A DNA stretch of 64,000 bases from Calothrix anomala FACHB-343. GTDB lineage: Bacteria; Cyanobacteriota; Cyanobacteriia; Cyanobacteriales; Nostocaceae. The position numbers and the translations under genes were made by a program. Below the pieces are notes generated by a model, which saw nothing but the letters and a program-made list of their open reading frames with translations, was not told the DNA's origin and did not search any database. The DNA lies in the NCBI RefSeq assembly GCF_014696435.1, contig NZ_JACJQG010000019.1, positions 57,409 through 121,408 on the forward strand, read 5' to 3'. This document shows, one piece after another, positions 1-64,000 of this stretch (position 1 is the stretch's first letter; the number at the start of each line of letters is the position of its first letter).

Positions 1-480
1 CTTTAGGGTAGTCTCCCAAGTAACCGTAGGCATTACCGAGATTTCCCAGTGCTTTACCCTCATCTTGACGGTCTTGAATTGAGCGTGCTAGAGCCAAGCT
101 TTGTTGTAAGTAGTCAATGGCTTTAGGGTAGTCTCCCAAGTAACCGTAGGCATTACCGAGATTTCCCAGTGCTTTACCCTCACTTTGACGGTCTTGAATT
201 GAGCGTGCTAGAGCCAACACTTGTTGATAGTAATCAATAGCTTTTTTGTAGTTTCCTAAGGAACGGTAGGCATTACCAAGATTTCCCAGTGCTTTACCCT
301 CACTTTGACGGTTTTTGATTTCCCGTGCTAGAGCCAAGCTTTGTTGATGGTAGTCAATGGCTTTAGGGTAGTCTCCCAAGTAACGGTAGGCATTACCGAG
401 ATTTCCCAGTGCCCTACCCTCACCTTGACGGTCTTGAATTTCCCGATAGATAGAGAGTGCTTGTTGCCAAGACTGCATTG
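1..480. repeat. 120-bp tandem repeat inside the TPR gene
   Basis: Four consecutive 120-nt units differ at only a few positions; units 1-120 and 121-240 differ by a handful of bases. Each unit equals one 40-residue TPR motif. Such uniformity suggests recent duplication or homogenisation and makes the copy number prone to change or misassembly. Confidence 0.85.
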
Positions 481-676
481 CTGCTTTCCATTGACTGGTT
501 TGATACTGCTGAATACCTTGGTCTAACAGACTATCAGCTTGAGTCTTTCGCGGGTCTGGTGTTTGCGCCAGTACTGGTAATTCTCCTGGTGAGGCGGAAA
601 GGCTGAAAGTTATTTGTGTGGAGGTTGTGGCGATAACTAGGGCGAGGAAACTTAGACCAAGGTTAGGGTAACGCAT
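1..676 (-). CDS. Secreted TPR-repeat protein, 5' part only
   Basis: The ATG is at 676 on the minus strand and the frame stays open to the left edge, so only about 225 N-terminal residues are visible. The first 35 or so residues look like a signal peptide (hydrophobic LSFLALVIATTS, later LPVLAQTP). A short linker is followed by 40-residue TPR units with the core ALGNLGNAYxxLGDYPKAIDY. The DNA repeats exactly every 120 nt (1-120, 121-240, 241-360, 361-480). In filamentous cyanobacteria such proteins often carry many TPRs and sometimes a C-terminal CHAT protease-like domain, but any such domain lies outside the window. It probably acts as a periplasmic or cell-surface protein-interaction scaffold. 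The partner is unknown. Confidence 0.85.
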   Translation of the reverse strand, partial: MRYPNLGLSFLALVIATTSTQITFSLSASPGELPVLAQTPDPRKTQADSLLDQGIQQYQTSQWKAAMQSWQQALSIYREIQDRQGEGRALGNLGNAYRYLGDYPKAIDYHQQSLALAREIKNRQSEGKALGNLGNAYRSLGNYKKAIDYYQQVLALARSIQDRQSEGKALGNLGNAYGYLGDYPKAIDYLQQSLALARSIQDRQDEGKALGNLGNAYGYLGDYPK

Positions 677-942
677 AAGGAATGATGAAATTAAGATTGG
701 GTGGTGAAGTATGGGGGTTAAGTAATTAAGTTAAGCTGTTTTGTCAAGGAATATGCTAAAGAGTTGGTGAATTTGGCTAAATTTTGGATAATTTAACCGC
801 AGCACCAGAGTTATTTAATGGCTTATTGTTATATAGTTCTGAGCAGGGTGGGGGTTATGCAGTTTTGCGGGGAAGAAATTCACCAAATCGCCAATTACAT
901 CAAAAAATTCCCATAAACTGTAGGGGTTTGCCTTGCACCATA

Positions 943-1130
943 CCTGTCAACTTAAGCTAAAAGCTATCACGGCGCGTGTTGTACAAATCCCTCGCCCTCA
1001 TCCCCTAACCCCTTCTCCCCCAGGGAGAAGGGGAATTGAATCTCTTGCTCCCCTCTCCCTGAGGGAGAGGGGCTGGGGGTGAGGGTAAAACTTTTGCACA
1101 AAGCGGGTTTCACATTAAGGTGACACCAAT
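943..1130 (+). mobile_element. MITE-like element, decayed copy A
   Basis: The left end reads CCATACCTGTCAACTTAAGC and the right end carries CGGGTTTCACATTAAGGTGA, degenerate versions of the CCCATACGTGTCAACTTAA termini seen at 1447 and 56131. The interior is the common cyanobacterial block with CCCCTAACCCCTTCTCCCC and GGGAGAGGGGCTGGGGGTGA. There is no coding capacity. It lies in opposite orientation to the copy at 1447-1648. Confidence 0.6.
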
Positions 1131-1238
1131 AGGTAATGCCAAACTAATTCGTAATACTTCGACAAGCTCAGTACAAGTTCGTAATTCCCTGGGGGAAGGC
1201 TTGCGTCTATCTAATTCGTAATTCAACGAATGGTAAAT

Positions 1239-1348
1239 GTGTGGTACCAATTCTTACCAATAGAAAAAATCATGCAACAGGTAGGGGCATTGGCACTGCC
1301 ATGCCCTCTAGAATATATCAACACGCCGCCAATGATTAACCAGTATCA
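1239..1348 (+). repeat. Repeat family B (GGGGCATTGGCACTGCCATG core)
   Basis: Contains GCCATGCCCTCTAGAATATA downstream of a GTAGGGGCATTGGCA box. Related copies lie near 11302-11403, 31210-31300 and, interrupted, 56081-56345. The best-preserved copy (11302-11403) is bounded by ACCAATT/AATTGGT inverted ends, which suggests a second MITE-like family. Confidence 0.6.
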
Positions 1349-1446
1349 AAGACTCAACGACGAGAAAAAAAGCCTCATTAAGAGACTTCCAAATAAAAAA
1401 ATATTGCGATCGTTAACTTACCAAACCTGCAACTCGTAAGGGCGGG

Positions 1447-1648
1447 GAAAACCCATACGTGTCAACTTAACGTGAAACCCGCTTGGCGACAACGTTCTGC
1501 CCTCACCCCCAGCCCCTCTCCCACCGGGAGAGGGGAGCAAGAGATTTAATTCCCCTTCTCCTGGGGGAGAAGGGGTTAGGGGATGAGGGCGAAAGTTTTT
1601 GTACAACGCCCGCTCTATATAGCTTTTAGCTTAAGTTGACACGTATGG
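1447..1648 (+). mobile_element. MITE-like element, copy B, nested in a palindrome
   Basis: Bounded by CCCATACGTGTCAACTTAA at the left and its inverse TTAAGTTGACACGTATGGG at the right, about 200 bp long, non-coding. The flanks are GGGCGGGGAAA on the left and GGAAACCCCGCCCC on the right. These are two halves of the GGGCGGGGAAACCCCGCCCC palindrome that is intact near 31345, so the element appears inserted in it. A short duplication of GGAAA-like sequence flanks it, imperfectly. Confidence 0.65.
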
Positions 1649-1670
1649 GGGGAAACCCCGCCCCTACGGG

Positions 1671-3899
1671 TTAAAATCGTTCGTGGAATGTGCGATGAAT
1701 TACATCAAGTTGCTGTTCTCGCGTTAATTTAATAAAGTTCACCGCGTAACCGGAAACTCTAATTGTTAACTGGGGATATAATTCTGGATGATCCATTGCA
1801 TCCATTAACATTTCTCGCTTGAGGACGTTAACGTTAATATGGTGTCCGCCATCATGGAAGTAACCATCTAGCATTCCTACTAGGTTGCTGATTTGATCGA
1901 CTTCTAATTTACCTAAAGCTGATGGTACTACAGAGAAAGTGTTGGAAATTCCATCTTGGGCGCATTGGTAAGGAATTTTCGCGACGGATTCCAGAGACGC
2001 AACTGCACCTTTACTATCTCTTCCATGCATGGGGTTTGCACCAGGCGCAAAGGGTTCGCCAGCTTTTCTCCCGTCGGGGGTGTTACCGGTTTTCTTGCCA
2101 TACACAACGTTTGAGGTAATTGTTAATACCGATTGTGTTGCTGTGGCTTGGCGATATGTGGGATGTTTCCGCAGTTCGTTCATGAACTTGGTAACTAAAT
2201 CTACCGCTATTTCATCAACGCGATCGTCGTTGTTGCCATATTTGGGATAATCGCCGGTAATTTCATAATCAACGGCTAATCCCTCGGTGTTACGCAATAC
2301 TTTGACTTTGGCATATTTAATTGCTGATAAAGCATCTGTGACTACAGATAACCCAGCAATCCCGCAAGCCATTGTGCGTAAAATATCGCGATCGTGGAGT
2401 GCCATTTCGATGCGTTCGTAGCAGTATTTATCATGCATGTAATGGATGACGTTCAGGGTATTAATATACGCCTTGGCTAACCACCCCATCATTGTTTCAA
2501 ATTGCTCCCGTACCTGTTGATAATCTAGGTAGTCGGAAGTAATTGGCGCGATCGCACTTGCAACTTGTTCGCCAGAAATTTCATCTTTACCGCCGTTAAT
2601 CGCATATAGCAAACACTTGGCTAGATTGACTCGTGCGCCAAAAAACTGCATTTGCTTACCGATGCGCATTGCCGAAACGCAACAAGCGATCGCATAATCA
2701 TCACCCCAGTAAGAACGCATCAAATCATCGTTCTCATACTGAATTGAGCTAGTCTGAATGGAAACTTTAGCGCAAAAACGTTTAAAATTATCAGGTAACT
2801 GTTCCGACCACAACACAGTTAAATTTGGTTCTGGTGCTGGGCCTAAATTAGACAAAGTATGCAGAATCCGGAAACTATTCTTCGTTACCAAAGGCCTACC
2901 ATCTTCACCCACACCGCCAACGCATTCTGTCACCCAAGTGGGATCGCCGGAAAACAGTTGATTATAATCTGGTGTCCGCAAAAATCTTACCATGCGTAAC
3001 TTCATCACAAAATGGTCGATGAGTTCTTGCAGTTGGGATTCGGTAACTGTTCCTTGTTGTAAATCTCGTTCAAAGTAAATATCTAGGAAAGTTGAAACCC
3101 TTCCCAAAGACATCGCCGCACCGTTTTGTTCTTTCACAGCTGCCAGATAGCCAAAATATAACCACTGCACAGCTTCTTTCGCTGTAGCTGCGGGTTGACT
3201 AATATCAAACCCGTAACTAGCAGCCATTGTTTTCAATTCAAACAAAGCTTTGATTTGTTCGGAAATTTCTTCCCGCGAGCGAATTGTATCTTCAACAATC
3301 TCATCTAACTCTAAAGATTGGAGTTGTGATTTTTTATCATCGATGAGACCATCAACACCATACAACGCTACGCGCCGATAATCGCCAATAATTCTCCCCC
3401 GTCCGTAAGCATCTGGCAATCCGGTGATAATACCATAGCGCCGACATAAGCGCATTTCGCGAGTATAGGCATCAAATACGCCGTCGTTATGAGTTTTGCG
3501 GTATTTGGTAAATATATCTGCGGTTTGGGGATTGAGTTCGTAACCGTAAGCTTTTAATGCATCTTTAACTACACGAATGCCACCAAACGGCATAATAGCG
3601 CGTTTTAGCGGTTTATCCGTTTGCAATCCGACAATCTGTTCCAATTCGCGGTGAATATAACCCGGTTGATGGGAGGTAATTGTGGAAACAACTTCTGTAT
3701 CTGTATCTAAAATACCTTTCTCGCGCTCAACTGCCATCAAATCCTTGACTTTATCCCAGAGTGCTTGAGTGGTGGGAGTCGCACCTGTTAAAAAAGATTC
3801 ATCGCCACTGTAAAGGGTGTAATTCTTTTGGATGAAATCGCGGACATTGATTTCTTCTGTCCATTTACCACTTGTGAAGCCTTGCCATTGTGCCAACAT
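1671..3899 (-). CDS. pflB: Pyruvate formate-lyase (formate C-acetyltransferase)
   Basis: Glycyl-radical enzyme that converts pyruvate and CoA to acetyl-CoA and formate during dark anaerobic fermentation; cytosolic. The sequence follows PflB end to end: [20 protein letters not shown] at the N-terminus, [17 protein letters not shown], the catalytic Cys-Cys pair in AIACCVS (residues 406-407 with this start) and the glycyl-radical site VSGYAVNF near the C-terminus (Gly717). An upstream in-frame TTG at 4052 would add 51 unconserved residues. The ATG at 3899 is preferred because it gives 742 residues, close to the usual 760, and has a G-rich Shine-Dalgarno-like stretch 8-10 nt upstream. PFL is found in only some cyanobacteria. 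The activating enzyme gene pflA, often adjacent in other bacteria, is not in this window. Confidence 0.93.
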
Positions 3900-4125
3900 C
3901 GGAGATTCCCCCCAGTTGATGAAGCTAAATAATTGACTGCGGTATCTTTGCTTGGGATAACGTAGCACACCTAATTGTGATATTAGCGCAACTGTAAGTG
4001 GTGATTTTTTATGAGTCTTGTGGGATCGCGTCGCCTTAATAGTTTTGGGCAAAAGTTAAATTTTTATTCTCGCTATAGCTGGATTTTTACTGAAGGAAAG
4101 GTTGCAACTCATTAATTAGGTTTGC

Positions 4126-4253
4126 GACTTGTAAACTTACTTTCTGAGTCATTTAGCAACAGTTATGACTCGCAAACTTACTTTCTGAGTCATTTAGCAA
4201 CAGTTACGACTCGCAAACTAACTTTCTGACTCGCAAACTTACTTTCTGAATCA
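4126..4253. repeat. 41-bp tandem repeats upstream of pflB
   Basis: The block ACTTTCTGAGTCATTTAGCA plus AACAGTTATGACTCGCAAAC recurs with starts at about 4141, 4182 and 4223 (41-bp spacing), followed by a partial unit. It lies within about 250 bp upstream of the likely pflB start, so a role in expression is possible but unproven. Confidence 0.75.
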
Positions 4254-4375
4254 TATTTTAGCTTCACAACTCATACATAAGGTTTTTAGAGCATAAATTA
4301 ATGTTTAGGGTTATAAATATATAAATTACAAATTTTTACACCTAATTTATTCATTTATTGCCATTCATTAAAATA

Positions 4376-4514
4376 ATCTAGCTCCCATGCTCTGCGTGGG
4401 AGCGATGATCGTGAGGCTCCGCCTCAATTTATCAGCTTTCGAGGCGGAGCCTCGCAATACGCATTTCCAAAAGGAGGCTGTAAACGAGATAAGGGACATC
4501 CAATTTTTTAAATA
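4376..4514. repeat. Repeat family with GCTCCCATGCTCTGCGTGGG hairpin
   Basis: Contains GCTCCCATGCTCTGCGTGGG and GAGGCTCCGCCTC / GAGGCGGAGCCTC hairpins. The same blocks occur near 40797-40825 and form the interior of the element at 56131-56318, there in inverse orientation. Confidence 0.7.
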
Positions 4515-4531
4515 CCCAATAAATTGGTAAT

Positions 4532-4577
4532 GCGAGCATCTTGCTCGCTTTTGAACACCAGCGAGCAAGATGCTCGC
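4532..4577. repeat. Perfect 18-bp inverted repeat
   Basis: GCGAGCATCTTGCTCGCT is followed 10 nt later by its exact reverse complement. No T-run follows directly on either strand, so it looks more like a dispersed palindromic repeat than a terminator. Confidence 0.7.
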
Positions 4578-4721
4578 ACTACGAAATATGGGTAATTTAT
4601 TCTTTGTAAGTCCCTAAACACCAATATCTACGTTGGGTTTCACGATCTTCTACCCAACCTACACCTAAACTTACTCTCATACAAATGACCATTGTACGCG
4701 ATTCATCGCGTCTCTGATAAA

Positions 4722-4757
4722 TAAAAAAACACCCCTATTTATTACTAAACAAGGGTG
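4722..4757 (-). terminator. Rho-independent terminator of the peptide cluster
   Basis: On the minus strand CACCCTTG pairs with TAGGGGTG across a short loop and is followed by seven T residues. It lies 45-80 nt past the stop codon of the last leader-peptide gene. Confidence 0.75.
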
Positions 4758-4801
4758 ATAATTGTGTGGATGAGAAGAAAGCAATGAGGTTAGACTTAAA
4801 G

Positions 4802-5044
4802 CTAGAATTGAGTTACATTGTTTGTAGGTGTATGCTCAATTATTGCTGGTAGTGTTGGTTGGGTAATTGGTAACTCTTTTTCTAAGAATTTGTTAATAGC
4901 TTGAGAGATAGATCCTTTAATATCAGCTATTACTACATCCAATCCGCTAGCAACATTTACTCCGCCAGCAACCCGATCTAATTCTTGTTCGCCAATTTCA
5001 ACAGCACCGAGATTTTCAATTTTCTTATTCATGGCTTTACTCAT
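4802..5044 (-). CDS. Double-glycine leader peptide, divergent last member
   Basis: 80 residues. The leader has the same ELDRVAGG processing motif as its five upstream neighbours (residues 21-28), but the predicted 52-residue core differs: it starts VNVASGLDVVIADIKGS, lacks the AGPNGS segment and ends in NNVTQF. Its ATG overlaps the stop of the preceding gene (TAATG), which implies translational coupling. A second in-frame ATG at codon 5 is an alternative start. The family resembles cyanobacterial bacteriocin precursors exported by C39-peptidase ABC transporters. The activity of the mature peptide is unknown. Confidence 0.75.
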   Translation of the reverse strand: MSKAMNKKIENLGAVEIGEQELDRVAGGVNVASGLDVVIADIKGSISQAINKFLEKELPITQPTLPAIIEHTPTNNVTQF

Positions 5045-5295
5045 TAACCGATCGCAATATTTAAACCAGCAGAACTAGAAATTTCTTTTAAGCTAGCAAT
5101 CGAAGCAGTACCGCTACCATTGGGGCCTGCGTAGGTTTGTTGTGCAACTATTAACTCTTTTTGGAAGAAACCGTTACTAGCTTGAGAATTATAGCCTTGA
5201 GCATCACCAATGACTACAGATAATCCACCAGCAACATTATCTAATTCTTGTTCAGAAAGTTCAACTACAGCGATGTTTTTGATTGATTCAGACAT
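5044..5295 (-). CDS. Double-glycine leader bacteriocin-like precursor (copy 5)
   Basis: 83 residues. The 24-residue leader ends ELSEQELDNVAGG; the core begins LSVVIGDAQGYNSQ and contains FFQKELIVAQQ, AGPNG and the conserved end SSAGLNIAIG. It differs from copies 1-4 in the core start (LSVVIGDAQ against LALVLGDV) and in having GSGTASIAS instead of GSSTGSITS. An AGGAGT ribosome-binding site lies 8 nt before the ATG. The core has no cysteine, so lanthionine or disulfide modification is not expected. It fits what is usually named CTB-family bacteriocin in cyanobacterial annotations (from memory). Confidence 0.82.
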   Translation of the reverse strand: MSESIKNIAVVELSEQELDNVAGGLSVVIGDAQGYNSQASNGFFQKELIVAQQTYAGPNGSGTASIASLKEISSSAGLNIAIG

Positions 5296-5347
5296 TGTTT
5301 TTACTCCTAATTATGTTTTGATGTTTGAGTTGGGAAAAGAATGAGAA

Positions 5348-5599
5348 TTAACTAATTGCAATATTCAACCCAGCAGAACTAGCAACTTCCTTCAAGCTAG
5401 TAATTGAACCAGTGCTGCTACCATTGGGGCCTGCGGTGGTTTGTTGTGCAACTACTAATTCTTTTTGCCAAAATTTGTTACCAGCTTGAGAAGAATATCC
5501 TTCAACATCACCTAGTACTAAAGCTAGTCCACCAGCAACCTTATCTAATTCTTGTTCAGAAAGTTCAACTACAGCGATGTTTTTGATTGATTCAGACAT
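5348..5599 (-). CDS. Double-glycine leader bacteriocin-like precursor (copy 4)
   Basis: 83 residues with leader motif SEQELDKVAGG and core LALVLGDVEGYSSQAGNKFW followed by QKELVVAQQTTAGPNGSSTG. It is the only copy with a tryptophan in the core (KFWQKEL in place of FFQKEL). AGGAGT lies before the ATG. The 52-nt gap to the next gene and the shared orientation suggest one transcript for the cluster. Function is inferred only from the leader and the family resemblance. Confidence 0.82.
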   Translation of the reverse strand: MSESIKNIAVVELSEQELDKVAGGLALVLGDVEGYSSQAGNKFWQKELVVAQQTTAGPNGSSTGSITSLKEVASSAGLNIAIS

Positions 5600-5650
5600 G
5601 GTTTTTACTCCTAATTTTGTGTTGATGTTTGAGTTTTGTAAGAATGAGAA

Positions 5651-5902
5651 TTAACTAATTGCAATATTTAAACCAGCATTAGTAGCAATTTCTTTCAAGC
5701 TAGTAATAGAACCAGTGCTGCTACCATTGGGGCCTGCGGTTGTTTGTTGCGCAACTACTAACTCTTTTTGGAAGAAATCGTTATTAGCTTGAGAAGCATA
5801 GCCGTTAACATCACCCAGAACTAAAGCTAGTCCACCAGCAACGTTATCTAATTCTTGTTCAGAAAGTTCAACTACATCAAAGTTTTGGATTGAATGAGAC
5901 AT
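5651..5902 (-). CDS. Double-glycine leader bacteriocin-like precursor (copy 3)
   Basis: 83 residues from the ATG at 5902, chosen because AGGAGT sits 7 nt upstream and the product then aligns with its neighbours. An upstream in-frame start would add 19 residues encoded by inserted repeat DNA. Leader SEQELDNVAGG; core LALVLGDVNGYASQANNDFF; C-terminus TNAGLNIAIS. The 141-nt gap to copy 2 is longer than the other gaps because a GGCGTTGC-type repeat sits there. Confidence 0.82.
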   Translation of the reverse strand: MSHSIQNFDVVELSEQELDNVAGGLALVLGDVNGYASQANNDFFQKELVVAQQTTAGPNGSSTGSITSLKEIATNAGLNIAIS

Positions 5903-5944
5903 GGTTTTACTCCTAATTTTGTGTTTATTGGTTAATTTGATTGA

Positions 5945-6016
5945 GGCGTTGCGTTGCATATATTCGGGAATATCGGCAAAGTTAAAACTAATTTTTTATT
6001 CCTGATTTTCGCAACG
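5945..6016. mobile_element. Short GGCGTTGC-type MITE between peptide genes
   Basis: GAGGCGTTGCG at the left and CGCAACGCC at the right form inverted ends around about 70 bp. Similar GGCGTTGC/GCAACGCC-bounded elements occur at 41392-41537 and 45737-45872. It sits between two leader-peptide genes and widens that gap. Confidence 0.55.
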
Positions 6017-6043
6017 CCAATTTTGTATTACTTGGCGATTGGA

Positions 6044-6295
6044 TTAACCAATTGCAATATTCAAGCCAGCAGAAGTAGAAATTTCTTTCAAGCTGCTAAT
6101 AGAACCAGTGCTGCTACCATTGGGGCCTGCGGTTGTTTGTTGCGCAACTACTAACTCTTTTTGGAAAAAGTTATTACCAGCTTGAGAAGCATAGCCGTTA
6201 ACATCACCCAGAACTAAAGCTAGTCCACCAGCAACGTTATCTAGTTCTTGTTCGTCAAGTTCAACTGCACCGATATTTTTGATTATGTTAGACAT
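6044..6295 (-). CDS. Double-glycine leader bacteriocin-like precursor (copy 2)
   Basis: 83 residues. Leader ends ELDEQELDNVAGG; the core LALVLGDVNGYASQAGNNFF is almost identical to copies 1 and 3, and the C-terminus is TSAGLNIAIG. The ATG is preceded by an AGGAGCAAAATC stretch. The near-identical DNA of the cores points to recent tandem duplication of this gene. Confidence 0.82.
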   Translation of the reverse strand: MSNIIKNIGAVELDEQELDNVAGGLALVLGDVNGYASQAGNNFFQKELVVAQQTTAGPNGSSTGSISSLKEISTSAGLNIAIG

Positions 6296-6348
6296 GATTT
6301 TGCTCCTGATTATTTCTTGATATTTTTGGATGTTTTGATGATGGATAA

Positions 6349-6600
6349 TTAACCAATTGCGATATTCAAACCAGCAGAACTTGCAACTTCTTTCAGGCTG
6401 GTAATTGAACCAGTGCTGCTACCATTGGGGCCTGCGGTTGTTTGTTGAGCAACTACTAACTCTTTTTGGAAGAAATTGTTGTTAGCTTGAGAAGCATAGC
6501 CGTTAACATCACCCAGTACTAAAGCTAGTCCACCAGCAACGTTATCTAATTCTTGTTCAGAAAGTTCAACTGCACCGTTGTTTTTGATTGTGTTAGACAT
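6349..6600 (-). CDS. Double-glycine leader bacteriocin-like precursor (copy 1)
   Basis: 83 residues and the first gene of the six-gene array in the direction of transcription. Leader MSNTIKNNGAVELSEQELDN then VAGG; a 59-residue core rich in Gly, Ser, Asn and Gln, with hydrophobic ends (LALVLGDV and GLNIAIG). The promoter should lie in 6601-6900. No modification enzyme or transporter gene adjoins the array; the nearest candidate exporter is at 34729-39717. Confidence 0.83.
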   Translation of the reverse strand: MSNTIKNNGAVELSEQELDNVAGGLALVLGDVNGYASQANNNFFQKELVVAQQTTAGPNGSSTGSITSLKEVASSAGLNIAIG

Positions 6601-7162
6601 TGTTTTTTTCCTTGATGTATATGTGAATTTGTCAGATTAAGCAGCGTTTATTAACCGTGTTATAATTTTTTATCTTGGTTATCTCGCTGCGCTTTTCGTT
6701 TCGCTTGATGTGTTCATAGTAGGAAATTTGCCCAAGGATATACATCGGAATAAAGTTCGGATTGCCAGAAAATTTATCTCCTCCGAACTGTCTCCTACTA
6801 AAGTTGGAAATGAATTAAAGGTGCGCAACGGGAGTAGAGAAATTTTGGCGCAATACCCTAGAAGGGTATCGCTATAAGAACAAAGCCTGTCTTCACAGGC
6901 TGTAAAGCAATACGGTTCAGTTAAGGATAAATGTAGGTTGGGTTGAGGAACGAAACCCAACATTTTCCGAAGTTTGTTGGGTTTCACTTCGTACCCTTCG
7001 GGAAGCAAGCTACAACCCAACCTACGCGGTTTAAGGTTTTTGACTGTAAATTTCTACGCAAAAACTGCAATAGCCTTCTCCAAAGCTGGAAAAGGCTATT
7101 GCGTGAGGAACTTATAGAAATTTTGTTTAAAGATGCACCTGATTATAATTTGGTATTACTTA
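6601..7162. other. Upstream region of the peptide cluster with two repeat blocks
   Basis: No credible gene. 6843-6910 carries a CCCTAGAAGGGTAT and AGCCTGTCTTCACAGGCT block related to the element at 63066-63233. 6931-7022 carries a GTAGGTTGGGTT...AACCCAACCTAC inverted repeat, also found near 37815-37880 and in part near 4630-4665. Confidence 0.6.
7058..7102 (-). terminator. Rho-independent terminator of the 7163-7873 gene
   Basis: On the minus strand GCAATAGCCTTTTCCA pairs with TGGAGAAGGCTATTGC over a 4-nt loop (one mismatch) and is followed by AGTTTTTG. It starts about 60 nt past the stop codon. Confidence 0.75.
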
Positions 7163-7873
7163 TTACTGCTGAGAATCGCCAGGTTTACTGGTTTCAGAAT
7201 TAGTATCACTGTTGCTAGGGTTGGTGTTTGACTGGTTTGCGCCTGAAGATTGGCTATTTGTTAAGGTATCGTTTTGATTGTCGGAACTGGGGGATTTACT
7301 GGTAGAACTGGGTTGAGTGGGAGTATTAGGTGATGTAGTTGGCGCTGTTTGAGTAGTGGGTCGCTGGGGTGGAACTGTAATATTAATATTTGGTTGTGTA
7401 GTAGGTGCAGCTTTGACTGGAGACTGCTGTTGCGGAACGATTACAGGTACTTCTCTGGTTCTTTCGATGATTGTGGTTCGCGTTGGTGGAGATTGGCTAG
7501 CTGCGGGAGAAGGGCTGGCGTTAGATGGTACGGGAACAAGTACGGGGGTTACATTATCATTAGCTGTGTTGTTGCGCTGGTTAAAATACCAAAATGCGCC
7601 TACACCCAAGGTAACTAGTGAAGTCAAAATCACACCTAATAGTAACCCGTTAGCTGTATTACTGCTATCGCGTTCTGCTAAATTTGCTTGTTGATATCTC
7701 CGCTCGCTATCACGGCCATTTACATAACCAGTTCCGTAAGTATTAACGTTAGGTGTATTGTTAACTGTTTCGGTGGTTCTCTGCACACGAGTCCGGGTTT
7801 CACCGTTAGCATCTGTGTAATATTCTTGCTGACTTTCACTGCGATAATTTTCGCGATCGCCTGGATTATTCAT
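7163..7873 (-). CDS. Single-pass membrane protein with Pro/Ser/Thr-rich tail
   Basis: 236 residues from the ATG at 7873, preferred over an upstream start at 7924 because GAGGAG lies about 13 nt before it. The N-terminal 70 residues are polar (NNPGDRENYRSESQQEYY). One transmembrane helix follows (GLLLGVILTSLVTLGVGAFW). A long low-complexity region is rich in Pro, Ser, Thr, Gln and Asn and contains IIERTREVPVIVP. Similar tails are common in cyanobacterial envelope proteins that may contact the peptidoglycan. I do not recognise a catalytic domain; function unknown. Confidence 0.7.
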   Translation of the reverse strand: MNNPGDRENYRSESQQEYYTDANGETRTRVQRTTETVNNTPNVNTYGTGYVNGRDSERRYQQANLAERDSSNTANGLLLGVILTSLVTLGVGAFWYFNQRNNTANDNVTPVLVPVPSNASPSPAASQSPPTRTTIIERTREVPVIVPQQQSPVKAAPTTQPNINITVPPQRPTTQTAPTTSPNTPTQPSSTSKSPSSDNQNDTLTNSQSSGANQSNTNPSNSDTNSETSKPGDSQQ

Positions 7874-8217
7874 AAGTTTTATTCCACTCCTCGATAGTAA
7901 AATTTGGTGACCTGAATCAAGCAATAGTCAAAGGTTTCTAGTTGGTTTTAAAATCTTTTTATCTAGATTTGAATGGGTTTTATTTATCATTTAACCTTCG
8001 ATATTTCTGAGAATAACCTTTAGCTTCAGGGCAATGGCTCTATCGCGAGTAGGGATTTTTTCCTCCGTCTAAAGATGGAATATTATCAAGATTTTATGAA
8101 GTTAGGTGAGATTTATTACTCAGCCAAAGGGGACACTAAGCAAATCGAAGTGTCCCATCTCCTTGCTTATTTGAGTTACCAGTTAATCAGAATTAGCTTT
8201 ATAAAAAGATTAATATC
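7874..8217. other. Intergenic region, nothing recognised
   Basis: About 345 bp between two minus-strand genes. AT-rich; I see no gene, repeat or clear terminator. Confidence 0.4.
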
Positions 8218-8862
8218 TTATCTCCAAGACCAATTGAGGTAGAACCAATTTTTAATTTTCTGACACCATCTTTTAACTAAAGGTTGAGAATTAGATACAG
8301 GTCTTGCTGATTTTGACCATCTGTTTGATGAGTAGGTAAAGGGAGTTTTGACACCGTTCAATTCTTGTTCTAGCTGTGCGGCTTTATTTAAATCTGAGGT
8401 GGCTCGATGTTCGTAGCCTAATTGAGAGCAAACAAACCCGCGATATTTGTAAGCCTGAATATAGCGAGGATTGAGGCGAATTGCTCTGGTAAAATCTGCG
8501 ATCGCATGTTGATATCTCCCTTGGCTAGCGTTTTGTACACCCAAGTTGTAAAAAGTCTCTGCATTCCAGCTATTGACAGCGACTTTAGAGGAATTTCTCG
8601 GTTTAGCTGTTGATGGCGGTTCGCTGGTTGTGGGTAGCGGTTGAGATTTCAGGTGGTTATAAGCGACGTTGATTTTTTTGATTTTTTCTTCAGCTACCCG
8701 TTTTTTATCTGGATCGACAAAGCGATCGGGATGCCAAGTTTTAATTAAATTACGGTATGCTTGCTTAACCTGCGCCAGCGATGCTCCAGGTTTCAGCCCC
8801 AGAATTGCATAAGAATCATTAATGTTGAGTTTAAAATGCGATCGCGGCTGGTCGTTAGACAT
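8218..8862 (-). CDS. DnaJ-domain protein with TPR repeats
   Basis: 214 residues from the ATG at 8862; a start 7 codons upstream is possible. A J domain occupies residues 17-75 with the essential HPD tripeptide at 44-46 (TWHPDRF), which stimulates Hsp70 ATPase. After a Pro/Ser linker two TPR motifs follow (AETFYNLGVQNASQGRYQHA and the next). The C-terminal 40 residues are basic. It is probably a specialised Hsp70 co-chaperone that uses its TPRs for substrate or partner binding. It lacks the Gly/Phe and zinc-finger regions of classical DnaJ. Confidence 0.85.
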   Translation of the reverse strand: MSNDQPRSHFKLNINDSYAILGLKPGASLAQVKQAYRNLIKTWHPDRFVDPDKKRVAEEKIKKINVAYNHLKSQPLPTTSEPPSTAKPRNSSKVAVNSWNAETFYNLGVQNASQGRYQHAIADFTRAIRLNPRYIQAYKYRGFVCSQLGYEHRATSDLNKAAQLEQELNGVKTPFTYSSNRWSKSARPVSNSQPLVKRWCQKIKNWFYLNWSWR

Positions 8863-8936
8863 ATCGCCAAATGAAAAAATCACTAACTTTCTACATCTAT
8901 GCTAACGATTTCGCATTTATAATGCGTAATTCAGAA

Positions 8937-9034
8937 AGTCAACAGTCAACAGTCAATAGTCAATAGTCAACGGTCAACAGTCAACAGTCAACGGTCAACA
9001 GTCAACAGTCAACCGTCAACCGTCAACCGTCATC
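8937..9034. repeat. Heptameric tandem repeat (GTCAACA type)
   Basis: Thirteen or so GTCAACA/GTCAATA/GTCAACG/GTCAACC units in a row, the short tandem repeat class known from heterocystous cyanobacteria. Other blocks of the class in this window are 20029-20156, 27678-27717, 34011-34062, 39722-39757, 53977-54036 and 61068-61112. Confidence 0.9.
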
Positions 9035-9080
9035 TGATCGAGTTCATAGGCTCCAGATATATAGGTAAAAAACATGGTTG

Positions 9081-10157
9081 ATGGAATTTACCAACATGCT
9101 TGCGCGTCTAAAACTGGCTTCTCAATTTACGCTGTTGCTGTCACTGATTTTTATTACAGGAATCGGATTAGGGGGTTTTGCATTGTCGAAAGCGCTGGAA
9201 CATAAGGCGCTGATGGAAATGAATGCCAGGGGACAAATGGCAATGAATATGATTAACTCGGTGAGCAGTTATACCAGTAATGATATTGCCCCACTGATTA
9301 CCCAACTCGCAGATCCCGAAACTACTTTTATTCCCGAAACTATCCGCAGCATTGCAGCCAGAAGGGTATTTGAAAATTTTAAAAGTAATTGGCAATACAA
9401 AGACTTGATGTATAAACAGGCGACGCTCAACCCAACGAATCGTGACGATCAAGCTGACCGATTTGAAGCCAAAATCATTGAACGCTTTGATAGCGATCGC
9501 TCTTTAACCACAATATCCGATTTTCGCACCGAAGCCGGAGAGCAATTATTTTACACGGCTCAACCTGTAACCGTGAATAGTTCTAGCTGTTTGTCCTGTC
9601 ATGGTAACCCAAATCAAGCTCCCAAAAGCCACGTGAAAAAATACGGTACACAAAACGGTTATGGCTGGAAGCTAAATCAAGTTATCGGTACTCAAATTAT
9701 ATATATCCCTGCCAGCGAAGTTTTTGCCAACGCCCGCAAAGCACTTTTTTTATTTATCAGCATCTTCATGGGCATTTTTGCATTAGTTATCCTCTCCATT
9801 AACTACTTACTCAAGTGGAGAGTAATTCAACCGTTAAAACCAATGGCTCAACTTGCGCAAACAATTAGTAGAGATACCGTCAGCATCAACGAAATCAGGG
9901 AATTAGAACGCCAAGGACTAAGCAAAATTGCTCATCGCACCGATGAATTAGGACAATTAGGGCGAGTATTTCAGAAAATGGTACGCGAAGTTTGCGATCG
10001 CGAACAACAATTATCCGCCCAATTACAACAATTGCGCGTAGAAATCGACCAAACAAAACGAGTACATCAAGTAGAAGAAATTGCCGAAAGCGATTATTTC
10101 CAAAAATTACAGCAAACAGCTAAAGAAATTAGAGAAGGAAGTAAGGGAGATAAATAA
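9081..10157 (+). CDS. Membrane haem-c sensor (Tll0287-like / DUF3365) with HAMP domain
   Basis: About 358 residues. An N-terminal transmembrane helix (FTLLLSLIFITGIGLGGFAL), an extracytoplasmic domain with a c-type haem site CLSCH (about residues 170-174), a second helix (LFLFISIFMGIFALVILSI) and a HAMP-like segment with a coiled-coil tail. The family folds like PAS sensors with covalently bound haem and is thought to sense redox or gas ligands. No kinase domain is fused, so the signal must pass to a partner; the ParA/MinD ATPase 160 nt downstream in the same direction is the obvious candidate. Start uncertain: TTG 9078, ATG 9081 or ATG 9096. Confidence 0.82.
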   Translation: MEFTNMLARLKLASQFTLLLSLIFITGIGLGGFALSKALEHKALMEMNARGQMAMNMINSVSSYTSNDIAPLITQLADPETTFIPETIRSIAARRVFENFKSNWQYKDLMYKQATLNPTNRDDQADRFEAKIIERFDSDRSLTTISDFRTEAGEQLFYTAQPVTVNSSSCLSCHGNPNQAPKSHVKKYGTQNGYGWKLNQVIGTQIIYIPASEVFANARKALFLFISIFMGIFALVILSINYLLKWRVIQPLKPMAQLAQTISRDTVSINEIRELERQGLSKIAHRTDELGQLGRVFQKMVREVCDREQQLSAQLQQLRVEIDQTKRVHQVEEIAESDYFQKLQQTAKEIREGSKGDK

Positions 10158-10315
10158 TACCAATTTTGTATGAAGATGCGCTTAATTATTTTAAGAGAAA
10201 AAACGAACCGCCAAGATGCCAAAAAATAAGATATTAAGCGAATTTGGTACAGGTAGCTTCATATAGCAACGGTATAACAAATGCCAAAACACAAATGACA
10301 AAGGACAAATGACTA

Positions 10316-11137
10316 ATGACCAAAATAATTTCAATACATTCTTTTCGCGGTGGTACTGGTAAATCTAACGTCACTGCAAACCTAGCTACTTTAATTGCGC
10401 GTACTGGTTTACGAGTAGGAATTGTTGATACAGATATTCAATCCCCAGGTATTCACGTGCCTTTTGGTTTAGATGAAACTAAAATTAAGCACACTTTGAA
10501 TGATTATTTATGGGGACGCTGTGCAATTGAAGCTGCTACTTATGATGTCAGTTCTGTATTTGCAACTAAAAAAGGTTGGTTTACCAATAATCGCGGCAAA
10601 ATTTATCTAATTCCTTCCAGTATTAAAACCGGGGAAATTTCTAGGATTCTCCGGGAAGGCTATGATGCACGGTTACTCAATGATGGTTTTCGCCATTTAA
10701 TGCAGCGTCTTCAATTAGATTATCTCTTTATTGATACGCACCCAGGTATTAATGAAGAAACTCTACTTTCTGTAATTATTTCTGATGTACTATTGGTAAT
10801 TTTGCGCCCTGATAAACAAGATTATCAAGGTACAGCAGTCACAATTGATGTAGCACGAAAATTAGAAGTTCCTAAAATGTTATTAGTAGTCAATAAAGTA
10901 TTACCTAGTTTAAATACTCCAGCTTTAAAACAACAAATTCAAGATAGTTATAAAGTACCTGTAGCAGGGATTTTACCTGTGTGCGAAGAAATGTTTCATC
11001 TAGCCAGCAGCGATATTTTTTCAATGCGCTATCCAGAGCATCCTTGGACAAAAACTATAAGTGCGATCGCCCAATGTTTAACTGATAATCCTAAACCCAC
11101 AAATCCGGCATTTAATTTTGGCAGAATAGCCAGATAA
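10316..11137 (+). CDS. ParA/MinD-family ATPase
   Basis: 273 residues. Deviant Walker A FRGGTGKSN (residues 10-18), in which the usual first lysine of the KGGxxGKS signature is arginine, then DTDIQSPG (switch I) and YLFIDTHPG (Walker B). MinD/ParA proteins dimerise on ATP and position or activate membrane or DNA-bound cargo. Co-orientation with the haem-c HAMP protein suggests it acts on a membrane sensor rather than in plasmid partition, and no ParB gene follows. Functional assignment beyond the ATPase family is inference. Confidence 0.85.
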   Translation: MTKIISIHSFRGGTGKSNVTANLATLIARTGLRVGIVDTDIQSPGIHVPFGLDETKIKHTLNDYLWGRCAIEAATYDVSSVFATKKGWFTNNRGKIYLIPSSIKTGEISRILREGYDARLLNDGFRHLMQRLQLDYLFIDTHPGINEETLLSVIISDVLLVILRPDKQDYQGTAVTIDVARKLEVPKMLLVVNKVLPSLNTPALKQQIQDSYKVPVAGILPVCEEMFHLASSDIFSMRYPEHPWTKTISAIAQCLTDNPKPTNPAFNFGRIAR

Positions 11138-11473
11138 TTCAAAATTCAAAATTCAAAATTCAAAATTAAAGACAGTAAATGTGTAGCTTGGATAGAACCA
11201 CATCTATGGTAGGGGCACGGCATCGATAATATTTTGGTACATCCAATAATTTTACTGGTGCCGTGCCCCTACAGCGTGGTCTATTTACAGGAAGATGCTG
11301 TAATACCAATTGCAAAAAAGAATGCGACAGATTGTAGGGGCACTGGCACTGCCATGCCCTCTAGAATATTTTGATGTGTCGCAAATATTATTTAAATTGG
11401 TATAACTTAATTTGCGCGGTTTTCTCTGCGGCTCTGCGTGAGCTTTGCAAACTCCTAGCCCACACAGACCAAA
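11138..11473. repeat. Intergenic repeats between convergent genes
   Basis: In order: AAAATTC tandem units (11139-11170); a hairpin repeat TAGGGGCACGGCATC...GTGCCGTGCCCCTA (11212-11271, related to 44070-44131); and a family-B element (11302-11403) with ACCAATT/AATTGGT ends and the GGCACTGCCATGCCCTCTAG core. No gene. Confidence 0.7.
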
Positions 11474-13117
11474 TTAATATCCTGACTGTGGAGCAGTAAC
11501 TTTCCTTTCCGGTACAGGATTACTACCATCCCAAACAGACCTTTGTCCATCAGCATTAATGATAGTGATTTTGACTTTTTGAGCAGTGAAATTATCACCA
11601 AAAACTTGTAACCACTCATACCATTGTTGATCGGGAAGCGCATTCATGTCTTTAAAGTTAATTCGCAATTTTTTGCAAAACTCTCCCGGATAATCAGGAT
11701 CGGGTTCTTGAGTACATAAGTTCTCTTGTTTTACCTCAATCCGCGTTTCCGATTTTTCATTATTAGACTCATCTAAATAGACCATTTGCACGATCGCACT
11801 TGTTGCTTGCGAAAGGTGTTCACCAGATATAGTTAAGTGAGGCTCGGCTTGGGGATTTTGTAATAAATCTTGCGGCTCATCCCACAGTACTACCTGGGTA
11901 ACATTAGGGCCTGCTTTGCGCACAGCTTTACCGCTAATATAACCACCCGCGCTAATTCCCATCAGCACTAAAATTTCTTGGGGAATGCTTGGTAAAGAAG
12001 ATGCGGTTGTATAGGTAACTAGCAAAATGACAATAAACGCAATCCCAATAATTAAATTCCAAACTACCTGCTGTACCCGTTCTAAGGCGATTATACCTCC
12101 ATGTACTACTAAATCTGACCAAGAAGGATTCACATCGCCAGATCCTTTAGTACCACGGATGTTAGAAGTTGCTTGTGCTGTGACTAATGTGACTAAACTA
12201 ATCAAAAAAGTATAGGCAAATCCAGATAAAGGAATGAACTCCCAAATATTTTGAATAATTCCCCTACCAATGAACAGAAATAAATAGCCAAAGACAATGA
12301 TTGTCAGCCACCAAACAAACTGAGTTCGTGCCAAACTATAGGTGTTTGTTTGTCGCTCTAGTAATAGCCACTCTAAAGCATTGAGTTCTTTTTGATTAGG
12401 ACTTTTGAGAGATTTTGGAGATACGTTACCTCTTTTTGATTCTTTAGCTAGCAGGTAGATAATTCCTACTAAAAACAAAGTCGCCAGGGTAGTTATACCA
12501 AAGACAATTAATGTAGTCAAACTACTGATAGGACGGCTGATATTGACCTGTAATTGCTCTTCGGTAATTTGTGGGTCAATACTAGTGGCGTTTCCGGCGA
12601 CTTCTACTTTGATAGGATGAGTACCTCTCGGTAAATTCTTCAATTGAGAGTTGCTAAATGTAGCAAAAATTGCCTGCCCATCTTCTGCCACTTTGACAGT
12701 ATTAGTAGTCGCAGAATCAGGAGGATTACCAATTCTGACGGTAATTTTATTTTTAGCCGAACTCTCAGCTTTAGGGAAATTGTTTCCTGTAATTACCAAA
12801 TTCAGTTTGTCTTGGGAATCAGCACGAAAACTTTCTGCTACGAGTGACTGAGGAATGCTGACATACAATTCTTTCGGACTGACACCCCGAATTGAAGCTA
12901 CATCAGCTACAGTCAAGGGATCGCTAGTTGGTTGTTGAATTACTGTGGTTGTGGGTGCGGGAGTTGACTCTGGAGTTGACTCTGGAGAACTTTGTTCTTC
13001 CTGGGCTTGACCAACTCCAAAAGAGGTAAATAGTAAGATGCAAACTAGCGCCAAGGATAGGAGAGGATAAAAATACCTCTTGCTGATACGTTTTCCGGCA
13101 ATTTTGAATAGATGCAT
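11474..13117 (-). CDS. Large membrane protein, unknown function
   Basis: 547 residues. A signal-like hydrophobic N-terminus (FYPLLSLALVCILLFTSFGV) ends near GQAQ, followed by a Pro/Thr-rich stretch and an extracytoplasmic domain of about 150 residues with an IPT/TIG-like flavour (LNLVITGNNFPKA). About five transmembrane helices follow (TTLIVFGITTLATLFLVGII and others), then a soluble C-terminal region containing a second such motif (HLTISGEHLSQA). The two immunoglobulin-like segments on either side of a membrane core suggest a surface or channel-like protein. No catalytic motif is visible. Monocistronic, convergent with the ParA gene. Confidence 0.65.
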   Translation of the reverse strand: MHLFKIAGKRISKRYFYPLLSLALVCILLFTSFGVGQAQEEQSSPESTPESTPAPTTTVIQQPTSDPLTVADVASIRGVSPKELYVSIPQSLVAESFRADSQDKLNLVITGNNFPKAESSAKNKITVRIGNPPDSATTNTVKVAEDGQAIFATFSNSQLKNLPRGTHPIKVEVAGNATSIDPQITEEQLQVNISRPISSLTTLIVFGITTLATLFLVGIIYLLAKESKRGNVSPKSLKSPNQKELNALEWLLLERQTNTYSLARTQFVWWLTIIVFGYLFLFIGRGIIQNIWEFIPLSGFAYTFLISLVTLVTAQATSNIRGTKGSGDVNPSWSDLVVHGGIIALERVQQVVWNLIIGIAFIVILLVTYTTASSLPSIPQEILVLMGISAGGYISGKAVRKAGPNVTQVVLWDEPQDLLQNPQAEPHLTISGEHLSQATSAIVQMVYLDESNNEKSETRIEVKQENLCTQEPDPDYPGEFCKKLRINFKDMNALPDQQWYEWLQVFGDNFTAQKVKITIINADGQRSVWDGSNPVPERKVTAPQSGY

Positions 13118-13550
13118 AAATATTGTCTACTGTCAAGCTATCTCTGAACCTATTTAACACACAAGTTACAATTCCCCAACCTCAAATTGCGTTGATTTAG
13201 TTGATGTGTTTCAATATTGCACCAGCTAACCTGACGCATCTTGGTTATGGGTATGAAAATACTGGGGGATTTTAGATAATGAGTTTTTTAATACATCCCA
13301 GTATCATTGTTTATTAAACTGCTGACAGTGCCTTGAGGCGATTAATTGTAATTTTTATTTAGTATTCAGCAATTTTGCTTGCTTTCTTGGGGAAAAGCGA
13401 GGTAAAAATTAAAACAATACCCCTGTGTAGCGAACAGAAAACCGTAAAATCTCCATCAAAGTGCAATCGTTGGTGAGAATTAACATTTGTTGGGGTAAAT
13501 GCGATCGCTTCTCAAATCCCATCTGGAAAATAAGCTTCTAAAATAGAATA
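13118..13550. other. Intergenic region, nothing recognised
   Basis: About 430 bp between divergent genes, so it should hold both promoters. One HIP1 octamer near 13501. No repeat or ORF worth calling. Confidence 0.4.
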
Positions 13551-14348
13551 ATGTTGTCAACTCCCACGCAATTATTACGTATATCCCAAGGACAACTCAA
13601 TTTACTAGAACGTTGTCCCCGTCAATTTCAACATACCTATTTAGAAAACCTCAATTCTCCCGCAGATCCCCAACATGAAGAACGGCAAACTTTAGGTAGC
13701 CGCTTCCACCTGTTGATGCAGCAGCGAGAAATGGGTTTACCAATTCAGAGTTTTTTACAAGCAGATACCCAACTCCAAAGTTGGATGTCAGCCTTTGCTG
13801 CTGCTGCACCAGAAATTTTAGCACCTGCGACTAATAGCCAAATCTTCCGCGAAAGCGAACATTTTCGGACTCTGCAAGTGCAAAACTATTTGCTGACGGT
13901 TGTTTATGACTTATTAATTGCCGATAAACAAACAGCGCAAATTCTCGATTGGAAAACTTACCCCAAACCACCCCATAAAAGTAAGTTAGAAAAAAATTGG
14001 CAAACAAGGCTTTATCTCTATGTTTTGACAGAAACTAGCGAATACTTGCCAGAAAATATTTCTATGACTTATTGGTTTGTCCAATCGGCAGGTAAACCGC
14101 AAAATATTAAATTTAATTACAATTCTGTCCAACACCAAAAAACCGCCAATGAACTGAAAGAACTATTAAACGATTTAACTTATTGGTTAGAACGTTACCA
14201 ACAAAAAGAATTATTTCCCCAACTCCCAGTAGGGAATAAAGCCTGTACCTATTGTCAATTTTCCACCCGATGCGATCGCACTCAAGCCAGCGAACCAGAA
14301 AGCGATGTATTGCCCAACCTTGCCAGTATAAAAGAAGTAGCATTGTGA
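13551..14348 (+). CDS. PD-(D/E)XK nuclease with a four-cysteine Fe-S signature
   Basis: 265 residues. RecB/Cas4-type nuclease features: LGSRFHLLMQ with His53, Asp120 in VVYDLLIADK, and the catalytic ILDWKTYP (Asp133-x-Lys135). Cys22 together with C-terminal Cys232, Cys235 and Cys241 (CTYCQFSTRC) forms the usual 4Fe-4S cluster of AddB/Cas4-like nucleases. It probably acts in DNA repair or recombination. It lies 40 kb from the CRISPR array and next to acetyltransferase and recJ genes, so a housekeeping role is likelier than Cas4. Confidence 0.85.
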   Translation: MLSTPTQLLRISQGQLNLLERCPRQFQHTYLENLNSPADPQHEERQTLGSRFHLLMQQREMGLPIQSFLQADTQLQSWMSAFAAAAPEILAPATNSQIFRESEHFRTLQVQNYLLTVVYDLLIADKQTAQILDWKTYPKPPHKSKLEKNWQTRLYLYVLTETSEYLPENISMTYWFVQSAGKPQNIKFNYNSVQHQKTANELKELLNDLTYWLERYQQKELFPQLPVGNKACTYCQFSTRCDRTQASEPESDVLPNLASIKEVAL

Positions 14349-14417
14349 CGGCTAGGGGCTAGGGAGACAATTGTACAGACGCGATTCATCGCGTCTCTAA
14401 TAAATGACCAATGACAA

Positions 14418-15071
14418 ATGACTATTATGACCAACATTGACGATCAAGACGCCGTTTATGTGCGTGATTTAGGAATTGATGATATCGCTGATGTTTACCA
14501 TTTAGGTGAAGAATTATTTACCAGCGATTTATATCCTTATTTATATAGAACTTGGGATGAATGGGAAGTTATTGGACTTTACAATACAGATCCCGAATAT
14601 TGCTTGGTGGCGGAAATCGATGGTGAATTAGCCGGATTTATTTTAGGAACTATTATTACCAAAGCTTCTTGGACTTATGGATATATTCTTTGGCTAGGAG
14701 TGAATCCCCAGTTTCAACGCAAGGGAGTTGCAGATAAGTTAGTTGATAAAGTTGTCGCCCGAATGATTGAAGATGGGGCGCGGTTTATGTTAGTAGATAC
14801 AGATCCGACTAACACGCCAGCAGTTAAGTTTTTTAACCGCAAAGGCTTTGGTAATATCCGGCAACATATTTTCTTGTCAATGAATCTCAGTAAGCACCCA
14901 CATTATGGCAGACTGATAGATTATGAACATCAAAAAGCTGAAAGAGCAGGTTACAGGCGATCGCGTCCTGCTGCAATTCGTAGCCGCAAACCTGAGGGAT
15001 TTTCCAATGAAGTAGTCCTCAATCCCCTAGTTAATGAACCACAGATAGATTTAATTATTAATGATGAATAG
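14418..15071 (+). CDS. GNAT-family N-acetyltransferase
   Basis: 217 residues; a second ATG three codons in (14427) is an equally good start. The acetyl-CoA binding motif reads LGVNPQFQRKGVADKLV (Q-x-x-G-x-A), followed by VDTDPTNTPAVKFFNRKGF, typical of the RimI-like branch. The last 60 residues form a basic extension (ERAGYRRSRPAAIRSRKPEG). Substrate unknown; protein N-terminal or small-molecule acetylation are both possible. Same direction as the flanking nuclease and recJ genes but separated by repeats. Confidence 0.82.
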   Translation: MTIMTNIDDQDAVYVRDLGIDDIADVYHLGEELFTSDLYPYLYRTWDEWEVIGLYNTDPEYCLVAEIDGELAGFILGTIITKASWTYGYILWLGVNPQFQRKGVADKLVDKVVARMIEDGARFMLVDTDPTNTPAVKFFNRKGFGNIRQHIFLSMNLSKHPHYGRLIDYEHQKAERAGYRRSRPAAIRSRKPEGFSNEVVLNPLVNEPQIDLIINDE

Positions 15072-15072
15072 G

Positions 15073-15178
15073 GTATTGGGCATTGGGCATTGGGCATTGG
15101 GCATTGGGCATGGGGCATTGGGCATGGGAAATATATTAATTTTGAATTTTGAATTTTGAATTTTGAATTTTGAATTTT
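15073..15178. repeat. GGGCATT and AATTTTG heptamer blocks
   Basis: Seven to eight GGGCATT/GGGCATG units (15073-15127), then AATTTTG units (15138-15178), filling the gap in front of recJ. The recJ start codon follows directly. Confidence 0.85.
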
Positions 15179-15182
15179 AATC

Positions 15183-17519
15183 ATGCAGTGGACTTTAGCC
15201 GCAACTGAACAACCGCCAGAGTGGTTTATCAAAGCTGTGAAAAAGTATACTCCGGCATCAAGTGGATTGTATGCAGCCCAATTATTATGGCAACGGGGTA
15301 TAAAAGATACATCGCAATTAGAAGGGTTTGTTAACTATAAAGCTTATCAACCAGCTAGCCCCTTTGAATTTGGGGAAGAAATGCATTTAGCTGTTTCTCG
15401 GTTGAAATTAGCCCGGAACGCTGGTGAAAAAGTGGCTATTTGGGGTGATTTTGACGCTGATGGAATTACCTCTACTTCCGTGCTTTGGGATGGTTTGGGG
15501 CAATTTTTTGCGCAAAACTCTCAGTTAAGTTACTACATTCCCAATCGCCTCAAGGAATCTCACGGACTCAATAATGCGGGTATTGATAATTTAGAACAAC
15601 AAGGTTGTACTTTAATTGTCACCTGCGATACAGGCAGTACTAATATTGATGAAATTATTTATGCGCGAAAGCTAGGTATTGATGTCATCGTTACCGATCA
15701 TCACACTTTACCCGCAGAACGCCCGCCAGTGATGGCAATTATTAACCCGCGCAATTTACCTAACGAACATCCCCTGTATAATCTTTCTGGGGTAGCGGTA
15801 GCTTACAAGTTGGTAGAAGCACTTTATCAAAGTCTGCCTGATGTCCCGCAACAGCCTTTAGAAGATTTGTTAGATTTAGTAGCGGTGGGGTTAATTGCTG
15901 ACTTAGTGCAGTTAAGCGGCGATTGTCGCTATTTAGCCCAATTGGGAATTCAACGTTTACAAGAAGATTTTAAACAACCGCCCACAGCTAGACGACGCCC
16001 AGGTGTGGGGAGATTATTAGAATTGTGTCAGAAAAGTGGCGATCGCCCTACAGATATTTCCTTTGGTTTAGGGCCGCGCATTAACGCAGTAAGTCGGATA
16101 CAAGGCGATGCGAGGTTTTGCGTAGAATTACTCACAAGTCGCGACATTAAACGATGTAGCGAACTAGCAGAAGACACAGAATTAGCCAATTCTCGCCGTA
16201 AGTCTTTACAGAAAGATGTACAAAATCAAGTAGCACAAAAGCTGAGTCAATTAGATTTATCTACCACAAGTGCGATCGTTTTAGCAGATGCTCAATGGCC
16301 TGTAGGCGTACTCGGTTTAGTCGCGGGGCAAGTAGCACAGGAAACAGGAAAACCCACCATTTTACTAAGTACAGAAGTCCCCCCAGAAGATGAAACAGAA
16401 ACTAGCACCCAGCCTCTCGCCCGTGGTTCCGCTCGTTCCATCAATTCTGTTGATTTGTACCAACTAGTAAAAGACCAAGCACATTTATTACATCGGTTTG
16501 GCGGACATCCCTTTGCGGCTGGGTTGAGTATGGTAGTGGAGAATATTCCGTTATTTTCCCAAGCGATTAACCAAAGGTTACGTCAATCTTTGGGTGGTAA
16601 AACTCTCACGGCAACCATTCAAGCAGATATCACCGTCACCGTTGCAGATTTAGGCAAAGATTTATTTTTAGAATTGAAAATATTAGAACCTTGCGGAATG
16701 GGTAACCCTGTTCCCAAGCTATTAATTAAAAATTGCTGGTTTGAAAATGCTTGGCATCGCAATCAACAGGATGCCCAAGGAAAGAAAGTACAATATATCA
16801 AAACCGAGTTTGATATTCGGGATGATTCCACCAGAAACGCCTTTGCAGGGATTTGGTGGGGACATTACAAAGACGAATTACCCATAGGTAGGTGTGATTG
16901 TATAGCCGAGTTGGACTATAACACCTTTAAGAAACGCTATGAAATTCGGTTAATTGCTGTGCGTGCGAGTGTGGATTCTGTATTTACCACTCATAACTCA
17001 GATTTAATATTAGACTGGCGCAATCAAGAAAAATCAGAATTAAGTAATCAGCAACCAACGGTAGTTGTAGCAGAATGTCCGACAAGCTGGGATGATTTAC
17101 GCGCTTGGTGGAAGCGATCGCTTTATACTAATCAACAATTAGCGATCGCATGGAGTAAACCCAATCAACAATCACCTAACGAGATTTGGCTGACTCTAGT
17201 GGGAATTGCTAAATATCTCAGTCGCACTAATCAACTAGTTACCCGCATTCAACTGTTACAAAAATTAGGTATTGGCGACCATACTTTATTATTGGGACTC
17301 AAGGCTTTAAAATATTTAGGGTTTACAGTACAGCGTCAAGACCGTTATTTACACATCAGTCAAGAAGCAAAAAATACGGCGAATGGGGGAACCCCACCTA
17401 CACAGGCTGATACTGCTATTGCTAAATTTTTAGCAGCTGTGCGCGAGGAACAATTTCAAAGAGCGTATTTTGCAGAAGTACCCCTATCTACCATTGTGAC
17501 GATGGTTAATAGTCAGTAG
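15183..17519 (+). CDS. recJ: Single-stranded-DNA-specific exonuclease RecJ
   Basis: 778 residues. DHH phosphoesterase with WGDFDADGITS (motif I), TCDTGSTN, VIVTDHHTLP (the DHH motif) and LVAVGLIADLVQL. The DHHA1 domain includes RFGGHPFAAG. A C-terminal extension of about 200 residues is longer than in E. coli RecJ (577 residues) and is usual in cyanobacteria. It degrades single-stranded DNA 5' to 3' in recombination and mismatch repair. The end of the gene (EVPLSTIVTMVNSQ) is followed by repeat DNA. Confidence 0.92.
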   Translation: MQWTLAATEQPPEWFIKAVKKYTPASSGLYAAQLLWQRGIKDTSQLEGFVNYKAYQPASPFEFGEEMHLAVSRLKLARNAGEKVAIWGDFDADGITSTSVLWDGLGQFFAQNSQLSYYIPNRLKESHGLNNAGIDNLEQQGCTLIVTCDTGSTNIDEIIYARKLGIDVIVTDHHTLPAERPPVMAIINPRNLPNEHPLYNLSGVAVAYKLVEALYQSLPDVPQQPLEDLLDLVAVGLIADLVQLSGDCRYLAQLGIQRLQEDFKQPPTARRRPGVGRLLELCQKSGDRPTDISFGLGPRINAVSRIQGDARFCVELLTSRDIKRCSELAEDTELANSRRKSLQKDVQNQVAQKLSQLDLSTTSAIVLADAQWPVGVLGLVAGQVAQETGKPTILLSTEVPPEDETETSTQPLARGSARSINSVDLYQLVKDQAHLLHRFGGHPFAAGLSMVVENIPLFSQAINQRLRQSLGGKTLTATIQADITVTVADLGKDLFLELKILEPCGMGNPVPKLLIKNCWFENAWHRNQQDAQGKKVQYIKTEFDIRDDSTRNAFAGIWWGHYKDELPIGRCDCIAELDYNTFKKRYEIRLIAVRASVDSVFTTHNSDLILDWRNQEKSELSNQQPTVVVAECPTSWDDLRAWWKRSLYTNQQLAIAWSKPNQQSPNEIWLTLVGIAKYLSRTNQLVTRIQLLQKLGIGDHTLLLGLKALKYLGFTVQRQDRYLHISQEAKNTANGGTPPTQADTAIAKFLAAVREEQFQRAYFAEVPLSTIVTMVNSQ

Positions 17520-17539
17520 TCTTGCGATGCATAAAGATT

Positions 17540-17702
17540 GAAATGAATGAACCGCCAAGACGCCAAGAACGCCAAGCTAGTTAAGATTAGTATAGTGTGT
17601 CTAAGTTTTCTTAATCTCTGATCTCTATGTTCTCTGTGTTCTCTGCGTCTCTGTGGTTCAATTAATTCCTTTTTAACCGCAGAGAACGCAGAGGCGCAGA
17701 GG
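17540..17702. repeat. Dispersed AACCGCAGAG/CTCTGCG-type repeat
   Basis: ACCGCCAAGACGCCAAGAAC near 17550 and TTCTCTGCGTCTCTGTGGTT followed by its partner AACCGCAGAGAACGCAGAGG make inverted blocks typical of cyanobacterial intergenic repeats. No gene. Confidence 0.6.
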
Positions 17703-17722
17703 AAAAACCAGATTTGACAAAT

Positions 17723-18163
17723 TTAACGCGGGTATAACAAAATGGAGCGCGATCGCCCTCTAAATTGCCGATAATTTGGTTGATAATCAGGACGCTGATC
17801 GAATACAGGATTTCTCAACGGCTGGTTACGAAACATCGGATGCACCATATTCGGATAGGTGACACTAGGATTGATAATGGTTTGCGGATAGGGAGGATAG
17901 GAATAAATGGTAGTTCTACGATAGTTATCGTCACCGCGACGGCGATAATAATTACCTCTGTTACCAGGGTGCTTATATACCCGATTTATAGGTATAGGAG
18001 TTGCTATCGAGCTACCGTAATCATACGAGCTTACCCCTGGTTGTGTATCGCCATAAATAATAATCACCGATTGGGCAGAAGCTGGGGCAATTGTAGCGCC
18101 TAACAATGCTAGCGTTGCACCTGCGCCTAACCAAGTCTTTTGCCAATTCTTGCTATTATGCAT
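17723..18163 (-). CDS. Small secreted Tyr/Arg-rich protein
   Basis: 146 residues from the ATG at 18163 (an upstream start at 18193 would lengthen the signal peptide unnaturally). A clear signal peptide, KTWLGAGATLALLGATIAPA, ends at SAQ. The mature part is rich in Tyr, Arg, Asn and Pro (NYYRRRGDDNYRRTTIYSYP) with no recognised domain. Probably periplasmic or cell-wall associated. Family and function not recognised. Confidence 0.65.
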   Translation of the reverse strand: MHNSKNWQKTWLGAGATLALLGATIAPASAQSVIIIYGDTQPGVSSYDYGSSIATPIPINRVYKHPGNRGNYYRRRGDDNYRRTTIYSYPPYPQTIINPSVTYPNMVHPMFRNQPLRNPVFDQRPDYQPNYRQFRGRSRSILLYPR

Positions 18164-18487
18164 ATTTTTATACCTCAAAAATTTGATAAACAAGAATTTT
18201 TAATTACACTTTTAACTACACTTACTGGAAAAAATTCCTCTACCAGCATTTTTGACATAATTCTTGAAACTGACGGGAAACTTCATCCTCTTGTAGCGTG
18301 CCGTAAAATCTTTTATATTTCCCACGCTCACAAATTCCATCCCCTCATGGGTAGAGTTTTTTATACCCATGCTCCATGCCCGATGCCCCATGCCCCATGC
18401 CCAATGCCCCATGCCCCATGCCAAATTTCCCAAAAACTGCTCGCATTGGCACAATAAATTAAGGCAGTAATGATTTGTGTGTAGAAC
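18164..18487. repeat. Possible IS605-end relic plus ATGCCCC heptamers
   Basis: 18267-18360 contains CTGACGGGAAACTTCATCCT and later CCATCCCCTCATGGGTAGAG followed by TTTTTT, similar to 50298-50330. 18367-18424 is an ATGCCCC/ATGCCCA tandem block. The first part could be the 3' end of a lost IS200/IS605-type element; this is tentative. Confidence 0.45.
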
Positions 18488-19012
18488 GTGAATACTGAAA
18501 GTTTAGAAATTGCTAAATCTCACTACCAAGCCGGAAGAGTTGCTTTTGAAAACGGGCAATATCGAGAAGCTGTAGAGAATCTAGAGAAAGCTAGCGCCCT
18601 TGTGTCTCGCAATACTAAGCTTGGGGGTGAAGTAGATATTTGGCTAGTAACAGCCTATGAAGCGGCTGGGAGAGGTGAAGATGCGATCGCACTTTGCGAA
18701 AAACTCAAGCGTCATCCCTACTCAGAAATTAACAAACAAGCGCGGCATTTACTTTACATTTTAAAAGCACCAAAGCTGAAAAGACCGAGTGAATGGATGA
18801 CGGAAATTCCTGACTTGGGTAAATTACCAGATAATGACGCCCAAACTCGTGTCACGCTCAAACCTCGCTCAACTTCTAATACTAATAAAAAATCTCCAGA
18901 ACCGGAATTTGTCGATCTCAGCCAGGTCAATACAAAGGATAATCGCTTTATCTGGTTAGGGTTAATTGTGATCGGATTCATCCTTTCTTACTTGGTTTGG
19001 TTGAGTTTTTAA
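18488..19012 (+). CDS. TPR protein with a C-terminal membrane anchor
   Basis: 174 residues, GTG start. Two or three TPR helices (AKSHYQAGRVAFENGQYREA then the VDIWLVTAYEAAGRGEDAIA segment), a polar linker and one C-terminal transmembrane helix (FIWLGLIVIGFILSYLVWLS), i.e. a tail-anchored protein with a cytosolic TPR head. The next gene, a DUF3153 lipoprotein-like protein, follows closely in the same direction, and similar pairing seems common in cyanobacteria (from memory). Role unknown. Confidence 0.78.
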   Translation: MNTESLEIAKSHYQAGRVAFENGQYREAVENLEKASALVSRNTKLGGEVDIWLVTAYEAAGRGEDAIALCEKLKRHPYSEINKQARHLLYILKAPKLKRPSEWMTEIPDLGKLPDNDAQTRVTLKPRSTSNTNKKSPEPEFVDLSQVNTKDNRFIWLGLIVIGFILSYLVWLSF

Positions 19013-19095
19013 GAAAAACTTTCTTTACATCAACCCTAGCAAAGGTTACAAGTAAAGATTGGTTAAATATTCGCGCTTTTCGGAGATTTATAGTC

Positions 19096-20019
19096 ATGAA
19101 TTGGTTGTATTTAGGAAAGATTTTGGCACGGTTAATTAGACCATTAAGTTTTGTATTAAAAAAGCAAGAATTGTTTACAAAAAATGCTACTTACAAGTCG
19201 AATAGCCGTAACTTTCCTACACCACGCAACAGTCGGAACGGCAAAATTCCCAAACCGATTTTATGGTTTGTTTTATTAACATCTTTGCTGTTAACTGGTT
19301 GCGTAAAGTATGACGTAGGCGTAAATTTTGACCACTCCAATCATGGCGAATTTGTGCAGCACATTAAACTAGGCGAAAGGCTAACTAGTTTTAGCGGCGA
19401 CTATGTATATGAATGGTTAGATAGTATAGAACGTCGGGCGCGGAAATTAGAAGGAAAAAGCAATAGGATTTCTCAAGAAGAAATAATTGTCTCAATTCCC
19501 TTTAATAATGGGCAGGAATTACAAGAAAAGTTCAACAATTTTTTTAATTCCCACGTTAATCAAAAAGCGGAATCTGTAGAAAATGAAGCAAATTCAGAAT
19601 TACCAAAAATTGAATCTAACTTGCTCATAGAAGAAAACAACTTTTTACTATTAGTCAGGAATCGCTTAATTTATGATTTGGATTTGCGATCGCTCTCGTT
19701 AATCGCCAGCAATGGTAATGTTTTATCAAATACGGGTTCAATTCTCGATTTGGATTTTAGCTTAACAACTCCCTTCGGAGCGAAAAATTTAGCGATCGCG
19801 GAAAACGCCATTGAGCCAGAAAAAATCAACAATCAACTCGTCTGGAAGCTAAAAACCGGCGAATTAAACCATATAGAAGTACTATTCTGGCTTCCTAGTC
19901 CGATAGGTATTGGTGCATTGTTAATTGCTTTATTTGTTTGGGGTGGCTTATATCTCAGATATACATTTATGCCAGATCCCAGACTGCAATTAGCAGCAAA
20001 GGCTACTGTTACAGAATAG
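19096..20019 (+). CDS. DUF3153-type membrane protein
   Basis: 307 residues from the ATG at 19096, chosen for the GGAG 12 nt upstream; an open frame upstream (18997) overlaps the previous gene and lacks a good start. A lipobox-like segment LLTSLLLTGC is followed by KYDVGVNFDHSNHGEFVQHI, the conserved opening of DUF3153 proteins. A C-terminal transmembrane helix (GIGALLIALFVWGGLYL) is present. About 67 residues precede the lipobox, unusual for a lipoprotein, so the cysteine may sit after an internal signal-anchor or the start may be further in. Cyanobacteria and plastid lineages share this family; its function is not established. Confidence 0.72.
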   Translation: MNWLYLGKILARLIRPLSFVLKKQELFTKNATYKSNSRNFPTPRNSRNGKIPKPILWFVLLTSLLLTGCVKYDVGVNFDHSNHGEFVQHIKLGERLTSFSGDYVYEWLDSIERRARKLEGKSNRISQEEIIVSIPFNNGQELQEKFNNFFNSHVNQKAESVENEANSELPKIESNLLIEENNFLLLVRNRLIYDLDLRSLSLIASNGNVLSNTGSILDLDFSLTTPFGAKNLAIAENAIEPEKINNQLVWKLKTGELNHIEVLFWLPSPIGIGALLIALFVWGGLYLRYTFMPDPRLQLAAKATVTE

Positions 20020-20028
20020 TTGAGTTTA

Positions 20029-20156
20029 GCTGTCAATAGTCAATGGTCAATAGTCAATGGTCAATGGTTAATGGTTAATGGTCAATGCTCAACTAACTAT
20101 ATCTTGGACTCTTGACTGTTGACTCTTGACTGTTGACTCTTGACTGTTGACTCTTA
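20029..20156. repeat. GTCAATG/TGACTCT heptamer block
   Basis: GTCAATA/GTCAATG units, then, after about 25 nt, inverse-sense TTGACTG/TTGACTC units. It lies between convergent genes and could fold into an imperfect long hairpin, perhaps serving as a terminator. Confidence 0.85.
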
Positions 20157-20158
20157 AA

Positions 20159-21088
20159 TTAGATTAAAAAAGGTGAGACAGCTTCGAGAACTTCTGCTGG
20201 GTATTCTTCATGGAGTCCCAAGGAACCAGGAAGAACAACGCTGCGCACTCCTGGTAAAGCCGCGATCGCTTCCATTTCGGCTTTGGATTTTGGCGGACTC
20301 GATTCTGCAATGACAATCATTAGTGGTACAGATAGCGATGTCTGGCGACAAGCTGCTACGCATCTACGCACTAATGCGAGAAAATCAGATTGACTGTGTA
20401 CCGCATCAATATTACCAGTGACAAAAGCCGCAGAAGCAAATCGCGCTCCTGGTTTTTGGGTAGTTTGCCATTTCTTGTCCATAAAACTGGGTGTTAATCT
20501 AGCCGCATCGACAAACACGTGGCGACGGTACATCCAATTTAAGAAAGATGGTAGGGTATTGAGTTTGTAGAGAATTTGACCCACAATAGGCGATCGCACT
20601 AATCCTCTCACCATACCTGCAATTTGCGAACTTGCGCCCATTGTCGGTAAAGGCCCCCGCCAAGTGGGAGCCGTTAACACAATTTTGTGAAAACTAGCAG
20701 GCTGTTTAACAGCTAATTGCAAAACGTAACTAGCCGCATGACCGGCTGCTATAACGTTAATTGCTGTGTTAAACACCGAATTAACAAAATCTGCTAAAAA
20801 TTGCTGATATATCTCAGGACGGTAATCTAAACTCAGTCGCGAAGATTCGCCAAAACCAGGCCAATCTACAGCGACGACTTGGAAATGCGGCGCTAGTAGC
20901 CTCGCCAATTCGCCCATTTCTTCGCGGGTGGACACACTACTAAAAGCAGGGAGTAGCAATAAGGGAGAACCATGACCAAGAGTTTCGTACACTACCTTTA
21001 ATGGTTGATTTTCCCAATTCCAGACAAATTCTTTAACTACTCCACCAAAGCCAACAGCGCTCTCAGTTGATAATAAATTGGTAGACAT
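20159..21088 (-). CDS. Alpha/beta-hydrolase fold protein lacking the usual Ser nucleophile
   Basis: 309 residues. The alpha/beta-hydrolase signature regions are clear: LLLLPAFSSVSTREEM, VVAVDWPGFGESS and a C-terminal SLGLHEEYP with a candidate catalytic His. At the nucleophile elbow the sequence reads AAGHAASYV, so the GxSxG serine is Ala118 and the final Gly is Ser. It may be non-hydrolytic, or use another residue. It follows sufE by 24 nt on the same strand and is probably co-transcribed with it. Substrate unknown. Confidence 0.78.
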   Translation of the reverse strand: MSTNLLSTESAVGFGGVVKEFVWNWENQPLKVVYETLGHGSPLLLLPAFSSVSTREEMGELARLLAPHFQVVAVDWPGFGESSRLSLDYRPEIYQQFLADFVNSVFNTAINVIAAGHAASYVLQLAVKQPASFHKIVLTAPTWRGPLPTMGASSQIAGMVRGLVRSPIVGQILYKLNTLPSFLNWMYRRHVFVDAARLTPSFMDKKWQTTQKPGARFASAAFVTGNIDAVHSQSDFLALVRRCVAACRQTSLSVPLMIVIAESSPPKSKAEMEAIAALPGVRSVVLPGSLGLHEEYPAEVLEAVSPFLI

Positions 21089-21111
21089 GAGTTTTTACTC
21101 GGCACTCACTA

Positions 21112-21546
21112 CTACTGTTCTAATTTACATTCCAATGCTTTTTTCTGCATAGTTTTAAAAATGTTATAAAAACCGTTAGCGCGGGAAGGTGTCAGACTAA
21201 CATTTAAACCAGTAGCTTGGATAAAATCTGGTGCGAGTTGGACAATTTCTGTAGGCGATGAACCATTTAAACCTTCAATTAACAGTGCTACTAATCCCTT
21301 AGTTAACTGCGAATCGGAATCACCTTGAAATTTCACCTTTCCATCATCCAAGCTTGCGGTGACATACACCTGAGAAACGCAACCAGGGACTTTATTTTCG
21401 GGTATCTTGTCAGCTTCCGGGAATTCTGGGAGTTTTTGCGCGTACCAAATCAATTGTTCATAGCGCCGCTTCGGATCGGAAGCACGTTGAAAGCGCTGAA
21501 CAATCTTAGCTAAAGCAGGTGGTAAAGAGTCTGTAGAAGAAGACAT
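21112..21546 (-). CDS. sufE: Cysteine desulfuration protein SufE
   Basis: 144 residues, the standard SufE length. The sulfur-accepting cysteine lies in NKVPGCVSQVYV (Cys56). SufE takes persulfide sulfur from the desulfurase SufS and passes it on for Fe-S cluster assembly, which is in high demand in photosynthetic cells. sufS and sufBCD are not in the window; cyanobacteria often keep sufE apart from sufBCDS. First gene of a likely two-gene unit with the hydrolase-like gene. Confidence 0.9.
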   Translation of the reverse strand: MSSSTDSLPPALAKIVQRFQRASDPKRRYEQLIWYAQKLPEFPEADKIPENKVPGCVSQVYVTASLDDGKVKFQGDSDSQLTKGLVALLIEGLNGSSPTEIVQLAPDFIQATGLNVSLTPSRANGFYNIFKTMQKKALECKLEQ

Positions 21547-21598
21547 AACAGGACTGGCAAATAAATCGGTCTTCCCTTGAGTGTAATTTATCTAGAGT

Positions 21599-21641
21599 GC
21601 GATCGCGTTTATCATGAGCATTTCCCAAGACTTGTGTACCC
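21599..21641. repeat. Left direct repeat flanking brnTA
   Basis: GCGATCGCGTTTATCATGAG plus CATTTCCCAAGACTTGTGTA. Nearly identical (about 40 of 43 positions) to 22250-22292 in the same orientation. The pair brackets the brnT-brnA module. Confidence 0.8.
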
Positions 21642-21726
21642 ATTCATTGGGCAGTCGGGATTGAGGATTTTTGATTTTCCAGTTACTCCAGTTGCTTATG
21701 ATATACATTGTAACTACACTGTAAGT

Positions 21727-22020
21727 ATGAGCCAGTTGAGATTCGAGTGGGATGAACGCAAGGCTAAGTCTAATGAGCAAAAGCATGGTGTATCTTTCGA
21801 GGAAGCAGAAACTGTCTTTTATGATGAGAATGCCCGCTTAATCTATGACCCTGAGCATTCTATAGAGGAGGATCGCTACATACTGTTAGGGATGAGTGAT
21901 TCACTGCGTTTACTATTGGTATGTCATCTCTATCGAGAAAGTGAAGAAGTTATTCGCATCATCTCTGCTCGAAAAGCTACGAAACAAGAGAGTCAGCAAT
22001 ATCACAATTTTTCCTTATGA
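21727..22020 (+). CDS. brnT: BrnT-family ribonuclease toxin
   Basis: 97 residues from ATG 21727. An upstream open frame begins at 21577 but adds 50 residues with no BrnT similarity. Motifs: FEWDERKAKSNEQKHGVSFE, ETVFYDE, RYILLGMSD and the C-terminal VIRIISARKATKQE, matching BrnT of the RelE-like fold. It cleaves RNA and blocks translation when free. Its stop overlaps the brnA start (ATGA), and the BrnT-BrnA complex normally represses its own promoter. The N-terminal extension region probably contains the promoter. Confidence 0.9.
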   Translation: MSQLRFEWDERKAKSNEQKHGVSFEEAETVFYDENARLIYDPEHSIEEDRYILLGMSDSLRLLLVCHLYRESEEVIRIISARKATKQESQQYHNFSL

Positions 22021-22247
22021 AAGAAGAGTACGATTTTTCCCAGTCTGTTAAAAATCCCTATATTAAAAAGCTGAAGAAGCAGGTAACAATTCGGCTTGAA
22101 GAAGATGTGGTTGATTATTTCAAGGCTCTAGCTGAAGAAACTGGTATCTCCTATCAAAGTCTCATCAATCTTTATTTACAGGATTGTGTAAAATCCCAGC
22201 GCAAGCCGTCTTTAGAGTGGGTAAAGTCTAGTAAAGCGATGAAATAG
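22017..22247 (+). CDS. brnA: BrnA-family antitoxin (ribbon-helix-helix type)
   Basis: 76 residues. The C-terminal part KKQVTIRLEEDVVDYFKALA followed by ETGISYQSLINLYLQD is a ribbon-helix-helix DNA-binding domain; the N-terminal part binds and neutralises BrnT. It starts within the brnT stop codon. The module is framed by the direct repeats at 21599 and 22250. Confidence 0.9.
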   Translation: MKEEYDFSQSVKNPYIKKLKKQVTIRLEEDVVDYFKALAEETGISYQSLINLYLQDCVKSQRKPSLEWVKSSKAMK

Positions 22248-22249
22248 CA

Positions 22250-22292
22250 GCGATCGCGTTTATCATGAGCATTTCCCAAAACTTGCGTACTC
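22250..22292. repeat. Right direct repeat flanking brnTA
   Basis: Begins with the same GCGATCGCGTTTATCATGAG as the left copy, continuing CATTTCCCAAAACTTGCGTA. The distance between copies is 651 bp. Loss of the module by recombination would leave one repeat copy. Confidence 0.8.
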
Positions 22293-22361
22293 AGTTGTCT
22301 ATCGCCACTGACTTGTACCGTTAACTTGTGTCGTTAACTCGCAGTGCGATCGCCCCTGCAA

Positions 22362-22392
22362 GAAAAAACAGCCCCCAAATTATTAGGGGCTG
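22362..22392 (-). terminator. Rho-independent terminator of the RTX gene
   Basis: On the minus strand CAGCCCC and GGGGGCTG pair around TAATAATTT and are followed by six T residues; about 70 nt past the stop of the 22460-25936 gene. Confidence 0.85.
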
Positions 22393-22459
22393 AAATTGTC
22401 GATTTCAACAAACTAATGAAAGCTAACTTAATCTTGCAAAAGTACTCCCGCTGAAAGTC

Positions 22460-25400
22460 CTAGGCGGCGAAATCCATAAATGATACATCACTGTTATCCA
22501 ACAGAGGTTTATTGCTCAGAACCGCAAATTGTCCTCCAGAACCTAATCCGGCGACTGCACCATCGGCATTATAGAAAAGGTTGCCAGTAAAAGTATTGTA
22601 AACAATGAAAGCAGTGCTACCTCCTGCTAGACTGACTTCAGTAGCACTATCGGCAGTAATTGCGACAAATTCATTGGCAACTATGCCATCATTACTCATG
22701 GTTAAGGAATTAAATACACTATGGGATAACAGGATGAGATCGGTGCCCTTGGTAAAGTCGGTTATGGTATCTGTGCCTAAATCGCTAAAGTTAGCCACTC
22801 CACCAAAGCCAAAATAATCTACCCCTTCACCCCCTGTGAGGCGATCGCTACCTTGAGTGCCCTGGAGGAAATCGTTCCCTGTTCCACCAGAAAGGGTATC
22901 ATTACCAGCGTCACCTATGAGGGTATTATTACCAGCATTACCTGTGATGATGTTACTGAGGCTGTTGCCTGTACCGTCGATATTTGCTGTACCTGTCAGG
23001 GTTAGCCGTTCAACATTATCTGTCAAGGTGTAGCTAATTGAGGCATTAACTGTATCTGTGCCTGAGTTAGCATTTTCGATGACTACATCTGCTAAACTAT
23101 CCACCGTATAGCTATCGTTGCCAATTCCACCGTTGAGGGTGTCATCACCAAGACCACCGTTGAGGGTGTCATTACCAGCACCACCTGTGAGAGTATTATT
23201 ACCAGCATTACCTGTGATGATGTTACTGAGGCTGTTGCCTGTACCGTCGATATTTGCTGTACCTGTCAGGGTTAGCCGTTCAACATTATCTGTCAAGGTG
23301 TAGCTAATTGAGGCATTAACTGTATCTGTGCCTGAGTTAGCATTTTCGATGACTACATCTGCTAAACTATCCACCGTATAGCTATCGTTGCCAAGTCCAC
23401 CGTTGAGGGTGTCATCACCAAGACCACCGTTGAGGATATCATTGCCATCACCACCGTTGAGGCTATCATTGCCATCACTACCTATGAGGCTATCATTGCC
23501 AGTGCCACCAATCAGGGTATCATTGCCAGCGTCACCTGTGAGGGTATCATTGCCAGCGTTACCTGTGAGGGTGTTATTGCCAGCGTTACCTGTGAGGGTG
23601 TTATTACCAGCGTTACCTGTACCGTCGATATCTGCTGTACCTGTCAGGGTTAGCCGTTCAACGTTATCTGTTAAAGTGTAGCTGATTGAGGCATTGATGG
23701 TATCTGTACCTGAGTTAGTATTTTCAACGATGACATCTCCAATACTGTCAACCGTGTAAGTATCGTTGCCACCGCCCCCTGACATGGTGTCGTCACCAGC
23801 TTTACCATCTAGGGTGTTACTACCACTGTTACCTGTAATCGTGTTGTTGAGTGCGTTACCCGTACCTGAAAGGTTGCTAGTGCCTGTTAACACTAACTTT
23901 TCTAGATGATTTCCCAAGGTGTAGCTGATGGCAGCGTTAACCGTATCTATCCCTTCGTTGAGGTTTTCTGTGACTACATCGCCAACACTATTAACGGTGT
24001 AAATATCATTGCCTGAACCGCCAATCAGGGTATCATTACCGAGACCTCCATTTAGGGTATCATTGCCAAAATAACTTGTGAGGAGATTATTGCCACTATT
24101 TCCTATGATAAAGCTATCAAAATAACGTCCAGTGCCGTTGATGTTAGTCGTACCCGTTAAAATAAGATTTTCTAGGGCACTTCCCAAGGTATAGCTGATG
24201 GCAGCTTTAACTGTATCTATGCCTTGGTAACCTATTTCTATGATCGTATCCCCAACACTATCCACAATGTAAGTGTCATCGCCAGCGCCACCTCTGAGGG
24301 TGTCATTTCCGGCTTTGCCATCGAGGATGTTATTGCCGCTACTACCTGTGATGTAGTTATTTAGGCTGTTTCCTGTTCCATTGATGTTAATAGCAGCACT
24401 TAACATCAAATTTTCTAGGCGATCGCTTAAAGTATAACTAATGCCGGCGTAAACGATGTCTATCCCTTCGTTGAGGTTTTCATAAACTCGATCCCCAACC
24501 TCATAAACATAATAGGCATCATCTCCCAATCCCCCGATCATGGTATCGCTACCATCTGCTCCGTTTAGGGTATCATTGCCCAGTCCCCCTATCAGACTAT
24601 CATTGCCCCCAATTCCTCCAGAGATATAATCATTACCTGCACCGCCTTGTACAGTGTCATTACTTGCATCGCCACCGGAGAGAAAGTCATCGTAGGGCGT
24701 TCCTGTAATATTGACCCCTTCAAAGTTCAAATAGTAAAAGTAATAATTACTAGTGGGGTTCTGAGAAGTAATATAGCTAGCACCGTTAATAATCCCCTGA
24801 TTATTCACCCCAATGTTCGCACCAGTTGCAGTGCTATAGTCTGCGTATAAGATATCGATTCCGGCTCCGGCATCAATTGTCCCGCCAAAGATATAATTCG
24901 TGACATTGAAGATATCATTGCCACTTCCTGTGTAAATCGGGTTGATTCGTTCCAAATTTTGAACGATAGTATTACTATCTCCGGCTAAAGTGACACTAGT
25001 ATCGGTCAAATTTAATGTCAAATTGTTAGTCGAATCCTGTAAATATAAAAAGAGGGTATCTATACCTTCTCCCCCATCTACGTTATCTCCTATACCCACT
25101 TTTAGGGTGTCATTCCCTATCCCCGCTTGTAAGATATCACTTCCTCCAGCCCCATCTAAATCATCATTCCCTTCACCCCCTTCTAAGACATCACTCTCAC
25201 TATCCCCGTATAAAACATCATTCCCTGTACCGCCAATCAGCAGATCGCTTCCTTCTCCACCACCAATGACATCATTTCCCCCTGAACCGTCAAGGGTATC
25301 ACTCCCCTCTAACCCGCTAATGTAATCATCTCCACTACTTCCGACAATCAGGTTAGGTTTTTCATCTCCGACAAAACTGGCCATTTCCACGCCGATATTT

Positions 25401-25936
25401 ACCCCATCCAGGCTAATAACTGCGCGATCGCTCTCGGCTTTCAAGTGTCCTAACTCTGTCTCAGACAAACTCTCTCCCATCACCAACGCCGAGAAAATTC
25501 GTCCTTCATCCCCATCACTATCATTATTGCCATTCAATACCCCATCTATATAATGGCCATATTCCTCTAAAATTAACCCTACTAACCCTTGAATATCACT
25601 AACTTGCTGTAAATACTCATAAGCTAGATAAATTGTCCCTGTTTCTGCACTATAAGCCCCAATTGCTCCATTTAGGTCAGACTGATAGCGAATTTCTAAA
25701 AGCGGAAAATTACTAAAATCCCCATTTATCCAGGTTGTCTGTAAGCTATCTGCTTCCGGGTTTGGGTTAAAAGCCAATGCCATTTTAGAGACAAATTCAG
25801 GTTCCTTGGCAAAGCTTTGTAATCTAGATTGACTTGATAAAATTCCCTGTTCTAAGACAGCTAAAACAGATAGATCGAGTTCTAGAGAATTGACCGTTAA
25901 AGAGAAAATTGCAGTCATAACTAATTCCAAAATCAA
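22460..25936 (-). CDS. Giant calcium-binding RTX-repeat exoprotein
   Basis: 1158 residues; an ATG at 25918 is an alternative start. Residues up to about 200 form a module containing LILEEYGHYIDGVLNG and DGDEGRIFSALVMGESLS, shared with the RTX lipase at 45936. The rest is dominated by nonapeptide RTX repeats (GGxGNDxLxG) that bind calcium in parallel beta-rolls, in blocks alternating with a 90-residue unit (SYTVDSLADVVIENANSGTD then TVNASISYTLTDNVERLTLT). The C-terminal 100 residues (ITDFTKGTDLILLSHSVF) resemble the type I secretion region of RTX proteins. No cleavable signal peptide. Likely exported by an ABC/HlyD/TolC system and active outside the cell, for example in adhesion or sheath building. 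No enzymatic domain recognised. Confidence 0.85.
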   Translation of the reverse strand: MILELVMTAIFSLTVNSLELDLSVLAVLEQGILSSQSRLQSFAKEPEFVSKMALAFNPNPEADSLQTTWINGDFSNFPLLEIRYQSDLNGAIGAYSAETGTIYLAYEYLQQVSDIQGLVGLILEEYGHYIDGVLNGNNDSDGDEGRIFSALVMGESLSETELGHLKAESDRAVISLDGVNIGVEMASFVGDEKPNLIVGSSGDDYISGLEGSDTLDGSGGNDVIGGGEGSDLLIGGTGNDVLYGDSESDVLEGGEGNDDLDGAGGSDILQAGIGNDTLKVGIGDNVDGGEGIDTLFLYLQDSTNNLTLNLTDTSVTLAGDSNTIVQNLERINPIYTGSGNDIFNVTNYIFGGTIDAGAGIDILYADYSTATGANIGVNNQGIINGASYITSQNPTSNYYFYYLNFEGVNITGTPYDDFLSGGDASNDTVQGGAGNDYISGGIGGNDSLIGGLGNDTLNGADGSDTMIGGLGDDAYYVYEVGDRVYENLNEGIDIVYAGISYTLSDRLENLMLSAAININGTGNSLNNYITGSSGNNILDGKAGNDTLRGGAGDDTYIVDSVGDTIIEIGYQGIDTVKAAISYTLGSALENLILTGTTNINGTGRYFDSFIIGNSGNNLLTSYFGNDTLNGGLGNDTLIGGSGNDIYTVNSVGDVVTENLNEGIDTVNAAISYTLGNHLEKLVLTGTSNLSGTGNALNNTITGNSGSNTLDGKAGDDTMSGGGGNDTYTVDSIGDVIVENTNSGTDTINASISYTLTDNVERLTLTGTADIDGTGNAGNNTLTGNAGNNTLTGNAGNDTLTGDAGNDTLIGGTGNDSLIGSDGNDSLNGGDGNDILNGGLGDDTLNGGLGNDSYTVDSLADVVIENANSGTDTVNASISYTLTDNVERLTLTGTANIDGTGNSLSNIITGNAGNNTLTGGAGNDTLNGGLGDDTLNGGIGNDSYTVDSLADVVIENANSGTDTVNASISYTLTDNVERLTLTGTANIDGTGNSLSNIITGNAGNNTLIGDAGNDTLSGGTGNDFLQGTQGSDRLTGGEGVDYFGFGGVANFSDLGTDTITDFTKGTDLILLSHSVFNSLTMSNDGIVANEFVAITADSATEVSLAGGSTAFIVYNTFTGNLFYNADGAVAGLGSGGQFAVLSNKPLLDNSDVSFMDFAA
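22925..23436. repeat. 270-bp direct duplication within the RTX gene
   Basis: About 240 bp starting near 22925 recurs at +270 bp (from 23195) with only one or two differences, even at third codon positions. It encodes one 90-residue unit. The uniformity indicates very recent duplication or gene conversion. Confidence 0.75.
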
Positions 25937-26427
25937 GAATGAAAACTCGCTTTTTACACCAAGGTAAAAAGTTAGGTTGGTGCGTTGTGCTGTGCAATAA
26001 CAAGATTTACGCTAATACTGAACACATAAGCACTTTTTGAAATACAACAACTAAATATTTTTTTACGGAAAAATACTGAAGTTTTGTGATGAGAAATTAG
26101 TAACGACTGCCTTCCTGATGTTTGTCCCATTCGTTACTTTGAATGACCAGCCCCTAGCTCCTACGATCAAGACAAGTTAAAATAATTCCTAATTGATAAT
26201 TCGTAATTCGTAGTGTAGGGGCGGGTTCACAGATATCCTTATTGGGTATCGACGATCCAAATAAACCCGCCCCTACAGACGGGGATTCAGACCCAGACTC
26301 AAACTGGCTCCACGTATAGACGAAGGGAAATTAAACCCAAAAATTACGAATTACGAATTACGAATTAGTAATTACTTAAAGTACAGACAACAGACTTAAA
26401 ATTAGGCACAAAAGGAGCGCGTAACCG
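25937..26427. repeat. Intergenic region with a GTAGGGGCGGGTT hairpin repeat
   Basis: 26215-26279 is an inverted repeat TGTAGGGGCGGGTT...AACCCGCCCCTACA, flanked by AATTCGTAATTCGTA-type units at 26195-26212 and 26338-26370 in opposite sense, so the whole block has nested symmetry. No gene. Confidence 0.65.
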
Positions 26428-27003
26428 ATGGGGAAGGGGAGATTAGAAGCGTTCAGTGATGGAGTGTTGGCGATTATCATCACGATTATGGTGCTAGAAC
26501 TTAAGGTACCGCATGGTGCTGATTTAGCCGCGCTGCGTCCGTTGATTCCGGTATTTTTGAGTTATGTGCTGAGTTTTATTTATATTGGCATTTACTGGAA
26601 TAATCACCATCATTTATGGCAAGCTGTCAGACATGTGAATGGTAGAATTCTTTGGGCTAATCTGCATTTGCTGTTTTGGTTGTCGCTCATTCCCTTTGTG
26701 ACTGGCTGGATGGGTGAAAACCATGTCTCTGCTTGGCCGATCGCTCTTTATGGTACGGTATTGTTGTTTTGCGCGATCGCTTATTACATTCTCACAGTAG
26801 CTTTAATCAATCATCACGGTAAGGATTCTACTTTAGCGATCGCCATCGGTCGAGATATTAAAGGCAAAATCTCACTGGTATTTTATGCGATCGCTATTCC
26901 CCTATCTTTTGTCAATTCCTGGATAGCCTTTGCATTCTACGTTCTCGTGGCGATTATGTGGCTCATTCCCGATCGCCGCATTGAAAAAACTCTGATGTCC
27001 TAA
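26428..27003 (+). CDS. TMEM175-family potassium channel (DUF1211)
   Basis: 191 residues. Begins GRLEAFSDGVLAIIITIMVL with the family hallmark RxxxFSDG in the first helix; about six transmembrane helices in total. Contains the basic cluster YWNNHHHLWQAVRHVN and a C-terminal IPDRRIEKTL. Bacterial TMEM175 proteins assemble as tetramers that conduct potassium without a canonical GYG filter. A GGAG-like site precedes the ATG (AAAGGAGCGCGTAACCG). Stand-alone gene. Confidence 0.88.
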   Translation: MGKGRLEAFSDGVLAIIITIMVLELKVPHGADLAALRPLIPVFLSYVLSFIYIGIYWNNHHHLWQAVRHVNGRILWANLHLLFWLSLIPFVTGWMGENHVSAWPIALYGTVLLFCAIAYYILTVALINHHGKDSTLAIAIGRDIKGKISLVFYAIAIPLSFVNSWIAFAFYVLVAIMWLIPDRRIEKTLMS

Positions 27004-27211
27004 AGTATAGCCGGTACTCTGGCTGAGAATTCCTCAAGGCTGCTGGAAAGGGGGGATATACACAAAAACACCGCAGCAGTACAACTGTAAAAGTTAAGTA
27101 TTTAGAATAATCGTTAAATATTGCTGCAAAAGTAGTGTGATTTCTTGAAATTGGTTGGCAAATATTCAGATCATATTGCTAAACGATCAACAAGTTTTAG
27201 GAGCGAAACAG

Positions 27212-27478
27212 TTGCTTACTTCAACCTTATTAGCTGCTTCCACTGTACCCACAACCCTACAATGGAGTCCAACCGTTGGGATTATCATGATTATCGCGAA
27301 TATTATTGCGATCGCCTTTGGCAAATCTACCATCAAGTATCCCAGCGTCGGCCCTGCTTTGCCCTCACCTAATTTATTTGGTGGCTTCGGCGCACCTGCA
27401 TTACTCGCTACCACCGCTTTCGGTCATATTTTAGGCGCGGGTATTATCTTAGGGCTGCATAACCTCGGCAGAATCTAG
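27212..27478 (+). CDS. psaK: Photosystem I reaction centre subunit PsaK (TTG start)
   Basis: 88 residues. LTSTLLAASTVPTTLQWSPT then VGIIMIIANIIAIAFGKSTI gives the first helix, and FGGFGAPALLATTAFGHILG with the end GLHNLGRI gives the second. PsaK sits at the edge of the PSI core and links it to antenna or trimer neighbours. The start is set by a TTG at 27212: TAGGAG lies 8 nt upstream, and the product then begins like known PsaK (MLTSTLLAA). An ORF drawn from 27155 would add 19 unconserved residues and skip this ribosome-binding site. Confidence 0.93.
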   Translation: MLTSTLLAASTVPTTLQWSPTVGIIMIIANIIAIAFGKSTIKYPSVGPALPSPNLFGGFGAPALLATTAFGHILGAGIILGLHNLGRI

Positions 27479-27525
27479 GTTGTTAGCTGATTTCACCTAC
27501 TCTTTTGTCTATAACCATTAAATTA

Positions 27526-27556
27526 AGCTAGAGATTCATTTCTCTGGCTTTTTTGC
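27526..27556 (+). terminator. Rho-independent terminator of psaK
   Basis: AGCTAGAGA pairs with TCTCTGGCT (one G-U pair) around TTCATT and is followed by TTTTTTG. Confidence 0.8.
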
Positions 27557-27677
27557 GTTCAATACCAAGTTACCAACAATTGTCTTAATTAACTTTTTTA
27601 ACCAGCAATTGTATGGTTAAAAACACCAAAGTGTAGTTTGACTTACTAACAAGACATCACCAAAAATCTTTCTTTCC

Positions 27678-27717
27678 GTCAACAGTCAACAGTCAACAGT
27701 CAACAGTCAACAGTCAC
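27678..27717. repeat. GTCAACA tandem repeat
   Basis: Five perfect GTCAACA units ending directly at the stop codon of the minus-strand gene 27717-28091. Confidence 0.85.
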
Positions 27718-28091
27718 TAAACAGGTAGAGGCGCTAAACCGTGTAACTGACGTATAGCGTTGATACACACCGGACAATCACAACCAAATAACTTGATTGC
27801 TTCATCACTTTCTGCTTCAGTAAATTCTAGTTCTGCAGGTTGATCGGGTGATTGCACTTGCGGTACTTGCGCTACTGTCATCTCTGGTTTAGTTGGAGAA
27901 ACAGTATTCTCAACTTCTATGCATACCTGTTTAGTCTCTGCTGAGTGGGGGGAACGTACACAAGATAAATGAGTACCTACGGGAGTAACTGTTTGATTAG
28001 CATGTACAGGCTTGGTCATCATGACCATAGATAGCATAGATGCAAACAGTGCGGGGGAAGAAAGCAAGGATAAGACAAATCTTTTGTTCAT
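27717..28091 (-). CDS. Small secreted protein with C-terminal CxCxxC tail
   Basis: 124 residues. A signal peptide (LSLLSSPALFASMLSMVMMT) ends near VHA, a variable Pro/Gln-rich middle follows, and then a conserved tail KLFGCDCPVCINAIRQLHGL. GGAGA lies 5 nt before the ATG. The tail resembles that of the 51411-51674 protein (QLGCSCAACVKSKFHLLQGK), so the two are members of one small family in this genome. The cysteines could bind a metal, form a disulfide or accept a modification. No established family recognised. Confidence 0.72.
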   Translation of the reverse strand: MNKRFVLSLLSSPALFASMLSMVMMTKPVHANQTVTPVGTHLSCVRSPHSAETKQVCIEVENTVSPTKPEMTVAQVPQVQSPDQPAELEFTEAESDEAIKLFGCDCPVCINAIRQLHGLAPLPV

Positions 28092-28230
28092 TTATTCTCC
28101 AATTTTGGTCAATAAAGATGCGACTTATGTTTTCACATCATCGGCAATCGATCAGTCCATCTTATACAAATTCTCATCAAATGGCTTGAGATGAGATGAC
28201 CAAAATTGTACAGGTATTTGAGCTTGTATT

Positions 28231-29292
28231 TTAAACTACTTGCTTGGGCTGAGATTTTGCTAACTCACTAGGCGCAAATGCACCATGTTCTGTAATGATG
28301 GCTGTAATTAATTCTGCTGGTGTAACATCAAAAGCGGGATTATAAAATTCCACCCCTTCCGGCGTGAGTCTGGTATCACCTACTTGATAAATTTCTTGCG
28401 GATTGCGTTCTTCAATGGGGATTTGGCTACCATCGATTAAGGCAAAATCAACGGTAGATAGAGGCGCAGCGACAAAAAAAGGAATATTATGTGCTTTAGC
28501 TGCGATCGCAACGCTATATGTACCTATCTTATTCGCAGTATCGCCATTAGCAGCAATTCTATCTGCACCCACAACCACAGCATGAATTAAGCCTTGTTTC
28601 ATGCAATGGGCTGCCATATTATCAGTTATGACAGTCACGGGAATCCCTTCTTGCACGCATTCCCAAGCTGTGAGTTTTGCACCTTGTAACCGGGGACGAG
28701 TTTCATCAGCAAACACCCGCGCTAATCTTCCTTCTCGCCAAGCAGAACGCACCACACCTAAAGCAGTACCATAACCAGCAGTTGCTAATGCACCAGCGTT
28801 ACAATGAGTCAAAATTGTCAGCTTTTGGGGGGTTTTGGGTAAAACTGCTAAACCATTATCGCCAATCGCCTGACAAGTTTGTAAATCTTCAGCGTGGATA
28901 GTTTGGGCAGTTTGTAACAGCGTTTGTTTCAGTTCTGCAACTGTGCCGATACTTTCATAGGCTGTTCTCATCATCCGACTAATTGCCCAAAATAAATTTA
29001 CCGCAGTCGGACGAGTAGAACGCAACAATTGAGCGACTTGCTCTAAGCGTTGTAAAAATTCATTGCGGTTGTCGGTTTCAATCTCCCTCGCACCAAGATA
29101 AATACCATAAGCTGCGGCGACACCAATCGCTGGCGCACCTCTAACAATCATCGTTGTGATTGCTAAAGCCATATCTTCACTGCGGTGAATTTCTACAAAA
29201 GCATACTCGTTAGGTAAGCGAGTTTGGTCAATCAGCGATACTGAATCATTGTGCCAAATAATTGGATAAACTTGGTTAGAAGCAGAGGTCAT
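28231..29292 (-). CDS. mtnA: S-methyl-5-thioribose-1-phosphate isomerase
   Basis: 353 residues, standard length. Methionine salvage enzyme that converts methylthioribose-1-phosphate to methylthioribulose-1-phosphate. Motifs: [40 protein letters not shown] (catalytic Cys), [12 protein letters not shown] and [20 protein letters not shown]. It resembles eIF2B-alpha-type proteins, but the CNAGALA and RGAPAIG signatures identify MtnA. Stand-alone; divergent from the metallophosphatase gene. Confidence 0.93.
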
Positions 29293-29416
29293 AAAAATCG
29301 GGAATTATTGCAATTAGGGATTAATTATAAATGTTGGCAACACATCAATATATTCTAAAGTACAAGGCAATCTTCCCTACAATTTGTCGCATTCTTGTTT
29401 CAAATTGCTATTAGCT

Positions 29417-31168
29417 ATGTTTACAGGTTTTAGACGCCGTAAAAAAATATTAGGCTTAGTCCTATTATTTATACTGACTGTATGCTTTACCCTGGTAAAT
29501 GTGCGTTCATTTGGGGAAACAATTATGACATCAGCGCCGCAATTGCTGACAGATCCATTTTTGCAGCTACCAACAGAAAACTCGGTGCGGGTGGTTTGGT
29601 TTACAGAGTTTGCAGGTAGTCAACATACAGTTAATTATGGGGAAAATTTAGCCAAGACGGCAAGGGCAAGTACAATTAAACTCAGTCGCACTAGAGAAGA
29701 TCAACAATCGCGTGTAGGTAATCAAACTGCAAATAGCCAAGTTTATCAGCAAACTGTTAACCGTGATATTTGGCGACATGAAGCGGAAATAACCGGATTA
29801 ATTGCTGATTCGCGGGTAAATTACCGCGTAACTAGCTGGCGAGAAGATGGAGAAAGTGTCAGCAGCGATGTGTTTACCCTTGCGCCTAAGCCTAAACCGG
29901 GGACACCATTAAAAATTTTACTCACTTCAGATCATCAACTTAAACCGATGACAGCCGCCAATCTGCAAAAGGTAGTGGAAACTGTAGGAAGAGTAGACGC
30001 AGTTTGGTTTGCTGGGGATTTAGTGAATATTAGCGATCGCGCTTCTGAATGGTTTGATGATAATCGGGGTGGTGCGTTTTTTCCCGCTTTACAAGGACGC
30101 GCTAACTATAAAATGACTCACAACGGTGTTAGTACAACCTATACTGGCGGACAAATTATTCAACATGCACCATTATTTTCTTGCATTGGTAATCATGAAG
30201 TTATGGGAAGATTCCAAAGGCTGGAAAGTTTAGATGATGAATTTAATGATTCATTTCCCCGTGCAGTTGCGCAAAGATTATATAGCGGTAAATCTTTAAA
30301 AGATAATTCATTTAATACTGATACTTACGAAGAAATTTTCACTCTGCCAACTAGTAACACAGGCGGAAAGCGATATTATGCTGTTACCTTTGGCGATGTG
30401 CGTTTGGTAGTTTTGTACATTACAAATATGTGGCGCACTCCTAAATTAGATTCACCATATAGAGGTAGATATAACGAAGCAACCGCAGATTTAAATAATC
30501 CTGAAAATTGGGGATATGGACAGTTAATTTATGAGCCTCTTGCTCAAGGTAGCCAGCAATATAATTGGCTAGAAGCAGAACTTAATAGCGATGAATTTAA
30601 ACAAGCAAAATATAAAGTAGTGATGTTTCATCATCCACCCCATACTTTAGGTGATAACATTGTCCCTGCTTACACCGATCCAGTGCAGATAATTGAACGC
30701 GATGATATTGGTAATATCAAAGCAGTACGTTACGAATATCCTAAAAATAATGATTATATTATTCGTGATGTTATTCCTTTATTAGAATCTGCCAACGTAC
30801 AATTTGTTTTATATGGGCATTCTCACCTATGGAATCGCTTCCTTAGTTCTAGCGGAATGCATTTTTTAGAAACATCAAATGTCGGTAACTCTTACGGTGC
30901 AGCTTGGGGTGATAGAAAGCGAGAAGTGCCTGATGGTTATCAAGAAGAATATGTTAAACAGGGCAATCCTAATGGTTTAGAACCAATAGTACCAAATATC
31001 GCCCCCTTGTTAGGCGAAGATGGGAAACCTACACCATATATTGCGAGTAATGACATCACTGTTTTTAGTATTTTTGATACGGAAACAGGTACAGTTAGCA
31101 GTTATCGATTTGATACGCGCAAACCAGATTCTCAGGTAGTTAAGTTTGATGAATTTCAGTTAAAATAA
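29417..31168 (+). CDS. Secreted or anchored metallophosphatase (purple-acid-phosphatase-like)
   Basis: 583 residues from ATG 29417; an upstream start at 29384 would precede the basic stretch FRRRKK of the signal anchor. After the hydrophobic helix (ILGLVLLFILTVCFTLVNV) comes an N-terminal Fn3-like domain (LPTENSVRVVWFTEFAGSQH). The metallophosphoesterase motifs follow in order: TSDHQ, WFAGDLV, CIGNHEVM, VMFHHPPH and VLYGHSHLWNR. These bind a two-metal centre that cleaves phosphate esters. The extracytoplasmic location suggests phosphate scavenging or a surface phosphodiesterase. No Pho box was identified. Confidence 0.85.
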   Translation: MFTGFRRRKKILGLVLLFILTVCFTLVNVRSFGETIMTSAPQLLTDPFLQLPTENSVRVVWFTEFAGSQHTVNYGENLAKTARASTIKLSRTREDQQSRVGNQTANSQVYQQTVNRDIWRHEAEITGLIADSRVNYRVTSWREDGESVSSDVFTLAPKPKPGTPLKILLTSDHQLKPMTAANLQKVVETVGRVDAVWFAGDLVNISDRASEWFDDNRGGAFFPALQGRANYKMTHNGVSTTYTGGQIIQHAPLFSCIGNHEVMGRFQRLESLDDEFNDSFPRAVAQRLYSGKSLKDNSFNTDTYEEIFTLPTSNTGGKRYYAVTFGDVRLVVLYITNMWRTPKLDSPYRGRYNEATADLNNPENWGYGQLIYEPLAQGSQQYNWLEAELNSDEFKQAKYKVVMFHHPPHTLGDNIVPAYTDPVQIIERDDIGNIKAVRYEYPKNNDYIIRDVIPLLESANVQFVLYGHSHLWNRFLSSSGMHFLETSNVGNSYGAAWGDRKREVPDGYQEEYVKQGNPNGLEPIVPNIAPLLGEDGKPTPYIASNDITVFSIFDTETGTVSSYRFDTRKPDSQVVKFDEFQLK

Positions 31169-31426
31169 TCTATTTAACTGCTTGTAACGCAATTTTTCAC
31201 AATCAGCTAATTATAGCAATTTAAAAACAGAATGCCACAAATTGTAGGGGCATGGCATTGCCATGCCCTCTAGAGTATATTAATGTATCTGGCGTTCCGT
31301 TGTCGCATAGCGCCGTCTACAACATAACATTGAAATCCACACAAGGGCGGGGAAACCCCGCCCCTACGAAAATTTTAATTACGTATCGAAATGCGGATTG
31401 GAATGAGCATTTATATACAAAAAATG
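31169..31426. repeat. Family-B repeat and GGGGAAACCCC palindrome
   Basis: 31210-31300 holds the GTAGGGGCATGGCATTGCCA core and CCCTCTAGAGTATATTAATG. 31343-31366 holds the intact AGGGCGGGGAAACCCCGCCC palindrome, which serves as a reference for the interrupted copy at 1447-1648. Confidence 0.7.
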
Positions 31427-31912
31427 TTAATAATGCTCGCTGCGTAAATCATCAACCACATCTCTACTAGCAGCTATTTCTACATAGTGCTTGGCTTGTT
31501 CTAGATTACCTTTGGCTCTATTACGCCAACTTCTAGAAGCATTAGTATCTTCTTGTTCAGATATATCTTTTTCTGCACTACGTAACAGTTTATAAATAGC
31601 ACGGAATTTATCTAAATGTTTTACAGAAGTATCAACATTTGGGTTATCTTGTAAATCCTTTTTATCCAAGACTGCGGCTTTATCAATCTCTTGGATAGCG
31701 AGATGAACTTGCTGATAGGCTAATTTTGTTTCTTGTTCGACATTCGTTTCATCACGTTGCTGTAAAAGCAATTCAGCTTTGCGCAAATCGCTGCGTGCGT
31801 GGAGATAAGCAGGATGTTGAACAGAGGTAACGGCTCCAGCAATACCAGAATTTAGAGAAGCTGCTACTAATCCTGCTAAAAGGCTAACCAAGCTAAGTTT
31901 ACGAATAGTCAT
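31427..31912 (-). CDS. Periplasmic helical protein, unknown function
   Basis: 161 residues. Signal peptide KLSLVSLLAGLVAASLNSGI ending at AGA. The mature part is predicted to be almost entirely helical and charged: HPAYLHARSDLRKAELLLQQ, then LAYQQVHLAIQEIDKAAVLD, then WRNRAKGNLEQAKHYVEIAA. The helical-hairpin periodicity is reminiscent of TPR-like or four-helix-bundle periplasmic proteins. No cofactor motif. Function not recognised. Confidence 0.7.
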   Translation of the reverse strand: MTIRKLSLVSLLAGLVAASLNSGIAGAVTSVQHPAYLHARSDLRKAELLLQQRDETNVEQETKLAYQQVHLAIQEIDKAAVLDKKDLQDNPNVDTSVKHLDKFRAIYKLLRSAEKDISEQEDTNASRSWRNRAKGNLEQAKHYVEIAASRDVVDDLRSEHY

Positions 31913-32086
31913 AATTTTGCACCAAATTACAAATGTGAATTTGATGATTGCTTAGACTGATGGCTGACTAAAAAAGTTGTGTAGGATATATGTCAATGCT
32001 GTGTATTTTTACTGGTAAAAAACAGATTTTTTATTCATAGAGGAGAAAGCCTAAATCTCTATATTTATTATTTCTCCCCTATAAGA

Positions 32087-33385
32087 TTACAGTACGCGCA
32101 GCAAGCTAGGAATGCTATCTATTGCTTCCAAGTTATGTATCTCTGTTAAAGCTTGGCGAAAATCACCTTCTTTAACATCATGGGTAACAACAACAATCTC
32201 TGCTAAATCGCCTTGAAAACCAGTTTGTACTACTGATTCTAAGCTGACGCCATAATTACCAAAGCAAGTACCTAGTTTACCAATTACCCCTGATTGATCC
32301 TTGGTGAGGAAGCGGGTATAAAAACGAGTGACTAGTTCGGATATGGGTGCTATTTGACAGTAATCTTGATGTCTACAAGCTAACAAAGGATTGGGTTTTG
32401 TCTCGCTGGCTGTTTTAGTTTTGAGTGTTGCGGTTAAATTTAAAATATCAGATGATACCGCACTCGCAGTTGCACCCGCACCCGCACCAGGGCCAAAAAA
32501 CATGACTTGCCCAATAGGTTCACCTTCTACAAGTATGGCATTATACACGCCGTTGATACTAGCTAAGGGGTGCGCTTTGGGTAAAAGGGTGGGATGAACT
32601 CTCACAGATAACTTTGAAGTATCCTGTCCGTGAAGTTTCGCGATCGCTAATAATTTAATCACAAAGCCTAATTTTTCAGCATAGGCTATATCTGTTTTGC
32701 TAACTTGGCGAATTCCTTCACAATAAACGTCTTGGAGGTGAATCCGTCCCCCAAAGGCTAAGGAAGCTAAAATCGCAATTTTATCGCCAGCATCTAAACC
32801 ATCGACATCAGCAGTGGGATCGGCTTCAGCATAGCCCAATTTTTGAGCATCAGCTAACACATCCTCAAAATTGCTGCCTTCTTGTTGCATCCGCGTGAGA
32901 ATGTAGTTAGTAGTACCGTTAACAATACCTGTAACTGTGTGGATGCGGTTGACGCTTAAAGACTGCTTTAGGGGTTGAATTACCGGAATACCACCACCAA
33001 CTGCGGCTTCTAGCATGACATAAACGCCAGCTTCATTAGCAGTTGTGAAGATTTCATTCCCAAAACGCGCGATCGCAGCTTTGTTAGCGGTGACGACATG
33101 CTTACCGTTTTTCAAGGCTTGGAGAATCAGCGATCGCGCTGGTTCCAATCCCCCCATGACTTCAACTACTATATCTACAGCCGGATCGTTAACAATTGAT
33201 TCTAAATCTGTAGTAATTATATCTGCTGGTAGTTCAACCGCTCGTGGTTTATCAAGCGATCGCACTCCTACCCGATATATTTCTAGTTCTTCTAATAACG
33301 GGTGACGCCCAGTCGCATCCTGTAACAACTGTACAGTACCCGCCCCTACAGTACCTAATCCCAGTATTCCTAACTTAACACCCAC
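32087..33385 (-). CDS. hom: Homoserine dehydrogenase
   Basis: 432 residues with GTG start. NAD(P)-binding LGILGLGTVGAGTVQLLQ at the N-terminus, catalytic region TGIVNGTTNYILTRMQ and DADPTADVDGLDAGDKIAIL, and a C-terminal ACT domain (TKDQSGVIGKLGTCFGNYGV) that gives threonine feedback control. It reduces aspartate semialdehyde to homoserine for threonine, methionine and isoleucine synthesis. Monofunctional, since no aspartokinase part is present. TTTGTACCAAATTTGTACCA repeats lie about 5-25 nt upstream of the start. Confidence 0.93.
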   Translation of the reverse strand: MGVKLGILGLGTVGAGTVQLLQDATGRHPLLEELEIYRVGVRSLDKPRAVELPADIITTDLESIVNDPAVDIVVEVMGGLEPARSLILQALKNGKHVVTANKAAIARFGNEIFTTANEAGVYVMLEAAVGGGIPVIQPLKQSLSVNRIHTVTGIVNGTTNYILTRMQQEGSNFEDVLADAQKLGYAEADPTADVDGLDAGDKIAILASLAFGGRIHLQDVYCEGIRQVSKTDIAYAEKLGFVIKLLAIAKLHGQDTSKLSVRVHPTLLPKAHPLASINGVYNAILVEGEPIGQVMFFGPGAGAGATASAVSSDILNLTATLKTKTASETKPNPLLACRHQDYCQIAPISELVTRFYTRFLTKDQSGVIGKLGTCFGNYGVSLESVVQTGFQGDLAEIVVVTHDVKEGDFRQALTEIHNLEAIDSIPSLLRVL

Positions 33386-34128
33386 AATTTTTGTACCAAA
33401 TTTGTACCAAAATTTAATTTTAAATCCTCAGTGCTGAGTAATAGTTTCTCACAACTTTTAGCCCACAAACCCCACCAACCATCCGGGTGTTGTGTCCTGC
33501 AGAGCTAGGACAGGCAGTTTAAATCTATTTTACTTCTTATTGTCCATCGCAAAAACTGCGATCGCTGTCATCAGGTAGCCAAACATCATATCTTACCTTA
33601 CTTTCAGAAATTTTTAATGTTATGTAAAAATTCATACATAACATCTTTATTTTTAGTAATTTCTGTCTAGAGATAGATGTAACAATAATTATTCTTTTTT
33701 CGGGAAAAATTGCCAAGGAACCATTAAGTTTAGATAAATTGTCGGGAAAAATTAATTTTTTAATTTATTCAGCCTTGACATTCTTAAGCGTTAGCGACTA
33801 AAACAAAACAGTGCGTGAATACACAGATTTATAGCTAGTCAGTTCCATGATCTAGTTGACAGCTATTTATCAAACTTTGCTATTCCAATACTTGCGAGTG
33901 CTAGCATCTACAACTAGCAAATATCACAGTGAATATTAGCTGTTGATGTTGCTATTTTTACACCATTAAGGAACTGCCAAGTAAAAAATATTCCATTGCT
34001 ATTTTTTACAGTCAACAGTCAACAGTCAACAGTTAACAGTTAACAGTTAGCAGTCAACAGCTATATCTTCATGGCAAATTGCTATTGCCAGATTACAGCA
34101 TATATATCTGCTTTGGTGCTTAAATTTT
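33386..34128. other. 740-bp regulatory region upstream of the peptide-export locus
   Basis: No gene seen. It holds a perfect 10-bp inverted repeat (33617-33644) and a GTCAACA heptamer block (34011-34062). The AT-rich stretch 33645-34000 probably includes the promoter of the 34129 gene. It separates the divergent hom gene. Confidence 0.5.
33617..33644. promoter_or_regulatory. Perfect inverted repeat ATGTTATGTA-N8-TACATAACAT
   Basis: Two exact 10-bp arms separated by AAAATTCA. Followed on the plus strand by CTTTATTTTT, so a weak terminator for something upstream is possible. The AT-rich symmetric arms also fit an operator. It lies 485 bp before the HTH gene. Confidence 0.4.
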
Positions 34129-34707
34129 ATGATCCGAAATTCTCTACAAAATTTTGAAAATCAGTTTTTCACAACCGAGCAATACCAAAATTTATTGAAA
34201 AAACTCCCAGAGAATTTACAAGCCAACTATCGCCGGCGACTAGAAATTATGTTGCTGGCGGATATGGGAAAATCACAAACTGAAATCTGCCAAATTTTAG
34301 GTTGTTCTCAAGAAATGGCACGTTATTGGATGGCGATTGCCAAAGCTGGTTTAATTGCAGAATGGGAACAACGCCCCATAGGTAGACCAAAAATTGTCAG
34401 TCAACAATATAGAGAAAGATTAAAAGAATTAATTAGTCATAGTCCTCGTAAATATGGCTATGCTTTTAGTAATTGGACATCTCAATGGTTAAGCAAACAT
34501 TTAGCTACAGAATTTGGCATTGAAATTAGTAATCGGCATATTAATAGATTACTCAAGGAAATGGGTTTATCTACACAAAAACGCCGTGTAGATAAAAAAC
34601 AAAATCTGCCGGATAAAAAAGCTAATGTTGTGAGAATTTGTGACTTGCAATCTACCAGTTCTGCTCACCTTTACGAGCAATTTAATCTAATTCAAGTTAA
34701 TAATTAA
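34129..34707 (+). CDS. IS630-transposase-like HTH protein without catalytic domain
   Basis: 192 residues. RLEIMLLADMGKSQTEICQI followed by LGCSQEMARYWM is a first helix-turn-helix. GRPKIVSQQYRERLKELI, then NWTSQWLSKHLATEFGIEIS and NRHINRLLKEMGLSTQKRR form the second winged-HTH module, exactly the two-part DNA-binding region at the front of IS630/Tc1-type transposases. The DDE catalytic domain that should follow is absent and the protein ends after a 35-residue tail. It sits 21 nt upstream of the C39 exporter, which has its own GGAGAGG site. Most likely a domesticated DNA-binding regulator of this locus; a truncated transposase is the alternative. Confidence 0.75.
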   Translation: MIRNSLQNFENQFFTTEQYQNLLKKLPENLQANYRRRLEIMLLADMGKSQTEICQILGCSQEMARYWMAIAKAGLIAEWEQRPIGRPKIVSQQYRERLKELISHSPRKYGYAFSNWTSQWLSKHLATEFGIEISNRHINRLLKEMGLSTQKRRVDKKQNLPDKKANVVRICDLQSTSSAHLYEQFNLIQVNN

Positions 34708-34728
34708 ACTTGGGATAAAGGAGAGGTA

Positions 34729-37700
34729 ATGTTATCAAAGTTTTCCCAAGCACAACTAAGTCAATTTTTAACTGCTCTCTTGAATGAGAAGCTGACTGAT
34801 AGGGAATTAGAGAATTGCTGGAGAAATATGGAAATTATTGAACCAGCAGTAGCAAAACTATTTTGGCAGTCAACAGCTGCGCCTGCAGGAATTTATTTAG
34901 TAATTACAGGTAAAATCAGATTGCTAGATAGTTCTGGTAACTTAATCTCTACCCTAACAGCAGGGTCATCATTTGGGGAAATGACCTTGTTTCCCGATGC
35001 AGAATTTAGCTATTATGCAGCGAGAGCTTCGACGAATTTACAACTGTGTTACCTCAAGCAAGATGTATTGCAGATTTTGATGGCTCGATACCCCAAAATC
35101 TGCGATCGCCTTTTACTACGTGCAGAACGTTGGGATTTACTGATGTTGTATCGTCAGCAACAACCACAGGCAACCGTGGAAGGGATTCATCAAGCCTTGG
35201 CTTTGTTTGAAAGAGTAGCTATACAAGACTTTTCTCAGATATATCTCAATTCCGAAACTAAGTTAGTTTTGCTACATCAAGGTAAATTGCGACATGCTGA
35301 TGGTAATTGTTTAATACCGGGTAAAATTTACCCTGCGCCAAAACAAGGTAATTGGCAAGCAATCCAACCGACAATTATCTATCAATTGCGGACTGCTGAT
35401 TGGCAAACAGCACAGCAATTTTGGCCGCAATTGGCAGAATTTAGCAATTCTGTACCAGATAAAGACGATCGCCCATCACCAATTCCTAATGTAATACCTT
35501 TTCCCGCGATCGCAACGCCAAAAAAGCCACAATCACGGGTTTATTTTCCCTCACCGCAAATCAAAGCCAAGCATTTATGGTTACAGCTAACTAAGCGCTA
35601 TCCCTTTTTTGAACAACAAAGCGCCACTGATTGTGGTGTCGCTTGTTTAGTGATGATTGGGCGTTATTGGGGTAAAAGCTTTAGTATCAATCGATTGCGA
35701 GATTTAGCTAACGTCAATCGCATCGGCGTTTCCTTACGGGGTTTAGCTACTGCTAGTGAAAGTATTGGTTTTGCTAGCCGTCCAGTCAAAGCCAGCTTAG
35801 ATAAATTAGCACAACAACCCCTACCTGCGATCGCTCATTGGGAAGGCAATCATTATATCGTCGTCTATGAGATTAGCAAAAAACAGGTAATTGTTGGCGA
35901 TCCGGCGATCGGACAACGTACCCTCACCCATCATCAATTTCAAGCTGGGTGGACTGGTTACGCTTTAATATTACAACCTACCCCCCTGTTAAAAGAAAGC
36001 GAAGAAGCTAATACCCCATTTTGGCAATTATTCGAGTTAGTTAAACCACATTGGCAAGTATTATTAGAAGTCTTTATCGCTTCCTTATTAATCCAAATAT
36101 TTGGATTAATTACACCGCTATTTACCCAGTTACTTTTAGATAGAGTCATTGTTCAAGGTAGTACTCTCACCTTAAATGCTGTCGGTTGTGGTTTATTAAT
36201 TTTTGGTTTATTTCGTGTTGCCCTCAACACATTACGACAATATTTATTAGACCACACAGCCAACCGGATTGGCGTAGCACTGATGGTAGGTTTTATTAAA
36301 CATACCTTCCGCCTCCCCCTAGCATTTTTTGAATCGCGTTATGTCGGGGATATTATTTCTCGCGTTCAAGAAAACCAGAAAATTCAGCGCTTTCTTACTG
36401 GCGAAGCACTGTCAATTATCCTTGATTTATTGACAGTATTTATTTATATCGGCTTAATGTTTTGGTATAGCTGGCAAATGACTATCCTAGCATTAGCAAT
36501 TGTGCCGCCATTTTTAATTTTAGCAGTTGTGGCTACACCATTCTTTCGCCGCATTAGCCGGGAAGTTTTTAATGCTTTAGCCAACGAGAATAGTTATTTA
36601 ATTCAATCCCTGACAGGTATTCGTTCTATTCGGTCAATGGCAATTGAACAAAGCGTGCGTTGGCGTTGGGAAGAATTGCTCAATAACTTAACTAAAAAAT
36701 TATTCCGGGGTCAGATAATTGGCAACCAAATGGAATTTTTTAGTTCAACAATTGAAACTGTAGCAACTACAAGCTTACTATGGTTTGGTGCTTGGTTAGT
36801 GATTCAAAATCAACTCACAATCGGGCAATTAATTGCTTTCAATATGTTGTTGGGTAATATCATTCATCCGTTTCAACGCCTGACTGTACTTTGGAATCAA
36901 TTACAGGAAGTAATTATTTCCACAGAACGGATTAATGATGTATTATCAGCCGCACCAGAAGAAGATTTACAAAATCAACCCCGACAATATTTAGAGCAAA
37001 TTCGCGGTCATATTCGCTTTGAAAATGTCACCTTCCGCTATCATCCAGATAGCGATATTAACGTCCTCGAAAACCTCAGCTTAGAAATTTTCTCTGGACA
37101 AACTGTAGCCCTAGTAGGGCGTAGTGGTTCGGGAAAAACCACTCTAGCAAAATTAATTTTGGGTTTATATACACCCACAGACGGGAAGATTTTAATTGAT
37201 GGTTATGATGTCACCAGTTTAGCATTGCGATCGCTCCGTTCTCAAATTGGCGTTGTCGATCAAGAAACCTTCTTATTTGGTGGTACAATTCGCGAAAATA
37301 TTAGCATCGCTTTCCCCGAATCTTCCTTAGAAGAAATTAGAGAAGCAGCGCGTTTAGCCGGTGCTGATGAATTTATTCAACAATTACCAATGGGTTACGA
37401 AACCCAAATAGGTGAAGGTGGTGGAATGCTATCTGGTGGACAACGCCAACGTCTAGCAATTGCGCGGGCTTTATTAGGTAATCCTCCCATACTGATTTTT
37501 GACGAAGCTACCAGTCATCTAGACGCAGAATCAGAAAGGATTATTCAGAATAATTTAAATACAATTCTCCAAGGACGTACCAGCTTAATTATTGCCCATC
37601 GCCTCTCAACAATTCGCAATGCCGACTTAATTTTAGTATTAGATCGGGGCTTATTAATAGAAAGCGGTACTCATGAAGAATTGATTGCGAAAAAAGGTCA

Positions 37701-37743
37701 TTACTACTACCTCAATCAACAACAACTCGCCCAAGCAAGTTGA
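34729..37743 (+). CDS. C39-peptidase ABC exporter with N-terminal cNMP-type domain
   Basis: 1004 residues. Order: cyclic-nucleotide-binding-like domain (about 1-130, GIYLVITGKIRLLDSSGNLI, SSFGEMTLFPDAE); linker; C39 cysteine peptidase (about 288-415) with Gln296, Cys302 in DCGVACLVMIGRY, His375 in EGNHYIVVYE and Asp391 in VGDPA; six-helix ABC membrane domain; ATPase with Walker A VGRSGSGKTTLAKL, signature LSGGQRQRLAIARALL and Walker B ILIFDEATSHLD. Such exporters cut the leader after a Gly-Gly pair and pump the core peptide out. All three catalytic residues are present. Likely substrates are the GG-leader peptides at 40933 and possibly 4802-6600. The cNMP-like domain may couple export to a second messenger. 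Confidence 0.93.
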   Translation: MLSKFSQAQLSQFLTALLNEKLTDRELENCWRNMEIIEPAVAKLFWQSTAAPAGIYLVITGKIRLLDSSGNLISTLTAGSSFGEMTLFPDAEFSYYAARASTNLQLCYLKQDVLQILMARYPKICDRLLLRAERWDLLMLYRQQQPQATVEGIHQALALFERVAIQDFSQIYLNSETKLVLLHQGKLRHADGNCLIPGKIYPAPKQGNWQAIQPTIIYQLRTADWQTAQQFWPQLAEFSNSVPDKDDRPSPIPNVIPFPAIATPKKPQSRVYFPSPQIKAKHLWLQLTKRYPFFEQQSATDCGVACLVMIGRYWGKSFSINRLRDLANVNRIGVSLRGLATASESIGFASRPVKASLDKLAQQPLPAIAHWEGNHYIVVYEISKKQVIVGDPAIGQRTLTHHQFQAGWTGYALILQPTPLLKESEEANTPFWQLFELVKPHWQVLLEVFIASLLIQIFGLITPLFTQLLLDRVIVQGSTLTLNAVGCGLLIFGLFRVALNTLRQYLLDHTANRIGVALMVGFIKHTFRLPLAFFESRYVGDIISRVQENQKIQRFLTGEALSIILDLLTVFIYIGLMFWYSWQMTILALAIVPPFLILAVVATPFFRRISREVFNALANENSYLIQSLTGIRSIRSMAIEQSVRWRWEELLNNLTKKLFRGQIIGNQMEFFSSTIETVATTSLLWFGAWLVIQNQLTIGQLIAFNMLLGNIIHPFQRLTVLWNQLQEVIISTERINDVLSAAPEEDLQNQPRQYLEQIRGHIRFENVTFRYHPDSDINVLENLSLEIFSGQTVALVGRSGSGKTTLAKLILGLYTPTDGKILIDGYDVTSLALRSLRSQIGVVDQETFLFGGTIRENISIAFPESSLEEIREAARLAGADEFIQQLPMGYETQIGEGGGMLSGGQRQRLAIARALLGNPPILIFDEATSHLDAESERIIQNNLNTILQGRTSLIIAHRLSTIRNADLILVLDRGLLIESGTHEELIAKKGHYYYLNQQQLAQAS

Positions 37744-38184
37744 AATAGTAAGTAGGTTGACGTAATTAAAAATAATTGCTGAGGGTTGTCATTTGTCATT
37801 TGTCATTTGTCATTCGTAGGTTGGGTTGTAGCTTGCTTCCCGAAGGGTACGAAGTGAAACCCAACAATTATAAGATATGACCTACGCAAAAATCTCTCAA
37901 ACTCTTATTACTCTGTGAACTCTGTGTACTCTGCGGTTTATTTTTTCGGACTTACGCACACTTTACGAATTCTTCTCCCAAGGGGAGACGCTGCGCGAAG
38001 GCGTCTTGGCGTCTTCTCTGCGAGACGCTGCGCGTTGGCGGAAGCCTCTCGCAGAGAAGGCGGTTCAATAAATTAAAGTTTTTGATAATTTTTGCGTAAT
38101 TCAAGATAGTAGGTATTCCTGCTAAAAAACACCAAAATAACAATGAATCACCACTGAAAATATTGACAAGGCTAGAGTTTATAT
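37744..38184. repeat. Repeats between exporter and adaptor genes
   Basis: GTCATTT heptamers (37788-37817), a GTAGGTTGGGTTGTAGCTTG...GAAACCCAAC repeat (37817-37868, related to 6931-7022), and a palindrome-rich block with CTTCTCTGCGAGACGCTGCG and CCTCTCGCAGAGAAGG (37975-38063). No gene. This insertion load widens what is otherwise a compact locus. Confidence 0.65.
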
Positions 38185-39717
38185 ATGCCTAATACTGCTA
38201 ATCATTCATCATCAGTAATCACCGAAAAAATAGTAGATCAATTAACAACGAATACCATCACCGAAAATGATGCTGTAAGTACTAATTCTCCAGATTGGCA
38301 TTATGGTACAGAAGAATTACTAGATGCTTTACCAAAACGCTGGACAAGAAGTTTACTCTATTTTCTAGTAGTTTTTAGCGCTATTGTTTTACCTTGGGCA
38401 ATGCTGTCGAAAATTGATGAAACAGGAAGCGCTAGAGGGAGAATTGAACCATTAGGTGAAACTCAAAGATTAGACAGTCAAGCTAGTGGGAATATTATTG
38501 CTGTAAAAGTCAAAGAAGGCGAACAAGTCAAAGCCGGACAGTTATTAGTAGAACTAGATTCTGATGTCCTCAAAACTGACTTACAACAGGGAACAGCAAA
38601 ACTAGAAGGACTAATTAATCGAGTAGCACAATTAGAACTCTTGAAAAACCAATTACAACTAGCAATTGGGGTACAAGAACAACAAAATAAATCCCAAGAA
38701 TTAGAAAAACTCGCTCAAGTTAATCAAGCACAAGAATTTTTAGATGCGAAACAGAGTACTTATAATTTACAAAAACTAGAGAAACTGGCATTAGTCTCTC
38801 AGGCTGAACAAAACCAGGTTTCTACTGAGACTTCCTATAAATTAGCTATCAATCGTTGGCGTACAGATTTAACCGAAATTCAACGTTATCGTCCCTTAGG
38901 AGAAGAGGGCGCTGTTCCTCAAATTAAAGTTGTGGAATTAGAAAAAATTGCCGATGAAAGCGAAAGAATATATGAGCAAAGTGAATCTGATGTTAAACAA
39001 GCACAATTACGCCTGCAAGAAGAAAGAAACCGTTATCAGGGAATAATGCGTCAAGCCGAAGCAGATATTAAACAAGCAAAGTTGAGGTTACAAGAACAAC
39101 AAAATAGTTATCAAGGTTTAATTCAAGCAGGTAAATTAGCTTTGCTAAAAAATCAGGAACAACTGAAAGATTTGCAAACCCAAATTACCAGTTTAAAATC
39201 AGAAATGGCTCAAACCAGAAGCCAAATCACTGCTATTAGAATACAATTAGCACAACGCTTAATCAAATCGCCAATTGATGGGGTAATTTTTAATTTACCC
39301 ATCAAAAAGCCTGGCGTAGTTGTCCAAACCGGTCAAACAATCGCCCAAATTGCTCCTAAAGAGATACCCTTTATTCTCAAGGCTAACATGCCTAGTCAAC
39401 AAAGTGGTTTCTTAAAGGTAGGAATGCCAGTTAAAATCAAATTTGATGCTTACCCATTCCAAGATTATGGAGTAGTTGCAGGTAAAGTTATGCGGATATC
39501 GCCAGATTCAAAAATTCTAGAGACTCCTCAAGGTAAAGTAGAAGTTTTTGAAATGGAAATATCTCTCAATCAAACTGAGATTAAATCCGCAAATAAATCT
39601 ATTCCCCTAACACCTGGACAAACCGCAACAGCAGAGGTAATTGTCCGTCAACGTCGCCTAATTGATTTCATTTTAGATCCGTTTAAAAAGCTGCAAAAAG
39701 GCGGATTAGAGCTTTAA
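38185..39717 (+). CDS. HlyD-family membrane fusion protein
   Basis: 510 residues. A cytosolic N-terminus of about 60 residues, one transmembrane helix (SLLYFLVVFSAIVLPWAML), a lipoyl-like half (ASGNIIAVKVKEGEQVKAGQ) and a long coiled coil (about 135-360, many Gln/Glu/Leu heptads). The second lipoyl half follows (LIKSPIDGVIFNLPIKKPGV) and then the beta-barrel (PFILKANMPSQQSGFLKVGM). It forms the periplasmic bridge between the ABC exporter upstream and an outer-membrane TolC-type channel encoded elsewhere. Confidence 0.92.
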   Translation: MPNTANHSSSVITEKIVDQLTTNTITENDAVSTNSPDWHYGTEELLDALPKRWTRSLLYFLVVFSAIVLPWAMLSKIDETGSARGRIEPLGETQRLDSQASGNIIAVKVKEGEQVKAGQLLVELDSDVLKTDLQQGTAKLEGLINRVAQLELLKNQLQLAIGVQEQQNKSQELEKLAQVNQAQEFLDAKQSTYNLQKLEKLALVSQAEQNQVSTETSYKLAINRWRTDLTEIQRYRPLGEEGAVPQIKVVELEKIADESERIYEQSESDVKQAQLRLQEERNRYQGIMRQAEADIKQAKLRLQEQQNSYQGLIQAGKLALLKNQEQLKDLQTQITSLKSEMAQTRSQITAIRIQLAQRLIKSPIDGVIFNLPIKKPGVVVQTGQTIAQIAPKEIPFILKANMPSQQSGFLKVGMPVKIKFDAYPFQDYGVVAGKVMRISPDSKILETPQGKVEVFEMEISLNQTEIKSANKSIPLTPGQTATAEVIVRQRRLIDFILDPFKKLQKGGLEL

Positions 39718-39721
39718 ATAT

Positions 39722-39757
39722 GATGGTTGACGGTTGACTGTTGACTGTTGACTGTTA
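39722..39757. repeat. TTGACTG heptamer block
   Basis: TTGACGG/TTGACTG units directly after the HlyD stop codon. Confidence 0.8.
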
Positions 39758-39892
39758 AAAGCCCTGAAGATGTATTTTGCAATTTAAAAGCAGATCGCAC
39801 AGATTCAGGTACAACACCATACTATATTGCATCTACTCTGTCTGCTTTCACATAAATCAAAAAAATCTTTAAATTCTCGGAGGATTAGAAAA

Positions 39893-40678
39893 ATGTTTAA
39901 AACTTTAAATGTATCGCAAAGAGAAATAATTGAACAACTAAAAATCTCTTGTCAAGTGCCGAGTTTATTAGAAGCGATCGCAACCAGAAAAATTATCTTA
40001 AATACAGCCAAGGAAGCAGGTATCAAAGTAGAAAATGAAGAACTCCAACAAGCTGCTGATGCTTTAAGAGCAAGCAACAGACTCATTAAAGCCGAAGATA
40101 CTTGGAACTGGCTACAAAAACATCATTTAGATTTAGAAGATTTTGAACAAATCGCCGAAATTAATTTGCTATCTGTCAAATTAGCAGCGCATTTATTTGC
40201 CGAAAAAGTTGAACAATACTTTTATGAAAATCAACTAAATTATCTTGCAGCAGTTACCTATGAAGTTGTCTTAGAAGATGAAGATTTAGCCTGGGAATTA
40301 TTTTATGCAGTCACAGAAGGCGAAATTACTTTTCAGGATGTGACTCGTCAACATATCCAAAATCCAGAACTGCGGCGCACTGGTGGTTATCGGGGAATTA
40401 AAAATCGTCACGAATTTAAACCAGATATTGCAGCTGCTGTCTTTGTCGCTAATTCACCTGAGTTACTTAAACCGATTGTAATTGCCCAAAAAGTACATTT
40501 AATTTGGGTAGAAGAAATCATCCAGCCAAAATTAGATCAGCAGTTGCGAATACAGATTATAAGTGAGTTATTTGCAGATTGGTTAAAACAACAAATTTCA
40601 CAACTAGAAATTATTCCCCACTTTGAATCAGATTCCTATTCTCAACCAGTTCAAGAATTGCTGAGGATAGCATCTTAA
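39893..40678 (+). CDS. Parvulin/SurA-like foldase of the export locus
   Basis: 261 residues from ATG 39893, set by GGAGG 10 nt upstream; the frame opens earlier at 39827 without a site. The N-terminal helical part (EAIATRKIILNTAKEAGIKV, EELQQAADALRASNRLIKAE) resembles SurA/PpiC chaperone domains. The segment YEVVLEDEDLAWELFYAVTE then GEITFQDVTRQHIQNPELRR and TGGYRGIKNRHEF fits a rotamase domain, although some parvulin active-site residues are hard to place. The last gene in the exporter's direction. It probably assists peptide maturation or folding; similar genes accompany C39 exporters in other cyanobacteria (from memory). Confidence 0.75.
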   Translation: MFKTLNVSQREIIEQLKISCQVPSLLEAIATRKIILNTAKEAGIKVENEELQQAADALRASNRLIKAEDTWNWLQKHHLDLEDFEQIAEINLLSVKLAAHLFAEKVEQYFYENQLNYLAAVTYEVVLEDEDLAWELFYAVTEGEITFQDVTRQHIQNPELRRTGGYRGIKNRHEFKPDIAAAVFVANSPELLKPIVIAQKVHLIWVEEIIQPKLDQQLRIQIISELFADWLKQQISQLEIIPHFESDSYSQPVQELLRIAS

Positions 40679-40932
40679 AAATTCAAAATTCAAAATTCAA
40701 AATTCAAAATTAAGTATATGTTCAGTTGGGTTTACACAGGGTAAGCCCAACCTACAACTATTATGATAAATTGAAGCAGAGCTTCATAAATATTCGCTCC
40801 CACGCAGAGCATGGGAGCGAGTAAGTGAGTAAAAAAATACCATTTGTGTATATAAATATTGCTATTCAATGAAACTAGCATTTTTTTAGCAAAATACACA
40901 AAATGGTATCATTATTTATGATTTGTATTTAA
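40679..40932. repeat. Repeat-filled gap between convergent genes
   Basis: AAAATTC units (40679-40711), a GTTGGGTTTAC...GTAAGCCCAAC inverted repeat (40726-40751) and the CGCTCCCACGCAGAGCATGG hairpin (40796-40820). Confidence 0.7.
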
Positions 40933-41151
40933 TTACTTAGATAAGTAACTGATTAAGAAATTTACTATTTTATCAGATGTCGCGAGAAAAATTTTGCCAA
41001 ACTCTGCATAGCTGGCTAATATTCCTGTTAGTAACTTAAAAGCAGCTTTTTTGCCAAAGCCACCATTAACAAATGCCGCTTCAGTTTCATCTACTTCATT
41101 AATGAAAGAATTAGAGTCAATAGCCAAGTCGGAAATTGTGATTCTAGACAT
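40933..41151 (-). CDS. Double-glycine leader peptide with amphipathic cationic core
   Basis: 72 residues. The leader MSRITISDLAIDSNSFINEV continues DETEAAFVNGG and ends at residue 31 in a Gly-Gly cleavage site. The 41-residue core starts FGKKAAFKLLTGILASYAEF and ends KIVNFLISYLSK: no cysteine, net positive, and with hydrophobic/polar spacing that suggests amphipathic helices, as in pore-forming bacteriocins. It is unrelated in sequence to the six peptides at 4802-6600. It lies convergent with, and 255 nt from, the foldase gene of the exporter locus, so it is the best local substrate for that exporter. Activity is not demonstrable from sequence. Confidence 0.72.
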   Translation of the reverse strand: MSRITISDLAIDSNSFINEVDETEAAFVNGGFGKKAAFKLLTGILASYAEFGKIFLATSDKIVNFLISYLSK

Positions 41152-41391
41152 GATTTTTACCCGGTATAAGTGTTTTGGAAAAATTAAGCTGTGTTTGCTT
41201 AACTCTTGAATCTATCTTCGGCGATATCCAAACTGAAATCAATAGATTTAAACAGGAGATAAGACCTAATTCAAGGAGTTTTGTCTCTTGATAAATGAGG
41301 GAAAAATATTCAATAATTAAATGTTTATATTGATGATAATTAATGTATGACTTGGCAAGCTAAATCTGCTAAAGACATAATTACAGGAGTT

Positions 41392-41537
41392 TTGTCCAGA
41401 AATAATAAATGGCGTTGCATATTTGGGGGATGAATTCAGACTTTTGGACAAAACTAAAAGTCGATTCTTTGCGCCTTTGCGCCTTTGCGCCTTTGCGTGA
41501 GATAAAAATCATCCCATCAATCAGCAACGCCTAATAA
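41392..41537. mobile_element. GGCGTTGC-type MITE-like element
   Basis: The left end AATAAATGGCGTTGCATATT mirrors the right end CAGCAACGCCTAATAAATAT imperfectly, enclosing TTTGCGCC tandem units. The same right-end sequence AATCAGCAACGCCTAA recurs at the end of 45737-45872. Confidence 0.55.
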
Positions 41538-41725
41538 ATATTTGATTTTCATCTCGCTTTTTTCTCAATAAGTCGCTTATCTATTGATTCAGGGATGCTT
41601 GAAGATGACTAGAACCCGCGATCGCGTTTGAGAATTGGCGAAAGTGCGATACTGAACCTAACTCAACCAGAAACCCTTACCAATGCCCAAATCCACGATT
41701 TCTCAAAACAAGCGCTATTATAAAC

Positions 41726-41740
41726 AGATAATGATTATCA
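41726..41740 (+). promoter_or_regulatory. Zur-box-like operator before the COG0523 gene
   Basis: AGATAATGATTATCA matches the cyanobacterial Zur consensus TGATAATNATTATCA at all but the first position. It ends 19 nt before the ATG at 41760. Zur represses zinc-uptake and zinc-chaperone genes when zinc is sufficient, so the downstream gene should be induced by zinc starvation. Confidence 0.78.
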
Positions 41741-41759
41741 CTACAGATGCTTTGAGATT

Positions 41760-42740
41760 ATGCTCTCTGCTGAAACATCCAATTCTGTCCCTGTAACTGT
41801 TCTCACCGGCTATCTTGGCGCAGGTAAAACCACCTTACTCAATCACATCCTCACTTACGAACACGGTAAGAAAGTAGCCGTCATTGTCAATGAGTTTGGG
41901 GAAGTAGGCATTGACAATCAATTGGTTATCGATGCAGATGAAGAAATTTTTGAGATGAATAATGGCTGTATCTGCTGTACAGTCAGAGGCGACTTGATTC
42001 GCATCATCGGCAATTTGATGAAGCGGCGTGATAAATTTGACCATTTAGTCATTGAAACTACTGGTTTAGCCGATCCCGCCCCAGTCATTCAGACATTCTT
42101 TGTCGATGAAGATATGCAAAGCCAGCTATCTTTAGATGCGGTTGTCACCGTGGTTGATGCCAAGCATATCTGGCAGCATTGGGAAGCCGATGAAGCCCAA
42201 GAACAGATAGCCTTTGCGGATGTAATTTTATTAAATAAAACAGATTTAGTCGCGCCAGAAATTCTAGACGAACTAGAAAAGCGAATTCGGGGAATGAATG
42301 CCTTAGCAAAAATCTACCGTACCCGCAATTCTGAGTTAAATATGGATGCTTTATTAGGGGTACAAGCCTTTGATTTAGATCGCGCCTTAGAAATCGACCC
42401 CAATTTCTTAGGTGAAGATGCCCATCAACATGATGAAACTGTTTATTCTGTAGCTTTAGTAGAACCAGGCGAACTTGACGGGCAAAAATTAAACGCTTGG
42501 ATGACAGAATTACTCCGGACTCAAGGCCCCGATATCTTCCGCATGAAAGGTATTTTAAATATTGCCGGCGAAGATCATCGCTTTGTTTTCCAAGGAGTAC
42601 ACATGATATTTGATGGTAAACCCGATCGCCCTTGGAAACCAACCGAAACTCGCAAAAACGAACTAGTATTCATCGGGCGCAATCTCGATGAAACCAAACT
42701 CAAGCAAGATTTTCAAGCTTGTTTAGTCAATAGTCAATAG
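41760..42740 (+). CDS. COG0523 (CobW/ZNG1-like) GTP-dependent metallochaperone
   Basis: 326 residues. Walker A LTGYLGAGKTTLL (Gly17-Thr25), the metal-binding motif GCICC (Cys70, Cys72, Cys73), VIETTGLADPAP, LNKTDLV (GTPase specificity) and a C-terminal CobW_C domain with GEDHRFVFQGVHMIFDGKPD. Members insert or traffic metals; the Zur-box-like site in front points to zinc rather than cobalt, hence no cobW symbol. A His/Asp/Glu cluster (LGEDAHQHDETV) could be an extra metal ligand. The WD40 gene follows 111 nt later and may be co-expressed. Confidence 0.9.
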   Translation: MLSAETSNSVPVTVLTGYLGAGKTTLLNHILTYEHGKKVAVIVNEFGEVGIDNQLVIDADEEIFEMNNGCICCTVRGDLIRIIGNLMKRRDKFDHLVIETTGLADPAPVIQTFFVDEDMQSQLSLDAVVTVVDAKHIWQHWEADEAQEQIAFADVILLNKTDLVAPEILDELEKRIRGMNALAKIYRTRNSELNMDALLGVQAFDLDRALEIDPNFLGEDAHQHDETVYSVALVEPGELDGQKLNAWMTELLRTQGPDIFRMKGILNIAGEDHRFVFQGVHMIFDGKPDRPWKPTETRKNELVFIGRNLDETKLKQDFQACLVNSQ

Positions 42741-42850
42741 TCATTTGTCATTTGTCATTTGTCCTCCTTGTCCTCCTTGTCTCCCTTGTCCTCCTTGTCT
42801 CCCTTCCCTTGTCCCCCTTCCCTTGTCCCCCTTCGCTTCCGTCCCTTCCC
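42727..42850. repeat. GTCATTT and TCCTCCTTG tandem repeats
   Basis: GTCATTT units give way to CCTTGTC/CCTCCTTG units running right up to the ATG at 42851. They are translatable in frame, which wrongly lengthens the apparent WD40 ORF. Confidence 0.8.
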
Positions 42851-43885
42851 ATGAACTCCACCACCAAAGCCCAAGAATTTACAGAATTCTCTTCGGCGTT
42901 ACTTTCAGATTATGTAACTGCGATCGCTTGGTCAACTGATGGTAATACATTAGCTGCAACTTCAGCCGCCGGGGAAGTCATACTCTGGAATGAAGATGAT
43001 TTAGTAAATTTACAGGCTGGTTATGGTAAATCTGTAGATTGCTTGGCTTTTTCACCTGATGGTAAATTTTTAGCGATCGCGGGACAAGATGGACAGGTAA
43101 AAATTTGGCAAGGTGATGAATTAATCGCCACTTTGGATAATGCCCCGGCATGGGTTGATAAACTAGCTTGGAATCACACGAGTAATCAACTGGCTTTTAG
43201 TTTGGGGCGTTATGTCCAAGTTTGGGATGCGGATACTAATGATATTGTTGTTACCTTAAATTTTGATAACTCCTCAGTGTTGGCGATTGACTGGCGCAGG
43301 GATGGGCAATACTTAGCCATTAGCGGTTATCAAGGGGTTAAAATTTGGCACACCCAAGACTGGGATGAAGAACCATATATATTATCCATGCCGACAGTCA
43401 GTGTAGCAATGGCATGGTCTCCCGATGGCAGATTTCTCGGTTCTGGAAACATGGATCGTAGCGTCACCGTTTTGGAATGGGGAAACCCCGATCCTTGGGT
43501 GATGCGCGGTTTTCCTGGTAAAATTCGCCACCTAGCATGGTCAGAAGCTACCACTCCTTTAGGCGCACCGATTTTAGCATCATCCAGCGTTGAGGGTATT
43601 GTAGTTTGGGAAAAGCTAGAAGACGAGTCATTAGGCTGGGAAGCCAGAGTTTTAACTAATCATGTGGGAGTAATAAATGCGATCGCCTTTGCACCCCAAA
43701 GCTTTTTACTCGCTTCCGTAGCTGCTGACGGCTGGCTGTGTTTATGGCACAACGCCCAAGAAGTCAGCCAAATACTTACAGGTGCATCAGCCGGATTTTC
43801 CTGTCTCGCTTGGCACCCCCAAAATCAGTATATTGCCGCAGGTGGCGAACAAGGAGAATTATTAATTTGGTCAAAAGTCAGCTAA
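42851..43885 (+). CDS. WD40-repeat protein next to the metallochaperone
   Basis: 344 residues from ATG 42851; the upstream in-frame 33 residues are repeat-encoded (LLVLLVSLVLL) and rejected. Seven WD-like blades, for example VTAIAWSTDGNTLAATSAAG followed by EVILWN, and VDCLAFSPDGKFLAIAGQDG followed by QVKIWQ. No signal peptide, so probably a cytosolic beta-propeller scaffold. Location behind a Zur-box-controlled gene suggests a link to zinc homeostasis, by context only. Confidence 0.83.
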   Translation: MNSTTKAQEFTEFSSALLSDYVTAIAWSTDGNTLAATSAAGEVILWNEDDLVNLQAGYGKSVDCLAFSPDGKFLAIAGQDGQVKIWQGDELIATLDNAPAWVDKLAWNHTSNQLAFSLGRYVQVWDADTNDIVVTLNFDNSSVLAIDWRRDGQYLAISGYQGVKIWHTQDWDEEPYILSMPTVSVAMAWSPDGRFLGSGNMDRSVTVLEWGNPDPWVMRGFPGKIRHLAWSEATTPLGAPILASSSVEGIVVWEKLEDESLGWEARVLTNHVGVINAIAFAPQSFLLASVAADGWLCLWHNAQEVSQILTGASAGFSCLAWHPQNQYIAAGGEQGELLIWSKVS

Positions 43886-44067
43886 AGCACTTTAGTTTGC
43901 GTATCTAAAATATCTATAAATCTTGTAGAGTAGGCATCTTGCCTGCCCAAATTATGCAAATTTAATGGAATTAACTGTCAAATTTGGTTTATGAGCTATT
44001 TCGCTAGGCGCTGCGTTTGGCATAACATTTTTGACATGCTATTTTCTTTTCAGGTAAATACACCACG

Positions 44068-44135
44068 CTGTAGGGGCACGGCATCCACAATCTTCTGGTG
44101 TATACAATAATCTTACTAGTGCCGTGCCCCTACTT
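44068..44135. repeat. TAGGGGCACGGCA hairpin repeat
   Basis: GTAGGGGCACGGCATCC at the left and GTGCCGTGCCCCTAC at the right, the same family as 11212-11271. It lies just past the truncated 3' end of the NB-ARC pseudogene. Confidence 0.7.
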
Positions 44136-44179
44136 TGGATCTGTGGTTCAAATGCATGAAAACTGCTGTAAAAAACATC

Positions 44180-45431
44180 CTATAATATCTGCTGTTTAAG
44201 CCGCTCTAATACATACTCCATCACAATAGGCTTTTGGATATAACCTTTAGCTTGTTTTTCAATTAATGAACGCCAAATCAATCTCTCTATTGCATTCAAC
44301 AATTGCCATTGAGGAACAGTAGGACAAATACTTTTAGCTAAAGTATCAACACTTGTGACTTCCTGATTAATAGCTATAGAGTACATAATATGCCATTCTA
44401 ACTCAGAAAGATGATGCAACTGTTGCTTGAGTAATTGGCTAATATTACTGAGCAATAAGGTATTTAGCTCTAGGAATTTCCCTATCTTGCCATCAAATAG
44501 CTCGATGATGGCATTAGCAATCATATTTATTTGTAAAGGGTTATTACTGTAGCGATCGCACAATTGCTGCTTTTGCTCATCTGAACCCAGCAGTTGCTTT
44601 GATTCCAGTAGGTGAAGGGCTATCTCTTGAGAACCTTGCAAGTGAAGGGAACGCACCGATAATCCTGTGCCTTCAAAGGTGGCGACAAGAGTAGGCTTTT
44701 CTCTAGAGGTTAGAATCATACAGCTCTTATGCTTTGTTTTGGCGATCGCTTGGATTAAATCACCATATATCTGATAACCTGAGCGATACTTTCCCATCAA
44801 ATTTGCATTTAAGGCTGTTTCTAGGTTGTCTAAAATTAGTAGACATCGGGAAGTACGCAGATAATGAATCAGCAGATTGATGTCCGGTTTGCTTTGTTGC
44901 CGATTAGACAAAAATGATACTAATTCACTCAAAAGGTGATTTCCCGGAGTAGTATATTCTAGCGATCGCCAAATCACATACTCAAACCGATCTTGAATTG
45001 ATGTTGCTAATTTAGTGGCTAAAGTCGTTTTCCCCACCCCAGCCATACCTAAGACTGTCACCAAGCGACAGTCATCTTCTATAATCCATGACTCTATCTG
45101 TGTCAGTTCTTCTGAGCGTCCGTAAAATGATGAAACATCAATTGCCGCACCCCAATCAACGTCTTTTTTTTACAAATGTATATGTATTAATACTGAAATT
45201 ATTTAATTGAAGATGAAATGTAGAGATTTCTCTCCAATCCAGATTTAATTTGTGACATAATTCTTCAAAATTTGCATGACCAACTGGTTTCCCAGTTAGG
45301 AATTTACTAACTGTAGCTAGAGCTAGTCCTGTGTCATGAGCCAAGCTTCTTTGGTTGGGGTAGCCATTAAGTGTAAGTGCTACTTTTACTTGATCTATAC
45401 ACTCGTGGCGAACTTTCAAAGATCTTGACAT
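44180..45431 (-). pseudogene. NB-ARC STAND ATPase gene split by a frameshift in an A8 run
   Basis: The first frame (45431-45156) encodes the cyanobacterial N-terminal HTH domain: MSRSLKVRHECIDQVKVALT, then LAHDTGLALATVSKFLTGKP and FEELCHKLNLDWREIS. It stops shortly after a run of eight A (45171-45164, minus strand). If one A is removed, the frame continues DVDWGAAIDVSSFYGRSEEL and then TVLGMAGVGKTTLATKLA (Walker A) and CLLILDNLETAL (Walker B), giving an HTH plus NB-ARC protein. It ends at 44180 after PIVMEYVLERLKQQIL, without the WD40, TPR or pentapeptide sensor repeats that usually follow. Either a decaying gene, a phase-variable one, or a sequencing error. Confidence 0.8.
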
Positions 45432-45935
45432 TCTGCATGATATTTATCTGATTATGTACTCAGTTTACACTAGCGCTTAGACGAGTATATATATGTTCAT
45501 ACTTTCTTCATAAAGAAGAATAGTTTATCGATTTTTTAGCGAACTAAATTTTATTTAAATAAAGAATATCTAAAAATTATCAAACTTAGTCAAAAGTCAT
45601 AATAAGTCAGTAATTTCTAGGACGGAACTTAGTAAGCATCCAATTATGATGATTTCACATATAAGTAATTTCACTTATAGTTGCAGAGATATGATCTTTT
45701 GTGCTTGACACTCCTCTTTTAGATGAGAGTGAGTCCTAAATTAGTGGTTGTTGAATCAGAGTATGAACGACATTACATTTCTTCAACTCTTACTCTTTGC
45801 GCCTAAAAAAGCGGGTTCCGCTTGGGGAATGCGTGAAGCTGGTTCATACATTCAATCAGCAACGCCTAAATTTGCTTGAGTAATGCAGACTTTGCACTTA
45901 TTTATCGATGCGATCGCCATTCCAGGAGTAAAACC
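45432..45935. other. 500-bp region between divergent genes, with a MITE
   Basis: AT-rich DNA from 45432 to 45736 with no gene, then a MITE-like element (45737-45872) ending about 60 bp before the lipase start. Confidence 0.5.
45737..45872. mobile_element. MITE-like element upstream of the RTX lipase gene
   Basis: The left end AAATTAGTGGTTGTTGAATC continues AGAGTATGAAC; the right end is its imperfect inverse, GTTCATACATTCAATCAGCA followed by ACGCCTAAATTT. About 136 bp, non-coding. It may contribute promoter sequence to the downstream gene. Confidence 0.6.
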
Positions 45936-48900
45936 ATGACAACCTACAAAACCATACCTAACAACTTATATAAAATCCAGTCGTCAAGAAAAAAATCCTC
46001 TAAAAATAATCAGGATGTTATTTTTAGCGAAAATCTCCAGATTGGTTCTAGTAGTGAACTCGACTTGTCTGAGATTTACGGAATAGTAGAGCGAGCGTTA
46101 AATAATACGTATCAATATCTCAGCAAGTTTCGATTTGATGGAGAGTACACCGAGAACTTGGAGACAGCGTTTGGGAATGATTTTGATGGGGAAGTAGCTA
46201 ATCAACTATTTGATAAATTTGCAGCAGGTAACTTTACCGATATTCCCACTATAAAGATTATAAATCGTAATGCAATTAATGGTGCAAATGGGGCTTTTTC
46301 TATCACTACGGGCAAGATTTATTTAGCGGCTGATTTTGTTAGCCAAAATGCTCAGAATCTTGATGCTATTGTGGCTGTGTTGTTGGAGGAAACTGGACAT
46401 TATATTGATGCTCAAATTAATGTAGCGGATGCAGCCGGGGATGAGGGGGATATTTTTGCGAGGTTGGTGCAAGGGAAGAGTATAAGTCAGCAAGAGTTAG
46501 CGGATTTGCGGGCTGAGGATGATACCGCGACGGTGACGTTGGCTGGTCAAATTGTTGGAATTGAAATGAATAATCCTAATCATTTCACACTAACAATGAA
46601 TTTTGATACTTTTACTTTGTCATCTCCTCTTGAGACTTTACACAGAAAAAGCCAGCCTGTGTCTGACAGAATTGCTCTTAGTAATTTTAACCCCAATAAA
46701 AAAACTTTTGTATTAATTCATGGATGGCAATCGAATCCGAGTGATGGATTTCGTAACACACCCGATCTATTGTCTCAGCAATATCCAGATGCTAATGTGA
46801 TTTCACTTGATTGGAGTTTCTGGGCGAATCCGCTAAATATAGGAAAATTTTTCGACTATATAATTGATTATCCTATGGTTACAAGCTGGCTTGATGATGT
46901 GGCAGCACTATTAAAGTCAGATCTAAAAGAAATAGGAGTACAACCTCATAACCTGACAATTATTGGACATAGTTTGGGATCTCATATAGCAGGACTTACA
47001 GGTCAAGAGTTTAAACAAGATTACTCTCTTGTAAAAGAGATTGTTGGACTCGATCCTGCGGGGGTTTTATTTGAAACTGTTGGACCAGATAGCCGAATAA
47101 GTCCTAATGATGCTGAAAGAGTAGTGGTCATTCATTCTAGTAATTCTTTAACGGGACTGGGATCAAATATAACATGGGGCTTAGGCTTGTATCGTGATGA
47201 TCTAGGGCATTTAGATATATACATTAAGAAAGATAATAAGCTTTATGGAGCAGATACTACACAACCAAATGAGCATGGTTTAGCAGTCGATGTATATAAA
47301 GATTTGGTGCGTGGACACGTATATGGGGGCAATAATCAATTTGGAAGTAATTTAAATTTTAATGATTCTTTTGATTTGAACAGGTTGAACGACCGCACCT
47401 TGACGGGGGAATACACCATAAATCTTAATACAAGGTTTATACAAAACTTTCTTAATAATGGTACAAATAATAACGATACTTACCTTATTGACGCTGATTC
47501 TCAATTAGGCTCACAAAGAATTAATGAAACCACAATTGCACTGAAGACTGCCCATAACACTTATATTCGGACTGATGCCGGTAGTGCTTTCTTTCAAAAT
47601 GGTCATGCAGGACCTTGGGAAGAATTTCAAATTATTACTCAGGATGATGGAAAAATTGGATTACAAACTATTAGAAATACCTATCTCAGAGCAAATTATG
47701 CTTGGATTGTAGATCAAGCTGGTAGTATTAATGATTGGGAAAAATTTAAGGTTATTGACCGGGGAAATGGAAACATTGCATTAGAAGCTCATTGGCCTCA
47801 AAATTTATTGAATGGATATCGAAATACATATATTCAAGCTACAAACACAGGTTTAATAACTCAAACCAATAACCTTGACTCTTGGGAAACATTTACGCCT
47901 ATTGTCCGCAATAACGATATAGATACGCTAGACTTCTCTGCAACTACCACTAAAACTATCAACCTAAACCTTGGCTTTTTTGGAGAACAGCAGATAAATG
48001 AAAATCTTTCTTTGACTTTAAGTACTACTCTAGGTTCGCAGACTTTCATAGATATAGAAAATGCTGTAGGTGGTAGTTTAAATGACACATTACTAGGAAA
48101 TGATTTAAATAATCTTCTGAAAGGAAATAATGGCAATGATAATCTTGAAGGTCGTGATGGCAACGACACTATATCAGGCGGGAATGGAAATGACTATTTA
48201 AGTGGTAGTCAGGGTGATGATACTCTTTATGGTGATTTTGCAACAACTGACAGCAGCTCTAACTCATTTAACTACAACGGCAGTACATATCTTCTAACCG
48301 GTGCCGGTACATGGCATCAAGCGCAAGCGCAAGCGCAGAGTTCAGGCGGAAATCTTGTCACTATTAACTCACAAGCAGAACAAGGCTGGTTAATTAATAC
48401 CTTTGGTAGTACTGACCAATTTTGGATTGGGTTGACAGATCAGGTGACAGAAGGCGAGTTCAAGTGGGTGAGCGGTGAAACCTCTACTTACACCAACTGG
48501 AAACCTGGGGAACCAAATAATACTTACCCCGGTGGTGCGCCGGAAAACTATGTACTGATGAATTCGGGTTCATCTGGCACATGGAACGATATTATTCCTG
48601 ATGTTTCTTACATGGGCATTATTGAAATCAGAGATGCTAATGACATCCTCAATGGTGGCGATGGTGATGATTATCTTTTTGGCGGTGCAGGAAACGATAC
48701 TCTCAATGGTGGTGCAGGTATTGATACACTGATTGGGGGTTTAGGCAATGATATTTACATTGTTGATACCACTAGTGACACAATTACCGAAAATGCCGGA
48801 GAAGGCACAGATACCATTGAATCGAGCGTCACCTTCAGCCTTGCTAACCTGCCAAACATTGAAAACCTGACTCTTACAGGAACAAGTGCGATTAACGGTG

Positions 48901-50273
48901 CAGGTAGTGCAGCTAATAACGTCATCACTGGTAATAGTGGTAACAACACCCTCAATGGTGGTGCTGGTAATGACACCCTTAATGGTGGTAACACTAATCC
49001 TTTCCTGTCTTTAGATGGTGTAAATGATTATGTAAATCTCAACAACCCATCTCACCTGAATTTCACTGGAGAGATTACCATCGAAGCTAGGGTAAAAGTA
49101 AAGGCTACTGGTTTCCTGCGTAACATTGTTTCTCATGGTCATGGGATAAATCCCAGTGGCGAAGTAGTTCTTAGGATTGCTGGCGATCAATATCAAATTG
49201 GCTCTTCGGGTAGTAGCGAGAATTTTACTGTCTATACCGTACCCAGCGAAGATATTGGCAATTGGGTTCATCTGGCTGGAGTGTATGACACTCAGGCACA
49301 GGCATGGAAACTCTACCGCAATGGTATGTTGGTTAGTTCTACTGCTTCCAGCACAGGAGCAGTGCAGGTTAATGAAAACTGGGCAATTGGTGCCAGAGGA
49401 ACTGGAACAGAACGATTTTTTAATGGCGATATTGACGAAGTTCGCATCTGGAATAAAGCCCGGACTCAGCAAGAAATTCAAGCTAACCTAAACCAGACTT
49501 TGGCAGGAAATGAGGCTAACTTGTTTGGTTACTGGAATTTTGACAACGTTGCTGGCTCGACAATTACTGACTTAGCCAAAGGCAATAATGGTACTTTGAC
49601 TAATGGTGCATCGATTATTTCAGGTAATGACATCCTCGTAGGCGGTTTAGGCAATGATACTTACATTGTTGATACCACTAGTGACACAATTACCGAAAAT
49701 GCCGGAGAGGGTACAGATACTATTCAATCGAGTGTTAGCTTCAGCCTAGCTGCACTGCCAAACATCGAAAACCTCACCCTGACAGGAACAACTGCGATTA
49801 ACGGTACAGGCAACGCCGCTAATAACGTCATCTCAGGCAACAGTGGTAACAACAGCCTTAATGGTGGTGCTGGTAATGATAGATTAACTGGGGGATCTGA
49901 AAAAGATACTCTAACCGGAGGGCTAGGTGCAGATAGGTTTGACTACCGCAACTTAGCTGATTCCGTCCTCGTTAACTTTGATGTGATTACTGACTTCAAT
50001 GCTAATGCTGGTAATGATCTATTCCTCGTTTCCACTGTACGAGCCGGATTTTTGAATGCTGGATCTGTTGCAACTCTTGATAAAGTGGGCATTGAAGCAA
50101 AATTAACCACCGCTAATTTTGCTGCTAACTTTGCTGCTCAGTTCACCTTTGGTAGCCGTACTTTTGTTGCTATTAATGATGCTACAGCAGGGTTTAGTGA
50201 AACTGCTGATGCTATTATTGAGGTGACAGGATTAACTGGCACTCTGGGAATTAATAACTTCACAGTATCTTAG
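45936..50273 (+). CDS. Giant RTX exoprotein with lipase, fascin-like, C-type lectin and LamG domains
   Basis: 1445 residues from ATG 45936, which has GGAG 9 nt upstream. Domain order by residue: N-terminal module with VLLEETGHYIDAQIN and AGDEGDIFARLVQGKSIS (about 130-200); pancreatic-type lipase/esterase (about 255-470) with FVLIHGWQSNPSDGF and nucleophile GHSLGS (Ser346); beta-trefoil fascin-like domain (about 530-660, NTYIRTD, NTYLRAN, NTYIQAT); RTX repeats (711-765); C-type lectin-like domain (773-896) with WIGLTDQVTEGEFKWVSGE and the EPNN sugar-binding signature; RTX (901-1018); LamG concanavalin-like domain (1021-1208); RTX (1228-1338); secretion tail. Likely a type I secreted, calcium-dependent surface enzyme that binds glycans and hydrolyses lipids or esters. 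No T1SS genes are adjacent. Confidence 0.88.
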   Translation: MTTYKTIPNNLYKIQSSRKKSSKNNQDVIFSENLQIGSSSELDLSEIYGIVERALNNTYQYLSKFRFDGEYTENLETAFGNDFDGEVANQLFDKFAAGNFTDIPTIKIINRNAINGANGAFSITTGKIYLAADFVSQNAQNLDAIVAVLLEETGHYIDAQINVADAAGDEGDIFARLVQGKSISQQELADLRAEDDTATVTLAGQIVGIEMNNPNHFTLTMNFDTFTLSSPLETLHRKSQPVSDRIALSNFNPNKKTFVLIHGWQSNPSDGFRNTPDLLSQQYPDANVISLDWSFWANPLNIGKFFDYIIDYPMVTSWLDDVAALLKSDLKEIGVQPHNLTIIGHSLGSHIAGLTGQEFKQDYSLVKEIVGLDPAGVLFETVGPDSRISPNDAERVVVIHSSNSLTGLGSNITWGLGLYRDDLGHLDIYIKKDNKLYGADTTQPNEHGLAVDVYKDLVRGHVYGGNNQFGSNLNFNDSFDLNRLNDRTLTGEYTINLNTRFIQNFLNNGTNNNDTYLIDADSQLGSQRINETTIALKTAHNTYIRTDAGSAFFQNGHAGPWEEFQIITQDDGKIGLQTIRNTYLRANYAWIVDQAGSINDWEKFKVIDRGNGNIALEAHWPQNLLNGYRNTYIQATNTGLITQTNNLDSWETFTPIVRNNDIDTLDFSATTTKTINLNLGFFGEQQINENLSLTLSTTLGSQTFIDIENAVGGSLNDTLLGNDLNNLLKGNNGNDNLEGRDGNDTISGGNGNDYLSGSQGDDTLYGDFATTDSSSNSFNYNGSTYLLTGAGTWHQAQAQAQSSGGNLVTINSQAEQGWLINTFGSTDQFWIGLTDQVTEGEFKWVSGETSTYTNWKPGEPNNTYPGGAPENYVLMNSGSSGTWNDIIPDVSYMGIIEIRDANDILNGGDGDDYLFGGAGNDTLNGGAGIDTLIGGLGNDIYIVDTTSDTITENAGEGTDTIESSVTFSLANLPNIENLTLTGTSAINGAGSAANNVITGNSGNNTLNGGAGNDTLNGGNTNPFLSLDGVNDYVNLNNPSHLNFTGEITIEARVKVKATGFLRNIVSHGHGINPSGEVVLRIAGDQYQIGSSGSSENFTVYTVPSEDIGNWVHLAGVYDTQAQAWKLYRNGMLVSSTASSTGAVQVNENWAIGARGTGTERFFNGDIDEVRIWNKARTQQEIQANLNQTLAGNEANLFGYWNFDNVAGSTITDLAKGNNGTLTNGASIISGNDILVGGLGNDTYIVDTTSDTITENAGEGTDTIQSSVSFSLAALPNIENLTLTGTTAINGTGNAANNVISGNSGNNSLNGGAGNDRLTGGSEKDTLTGGLGADRFDYRNLADSVLVNFDVITDFNANAGNDLFLVSTVRAGFLNAGSVATLDKVGIEAKLTTANFAANFAAQFTFGSRTFVAINDATAGFSETADAIIEVTGLTGTLGINNFTVS

Positions 50274-50725
50274 TTGTAACAAATAATGTTCATGGAAGTC
50301 GGCGGGAAACTCCATCCCCTTGTGGGTGGAGAGGGATAGCCGCCCGCCGACTTGGGGCATTGGGCATTGGGCATTGGTAACCATTCATGCCCAATGCCCC
50401 ATTCCCCATGCCCAAAAACTCCGATCCGTGGGTGGAGTTTTTTATTTGATGATTGGCGATCGCATAGCGAATCTTACTTAGGACTTACGCACAAGACAAC
50501 GAAAGTAGAGTTTATTCATGAACGTTACGCAAGAATTAGGTTTGCGATCGCATCTTGCGTAAGTCCTATTACTGCTCAACCACAGATCTGATGCATTTGG
50601 ATATTGGGAGGATATTAACCCTCAAAAAGTATTGTGATTAACATTAACTACTTCTAAACCTATCCTCACAGGGAAAGGTTTGGAGAGGGATTATTAGGTA
50701 AACTTTACAACTTCCAAACAACCTC
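50274..50725. repeat. Repeat-rich gap downstream of the RTX lipase
   Basis: AGTCGGCGGGAAACTCCATC...CCCGCCGACTT (50297-50353) with an internal CTCCATCCCCTTGTGGGTGG hairpin, GGGCATT heptamers (50354-50409), GTGGGTGGAGTTTTTTAT (50428-50445) and an AGGACTTACGCA-ended MITE (50478-50570). No gene. Confidence 0.6.
50478..50570. mobile_element. MITE with AGGACTTACGCA terminal inverted repeats
   Basis: AGGACTTACGCACAAGA at the left and TCTTGCGTAAGTCCTA at the right, about 92 bp apart. A lone CGGACTTACGCACA end is also seen near 37949. Non-coding; it resembles non-autonomous derivatives of cyanobacterial insertion sequences. Confidence 0.65.
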
Positions 50726-51034
50726 TTAAGCTACATCATTAAACTGAAGTTGAGGAATTTGATTGCACACTTCTGCATTCTCTTCCACAGCTTTACGTAA
50801 GTCATATTGCGTTTGTAAATTCAACCAAAACTGAGGGCTGTTAGCAAAATAGCGAGATAGCCGCAAAGCTGTATCTGCTTTAATACTGCGCTTTCCTGAT
50901 AAAATTTCGCTAATCCTTGTTTGAGATACATTTATATCTTTGCTCAATCTATAAGGTGTAATATTTAGCGGTTCCAAAAATTCTACTTGTAGAATTTCAC
51001 CAGGATGGATATTTGGCAGACGGTTGTTAATCAT
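50726..51034 (-). CDS. higA: HigA-family antitoxin
   Basis: 102 residues. Opening NIHPGEILQVEFLEPLNITP and the HTH_3/XRE helix-turn-helix LSKDINVSQTRISEILSGKR, then IKADTALRLSRYFANSPQFW with LNLQTQYDLR, typical of HigA (VapI) antidotes. It should bind and neutralise HigB and repress the operon. The gene is intact while the toxin frame just upstream is broken (51046-51180), so this is now an orphan antitoxin. Confidence 0.9.
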   Translation of the reverse strand: MINNRLPNIHPGEILQVEFLEPLNITPYRLSKDINVSQTRISEILSGKRSIKADTALRLSRYFANSPQFWLNLQTQYDLRKAVEENAEVCNQIPQLQFNDVA

Positions 51035-51045
51035 GATTTTTGTAT

Positions 51046-51180
51046 TCAGTGGTAGTCTACTATTTCAACTTCCGAAGCATTATTTTCTTCTGTCTAAACA
51101 AAGCAGATTCGCCATTGTTCATTAATCCGAATACTATACTGTCCTTTTCTGTCACTAACTAGAGTGAATGCGCAAATCAT
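51046..51180 (-). pseudogene. higB: Remnant of higB toxin gene
   Basis: Read on the minus strand, the sequence gives LVSDRKGQYSIRINEQWRIC then FV, a TAG codon, TEENNASEVEIVDYH and TGA. This is the C-terminal half of HigB (GQYSIRINDQWRICF.W...VEIVDYH) with the usual Trp codon TGG changed to TAG. The N-terminal half is missing and replaced by unrelated sequence. The stop lies 12 nt before the higA ATG, the normal spacing. It is too short to appear as an ORF and was found by reading upstream of higA. Confidence 0.8.
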
Positions 51181-51206
51181 TAGTTATGAGGGGTTGCGAG
51201 GGGTCA

Positions 51207-51239
51207 GATCCCCGACTTCTTTAAGAAGTCGGGGATCTT
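51207..51239. repeat. Perfect palindrome GATCCCCGACTTCTT / AAGAAGTCGGGGATC
   Basis: A 15-bp perfect stem with a minimal loop, followed by CGTAGGGGCGGGG...CCCCGCCC (51258-51280), both dispersed repeat types. It sits just upstream of the higB remnant. Confidence 0.75.
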
Positions 51240-51410
51240 GCAGCCCAGATGCATTCGTAGGGGCGGGGTCTCCCCGCCCTTTACTGTGCAATAATCAGTG
51301 ATACTGGGCACTTATTGAGAAATTTACCAGTCATTAATCTCAGTAATCGCGGTTGAACGTAGTCAATTTATTGGCTATGCTGTATCGCTAGCAGTCTTTA
51401 TTGGTGAACT

Positions 51411-51674
51411 ATGAAAATACTCAAATTGATTTTACTTGCTTGTCCTGCTTTTCTCGCATCTGTGCTATTCATCACCAATCCCGCACATGCAGCCAGTATA
51501 AACTCTGCACCAGCTACAGAAATTGTTATGGTAGCATCTGCACAACCAAACCATGAATTAATCGCCCCAAAATTAACATCAGAATCTAATCCCATCATGG
51601 ATCAACTCGGTTGTAGTTGCGCTGCTTGCGTTAAATCTAAATTTCATTTACTCCAAGGCAAATTACCCCTTTAA
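51411..51674 (+). CDS. Small secreted protein with C-terminal CxCxxC tail (second member)
   Basis: 87 residues. Signal peptide ILKLILLACPAFLASVLFIT ending at AHA, a short polar middle, and the tail LGCSCAACVKSKFHLLQGKL. The G-C-x-C-x-x-C motif followed by basic and hydrophobic residues parallels the end of the 27717-28091 protein. The antisense frame is open over much of it but lacks any motif. The role is unknown; the conserved tail after a cleavable signal suggests an exported peptide or metal-binding protein. Confidence 0.7.
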   Translation: MKILKLILLACPAFLASVLFITNPAHAASINSAPATEIVMVASAQPNHELIAPKLTSESNPIMDQLGCSCAACVKSKFHLLQGKLPL

Positions 51675-51796
51675 TTGTCATCCAGAAGTCGTAGGGGCGG
51701 GTTAAACGAGATAGTAGTGAATGATTACATCTATCTATGAACCCATCCCTACAGGTTGCGATCAATTTGGTTAAAATCCTAACAAAGATAATTATT

Positions 51797-53968
51797 TCAC
51801 CATTGCGCTACTTGCTGTTTTAATTCCTCTATATCTAAATAGTCACTCACAAAAGCTTTGCGTAATAGCGGGTGCGGAATATATTCATCATATTTTTGCA
51901 ATTCTGGCGCTTCAGATTCACTCACCAAATACTCAGGAATAATTCTTTCTTCTGCCAAAGCTACAATTTCTTTACCCAAATATTCAACTTTATCTTTTCC
52001 TAATTTAACTGTTAAATAATAAGGACTGCTACCGCCAATACTTTTAATTTCTAAAGACTCTCGACAGCAAGAATTCAGCCATCTTTCCAAAGTGCGGAAA
52101 GCTAAAGTTCCCATCCAAGGGAAAATACAACATTTACCTTTACCTAAAACAATTATATTTTTTTTATCTAAGCCAGCATCTCTAGTTAACTGACGCACTG
52201 TGCGTAAACATTGCAACGCATTAGGCTGTAAATAGCTATATTCTAAATCTTCTAACAAAACTTGCCGCATTCGTTGCAAAACTCTTGTGTGAATAATTCC
52301 CCCTCCACCACGCCAATAAATACTCGCTTTACCCTCTACTTGCTTCACAGAAATCACCCTTTTCTTAAAGTCAACTTCTGTTACTTCCCATGTTCTCCCA
52401 GCTAAGGCGAATTGATTCCCCACAATTGGCGGTTTGACAATACTCCCAATTTCTGTTGCACCTTGCTTAACTACATATTCCTGACTATCAGCAAAGACAG
52501 CATAAAATTGAAACTTGCGCACGATACGTTCACCAGTCAAGCCAATAATTAATTTACCAGTTTCCGTTTTTTGAATATGGTCAATATCAATTAAATATCT
52601 CAGCAATAATCTAAAATCTTCTTGAGAAATCGCTGCAAATGGAGGTAAGCTAAAAACTTGCTTTGCTAAAGCCGCAGGTGTCATTTCTCCCGTTGCTGCT
52701 AAAATACTCATTGTCTGCTGATATAGCAAACTAAAAGGATATTTTACAGGCTTAATCGGCTCAATCCAACGTTCTTCTAAATAAAGTTGAATAATCGCGA
52801 TAGACTGCAATAATTGCCAAGGAATTTGTTCTACTAAAGGTGCATCTAATCCTGGTTGAGTTTCTGCACAGACAAAGCGCATATCAGCCGCTTCACCTCT
52901 TCTTCCCGTGCGTCCTAATCTTTGTAAAAAACTCGCGACAGACAGCGGCGATTCTAACTGAATTACCCTTTCTAAATGACCAATATCTATGCCTAATTCT
53001 AGAGTTAAAGTAGCTGCTGTCACTGCTGGATTATTCGGTTCTCGCATTGCATTTTCAGCTACTTGTCGTAAACTTGCTGAAATACTACCATGATGTACGT
53101 GATAAATATCTGGTAAAGATTGTTCTGTAGCAATTCTTCTTAAAGATGCAATTACAGATTCCGTTTGCGTGCGGTTATTACCAAATATCAAACATTTGCG
53201 GGACTTGCTAAGATTAAATAAATATCTATCATATTGCGTGACTTCAATTTCATCAACTTCATCGTTGAGATAAAAATGTTCCACAGCTAATTTTACTTGG
53301 CGTTTTCCCGACTCAATTTTTGGCGTAATTACTGATTTATCTGTTCCCGAACGTAACCAATCTTCCGCCATTGAATAATCGCCAAGGGTAGCCGATAAAC
53401 CAATGCGTCGGGGTTGGGTTTGGGTAATGTTTGCTAAACGCTGCAATTGACAAATGATTTGACAACCGCGTTCTGAACCCATAAAAGCGTGAATTTCATC
53501 AATAACAACAAAGCGTAAATCCCCAAATAAGCGGATTAATTCATGATGTTTATTTACTAATAAACTTTCTAAAGATTCTGGCGTAATTTGCAAAACACCT
53601 TTGGGATTTTTTAATAGCTTATTTTTCTGATTTTGAGATACATCACCGTGCCAATGCCATACTGGAATATCTGCGGCTTTGAGTAAACCATTGAGGCGTT
53701 CAAATTGATCGTTAATTAAAGCTTTAATGGGGCCAATATATAGCGCACCTATGGTATTAGCAGGGTTTTCATACAATCGAGTCACCACAGGTAAAAATGC
53801 GGCTTCTGTTTTTCCTGCGGCTGTTGCGGCTGCAACTAGTAAATGAGCATCGGTATCAAATATGACTTGACAAGCGGCTATTTGTGCTGGGCGTAATTCA
53901 GTCCAGTTGTGATTATAGATATATTCTTGGATAAAAGGCGCAAGTCGATGAAAGATTTCATTGGTCAT
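51797..53968 (-). CDS. Lhr-like superfamily 2 helicase next to the CRISPR array
   Basis: 723 residues. Motif I ATAAGKTEAAFLPVV, Ia YIGPIKALINDQ, motif II DEIH in VVIDEIHAFMGSERGCQ, motif III LSATLGD, motif IV to VI region HHGSISASLRQVAENAMREP, then TLELGIDIGHLERVIQ and LGRTGRRG. The C-terminal region resembles the Lhr-specific part (GNQFALAGRTWEVTEVDFKK). It is a DNA/RNA-dependent ATPase probably acting in repair or nucleic-acid surveillance. There is no HD nuclease domain, so this is not Cas3. The array ends 98 bp upstream of its start and is read toward it, but functional linkage is unproven. Confidence 0.87.
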   Translation of the reverse strand: MTNEIFHRLAPFIQEYIYNHNWTELRPAQIAACQVIFDTDAHLLVAAATAAGKTEAAFLPVVTRLYENPANTIGALYIGPIKALINDQFERLNGLLKAADIPVWHWHGDVSQNQKNKLLKNPKGVLQITPESLESLLVNKHHELIRLFGDLRFVVIDEIHAFMGSERGCQIICQLQRLANITQTQPRRIGLSATLGDYSMAEDWLRSGTDKSVITPKIESGKRQVKLAVEHFYLNDEVDEIEVTQYDRYLFNLSKSRKCLIFGNNRTQTESVIASLRRIATEQSLPDIYHVHHGSISASLRQVAENAMREPNNPAVTAATLTLELGIDIGHLERVIQLESPLSVASFLQRLGRTGRRGEAADMRFVCAETQPGLDAPLVEQIPWQLLQSIAIIQLYLEERWIEPIKPVKYPFSLLYQQTMSILAATGEMTPAALAKQVFSLPPFAAISQEDFRLLLRYLIDIDHIQKTETGKLIIGLTGERIVRKFQFYAVFADSQEYVVKQGATEIGSIVKPPIVGNQFALAGRTWEVTEVDFKKRVISVKQVEGKASIYWRGGGGIIHTRVLQRMRQVLLEDLEYSYLQPNALQCLRTVRQLTRDAGLDKKNIIVLGKGKCCIFPWMGTLAFRTLERWLNSCCRESLEIKSIGGSSPYYLTVKLGKDKVEYLGKEIVALAEERIIPEYLVSESEAPELQKYDEYIPHPLLRKAFVSDYLDIEELKQQVAQW

Positions 53969-53976
53969 AGATTTTA

Positions 53977-54036
53977 GTCAACAGTCCATAGTCAATAGTC
54001 CATAGTATTTAACTTTGGTTATTAACTGTTGACAAG
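53977..54036. repeat. GTCAATA-type heptamers between helicase gene and array
   Basis: GTCAACAGTCCATAGTCAAT units followed by TTAACTGTTGAC. They separate the trailer end of the CRISPR array from the helicase start. Confidence 0.7.
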
Positions 54037-54065
54037 CCTAATTTTTATCGGTTGCAATGAATTCT

Positions 54066-55781
54066 GTTTCAATTCCTCATAGGGATTAGTGAAATTTCAA
54101 CTATGGGCTACTTCACCTTGGCTCTTTTGGTATCGTGTTTCAATCCCTCATAGGGATTAAGTGAAATTTCAACTCTAAACAGCTTGGGTTACATCAGCTT
54201 ATTAATGTTTCAATCCCTCATAGGGATTAAGTGAAATTTCAACGTTCAGATGCCAGTTTAGCCAAAAAGTTGCATACACGTTTCAATCCCTCATAGGGAT
54301 TAAGTGAAATTTCAACATTTCTGGGTCGTTCGCTTTGCCAAGTTTAGCTGACGTTTCAATCCCTCATAGGGATTAAGTGAAATTTCAACTGTGCAGGTGT
54401 CCAAGTTTCCCAACCAGGAGCATGTTTCAATCCCTCATAGGGATTAAGTGAAATTTCAACAAGGGTAGATACACCCAAAACATCCACACAAGTAGTTTCA
54501 ATCCCTCATAGGGATTAAGTGAAATTTCAACTCCAGGTTAATAATGCGATCGTTTCTGATTCCGCTTTGTTTCAATCCCTCATAGGGATTAAGTGAAATT
54601 TCAACTCCGTAGGGTCGCCAAAATCATTTAAGATTGCTTGTTTCAATCCCTCATAGGGATTAAGTGAAATTTCAACTGCTGCGTTAATGTCTCGGTCGTG
54701 GTGTGTTCCGCAGTTGAGTTTCAATCCCTCATAGGGATTAAGTGAAATTTCAACTTACATCTTTCTGGTTGGTTTTTGGTTTCGATTTGTTTCAATCCCT
54801 CATAGGGATTAAGTGAAATTTCAACCCCAGTGGCGTGATTGGCATGTGCCCAATGGGCGACAGGTTTCAATCCCTCATAGGGATTAAGTGAAATTTCAAC
54901 ACTCGCACCCAGTCACCTTCCCTGAACCGGGAAATAGTTTCAATCCCTCATAGGGATTAAGTGAAATTTCAACTGCTTCTTGTCCATATTCACCAAAGCT
55001 TTGGTTGGTAATTCGGTTTCAATCCCTCATAGGGATTAAGTGAAATTTCAACTCCGTGCAGATGCCGATACTAACCGCGCAGTGCAGATGTTTCAATCCC
55101 TCATAGGGATTAAGTGAAATTTCAACCTGAGGCTATTAATTCCCCCTGGCGGAATTCCTTGTTTCAATCCCTCATAGGGATTAAGTGAAATTTCAACCTT
55201 TGAGTGCATCAGCAAATTCCTTGGCTTTGATGCCGGCTGTTTCAATCCCTCATAGGGATTAAGTGAAATTTCAACACGGGGTTGCGACCGGAAGGCGTAA
55301 TGTGCGATCCGTTTCAATCCCTCATAGGGATTAAGTGAAATTTCAACTCTTTTCAAGGAACGCGTCATCAATGCTCAATTTTCGTGTTTCAATCCCTCAT
55401 AGGGATTAAGTGAAATTTCAACAAAAACATCATTATCTCTTCAAGTTAAAGAATAATGTTTCAATCCCTCATAGGGATTAAGTGAAATTTCAACATTTAG
55501 AAGCTGATTTAATCGCAGAATTATTTTGTTTCAATCCCTCATAGGGATTAAGTGAAATTTCAACTCCGCAGGGTAGTAGAAGATATTGAGGAAAATCTAG
55601 TTTCAATCCCTCATAGGGATTAAGTGAAATTTCAACCTGAACACCGCAAGTATCCAGAAGTAACTGGCACTCGTTTCAATCCCTCATAGGGATTAAGTGA
55701 AATTTCAACTGTACGCCCCTATAATCCCCCAGTAATTGTTAATGGTTTCAATCCCTCATAGGGATTAAGTGAAATTTCAAC
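54066..55781 (-). CRISPR. CRISPR array, 24 repeats and 23 spacers
   Basis: The 37-bp repeat begins GTTTCAATCCCTCATAGGGA and ends GTGAAATTTCAAC as written on the plus strand. Repeats start at 54066, 54137, 54207, 54280, 54353, 54424, 54495, 54569, 54640, 54718, 54789, 54864, 54937, 55016, 55090, 55161, 55239, 55311, 55386, 55458, 55528, 55600, 55673 and 55745. Spacers are 33-42 nt and all different. Read on the minus strand the repeat ends ATTGAAAC, the usual crRNA 5' handle, and contains the hairpin AATCCCT-ATG-AGGGATT. The repeat at 54066 is degenerate (one substitution, one deletion), as expected at the leader-distal end. Leader therefore at the high-coordinate side. No cas gene lies within the window. 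Repeat and spacer lengths fit type I or III. Confidence 0.97.
54677..54717 (-). other. CRISPR spacer matching a tnpB coding motif
   Basis: This 41-nt spacer read on the minus strand encodes NCGTHHDRDINAA in one frame. That is the diagnostic CGTxHDRDxNAA segment of IS200/IS605-family TnpB (zinc ribbon followed by the third RuvC-type aspartate). The crRNA would have the tnpB coding-strand sequence. Confidence 0.75.
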
Positions 55782-55920
55782 TGCGGAAGCTCCAAAGTTA
55801 ACTGATATGCAGTTTTCAAGGTTCGGTTGCGCGGATGGCGTAATCATAACATACGCGATAGAAAAAAAGCAAAGCTAAAAAAGCTGAAAGGCAGTCTGTA
55901 TAAGGCACGCGGGTGCCTGG
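55782..55920 (-). promoter_or_regulatory. Probable CRISPR leader
   Basis: The region immediately beyond the best-conserved end of the array, upstream of it in the minus direction. It contains CTTGAAAACTGCATATCAGT next to the first repeat and an A/T-rich stretch (GAAAAAAAGCAAAGCTAAAA on the plus strand) typical of leaders. Assigned by position and by the degenerate repeat at the other end; no promoter boxes defined. Confidence 0.5.
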
Positions 55921-56469
55921 ACAACAATTAACAGTTAAAAGACTTACAGAGAAAGAGTTTCACCGATTTTTCTGGTAACTTCAAATTTTACACCTACCCC
56001 TTCGCGCATTCTGCCTAGAAAATTGTCGGATTGGGCAAGGTTTAACTGTACTTCTGTAGGCTTGACTTTATTTTAAACAGTGTTTGCGGCACATCGATAT
56101 ATTCTAGAGGGCATGGCAATACCCATACGTGTCAACTTAAGCTCAAAACTTTTCTCTATCTCGTTTCCAGCCTCCGGCTGGAAATGCGTATTGCGAGGCT
56201 CCGCCTCGTCTCCTGAATAAATTGAGGCAGAGCCTCAGGATCATCGCTCCCACGCAGAGCATGGGAGCCAGTTAACTTTGCAACTAAAAGGGTTTCGCGT
56301 TAAGTTGACACGTATGGGCAATACCTTGCCCATACCATCTGTTGCATTCGTTTTTCAAACTGGTATCAAGATTATAGCTCTGGAGGAGAAAGGCGATCGC
56401 ATTTTCTAAAACTACTTAAAACTGAATCATTTCTAGCTGAATTCTATGCAGCCTCGTTAAAAATCGCTA
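55921..56469. other. Non-coding region holding a nested repeat
   Basis: No gene. The main content is the family-B repeat interrupted by the CCCATACG element (56081-56345). Confidence 0.5.
56131..56318. mobile_element. CCCATACG-ended MITE inserted in a family-B repeat
   Basis: Starts CCCATACGTGTCAACTTAA and ends TTAAGTTGACACGTATGGG. It is flanked on both sides by CAATA, a 5-bp target duplication. Joining the flanks restores GGCATGGCAATACCTTGCCC, the core of the family-B repeat (on the other strand). The interior carries GAGGCTCCGCCTC and CGCTCCCACGCAGAGCATGG hairpins and is unrelated to the interior of the 1447-1648 copy. Confidence 0.8.
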
Positions 56470-57087
56470 TTACATCGATTTAACATTGAAAAGCTGAAAC
56501 AATTTCTGAAGCGGAAAATCATTCCAATTCACAGCTACGGATGATTGAATAGTTAAATCTCCTTGTTGCAATTTAGTCATTAAAACTGAGTCATTTTCTA
56601 GATTATGAAACAAGACATCTAAAAGCTGGGATTGATTGCGAGGAATATTATAGTAGACTTTATCGTTTTCAATTCTCATCCCTTTTGGTAACACTCCATT
56701 AGGAATTGTACCCCCTAGAAATATTTGCCACCCAGCGATGAGATAACGGTAGGCTATGGATTCAGTATCAAACTGAGGTTTCTTTAATAATCGCAGTTCT
56801 CCTTCAATATAGTCTTTGTGCAGCGTAATTTTTTCTGGAGTAAAATGCACTTCAACTTGCATTTGGTTATATTCTATTGTTGCAATCAGCCCTTCATCGA
56901 TATCAGGTTTTAAGCTTTTTAATTGCTCAACTCTAGATTCAGCTTGTTGGCACAGAACTAAAACAGCTTTTTTTCTCAAAGTCAATTGTTTAGTTGCTGC
57001 GCTAAATATAATATATTCTTCTAGTGCTTGTTTTAGTAATTGTTTAGATGCCTGAAAGGTTGCTGTTAATTTATTGAATATACTCAT
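56470..57087 (-). CDS. Hypothetical protein, unknown function
   Basis: 205 residues. The N-terminal half is helical with a basic character (NKLTATFQASKQLLKQALEE, LRKKAVLVLCQQAESRVEQL). The C-terminal half looks beta-rich (MQVEVHFTPEKITLHKDYIE; GMRIENDKVYYNIPRNQSQL). No signal peptide, membrane helix or catalytic motif. Stand-alone gene between the CRISPR leader region and ald. The family is not recognised. Confidence 0.65.
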   Translation of the reverse strand: MSIFNKLTATFQASKQLLKQALEEYIIFSAATKQLTLRKKAVLVLCQQAESRVEQLKSLKPDIDEGLIATIEYNQMQVEVHFTPEKITLHKDYIEGELRLLKKPQFDTESIAYRYLIAGWQIFLGGTIPNGVLPKGMRIENDKVYYNIPRNQSQLLDVLFHNLENDSVLMTKLQQGDLTIQSSVAVNWNDFPLQKLFQLFNVKSM

Positions 57088-57186
57088 ATTTACTTAACTA
57101 TCAAGGTAAGATTATTGCTTTCTTTGTCTCTTGTATAGAATTTTATGTCAGAAAATTGAAAACACAAAGAGCGATCGCATACGCGA

Positions 57187-57223
57187 AAATTTACCAGACA
57201 CGCAACTGCGTATCTGGTAAACT
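57187..57223 (-). terminator. Possible terminator downstream of ald
   Basis: TTTACCAGA and TCTGGTAAA arms with ACGC/GCGT inner pairs (one mismatch) form a stem; on the minus strand it is followed by TTTTCG, a weak T-tract. About 85 nt past the ald stop. Confidence 0.4.
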
Positions 57224-57307
57224 ACTTTGGTAAATTAGGTATAAAAACTACACCTGTAATTCCTAGATGAATACAAACTTTCTCTAAAAATAAAGTTTGT
57301 TATGGCA

Positions 57308-58399
57308 TTAATTTACCAAGTCGGGGAATACTTCCTGTACAGCCGGATGTACTAAGCGATGATTATTAACATTCACACCCTTAGCCAATGCAGAGTTAAC
57401 ATCTAACGCTTTTATGCCCAAGTTTGCTAATTGCACCACATAAGGTAAGGTACTGTTATTTAGTGCTTGGGTGGCTGTCCAAGGTACTGCACCTGGCATA
57501 TTGGGAACGCCATAATGCACCACGCCCTCTTCAATGTAAACAGGGTTTGTATGGCTAGTAGTGCGTAATGTTTCTACACAACCGCCTTGGTCAACAGCAA
57601 CATCCACAATTACCGAACCAGGACGCATTTTTTGTACCAATTCGCGGGATACTAATATTGGTGCTCTACGTCCTGGCACTAAAACAGCACCAACGAGCAA
57701 ATCAGCTTCTTTAACTGCGGCTTCTATATGGGCGGAGTTGCTGTAAAGTAGTTCAACTCTAGAGCCAAATAGAGTTTCTAGGTAAGATAAGCGCTCGACA
57801 TTTACATCTAATATTTGCACGATCGCTCCCATGCCTACAGCGATTTTAGCGGCTTCTGTCCCCACAACGCCGCCGCCTAAAATCACTACTTTACCCGGTT
57901 TCACGCCGGGAACACCGCCCAAAAGAACGCCTCGCCCACCTTGTTGGCGTTCTAAAAATCTAGCTCCAAATTGTACGGATAACCGCCCAGCAATAATGCT
58001 CATGGGAGAGAGCAAGGGTAATTTATTCGCACCGGGCTGTTCTACTGTTTCATAGGCGATCGCACAAGTGCCACAATCAATTAAATGTTCTGTTAATTTG
58101 CGATCGGCTGCTAAATGCAGATAAGTAAATAATATCTGCCCTTTTTGCAAAAATTTATACTCAGCTTCTTGTGGCTCTTTAACTTTTACTACTAGTTCGC
58201 GATTCCATGCAGAATCTTGTGTAGCAACAATTTCCCCGCCTGCCGCGATGTAGTCCTCATCAGTAAATCCACTACCAACGCCTGCTTGTGTCTGTACGAA
58301 AATAGCATGACCATTTTCTTTCAATACCCTGACACTCGCAGGACTCAACCCTACACGAAACTCTTGATCCTTGGTTTCCTTAGGAACGCCGATTTCCAT
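57308..58399 (-). CDS. ald: Alanine dehydrogenase
   Basis: 363 residues. MEIGVPKETKDQEFRVGLSP at the N-terminus, the conserved active-site region LFTYLHLAADRKLTEHLI with His and Lys, NAD-binding VVILGGGVVGTEAAKIAVGM, and VIVDVAVDQGGCVETLRTTS near the end. It interconverts L-alanine and pyruvate plus ammonium with NAD. In heterocystous cyanobacteria the enzyme is active in vegetative cells and heterocysts and may process alanine moved along the filament (known for Anabaena). AGAGGCG lies before the ATG. Confidence 0.93.
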   Translation of the reverse strand: MEIGVPKETKDQEFRVGLSPASVRVLKENGHAIFVQTQAGVGSGFTDEDYIAAGGEIVATQDSAWNRELVVKVKEPQEAEYKFLQKGQILFTYLHLAADRKLTEHLIDCGTCAIAYETVEQPGANKLPLLSPMSIIAGRLSVQFGARFLERQQGGRGVLLGGVPGVKPGKVVILGGGVVGTEAAKIAVGMGAIVQILDVNVERLSYLETLFGSRVELLYSNSAHIEAAVKEADLLVGAVLVPGRRAPILVSRELVQKMRPGSVIVDVAVDQGGCVETLRTTSHTNPVYIEEGVVHYGVPNMPGAVPWTATQALNNSTLPYVVQLANLGIKALDVNSALAKGVNVNNHRLVHPAVQEVFPDLVN

Positions 58400-58809
58400 T
58401 TATCGCCTCTAATAATATTGTGGTTTCACTTTAGCCTGCCAGTATTAGACTGGCTAGTTCCGTATTAAGGATTGCTAACCAAATTGTTCTTTTGTTGCCT
58501 AACTTCCATTACGGTGCTACCAAGTCTTACCCTTGACTATTGCCCTAGTCTTTCTAAAATATATAAAGAATAATAAAAAAATGTAAACATAAGTTTACAC
58601 GGGGTCGTCCCCAAAGCTGCTACTTGGTTACTGAAGCAATGTAGCTTGAGTTCCTAGCAGAGCAAGTCAGTTCTACACCTAAGGAAGTTCTGATGTCTGA
58701 AGACTAGCGGCGAGGATGCTAAGTTGAAGACGACTCAGCCAACTGCAGCAAAGTCTACAGGCTTTTCTAGATCAATTTCGTTTGCCGAACAGTAAGAGAG
58801 GAATTTTTA
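58400..58809. other. Long upstream region of the high-light-inducible gene
   Basis: About 410 bp between divergent genes. It contains an inverted repeat TGTAAAC-ATAA-GTTTACA (58582-58599) and a GGGGTCGTCCCC hairpin (58601-58612). From 58613 to 58800 I see no gene; it may be a long 5' untranslated leader. Confidence 0.5.
58582..58599. promoter_or_regulatory. Inverted repeat TGTAAACATAAGTTTACA upstream of hli
   Basis: Two perfect 7-bp arms. The half-site GTTTACA resembles the TTACA half of the HLR1 element bound by RpaB at high-light genes, but HLR1 is a direct repeat whereas this is inverted, so the identification is tentative. Confidence 0.4.
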
Positions 58810-58983
58810 ATGATGACACAACCAAAGCCAACTGTTACACCCAAACTAGAGGAACCAAAGTTAGGCTTTAACGAATATGCCGAACGATTAAATGGTCGAG
58901 CGGCGATGATTGGCTTTATCTTGATGGTGGTAATTGAATACGTCACCAATCAAGGCGTGCTATCATGGCTCGGTCTGAAGTAG
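58810..58983 (+). CDS. High-light-inducible protein (HLIP / small CAB-like protein)
   Basis: 57 residues, ATG at 58810 (a second ATG follows directly), with AGAGAGGA 6-8 nt upstream. The single helix contains the chlorophyll-binding motif ExxNxR: FNEYAERLNGRAAMIGFILM (Glu25, Asn28, Arg30), ending VLSWLGLK. HLIPs bind chlorophyll and carotenoid, associate with photosystem II assembly factors or chlorophyll synthase, and protect against excess light. Too short for the usual length cut-off and masked by an antisense frame. It has its own terminator at 59038. Confidence 0.93.
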   Translation: MMTQPKPTVTPKLEEPKLGFNEYAERLNGRAAMIGFILMVVIEYVTNQGVLSWLGLK

Positions 58984-59037
58984 ATCTGCCACAACATATA
59001 AGCACGAAAGTTGTAAGCTAGTAATTAGAAGAGTTGG

Positions 59038-59064
59038 AACCAGCTGGTAATTCTGGCTGGTTTT
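59038..59064 (+). terminator. Terminator of the high-light-inducible gene
   Basis: AACCAGC pairs with GCTGGTT around TGGTAATTCTG, followed by TTAACTT; a stem with a short T-tract. Confidence 0.6.
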
Positions 59065-59314
59065 AACTTAATTAATAGATAGCGAAACTACCTCTCAAGA
59101 CTTATCGTCTATGGCTAAGAGATCCACCAAAAGTGACAACTTTATCCAAAACTCACACTTCCATGTGCAAGTAGGTAAATTGCTACACTTCCTCTCCTAC
59201 TGAAGATAATTATAATACTTTAAATTCCTTGACTAACTGCATCAAAAGGCAGAGGGATCAAGGAAACATTTATTCTCTTTCACCAAAAGCCATACAAATT
59301 CAAATTAAACAGTG

Positions 59315-59611
59315 ATGAACGTTATACTTCCGCGTTTTTTGAAGTCATCCTACCGCAAAGAGCCAATCGTCAGTTTACTCATCACAATGGGCGTAGTAGA
59401 TGCGCTGATTGGTGGTTTAGATGATAGTTGGTCGTTATTTACCTTTGGTTTAGTTACAGCCGGAGTCAGCCTTGGTGTTAAACTCTGGCGCATTCAGCAA
59501 AGTCGCCCAATAGCAGAAGAGGAGCCTGTAGTCCAACATTATCTACCGTCTCGTTCCTCTAGTACAACTTTACCTATGCTGAGTGTAACTAAGAAGAAGC
59601 CACCACAATAA
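59315..59611 (+). CDS. Small membrane protein, unknown function
   Basis: 98 residues from ATG 59315 (a GTG one codon earlier is possible). YRKEPIVSLLITMGVVDALI followed by GGLDDSWSLFTFGLVTAGVS and LGVKLWRIQQ gives two short hydrophobic segments, probably a membrane hairpin. A polar C-terminal tail is rich in Ser and Pro (SRSSSTTLPMLSVTKKKPPQ). Similar small two-helix proteins are common in cyanobacteria and mostly uncharacterised. About 330 bp after the HLIP gene, with its own upstream region. Confidence 0.68.
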   Translation: MNVILPRFLKSSYRKEPIVSLLITMGVVDALIGGLDDSWSLFTFGLVTAGVSLGVKLWRIQQSRPIAEEEPVVQHYLPSRSSSTTLPMLSVTKKKPPQ

Positions 59612-59888
59612 ACAATTCAAAATTCAAAATTCAAAATTCAAAATTCAAAAAAAAGCACAGTACCTTGGTAGGGTAACGTGGTCTTTATGTTCTTCACCGG
59701 GAGTTTCCAAGTGAAGTATTTTGCGTTGGAGTTAAAAGACGCGATGAATCGCGTCTGTACAATTGCGATTTCTCCCTCAATGCCCCATGCCCAATGCCCA
59801 ATGCCCAACACCTCAGTATACGCTCGGAAGACGGCAGCGTAAAACCTAGAGTAAGGTGACAGCAGGCGTTACCAAATGAGAAACAACA
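59612..59888. repeat. AAAATTC, ATGCCCA and ACGCGATGAATCGCGT repeats
   Basis: AAAATTC units (59613-59648), the palindrome GACGCGATGAATCGCGTC (59730-59747) and ATGCCCA/ATGCCCC units (59780-59808). No gene. Confidence 0.7.
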
Positions 59889-60956
59889 GTGAGCAGCAAG
59901 GGAAAAGTTAGGAATTATTCTGTGCTTCGCCCGTATATTGTCTTAGCATTTATGGCTGCTATGACTTTTCCTGTGACAATTTGGCAGGGATTTTCTGGGA
60001 AAACTGCTGATGCTGCTGTAGAAGCAACAAATTCTCAACTTAAAACCGATTTTCGTTATCCTCAGTTAATTTACACTCTTCAAGGACATGGGGGAACAGT
60101 AAAATCCCTGGCTTTTAGTCCGGATAGCAAAATTCTCGCCAGTGGTGGAGCAGACAATGAAGGTGTAATTCGCTTGTGGAATCTGACAACAGGTAATAGG
60201 CTGGGGACGATTCGCAAAGCACATAAAACTGCGGTGGAATCTTTGGTAATTTCCCCAGATGGGCAAACCCTCGCTAGCTGTAGTAGCGATTACACCATTA
60301 ATCTCTGGAATCTGAAAAATCAGAAATTTAAACGCTCTTTTGTTGGACATAGTACTAATGTGCTGTCTTTAGCTGTGTCTCCAGATAATCAAGTTCTCAT
60401 CAGTGGTGGGATGGATGGAATTCGCTTATGGGATTTACCACAGCAGCGCCCTTTAGCCACTTTAGCCAGCTTTGGTAATTTGATTCATACTCTCGCTGTT
60501 AGCCCTGATGGACAAACTTTAGCTAGTGGAGATTATCAAGGCGTAGTGAAACTATGGAGCTTAGTTAGTGAAAAATTAACTCGCGCCTATGTGGGACATA
60601 CGGATATAGTCACTGCTGTAGCCTTTACCCCGAACGGAGAACATTTAATTACTGCTAGCCGCGATCGCACTATTAAAATTTGGAATATTTATACTGGCGA
60701 ATTAGTCCGTACCCTCAAAGGACATAACAATTGGGTAAATGCGATCGCTATTCATCCTGATGGTAAAACTCTCGCTAGCGCTGGTAAAGACGGAATTAAA
60801 CTCTGGGATTGGACTACAGGCGAGTTAATTAATACACTTAGCGGACATACAGATTGGATCAGTGCGATCGCTTTTAGTCCTAACGGGCAAATGTTAGCCA
60901 GTGGTAGTTTTGATAAACAAATTAAAGTTTGGGGAATTACACCAAAAGGCAATTAA
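59889..60956 (+). CDS. Membrane-anchored or exported WD40 beta-propeller protein
   Basis: 355 residues with GTG start. An N-terminal hydrophobic segment (IVLAFMAAMTFPVTIWQGF) acts as signal or anchor, followed by seven regular WD40 blades, for example VKSLAFSPDSKILASGGADN with GVIRLWN and WISAIAFSPNGQMLASGSFD with KQIKVWG. A complete single propeller. The location outside the cytoplasm is inferred from the N-terminus. Partner unknown; it shows no operon link with the neighbours. Confidence 0.85.
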   Translation: MSSKGKVRNYSVLRPYIVLAFMAAMTFPVTIWQGFSGKTADAAVEATNSQLKTDFRYPQLIYTLQGHGGTVKSLAFSPDSKILASGGADNEGVIRLWNLTTGNRLGTIRKAHKTAVESLVISPDGQTLASCSSDYTINLWNLKNQKFKRSFVGHSTNVLSLAVSPDNQVLISGGMDGIRLWDLPQQRPLATLASFGNLIHTLAVSPDGQTLASGDYQGVVKLWSLVSEKLTRAYVGHTDIVTAVAFTPNGEHLITASRDRTIKIWNIYTGELVRTLKGHNNWVNAIAIHPDGKTLASAGKDGIKLWDWTTGELINTLSGHTDWISAIAFSPNGQMLASGSFDKQIKVWGITPKGN

Positions 60957-61157
60957 GAGTTTTAGGGACTTCCAAGTAAACAATATTCCATTGCTATTGT
61001 TGTACGGGCGGGTTTAATCGACATATCTGTTTTCGACATGAGAATCTCACAAAAACCGCCCCTATAGACTGTTGACGGTTCACCGTTAACACTCAACGCT
61101 CAACAGTCAACAACTTGAGGCGATCGCTTCGTTGAAGGTGGGGACTTTCGCGTCACG
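60957..61157. repeat. Hairpin and heptamer repeats between convergent genes
   Basis: TTGTACGGGCGGGTTTAATC...AAAACCGCCCCTATA (about 60999-61066), then TTGACGG/GTCAACA-like heptamers (61068-61112). Confidence 0.6.
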
Positions 61158-63050
61158 TTAACTTGCCCAGTTATCGCGCCATTTTACTGTACCAGTATCA
61201 GCTAAAATCCAACGCCGACTAACAAGATTTTCGCGCACAGGTGGTTGATTTTGTCGGCACAGAGCATATTTATAACATATTGCTTTACCTGCGCTTTCAT
61301 TAAAGGGTATTTCGCCAAACCAGGTATTTTCATTGATATATTCTAAAGCGTAGGCTTTGCTAATATCCCAATTACCTAATTCTGGACAATCTCCGGTTAC
61401 CACAACTGTATCACCTGGTTGCGTTTTCAAACCATTTACCTGCGCTCTAACAATGGTTTTACCTTTAACTCGCTCGCCTAAATAACTAAGTACAATTAGT
61501 TCTTTATGATGTAGCTTTAACCCGGAAATCTTACCATTCTTAACTTCGATTTGGCGTTGGGTGACAATACAGTTATATTCGCCATCTTCTAATTCTGTAT
61601 TTTCTACATTAATAATCGCTGTATCTCCTTTATTCATCGCCACAAAACAACGATAATCGCGATAACTACGCAGATAACCGTAAATATTATCTGTAATATA
61701 TTTTTGTTTTTGACTTCCCAAAGAAACAGCAGGATTTAAACGGCGTAATTTAGATAATAATTGGATATCTTGATACAGCTGGGTATCTGTATCCCATTTT
61801 TCCATAATCGGACGATTATAAGGATCGTTACCACCATGAGTATCATTATGGAGATATTGCTCTGTTCCATAATAAATACAAGGAATTCCTCTGCTAGTTA
61901 TAATCAAAGCCATCGCTAATCTTAAAAGTTGCGGATCGGAGTTGAGGCTTTGAAATCTTGGCATATCATGATTATCAATAAAGGTAATCAATTCTGTAGC
62001 CGTGTTGTAAAGATAATCGAGATTGAATATATCTTGAACTAAATGAAATCCTCCTGGTGCGTTGTAGGCTAAAGCTTGGCGAATTCCTTCGCATAAGCCA
62101 AAGTCTAAAATTGACATTCCTGACTCATTGGCAAATTTAATTGAACTGCTTTTTCTGGGATTGCTAAATCCCCATTCACCAAAGATAAATACAGAAGGTT
62201 TGTGAGTTTGAATATCGCTATTAAATTCTTGCCAAAACCAGATAGGCATATGCTTTACTGTATCTACTCGTAAAGCATCGACTCCTTTATCTAACCATTG
62301 TTTAATAGCGGTTTTAATATAATTCCGGTAATCTGGATTACTTTCGTTAAATGTTGCTAATCCTGACATTTCGTAATAAAGTAATTGATATTCATCTTCC
62401 CAATCGGTAATTTCTAGATTATGGTGATACCAATTATTTACATCATTATAGTAATCCGCAATTAACACACCATCTTCGTACAGCTTTCCTTTTTCACCGT
62501 TAACATCTGGGCTGCTGTGATTACATACAATATCTAAAATTAATTTCATTCCCCGCTCGTGTAAGCCAGAAATTAATTTATCTAAGGTACCACTTTTAAA
62601 TAAAGAATTTTCTTCGCCTGGTGGTAAGAAACGGGGATTTATCCGTTTGAAATCTTTTGTCCAATAGCCATGCATAGCAGCATTATCAAATTGCAATGCT
62701 TCTACTTGTTCAAATAGGGGAGAAATCCAAATAGCTGTAATTCCTAAGTTTTTTAGATAATCTAGTTTGTCAATAATTCCTTGCAAATCTCCACCCCAAT
62801 ATTTGCCCCATTTTTGTTTAGTAGGATCGTAAAGTTCGGGATGATTGCCTGCATTATTGGTGGGGTCTCCATCGTTAAAACGGTCTACAATGATGAAGTA
62901 AATTGTTTCTTGACGAAATTCAATTGCTCTGGTAAAAAGAAACTCAAAATCTGAGACTGTTTCTGATGCTACTGTATCTGTATGAAAGCCAGCTGCAGCT
63001 TTAGTGGCTTGAGCTTCAATCTCAGAGTGTGATGAAGAAATTTGTACCAT
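61158..63050 (-). CDS. GH13 alpha-amylase with C-terminal starch-binding CBM20
   Basis: 630 residues, no signal peptide. GH13 regions: DIVCNHSSPD (region I), ALRVDTVKHMP (nucleophile Asp, region II), FIFGEWG (acid Glu, region III) and TFIDNHDMPRF (region IV). The C-terminal 100 residues (VRAQVNGLKTQPGDTVVVTG, PELGNWDISKAYALEY) form a CBM20 domain. The enzyme hydrolyses or transfers alpha-1,4-glucan; the lack of a signal peptide suggests intracellular glycogen or maltodextrin breakdown. Resembles cyclomaltodextrinase or CGTase-like amylases in architecture, so the exact product is uncertain. Confidence 0.9.
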   Translation of the reverse strand: MVQISSSHSEIEAQATKAAAGFHTDTVASETVSDFEFLFTRAIEFRQETIYFIIVDRFNDGDPTNNAGNHPELYDPTKQKWGKYWGGDLQGIIDKLDYLKNLGITAIWISPLFEQVEALQFDNAAMHGYWTKDFKRINPRFLPPGEENSLFKSGTLDKLISGLHERGMKLILDIVCNHSSPDVNGEKGKLYEDGVLIADYYNDVNNWYHHNLEITDWEDEYQLLYYEMSGLATFNESNPDYRNYIKTAIKQWLDKGVDALRVDTVKHMPIWFWQEFNSDIQTHKPSVFIFGEWGFSNPRKSSSIKFANESGMSILDFGLCEGIRQALAYNAPGGFHLVQDIFNLDYLYNTATELITFIDNHDMPRFQSLNSDPQLLRLAMALIITSRGIPCIYYGTEQYLHNDTHGGNDPYNRPIMEKWDTDTQLYQDIQLLSKLRRLNPAVSLGSQKQKYITDNIYGYLRSYRDYRCFVAMNKGDTAIINVENTELEDGEYNCIVTQRQIEVKNGKISGLKLHHKELIVLSYLGERVKGKTIVRAQVNGLKTQPGDTVVVTGDCPELGNWDISKAYALEYINENTWFGEIPFNESAGKAICYKYALCRQNQPPVRENLVSRRWILADTGTVKWRDNWAS

Positions 63051-63411
63051 AATATTATTGAAAAAAGCTAAATCAAAAACGCCCTCACCCTAGAAGGGTG
63101 GGGCTAAAAATACGAAGCCTGCCTTCGCAGGCTAAAAGTTTGATAGCCTGTTTTTGTCGAAGATATTCGCTCATGTTAGGCAGGCTTTATTCCTATAGAA
63201 ATACTCTTCTAGGGTATGGCGTCAAAATCGGGATGCTCCCTAATATACAGTAAATTGTCACCATAATTAGGGAATTACAACTAAAAAAATATTCCATTGC
63301 TATGTTAGCAGAGGAAGCAGAGGAAGCAGAAGAGAAAGAATATGTTTGTCTGAAAGTGGGATAATTTAAATAAGTTCAGAGTAAATTTTTAAGTTTTGAT
63401 TACATAGTAGA
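63051..63411. other. Upstream region of the amylase and SRPBCC genes
   Basis: Dominated by a MITE-like element (63066-63233); the rest (63234-63411) is AT-rich and should hold the SRPBCC gene promoter. Confidence 0.5.
63066..63233. mobile_element. MITE-like element with CCCTAGAAG ends
   Basis: The left part ACGCCCTCACCCTAGAAGGG and right part CTTCTAGGGTATGGCGTCAA are inverted versions of each other. The interior has AGCCTGCCTTCGCAGGCT. A related block lies at 6843-6910 in the reverse orientation. Confidence 0.6.
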
Positions 63412-63864
63412 ATGCCCCAAGTTTTGGAACAATCAATTCAAATTAATGCTCCAGCTACGGTGGTAGAGCATTGTATTACTGATTTAGCACTGATGCATCA
63501 ATGGCTGAACCCAGTGTTACGTTGTGAACCTGTAGGAACAGTTTGGAGTACGGATATAGGTAGTCAAAGTCGGTTTATTATTCAGATTCCGGTAATTCAA
63601 CCTACCTTGAATACTGTGGTTGTAGAACGCCAACCGGGTTTAGTGGTTTGGGGTTTTAAAGGATTTTTTCAAGGACGCGATCGCTGGGAATGTCAACCCA
63701 TCTCTCAGGGAACTAACCTGTTAAATCGGTTTGAGTTTGATATCCCTAACCCCTTAGTCAGTTGGGGTTTTAATACTTTCGCTGCTGCTTGGACAAAACA
63801 AGATATGCAAGCTCAACTATACCGTCTCAAGCGGCTGGCGGAAGGGATAGATTATAGTCAGTAG
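63412..63864 (+). CDS. SRPBCC-family (START-like) protein
   Basis: 150 residues. LEQSIQINAPATVVEHCITD then LALMHQWLNPVLRCEPVG is the usual opening of polyketide-cyclase/START-like folds, and FEFDIPNPLVSWGFNTFAAA leads into the long C-terminal helix (WTKQDMQAQLYRLKRLAEG) that closes the ligand cavity. It probably binds a hydrophobic ligand; no catalytic residues are evident. Single gene. Confidence 0.82.
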   Translation: MPQVLEQSIQINAPATVVEHCITDLALMHQWLNPVLRCEPVGTVWSTDIGSQSRFIIQIPVIQPTLNTVVVERQPGLVVWGFKGFFQGRDRWECQPISQGTNLLNRFEFDIPNPLVSWGFNTFAAAWTKQDMQAQLYRLKRLAEGIDYSQ

Positions 63865-63953
63865 AGACGCGATTAATCGCGTCTGTACAATGTTTGACAC
63901 TCCCCCGACTGTTTAAATTTCGCTTCGCTCATTTAAACAAAAAGTCGGGGGAT
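63862..63953. repeat. GACGCGATTAATCGCGTC palindrome and CCCCCGACT hairpin
   Basis: AGACGCGATTAATCGCGTCT (63864-63883), then ACTCCCCCGACTGTTTAAAT...ATTTAAACAAAAAGTCGGGG (63899-63952). Both are dispersed intergenic repeats; either could act as terminator for the SRPBCC gene. Confidence 0.6.
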
Positions 63954-64000
63954 TCTTAAGAGTCCACAAATGAACTCGTAATGGCGTAGTCAATGAGCCT

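Follow-up and report, generated by a model that had tools for sequence, protein, structure and literature searches.

A CRISPR spacer matching tnpB of IS200/IS605-type transposons in Calothrix anomala FACHB-343, whose own tnpB copies are divergent

To judge from the available portions of two papers, CRISPR spacers against the tnpB genes of IS200/IS605 elements are already in print. In Clostridium botulinum group I and C. sporogenes, spacers match IS200/IS605-like tnpB on predicted conjugative plasmids; spacer matches to IS elements are described in that portion as very few, those found being tnpB, and the authors point out that IS200/IS605-like elements are themselves RNA-guided nucleases (PMC8865420). 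For the archaea, the accessible sections of PMC3285040 report an Acidilobus spacer with near identity to an OrfB gene from an IS200/IS605 element in Sulfolobus islandicus, the only cross-order match given there, and assign about 13% of archaeal spacer matches to mobile-element-associated genes, a class that comprises transposases, integrases, toxin-antitoxin and restriction-modification genes. An earlier note on the DNA analysed here described spacers against transposons as rarer than those against phages or plasmids, which agrees with the scarcity of IS matches in the Clostridium excerpt and sits poorly with the archaeal share of about 13%. A search of titles and abstract openings in the open-licence literature found no published cyanobacterial tnpB spacer. 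For the cyanobacterial type I-D system of Synechocystis, the part of PMC10212523 consulted gives the PAM as GTN.

The window, a stretch of 64,000 nucleotides from Calothrix anomala FACHB-343, carries a CRISPR array (Table 1) on contig C56 of a genome of 9,239,736 bases in 144 contigs. As in the Clostridium cases, one of its spacers matches IS200/IS605-like tnpB, although the host belongs to another phylum; plasmid protospacers were identified in that work as excerpted, whereas no exact protospacer was found for the Calothrix spacer. The Acidilobus spacer described in the accessible text likewise approaches identity with an OrfB (TnpB) gene of another lineage, in an archaeal host. With Synechocystis sp. 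PCC 6803, as far as the portion of PMC10212523 extends, Calothrix shares the kinds of effector and adaptation genes, and GTN is expected here by analogy; it differs in having five arrays on five contigs with apparently one cas locus.

Table 1. Positions, in window coordinates, of the array, its predicted leader side and the spacers discussed in the text
Feature	Position	Strand	Description
CRISPR array	54066..55781	(-)	23 perfect 37-nt repeats and one degenerate 36-nt repeat; 23 spacers
Degenerate terminal repeat, 36 nt	54066..54101	(-)	left (trailer, leader-distal) end
tnpB-derived spacer, 41 nt	54677..54717	(-)	NCGTHHDRDINAA in minus-strand frame 3
Spacer C56_12, 42 nt	54974..55015	(-)	first 36 nt identical to the 36-nt spacer C82_16 (L085)
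Leader side	55782..56021	(-)	240 nt align with the leaders of C60, C68 and C82

The array search covered repeats within 3 mismatches of the repeat of this array, GTTTCAATCCCTCATAGGGATTAAGTGAAATTTCAAC, and located five arrays, on contigs C56, C68, C82, C55 and C60, from which 22, 17, 25, 9 and 24 spacers were extracted, respectively (97 in total, the spacer adjoining the degenerate repeat, 54102-54136, being left out). The first 120 nt to the right of the array in the window share 69-82% identity with the corresponding flank of each of the four other arrays, and right flanks are 63-82% identical over all ten array pairs, the lowest of which include C55 with its interrupted leader. The 120-nt stretches beyond the opposite array end share 51-56% identity, compared with 52-59% for shuffled flanks. 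Conservation of the right flank, and not the left, shows that the leader lies to the right and that the crRNA strand is minus, the direction that had been proposed from the sequence of the window. The reverse complement of the repeat terminates in ATTGAAAC, a usual crRNA 5' handle. The tnpB spacer ranks 15th among the 23 when counted from the leader and was therefore probably not acquired recently.

Competing CRISPR systems were searched for genome-wide through cas1, which is present in a single copy (one match to PF01867) within a type I-D locus. This locus, a run of cas genes on C55 (L092), encodes Cas3d, Cas10d, Cas7d, Cas5d, Cas6d, Cas4d, Cas1 and Cas2d, and is complete by gene content for both the effector and the adaptation set. 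PADLOC scores are 1553 bits for Cas10_Id, 637 for Cas3d, 432 for Cas7d (Csc2), 362 for Cas5d (Csc1) and 496 for Cas6d, followed by 293 for Cas4d and 132 for Cas2d; Cas1 scores best on the Cas1c model (338, versus 318 on Cas1d). One cas locus apparently serves all five arrays. Between cas3d and cas10d lies a nucleotidyltransferase / HepT-like gene pair (L092:5551-6443), which is presumably of the toxin-antitoxin type.

An insert of approximately 481 nt (L092:15262-15742; C55:108261-108741) interrupts the leader of the cas-linked C55 array, and the DNA on both sides of the insert matches the leaders of the other arrays. At the left end of the insert, 148 nt share 86% identity with sequence upstream of a resident tnpB (L026), and the final 33 nt have at most 4 mismatches to a site near another resident tnpB (L028); these four changes can be read as compensatory substitutions in two base pairs of a hairpin stem. 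An 89% copy of the insert, also located after CTTAT, is present in a genome of the same genus (G012), where the surrounding DNA revealed neither a repeat nor a leader motif. The insert contains no open reading frame of at least 90 aa and, from these features, looks like a non-autonomous IS200/IS605-type element.

The tnpB spacer is bounded on both sides by perfect copies of the repeat. Its minus (crRNA) strand translates in frame 3 to NCGTHHDRDINAA, and the corresponding TnpB segment in relatives reads CPNCGTHHDRDINAA, which we take to be the zinc-ribbon end together with the last RuvC motif of TnpB, DRDxN. The TnpB reading frame, with its CxxC zinc ribbon and DRDxN, is kept in the spacer, and PF07282 covers the same region in the resident copies. 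By its sequence, the encoded peptide is the zinc-ribbon/RuvC segment of an IS200/IS605-type TnpB, as the earlier note had proposed, and real tnpB genes match the spacer at 38 of its 41 bases. The motif occurs in 1 of the 97 extracted spacers, and the other 96 are more than 8 mismatches away from every tnpB locus fetched, so that by either measure this remains the sole recognisable tnpB spacer among the 97.

Exactly the same 13 residues are encoded at eight tnpB sites (L001, L002, L003, L032, L033, L097, L098 and L113), and the mismatches between these sites and the spacer are confined to third codon positions, base 1 excepted. The mismatches fall at positions 1, 11 and 32 in L032, 1, 32 and 41 in L033, 1, 32, 35 and 41 in L097, and 1, 11, 14, 17, 29, 32 and 41 in the resident L001. 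Base 1, the middle base of the codon preceding Asn, is T in the spacer and C in all sites that are at most 12 mismatches away, which suggests that the source tnpB probably had a residue other than proline at this place; leucine stands before Asn in the resident tnpB genes L010, L069, L075 and L076. For the tnpB genes at most 12 mismatches away, the base-1 difference would be a seed mismatch.

Of 217 other family genomes searched at up to 3 mismatches, two contain tnpB genes that agree with the spacer at 38 of 41 bases, the closest found (L032 and L033); 387 other genomes of the same order, some of which belong to the same family, gave no match. The spacer is nearly identical to these tnpB genes over its full length, as expected of a tnpB-targeting spacer. 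A wobble-pattern scan of contigs identified four loci, in Scytonema sp. NIES-4073 (3 mismatches), Nostoc sp. FACHB-973 (4), Microseira wollei (6) and Fischerella sp. PCC 9431 (3). The Scytonema (L096) and Fischerella (L099) proteins and sites are the same as those of the two family matches, and the family genome with L033 is possibly one genome with Fischerella sp. PCC 9431. The open frame has 398 aa in the Scytonema-type copy versus 118 aa in the Fischerella-type copy, the shortened tnpB (L033 / L099) having an N-terminal part that continues in frame into the zinc-ribbon end.

Similar tnpB genes are also carried on cyanobacterial plasmids and in phages, as had been anticipated, and the best records of both kinds show 87-92% identity across 83-95% of the spacer. 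BLASTN with the 41 nt (E-value at most 10) returned 20 plasmid records with a best E-value of 6e-6, and in 13 of these the best place is annotated as TnpB, transposase or zinc-ribbon protein, while 6 have no listed feature at that place and 1 is an unannotated record. The plasmids include those of Trichormus variabilis and Aulosira laxa that are typed as conjugative in PLSDB. Among the 23 phage records (best E-value 1e-4), which include the Microcystis phages MaMV-DL01/DL02 and eight Bacillus phage records, 13 span at least 80% of the spacer; 6 of these are annotated as transposase or mobile element protein and 7 are hypothetical or without a feature, and both hypothetical sites that were translated (L117 and L119) contain the TnpB motif. 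Relatives of the Scytonema-type TnpB (33-72% identity) are encoded at thirteen IMG/VR loci, all of which differ from the spacer by at least 10 mismatches, and neither the exact 41-mer nor the wobble pattern gave any match in IMG/VR. No exact protospacer was found in any of the genomes, plasmids and viral sequences searched.

In Nostoc sp. FACHB-973 (L097) and three cyanobacterial plasmids (L114-L116, with 8-9 mismatches), the match is immediately preceded by GTC, a form of the expected GTN; GCC and AAC occupy this position in the two relatives with 3 mismatches. Of the motif sites, 11 of 22 external ones and 21 of 42 resident ones have GTN, counts that include three resident and two external rows seemingly unrelated to tnpB by peptide, none with GTN; with these rows removed, the figures are 11 of 20 and 21 of 39. 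The sites come from 20 of 27 external and 40 of 53 resident loci and, by the logic of the script, a locus lacks a site of its own when it duplicates a listed site, lacks the motif as written or is situated too near an end. The bases upstream of the match are largely fixed by the codon for the zinc-ribbon cysteine, TGT giving GTN and TGC giving GCN. Since half of the tnpB sites have GTN, its presence is weak evidence, and the PAM was dropped as independent proof because this codon sets the upstream bases and the sites are evenly split. The PAM position is compatible with type I-D but is not proof of it.

The genome contains 53 matches to PF07282, the C-terminal domain of TnpB, several of them in short open frames, and the loci of all 53 were fetched and compared with the spacer. 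The nearest copies, L001, L002 and L003, have 7, 7 and 9 mismatches of 41, respectively, and all carry GCC in place of the GTN that type I-D needs; elsewhere in the genome outside the array, no copy of the spacer was found at up to 3 mismatches. The risk of self-targeting raised earlier was therefore dropped, and the spacer is predicted to be harmless to the tnpB copies of its own host.

The reading that accounts for these results very probably is that the type I-D system captured part of an IS200/IS605-like tnpB and that its crRNA directs I-D Cascade and Cas3 against such genes while the resident copies are spared. The Cas4-Cas1-Cas2 proteins of the locus would have taken the spacer from the tnpB of an element most likely brought in by a plasmid or phage. 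Transcription from the right-hand leader would yield a crRNA with the sequence of the tnpB coding strand; this crRNA would pair with the template strand beside a GTN PAM whose G and T would sit in the TGT codon for the zinc-ribbon cysteine, and type I-D Cascade with Cas3 would thereby be guided to tnpB DNA. Resident tnpB genes would escape through divergence, with the closest copies also lacking the PAM. It is unlikely, by comparison, that the spacer came by accidental self-acquisition from a chromosomal tnpB of this lineage that was later lost or diverged. The abundance of resident PF07282 matches, three of which encode exactly the peptide of the spacer, would suit such an origin, as would the lack of a perfect resident target, which is expected if self-targeted cells survived. 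However, the three copies that share the peptide have GCC at the PAM position, and the nearest resident gene differs at 7 bases versus 3 in the closest external genes, which makes another lineage the better fit as the source.

Action of the crRNA on tnpB RNA instead of DNA, whether type III-like or through RNA binding by I-D Cascade, is highly improbable. The portion of PMC10212523 consulted does report that I-D Cascade can bind single-stranded RNA, but when the array is read from its leader side the crRNA has the sense orientation of tnpB mRNA, with which it cannot base-pair, so that only an antisense transcript would fit; RNA targeting was dropped for this reason. The match spans only 13 codons, and a chance likeness within so short a peptide was weighed by comparing the spacer with 80 tnpB-bearing loci (304,378 nt, both strands), where its best site has 3 mismatches of 41 while 100 shuffled spacers reach 14 at best and 16.5 on average. 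The resemblance to tnpB coding sequence is thus far beyond chance, and the E-values of the plasmid and phage matches, together with the annotation of most of the plasmid places as TnpB, transposase or zinc ribbon, also speak against coincidence, which was dropped as next to impossible. It is also very doubtful that the locus records an arms race between two families of RNA-guided nucleases, in which a type I-D guide would be aimed at the most conserved codons of TnpB, resident copies with the same peptide would be exempt through their TGC cysteine codon (GCC, not GTN), and TnpB-type elements would retaliate by inserting into CRISPR leaders, as the 481-nt relic in the C55 leader would have done. 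Selection is not required to explain GCC in the resident copies, because GTN is present at only 1 of the 6 external sites that differ from the spacer by up to 7 mismatches.

Other spacers were also examined. C56_12 and C82_16 (42 and 36 nt) have a common 5' end and different 3' ends, as would be expected had the protospacer been captured twice, each time measured from one PAM on its 5' side. Across 218 family genomes, this doubly acquired spacer matches only the two arrays of this genome, and BLAST returned only matches of 19-20 nt in unrelated organisms. Searches with three further spacers gave nothing or partial matches to Escherichia phages, and exact viral protospacers were sought for two other spacers with 0 matches. 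Altogether, four spacers other than that against tnpB yielded no convincing protospacer; the searches gave no match, partial matches to unrelated organisms, or only the arrays of this genome.

The tnpB spacer has the appearance of a routine record of defence against mobile DNA, and it leaves the knowledge of CRISPR targets unchanged. It provides a clean, checkable case in which a type I-D system would have recorded a tnpB-bearing element within a host genome that itself holds many TnpB-domain matches, and it illustrates a route by which such a spacer may be harmless to its host, through divergence plus the PAM.
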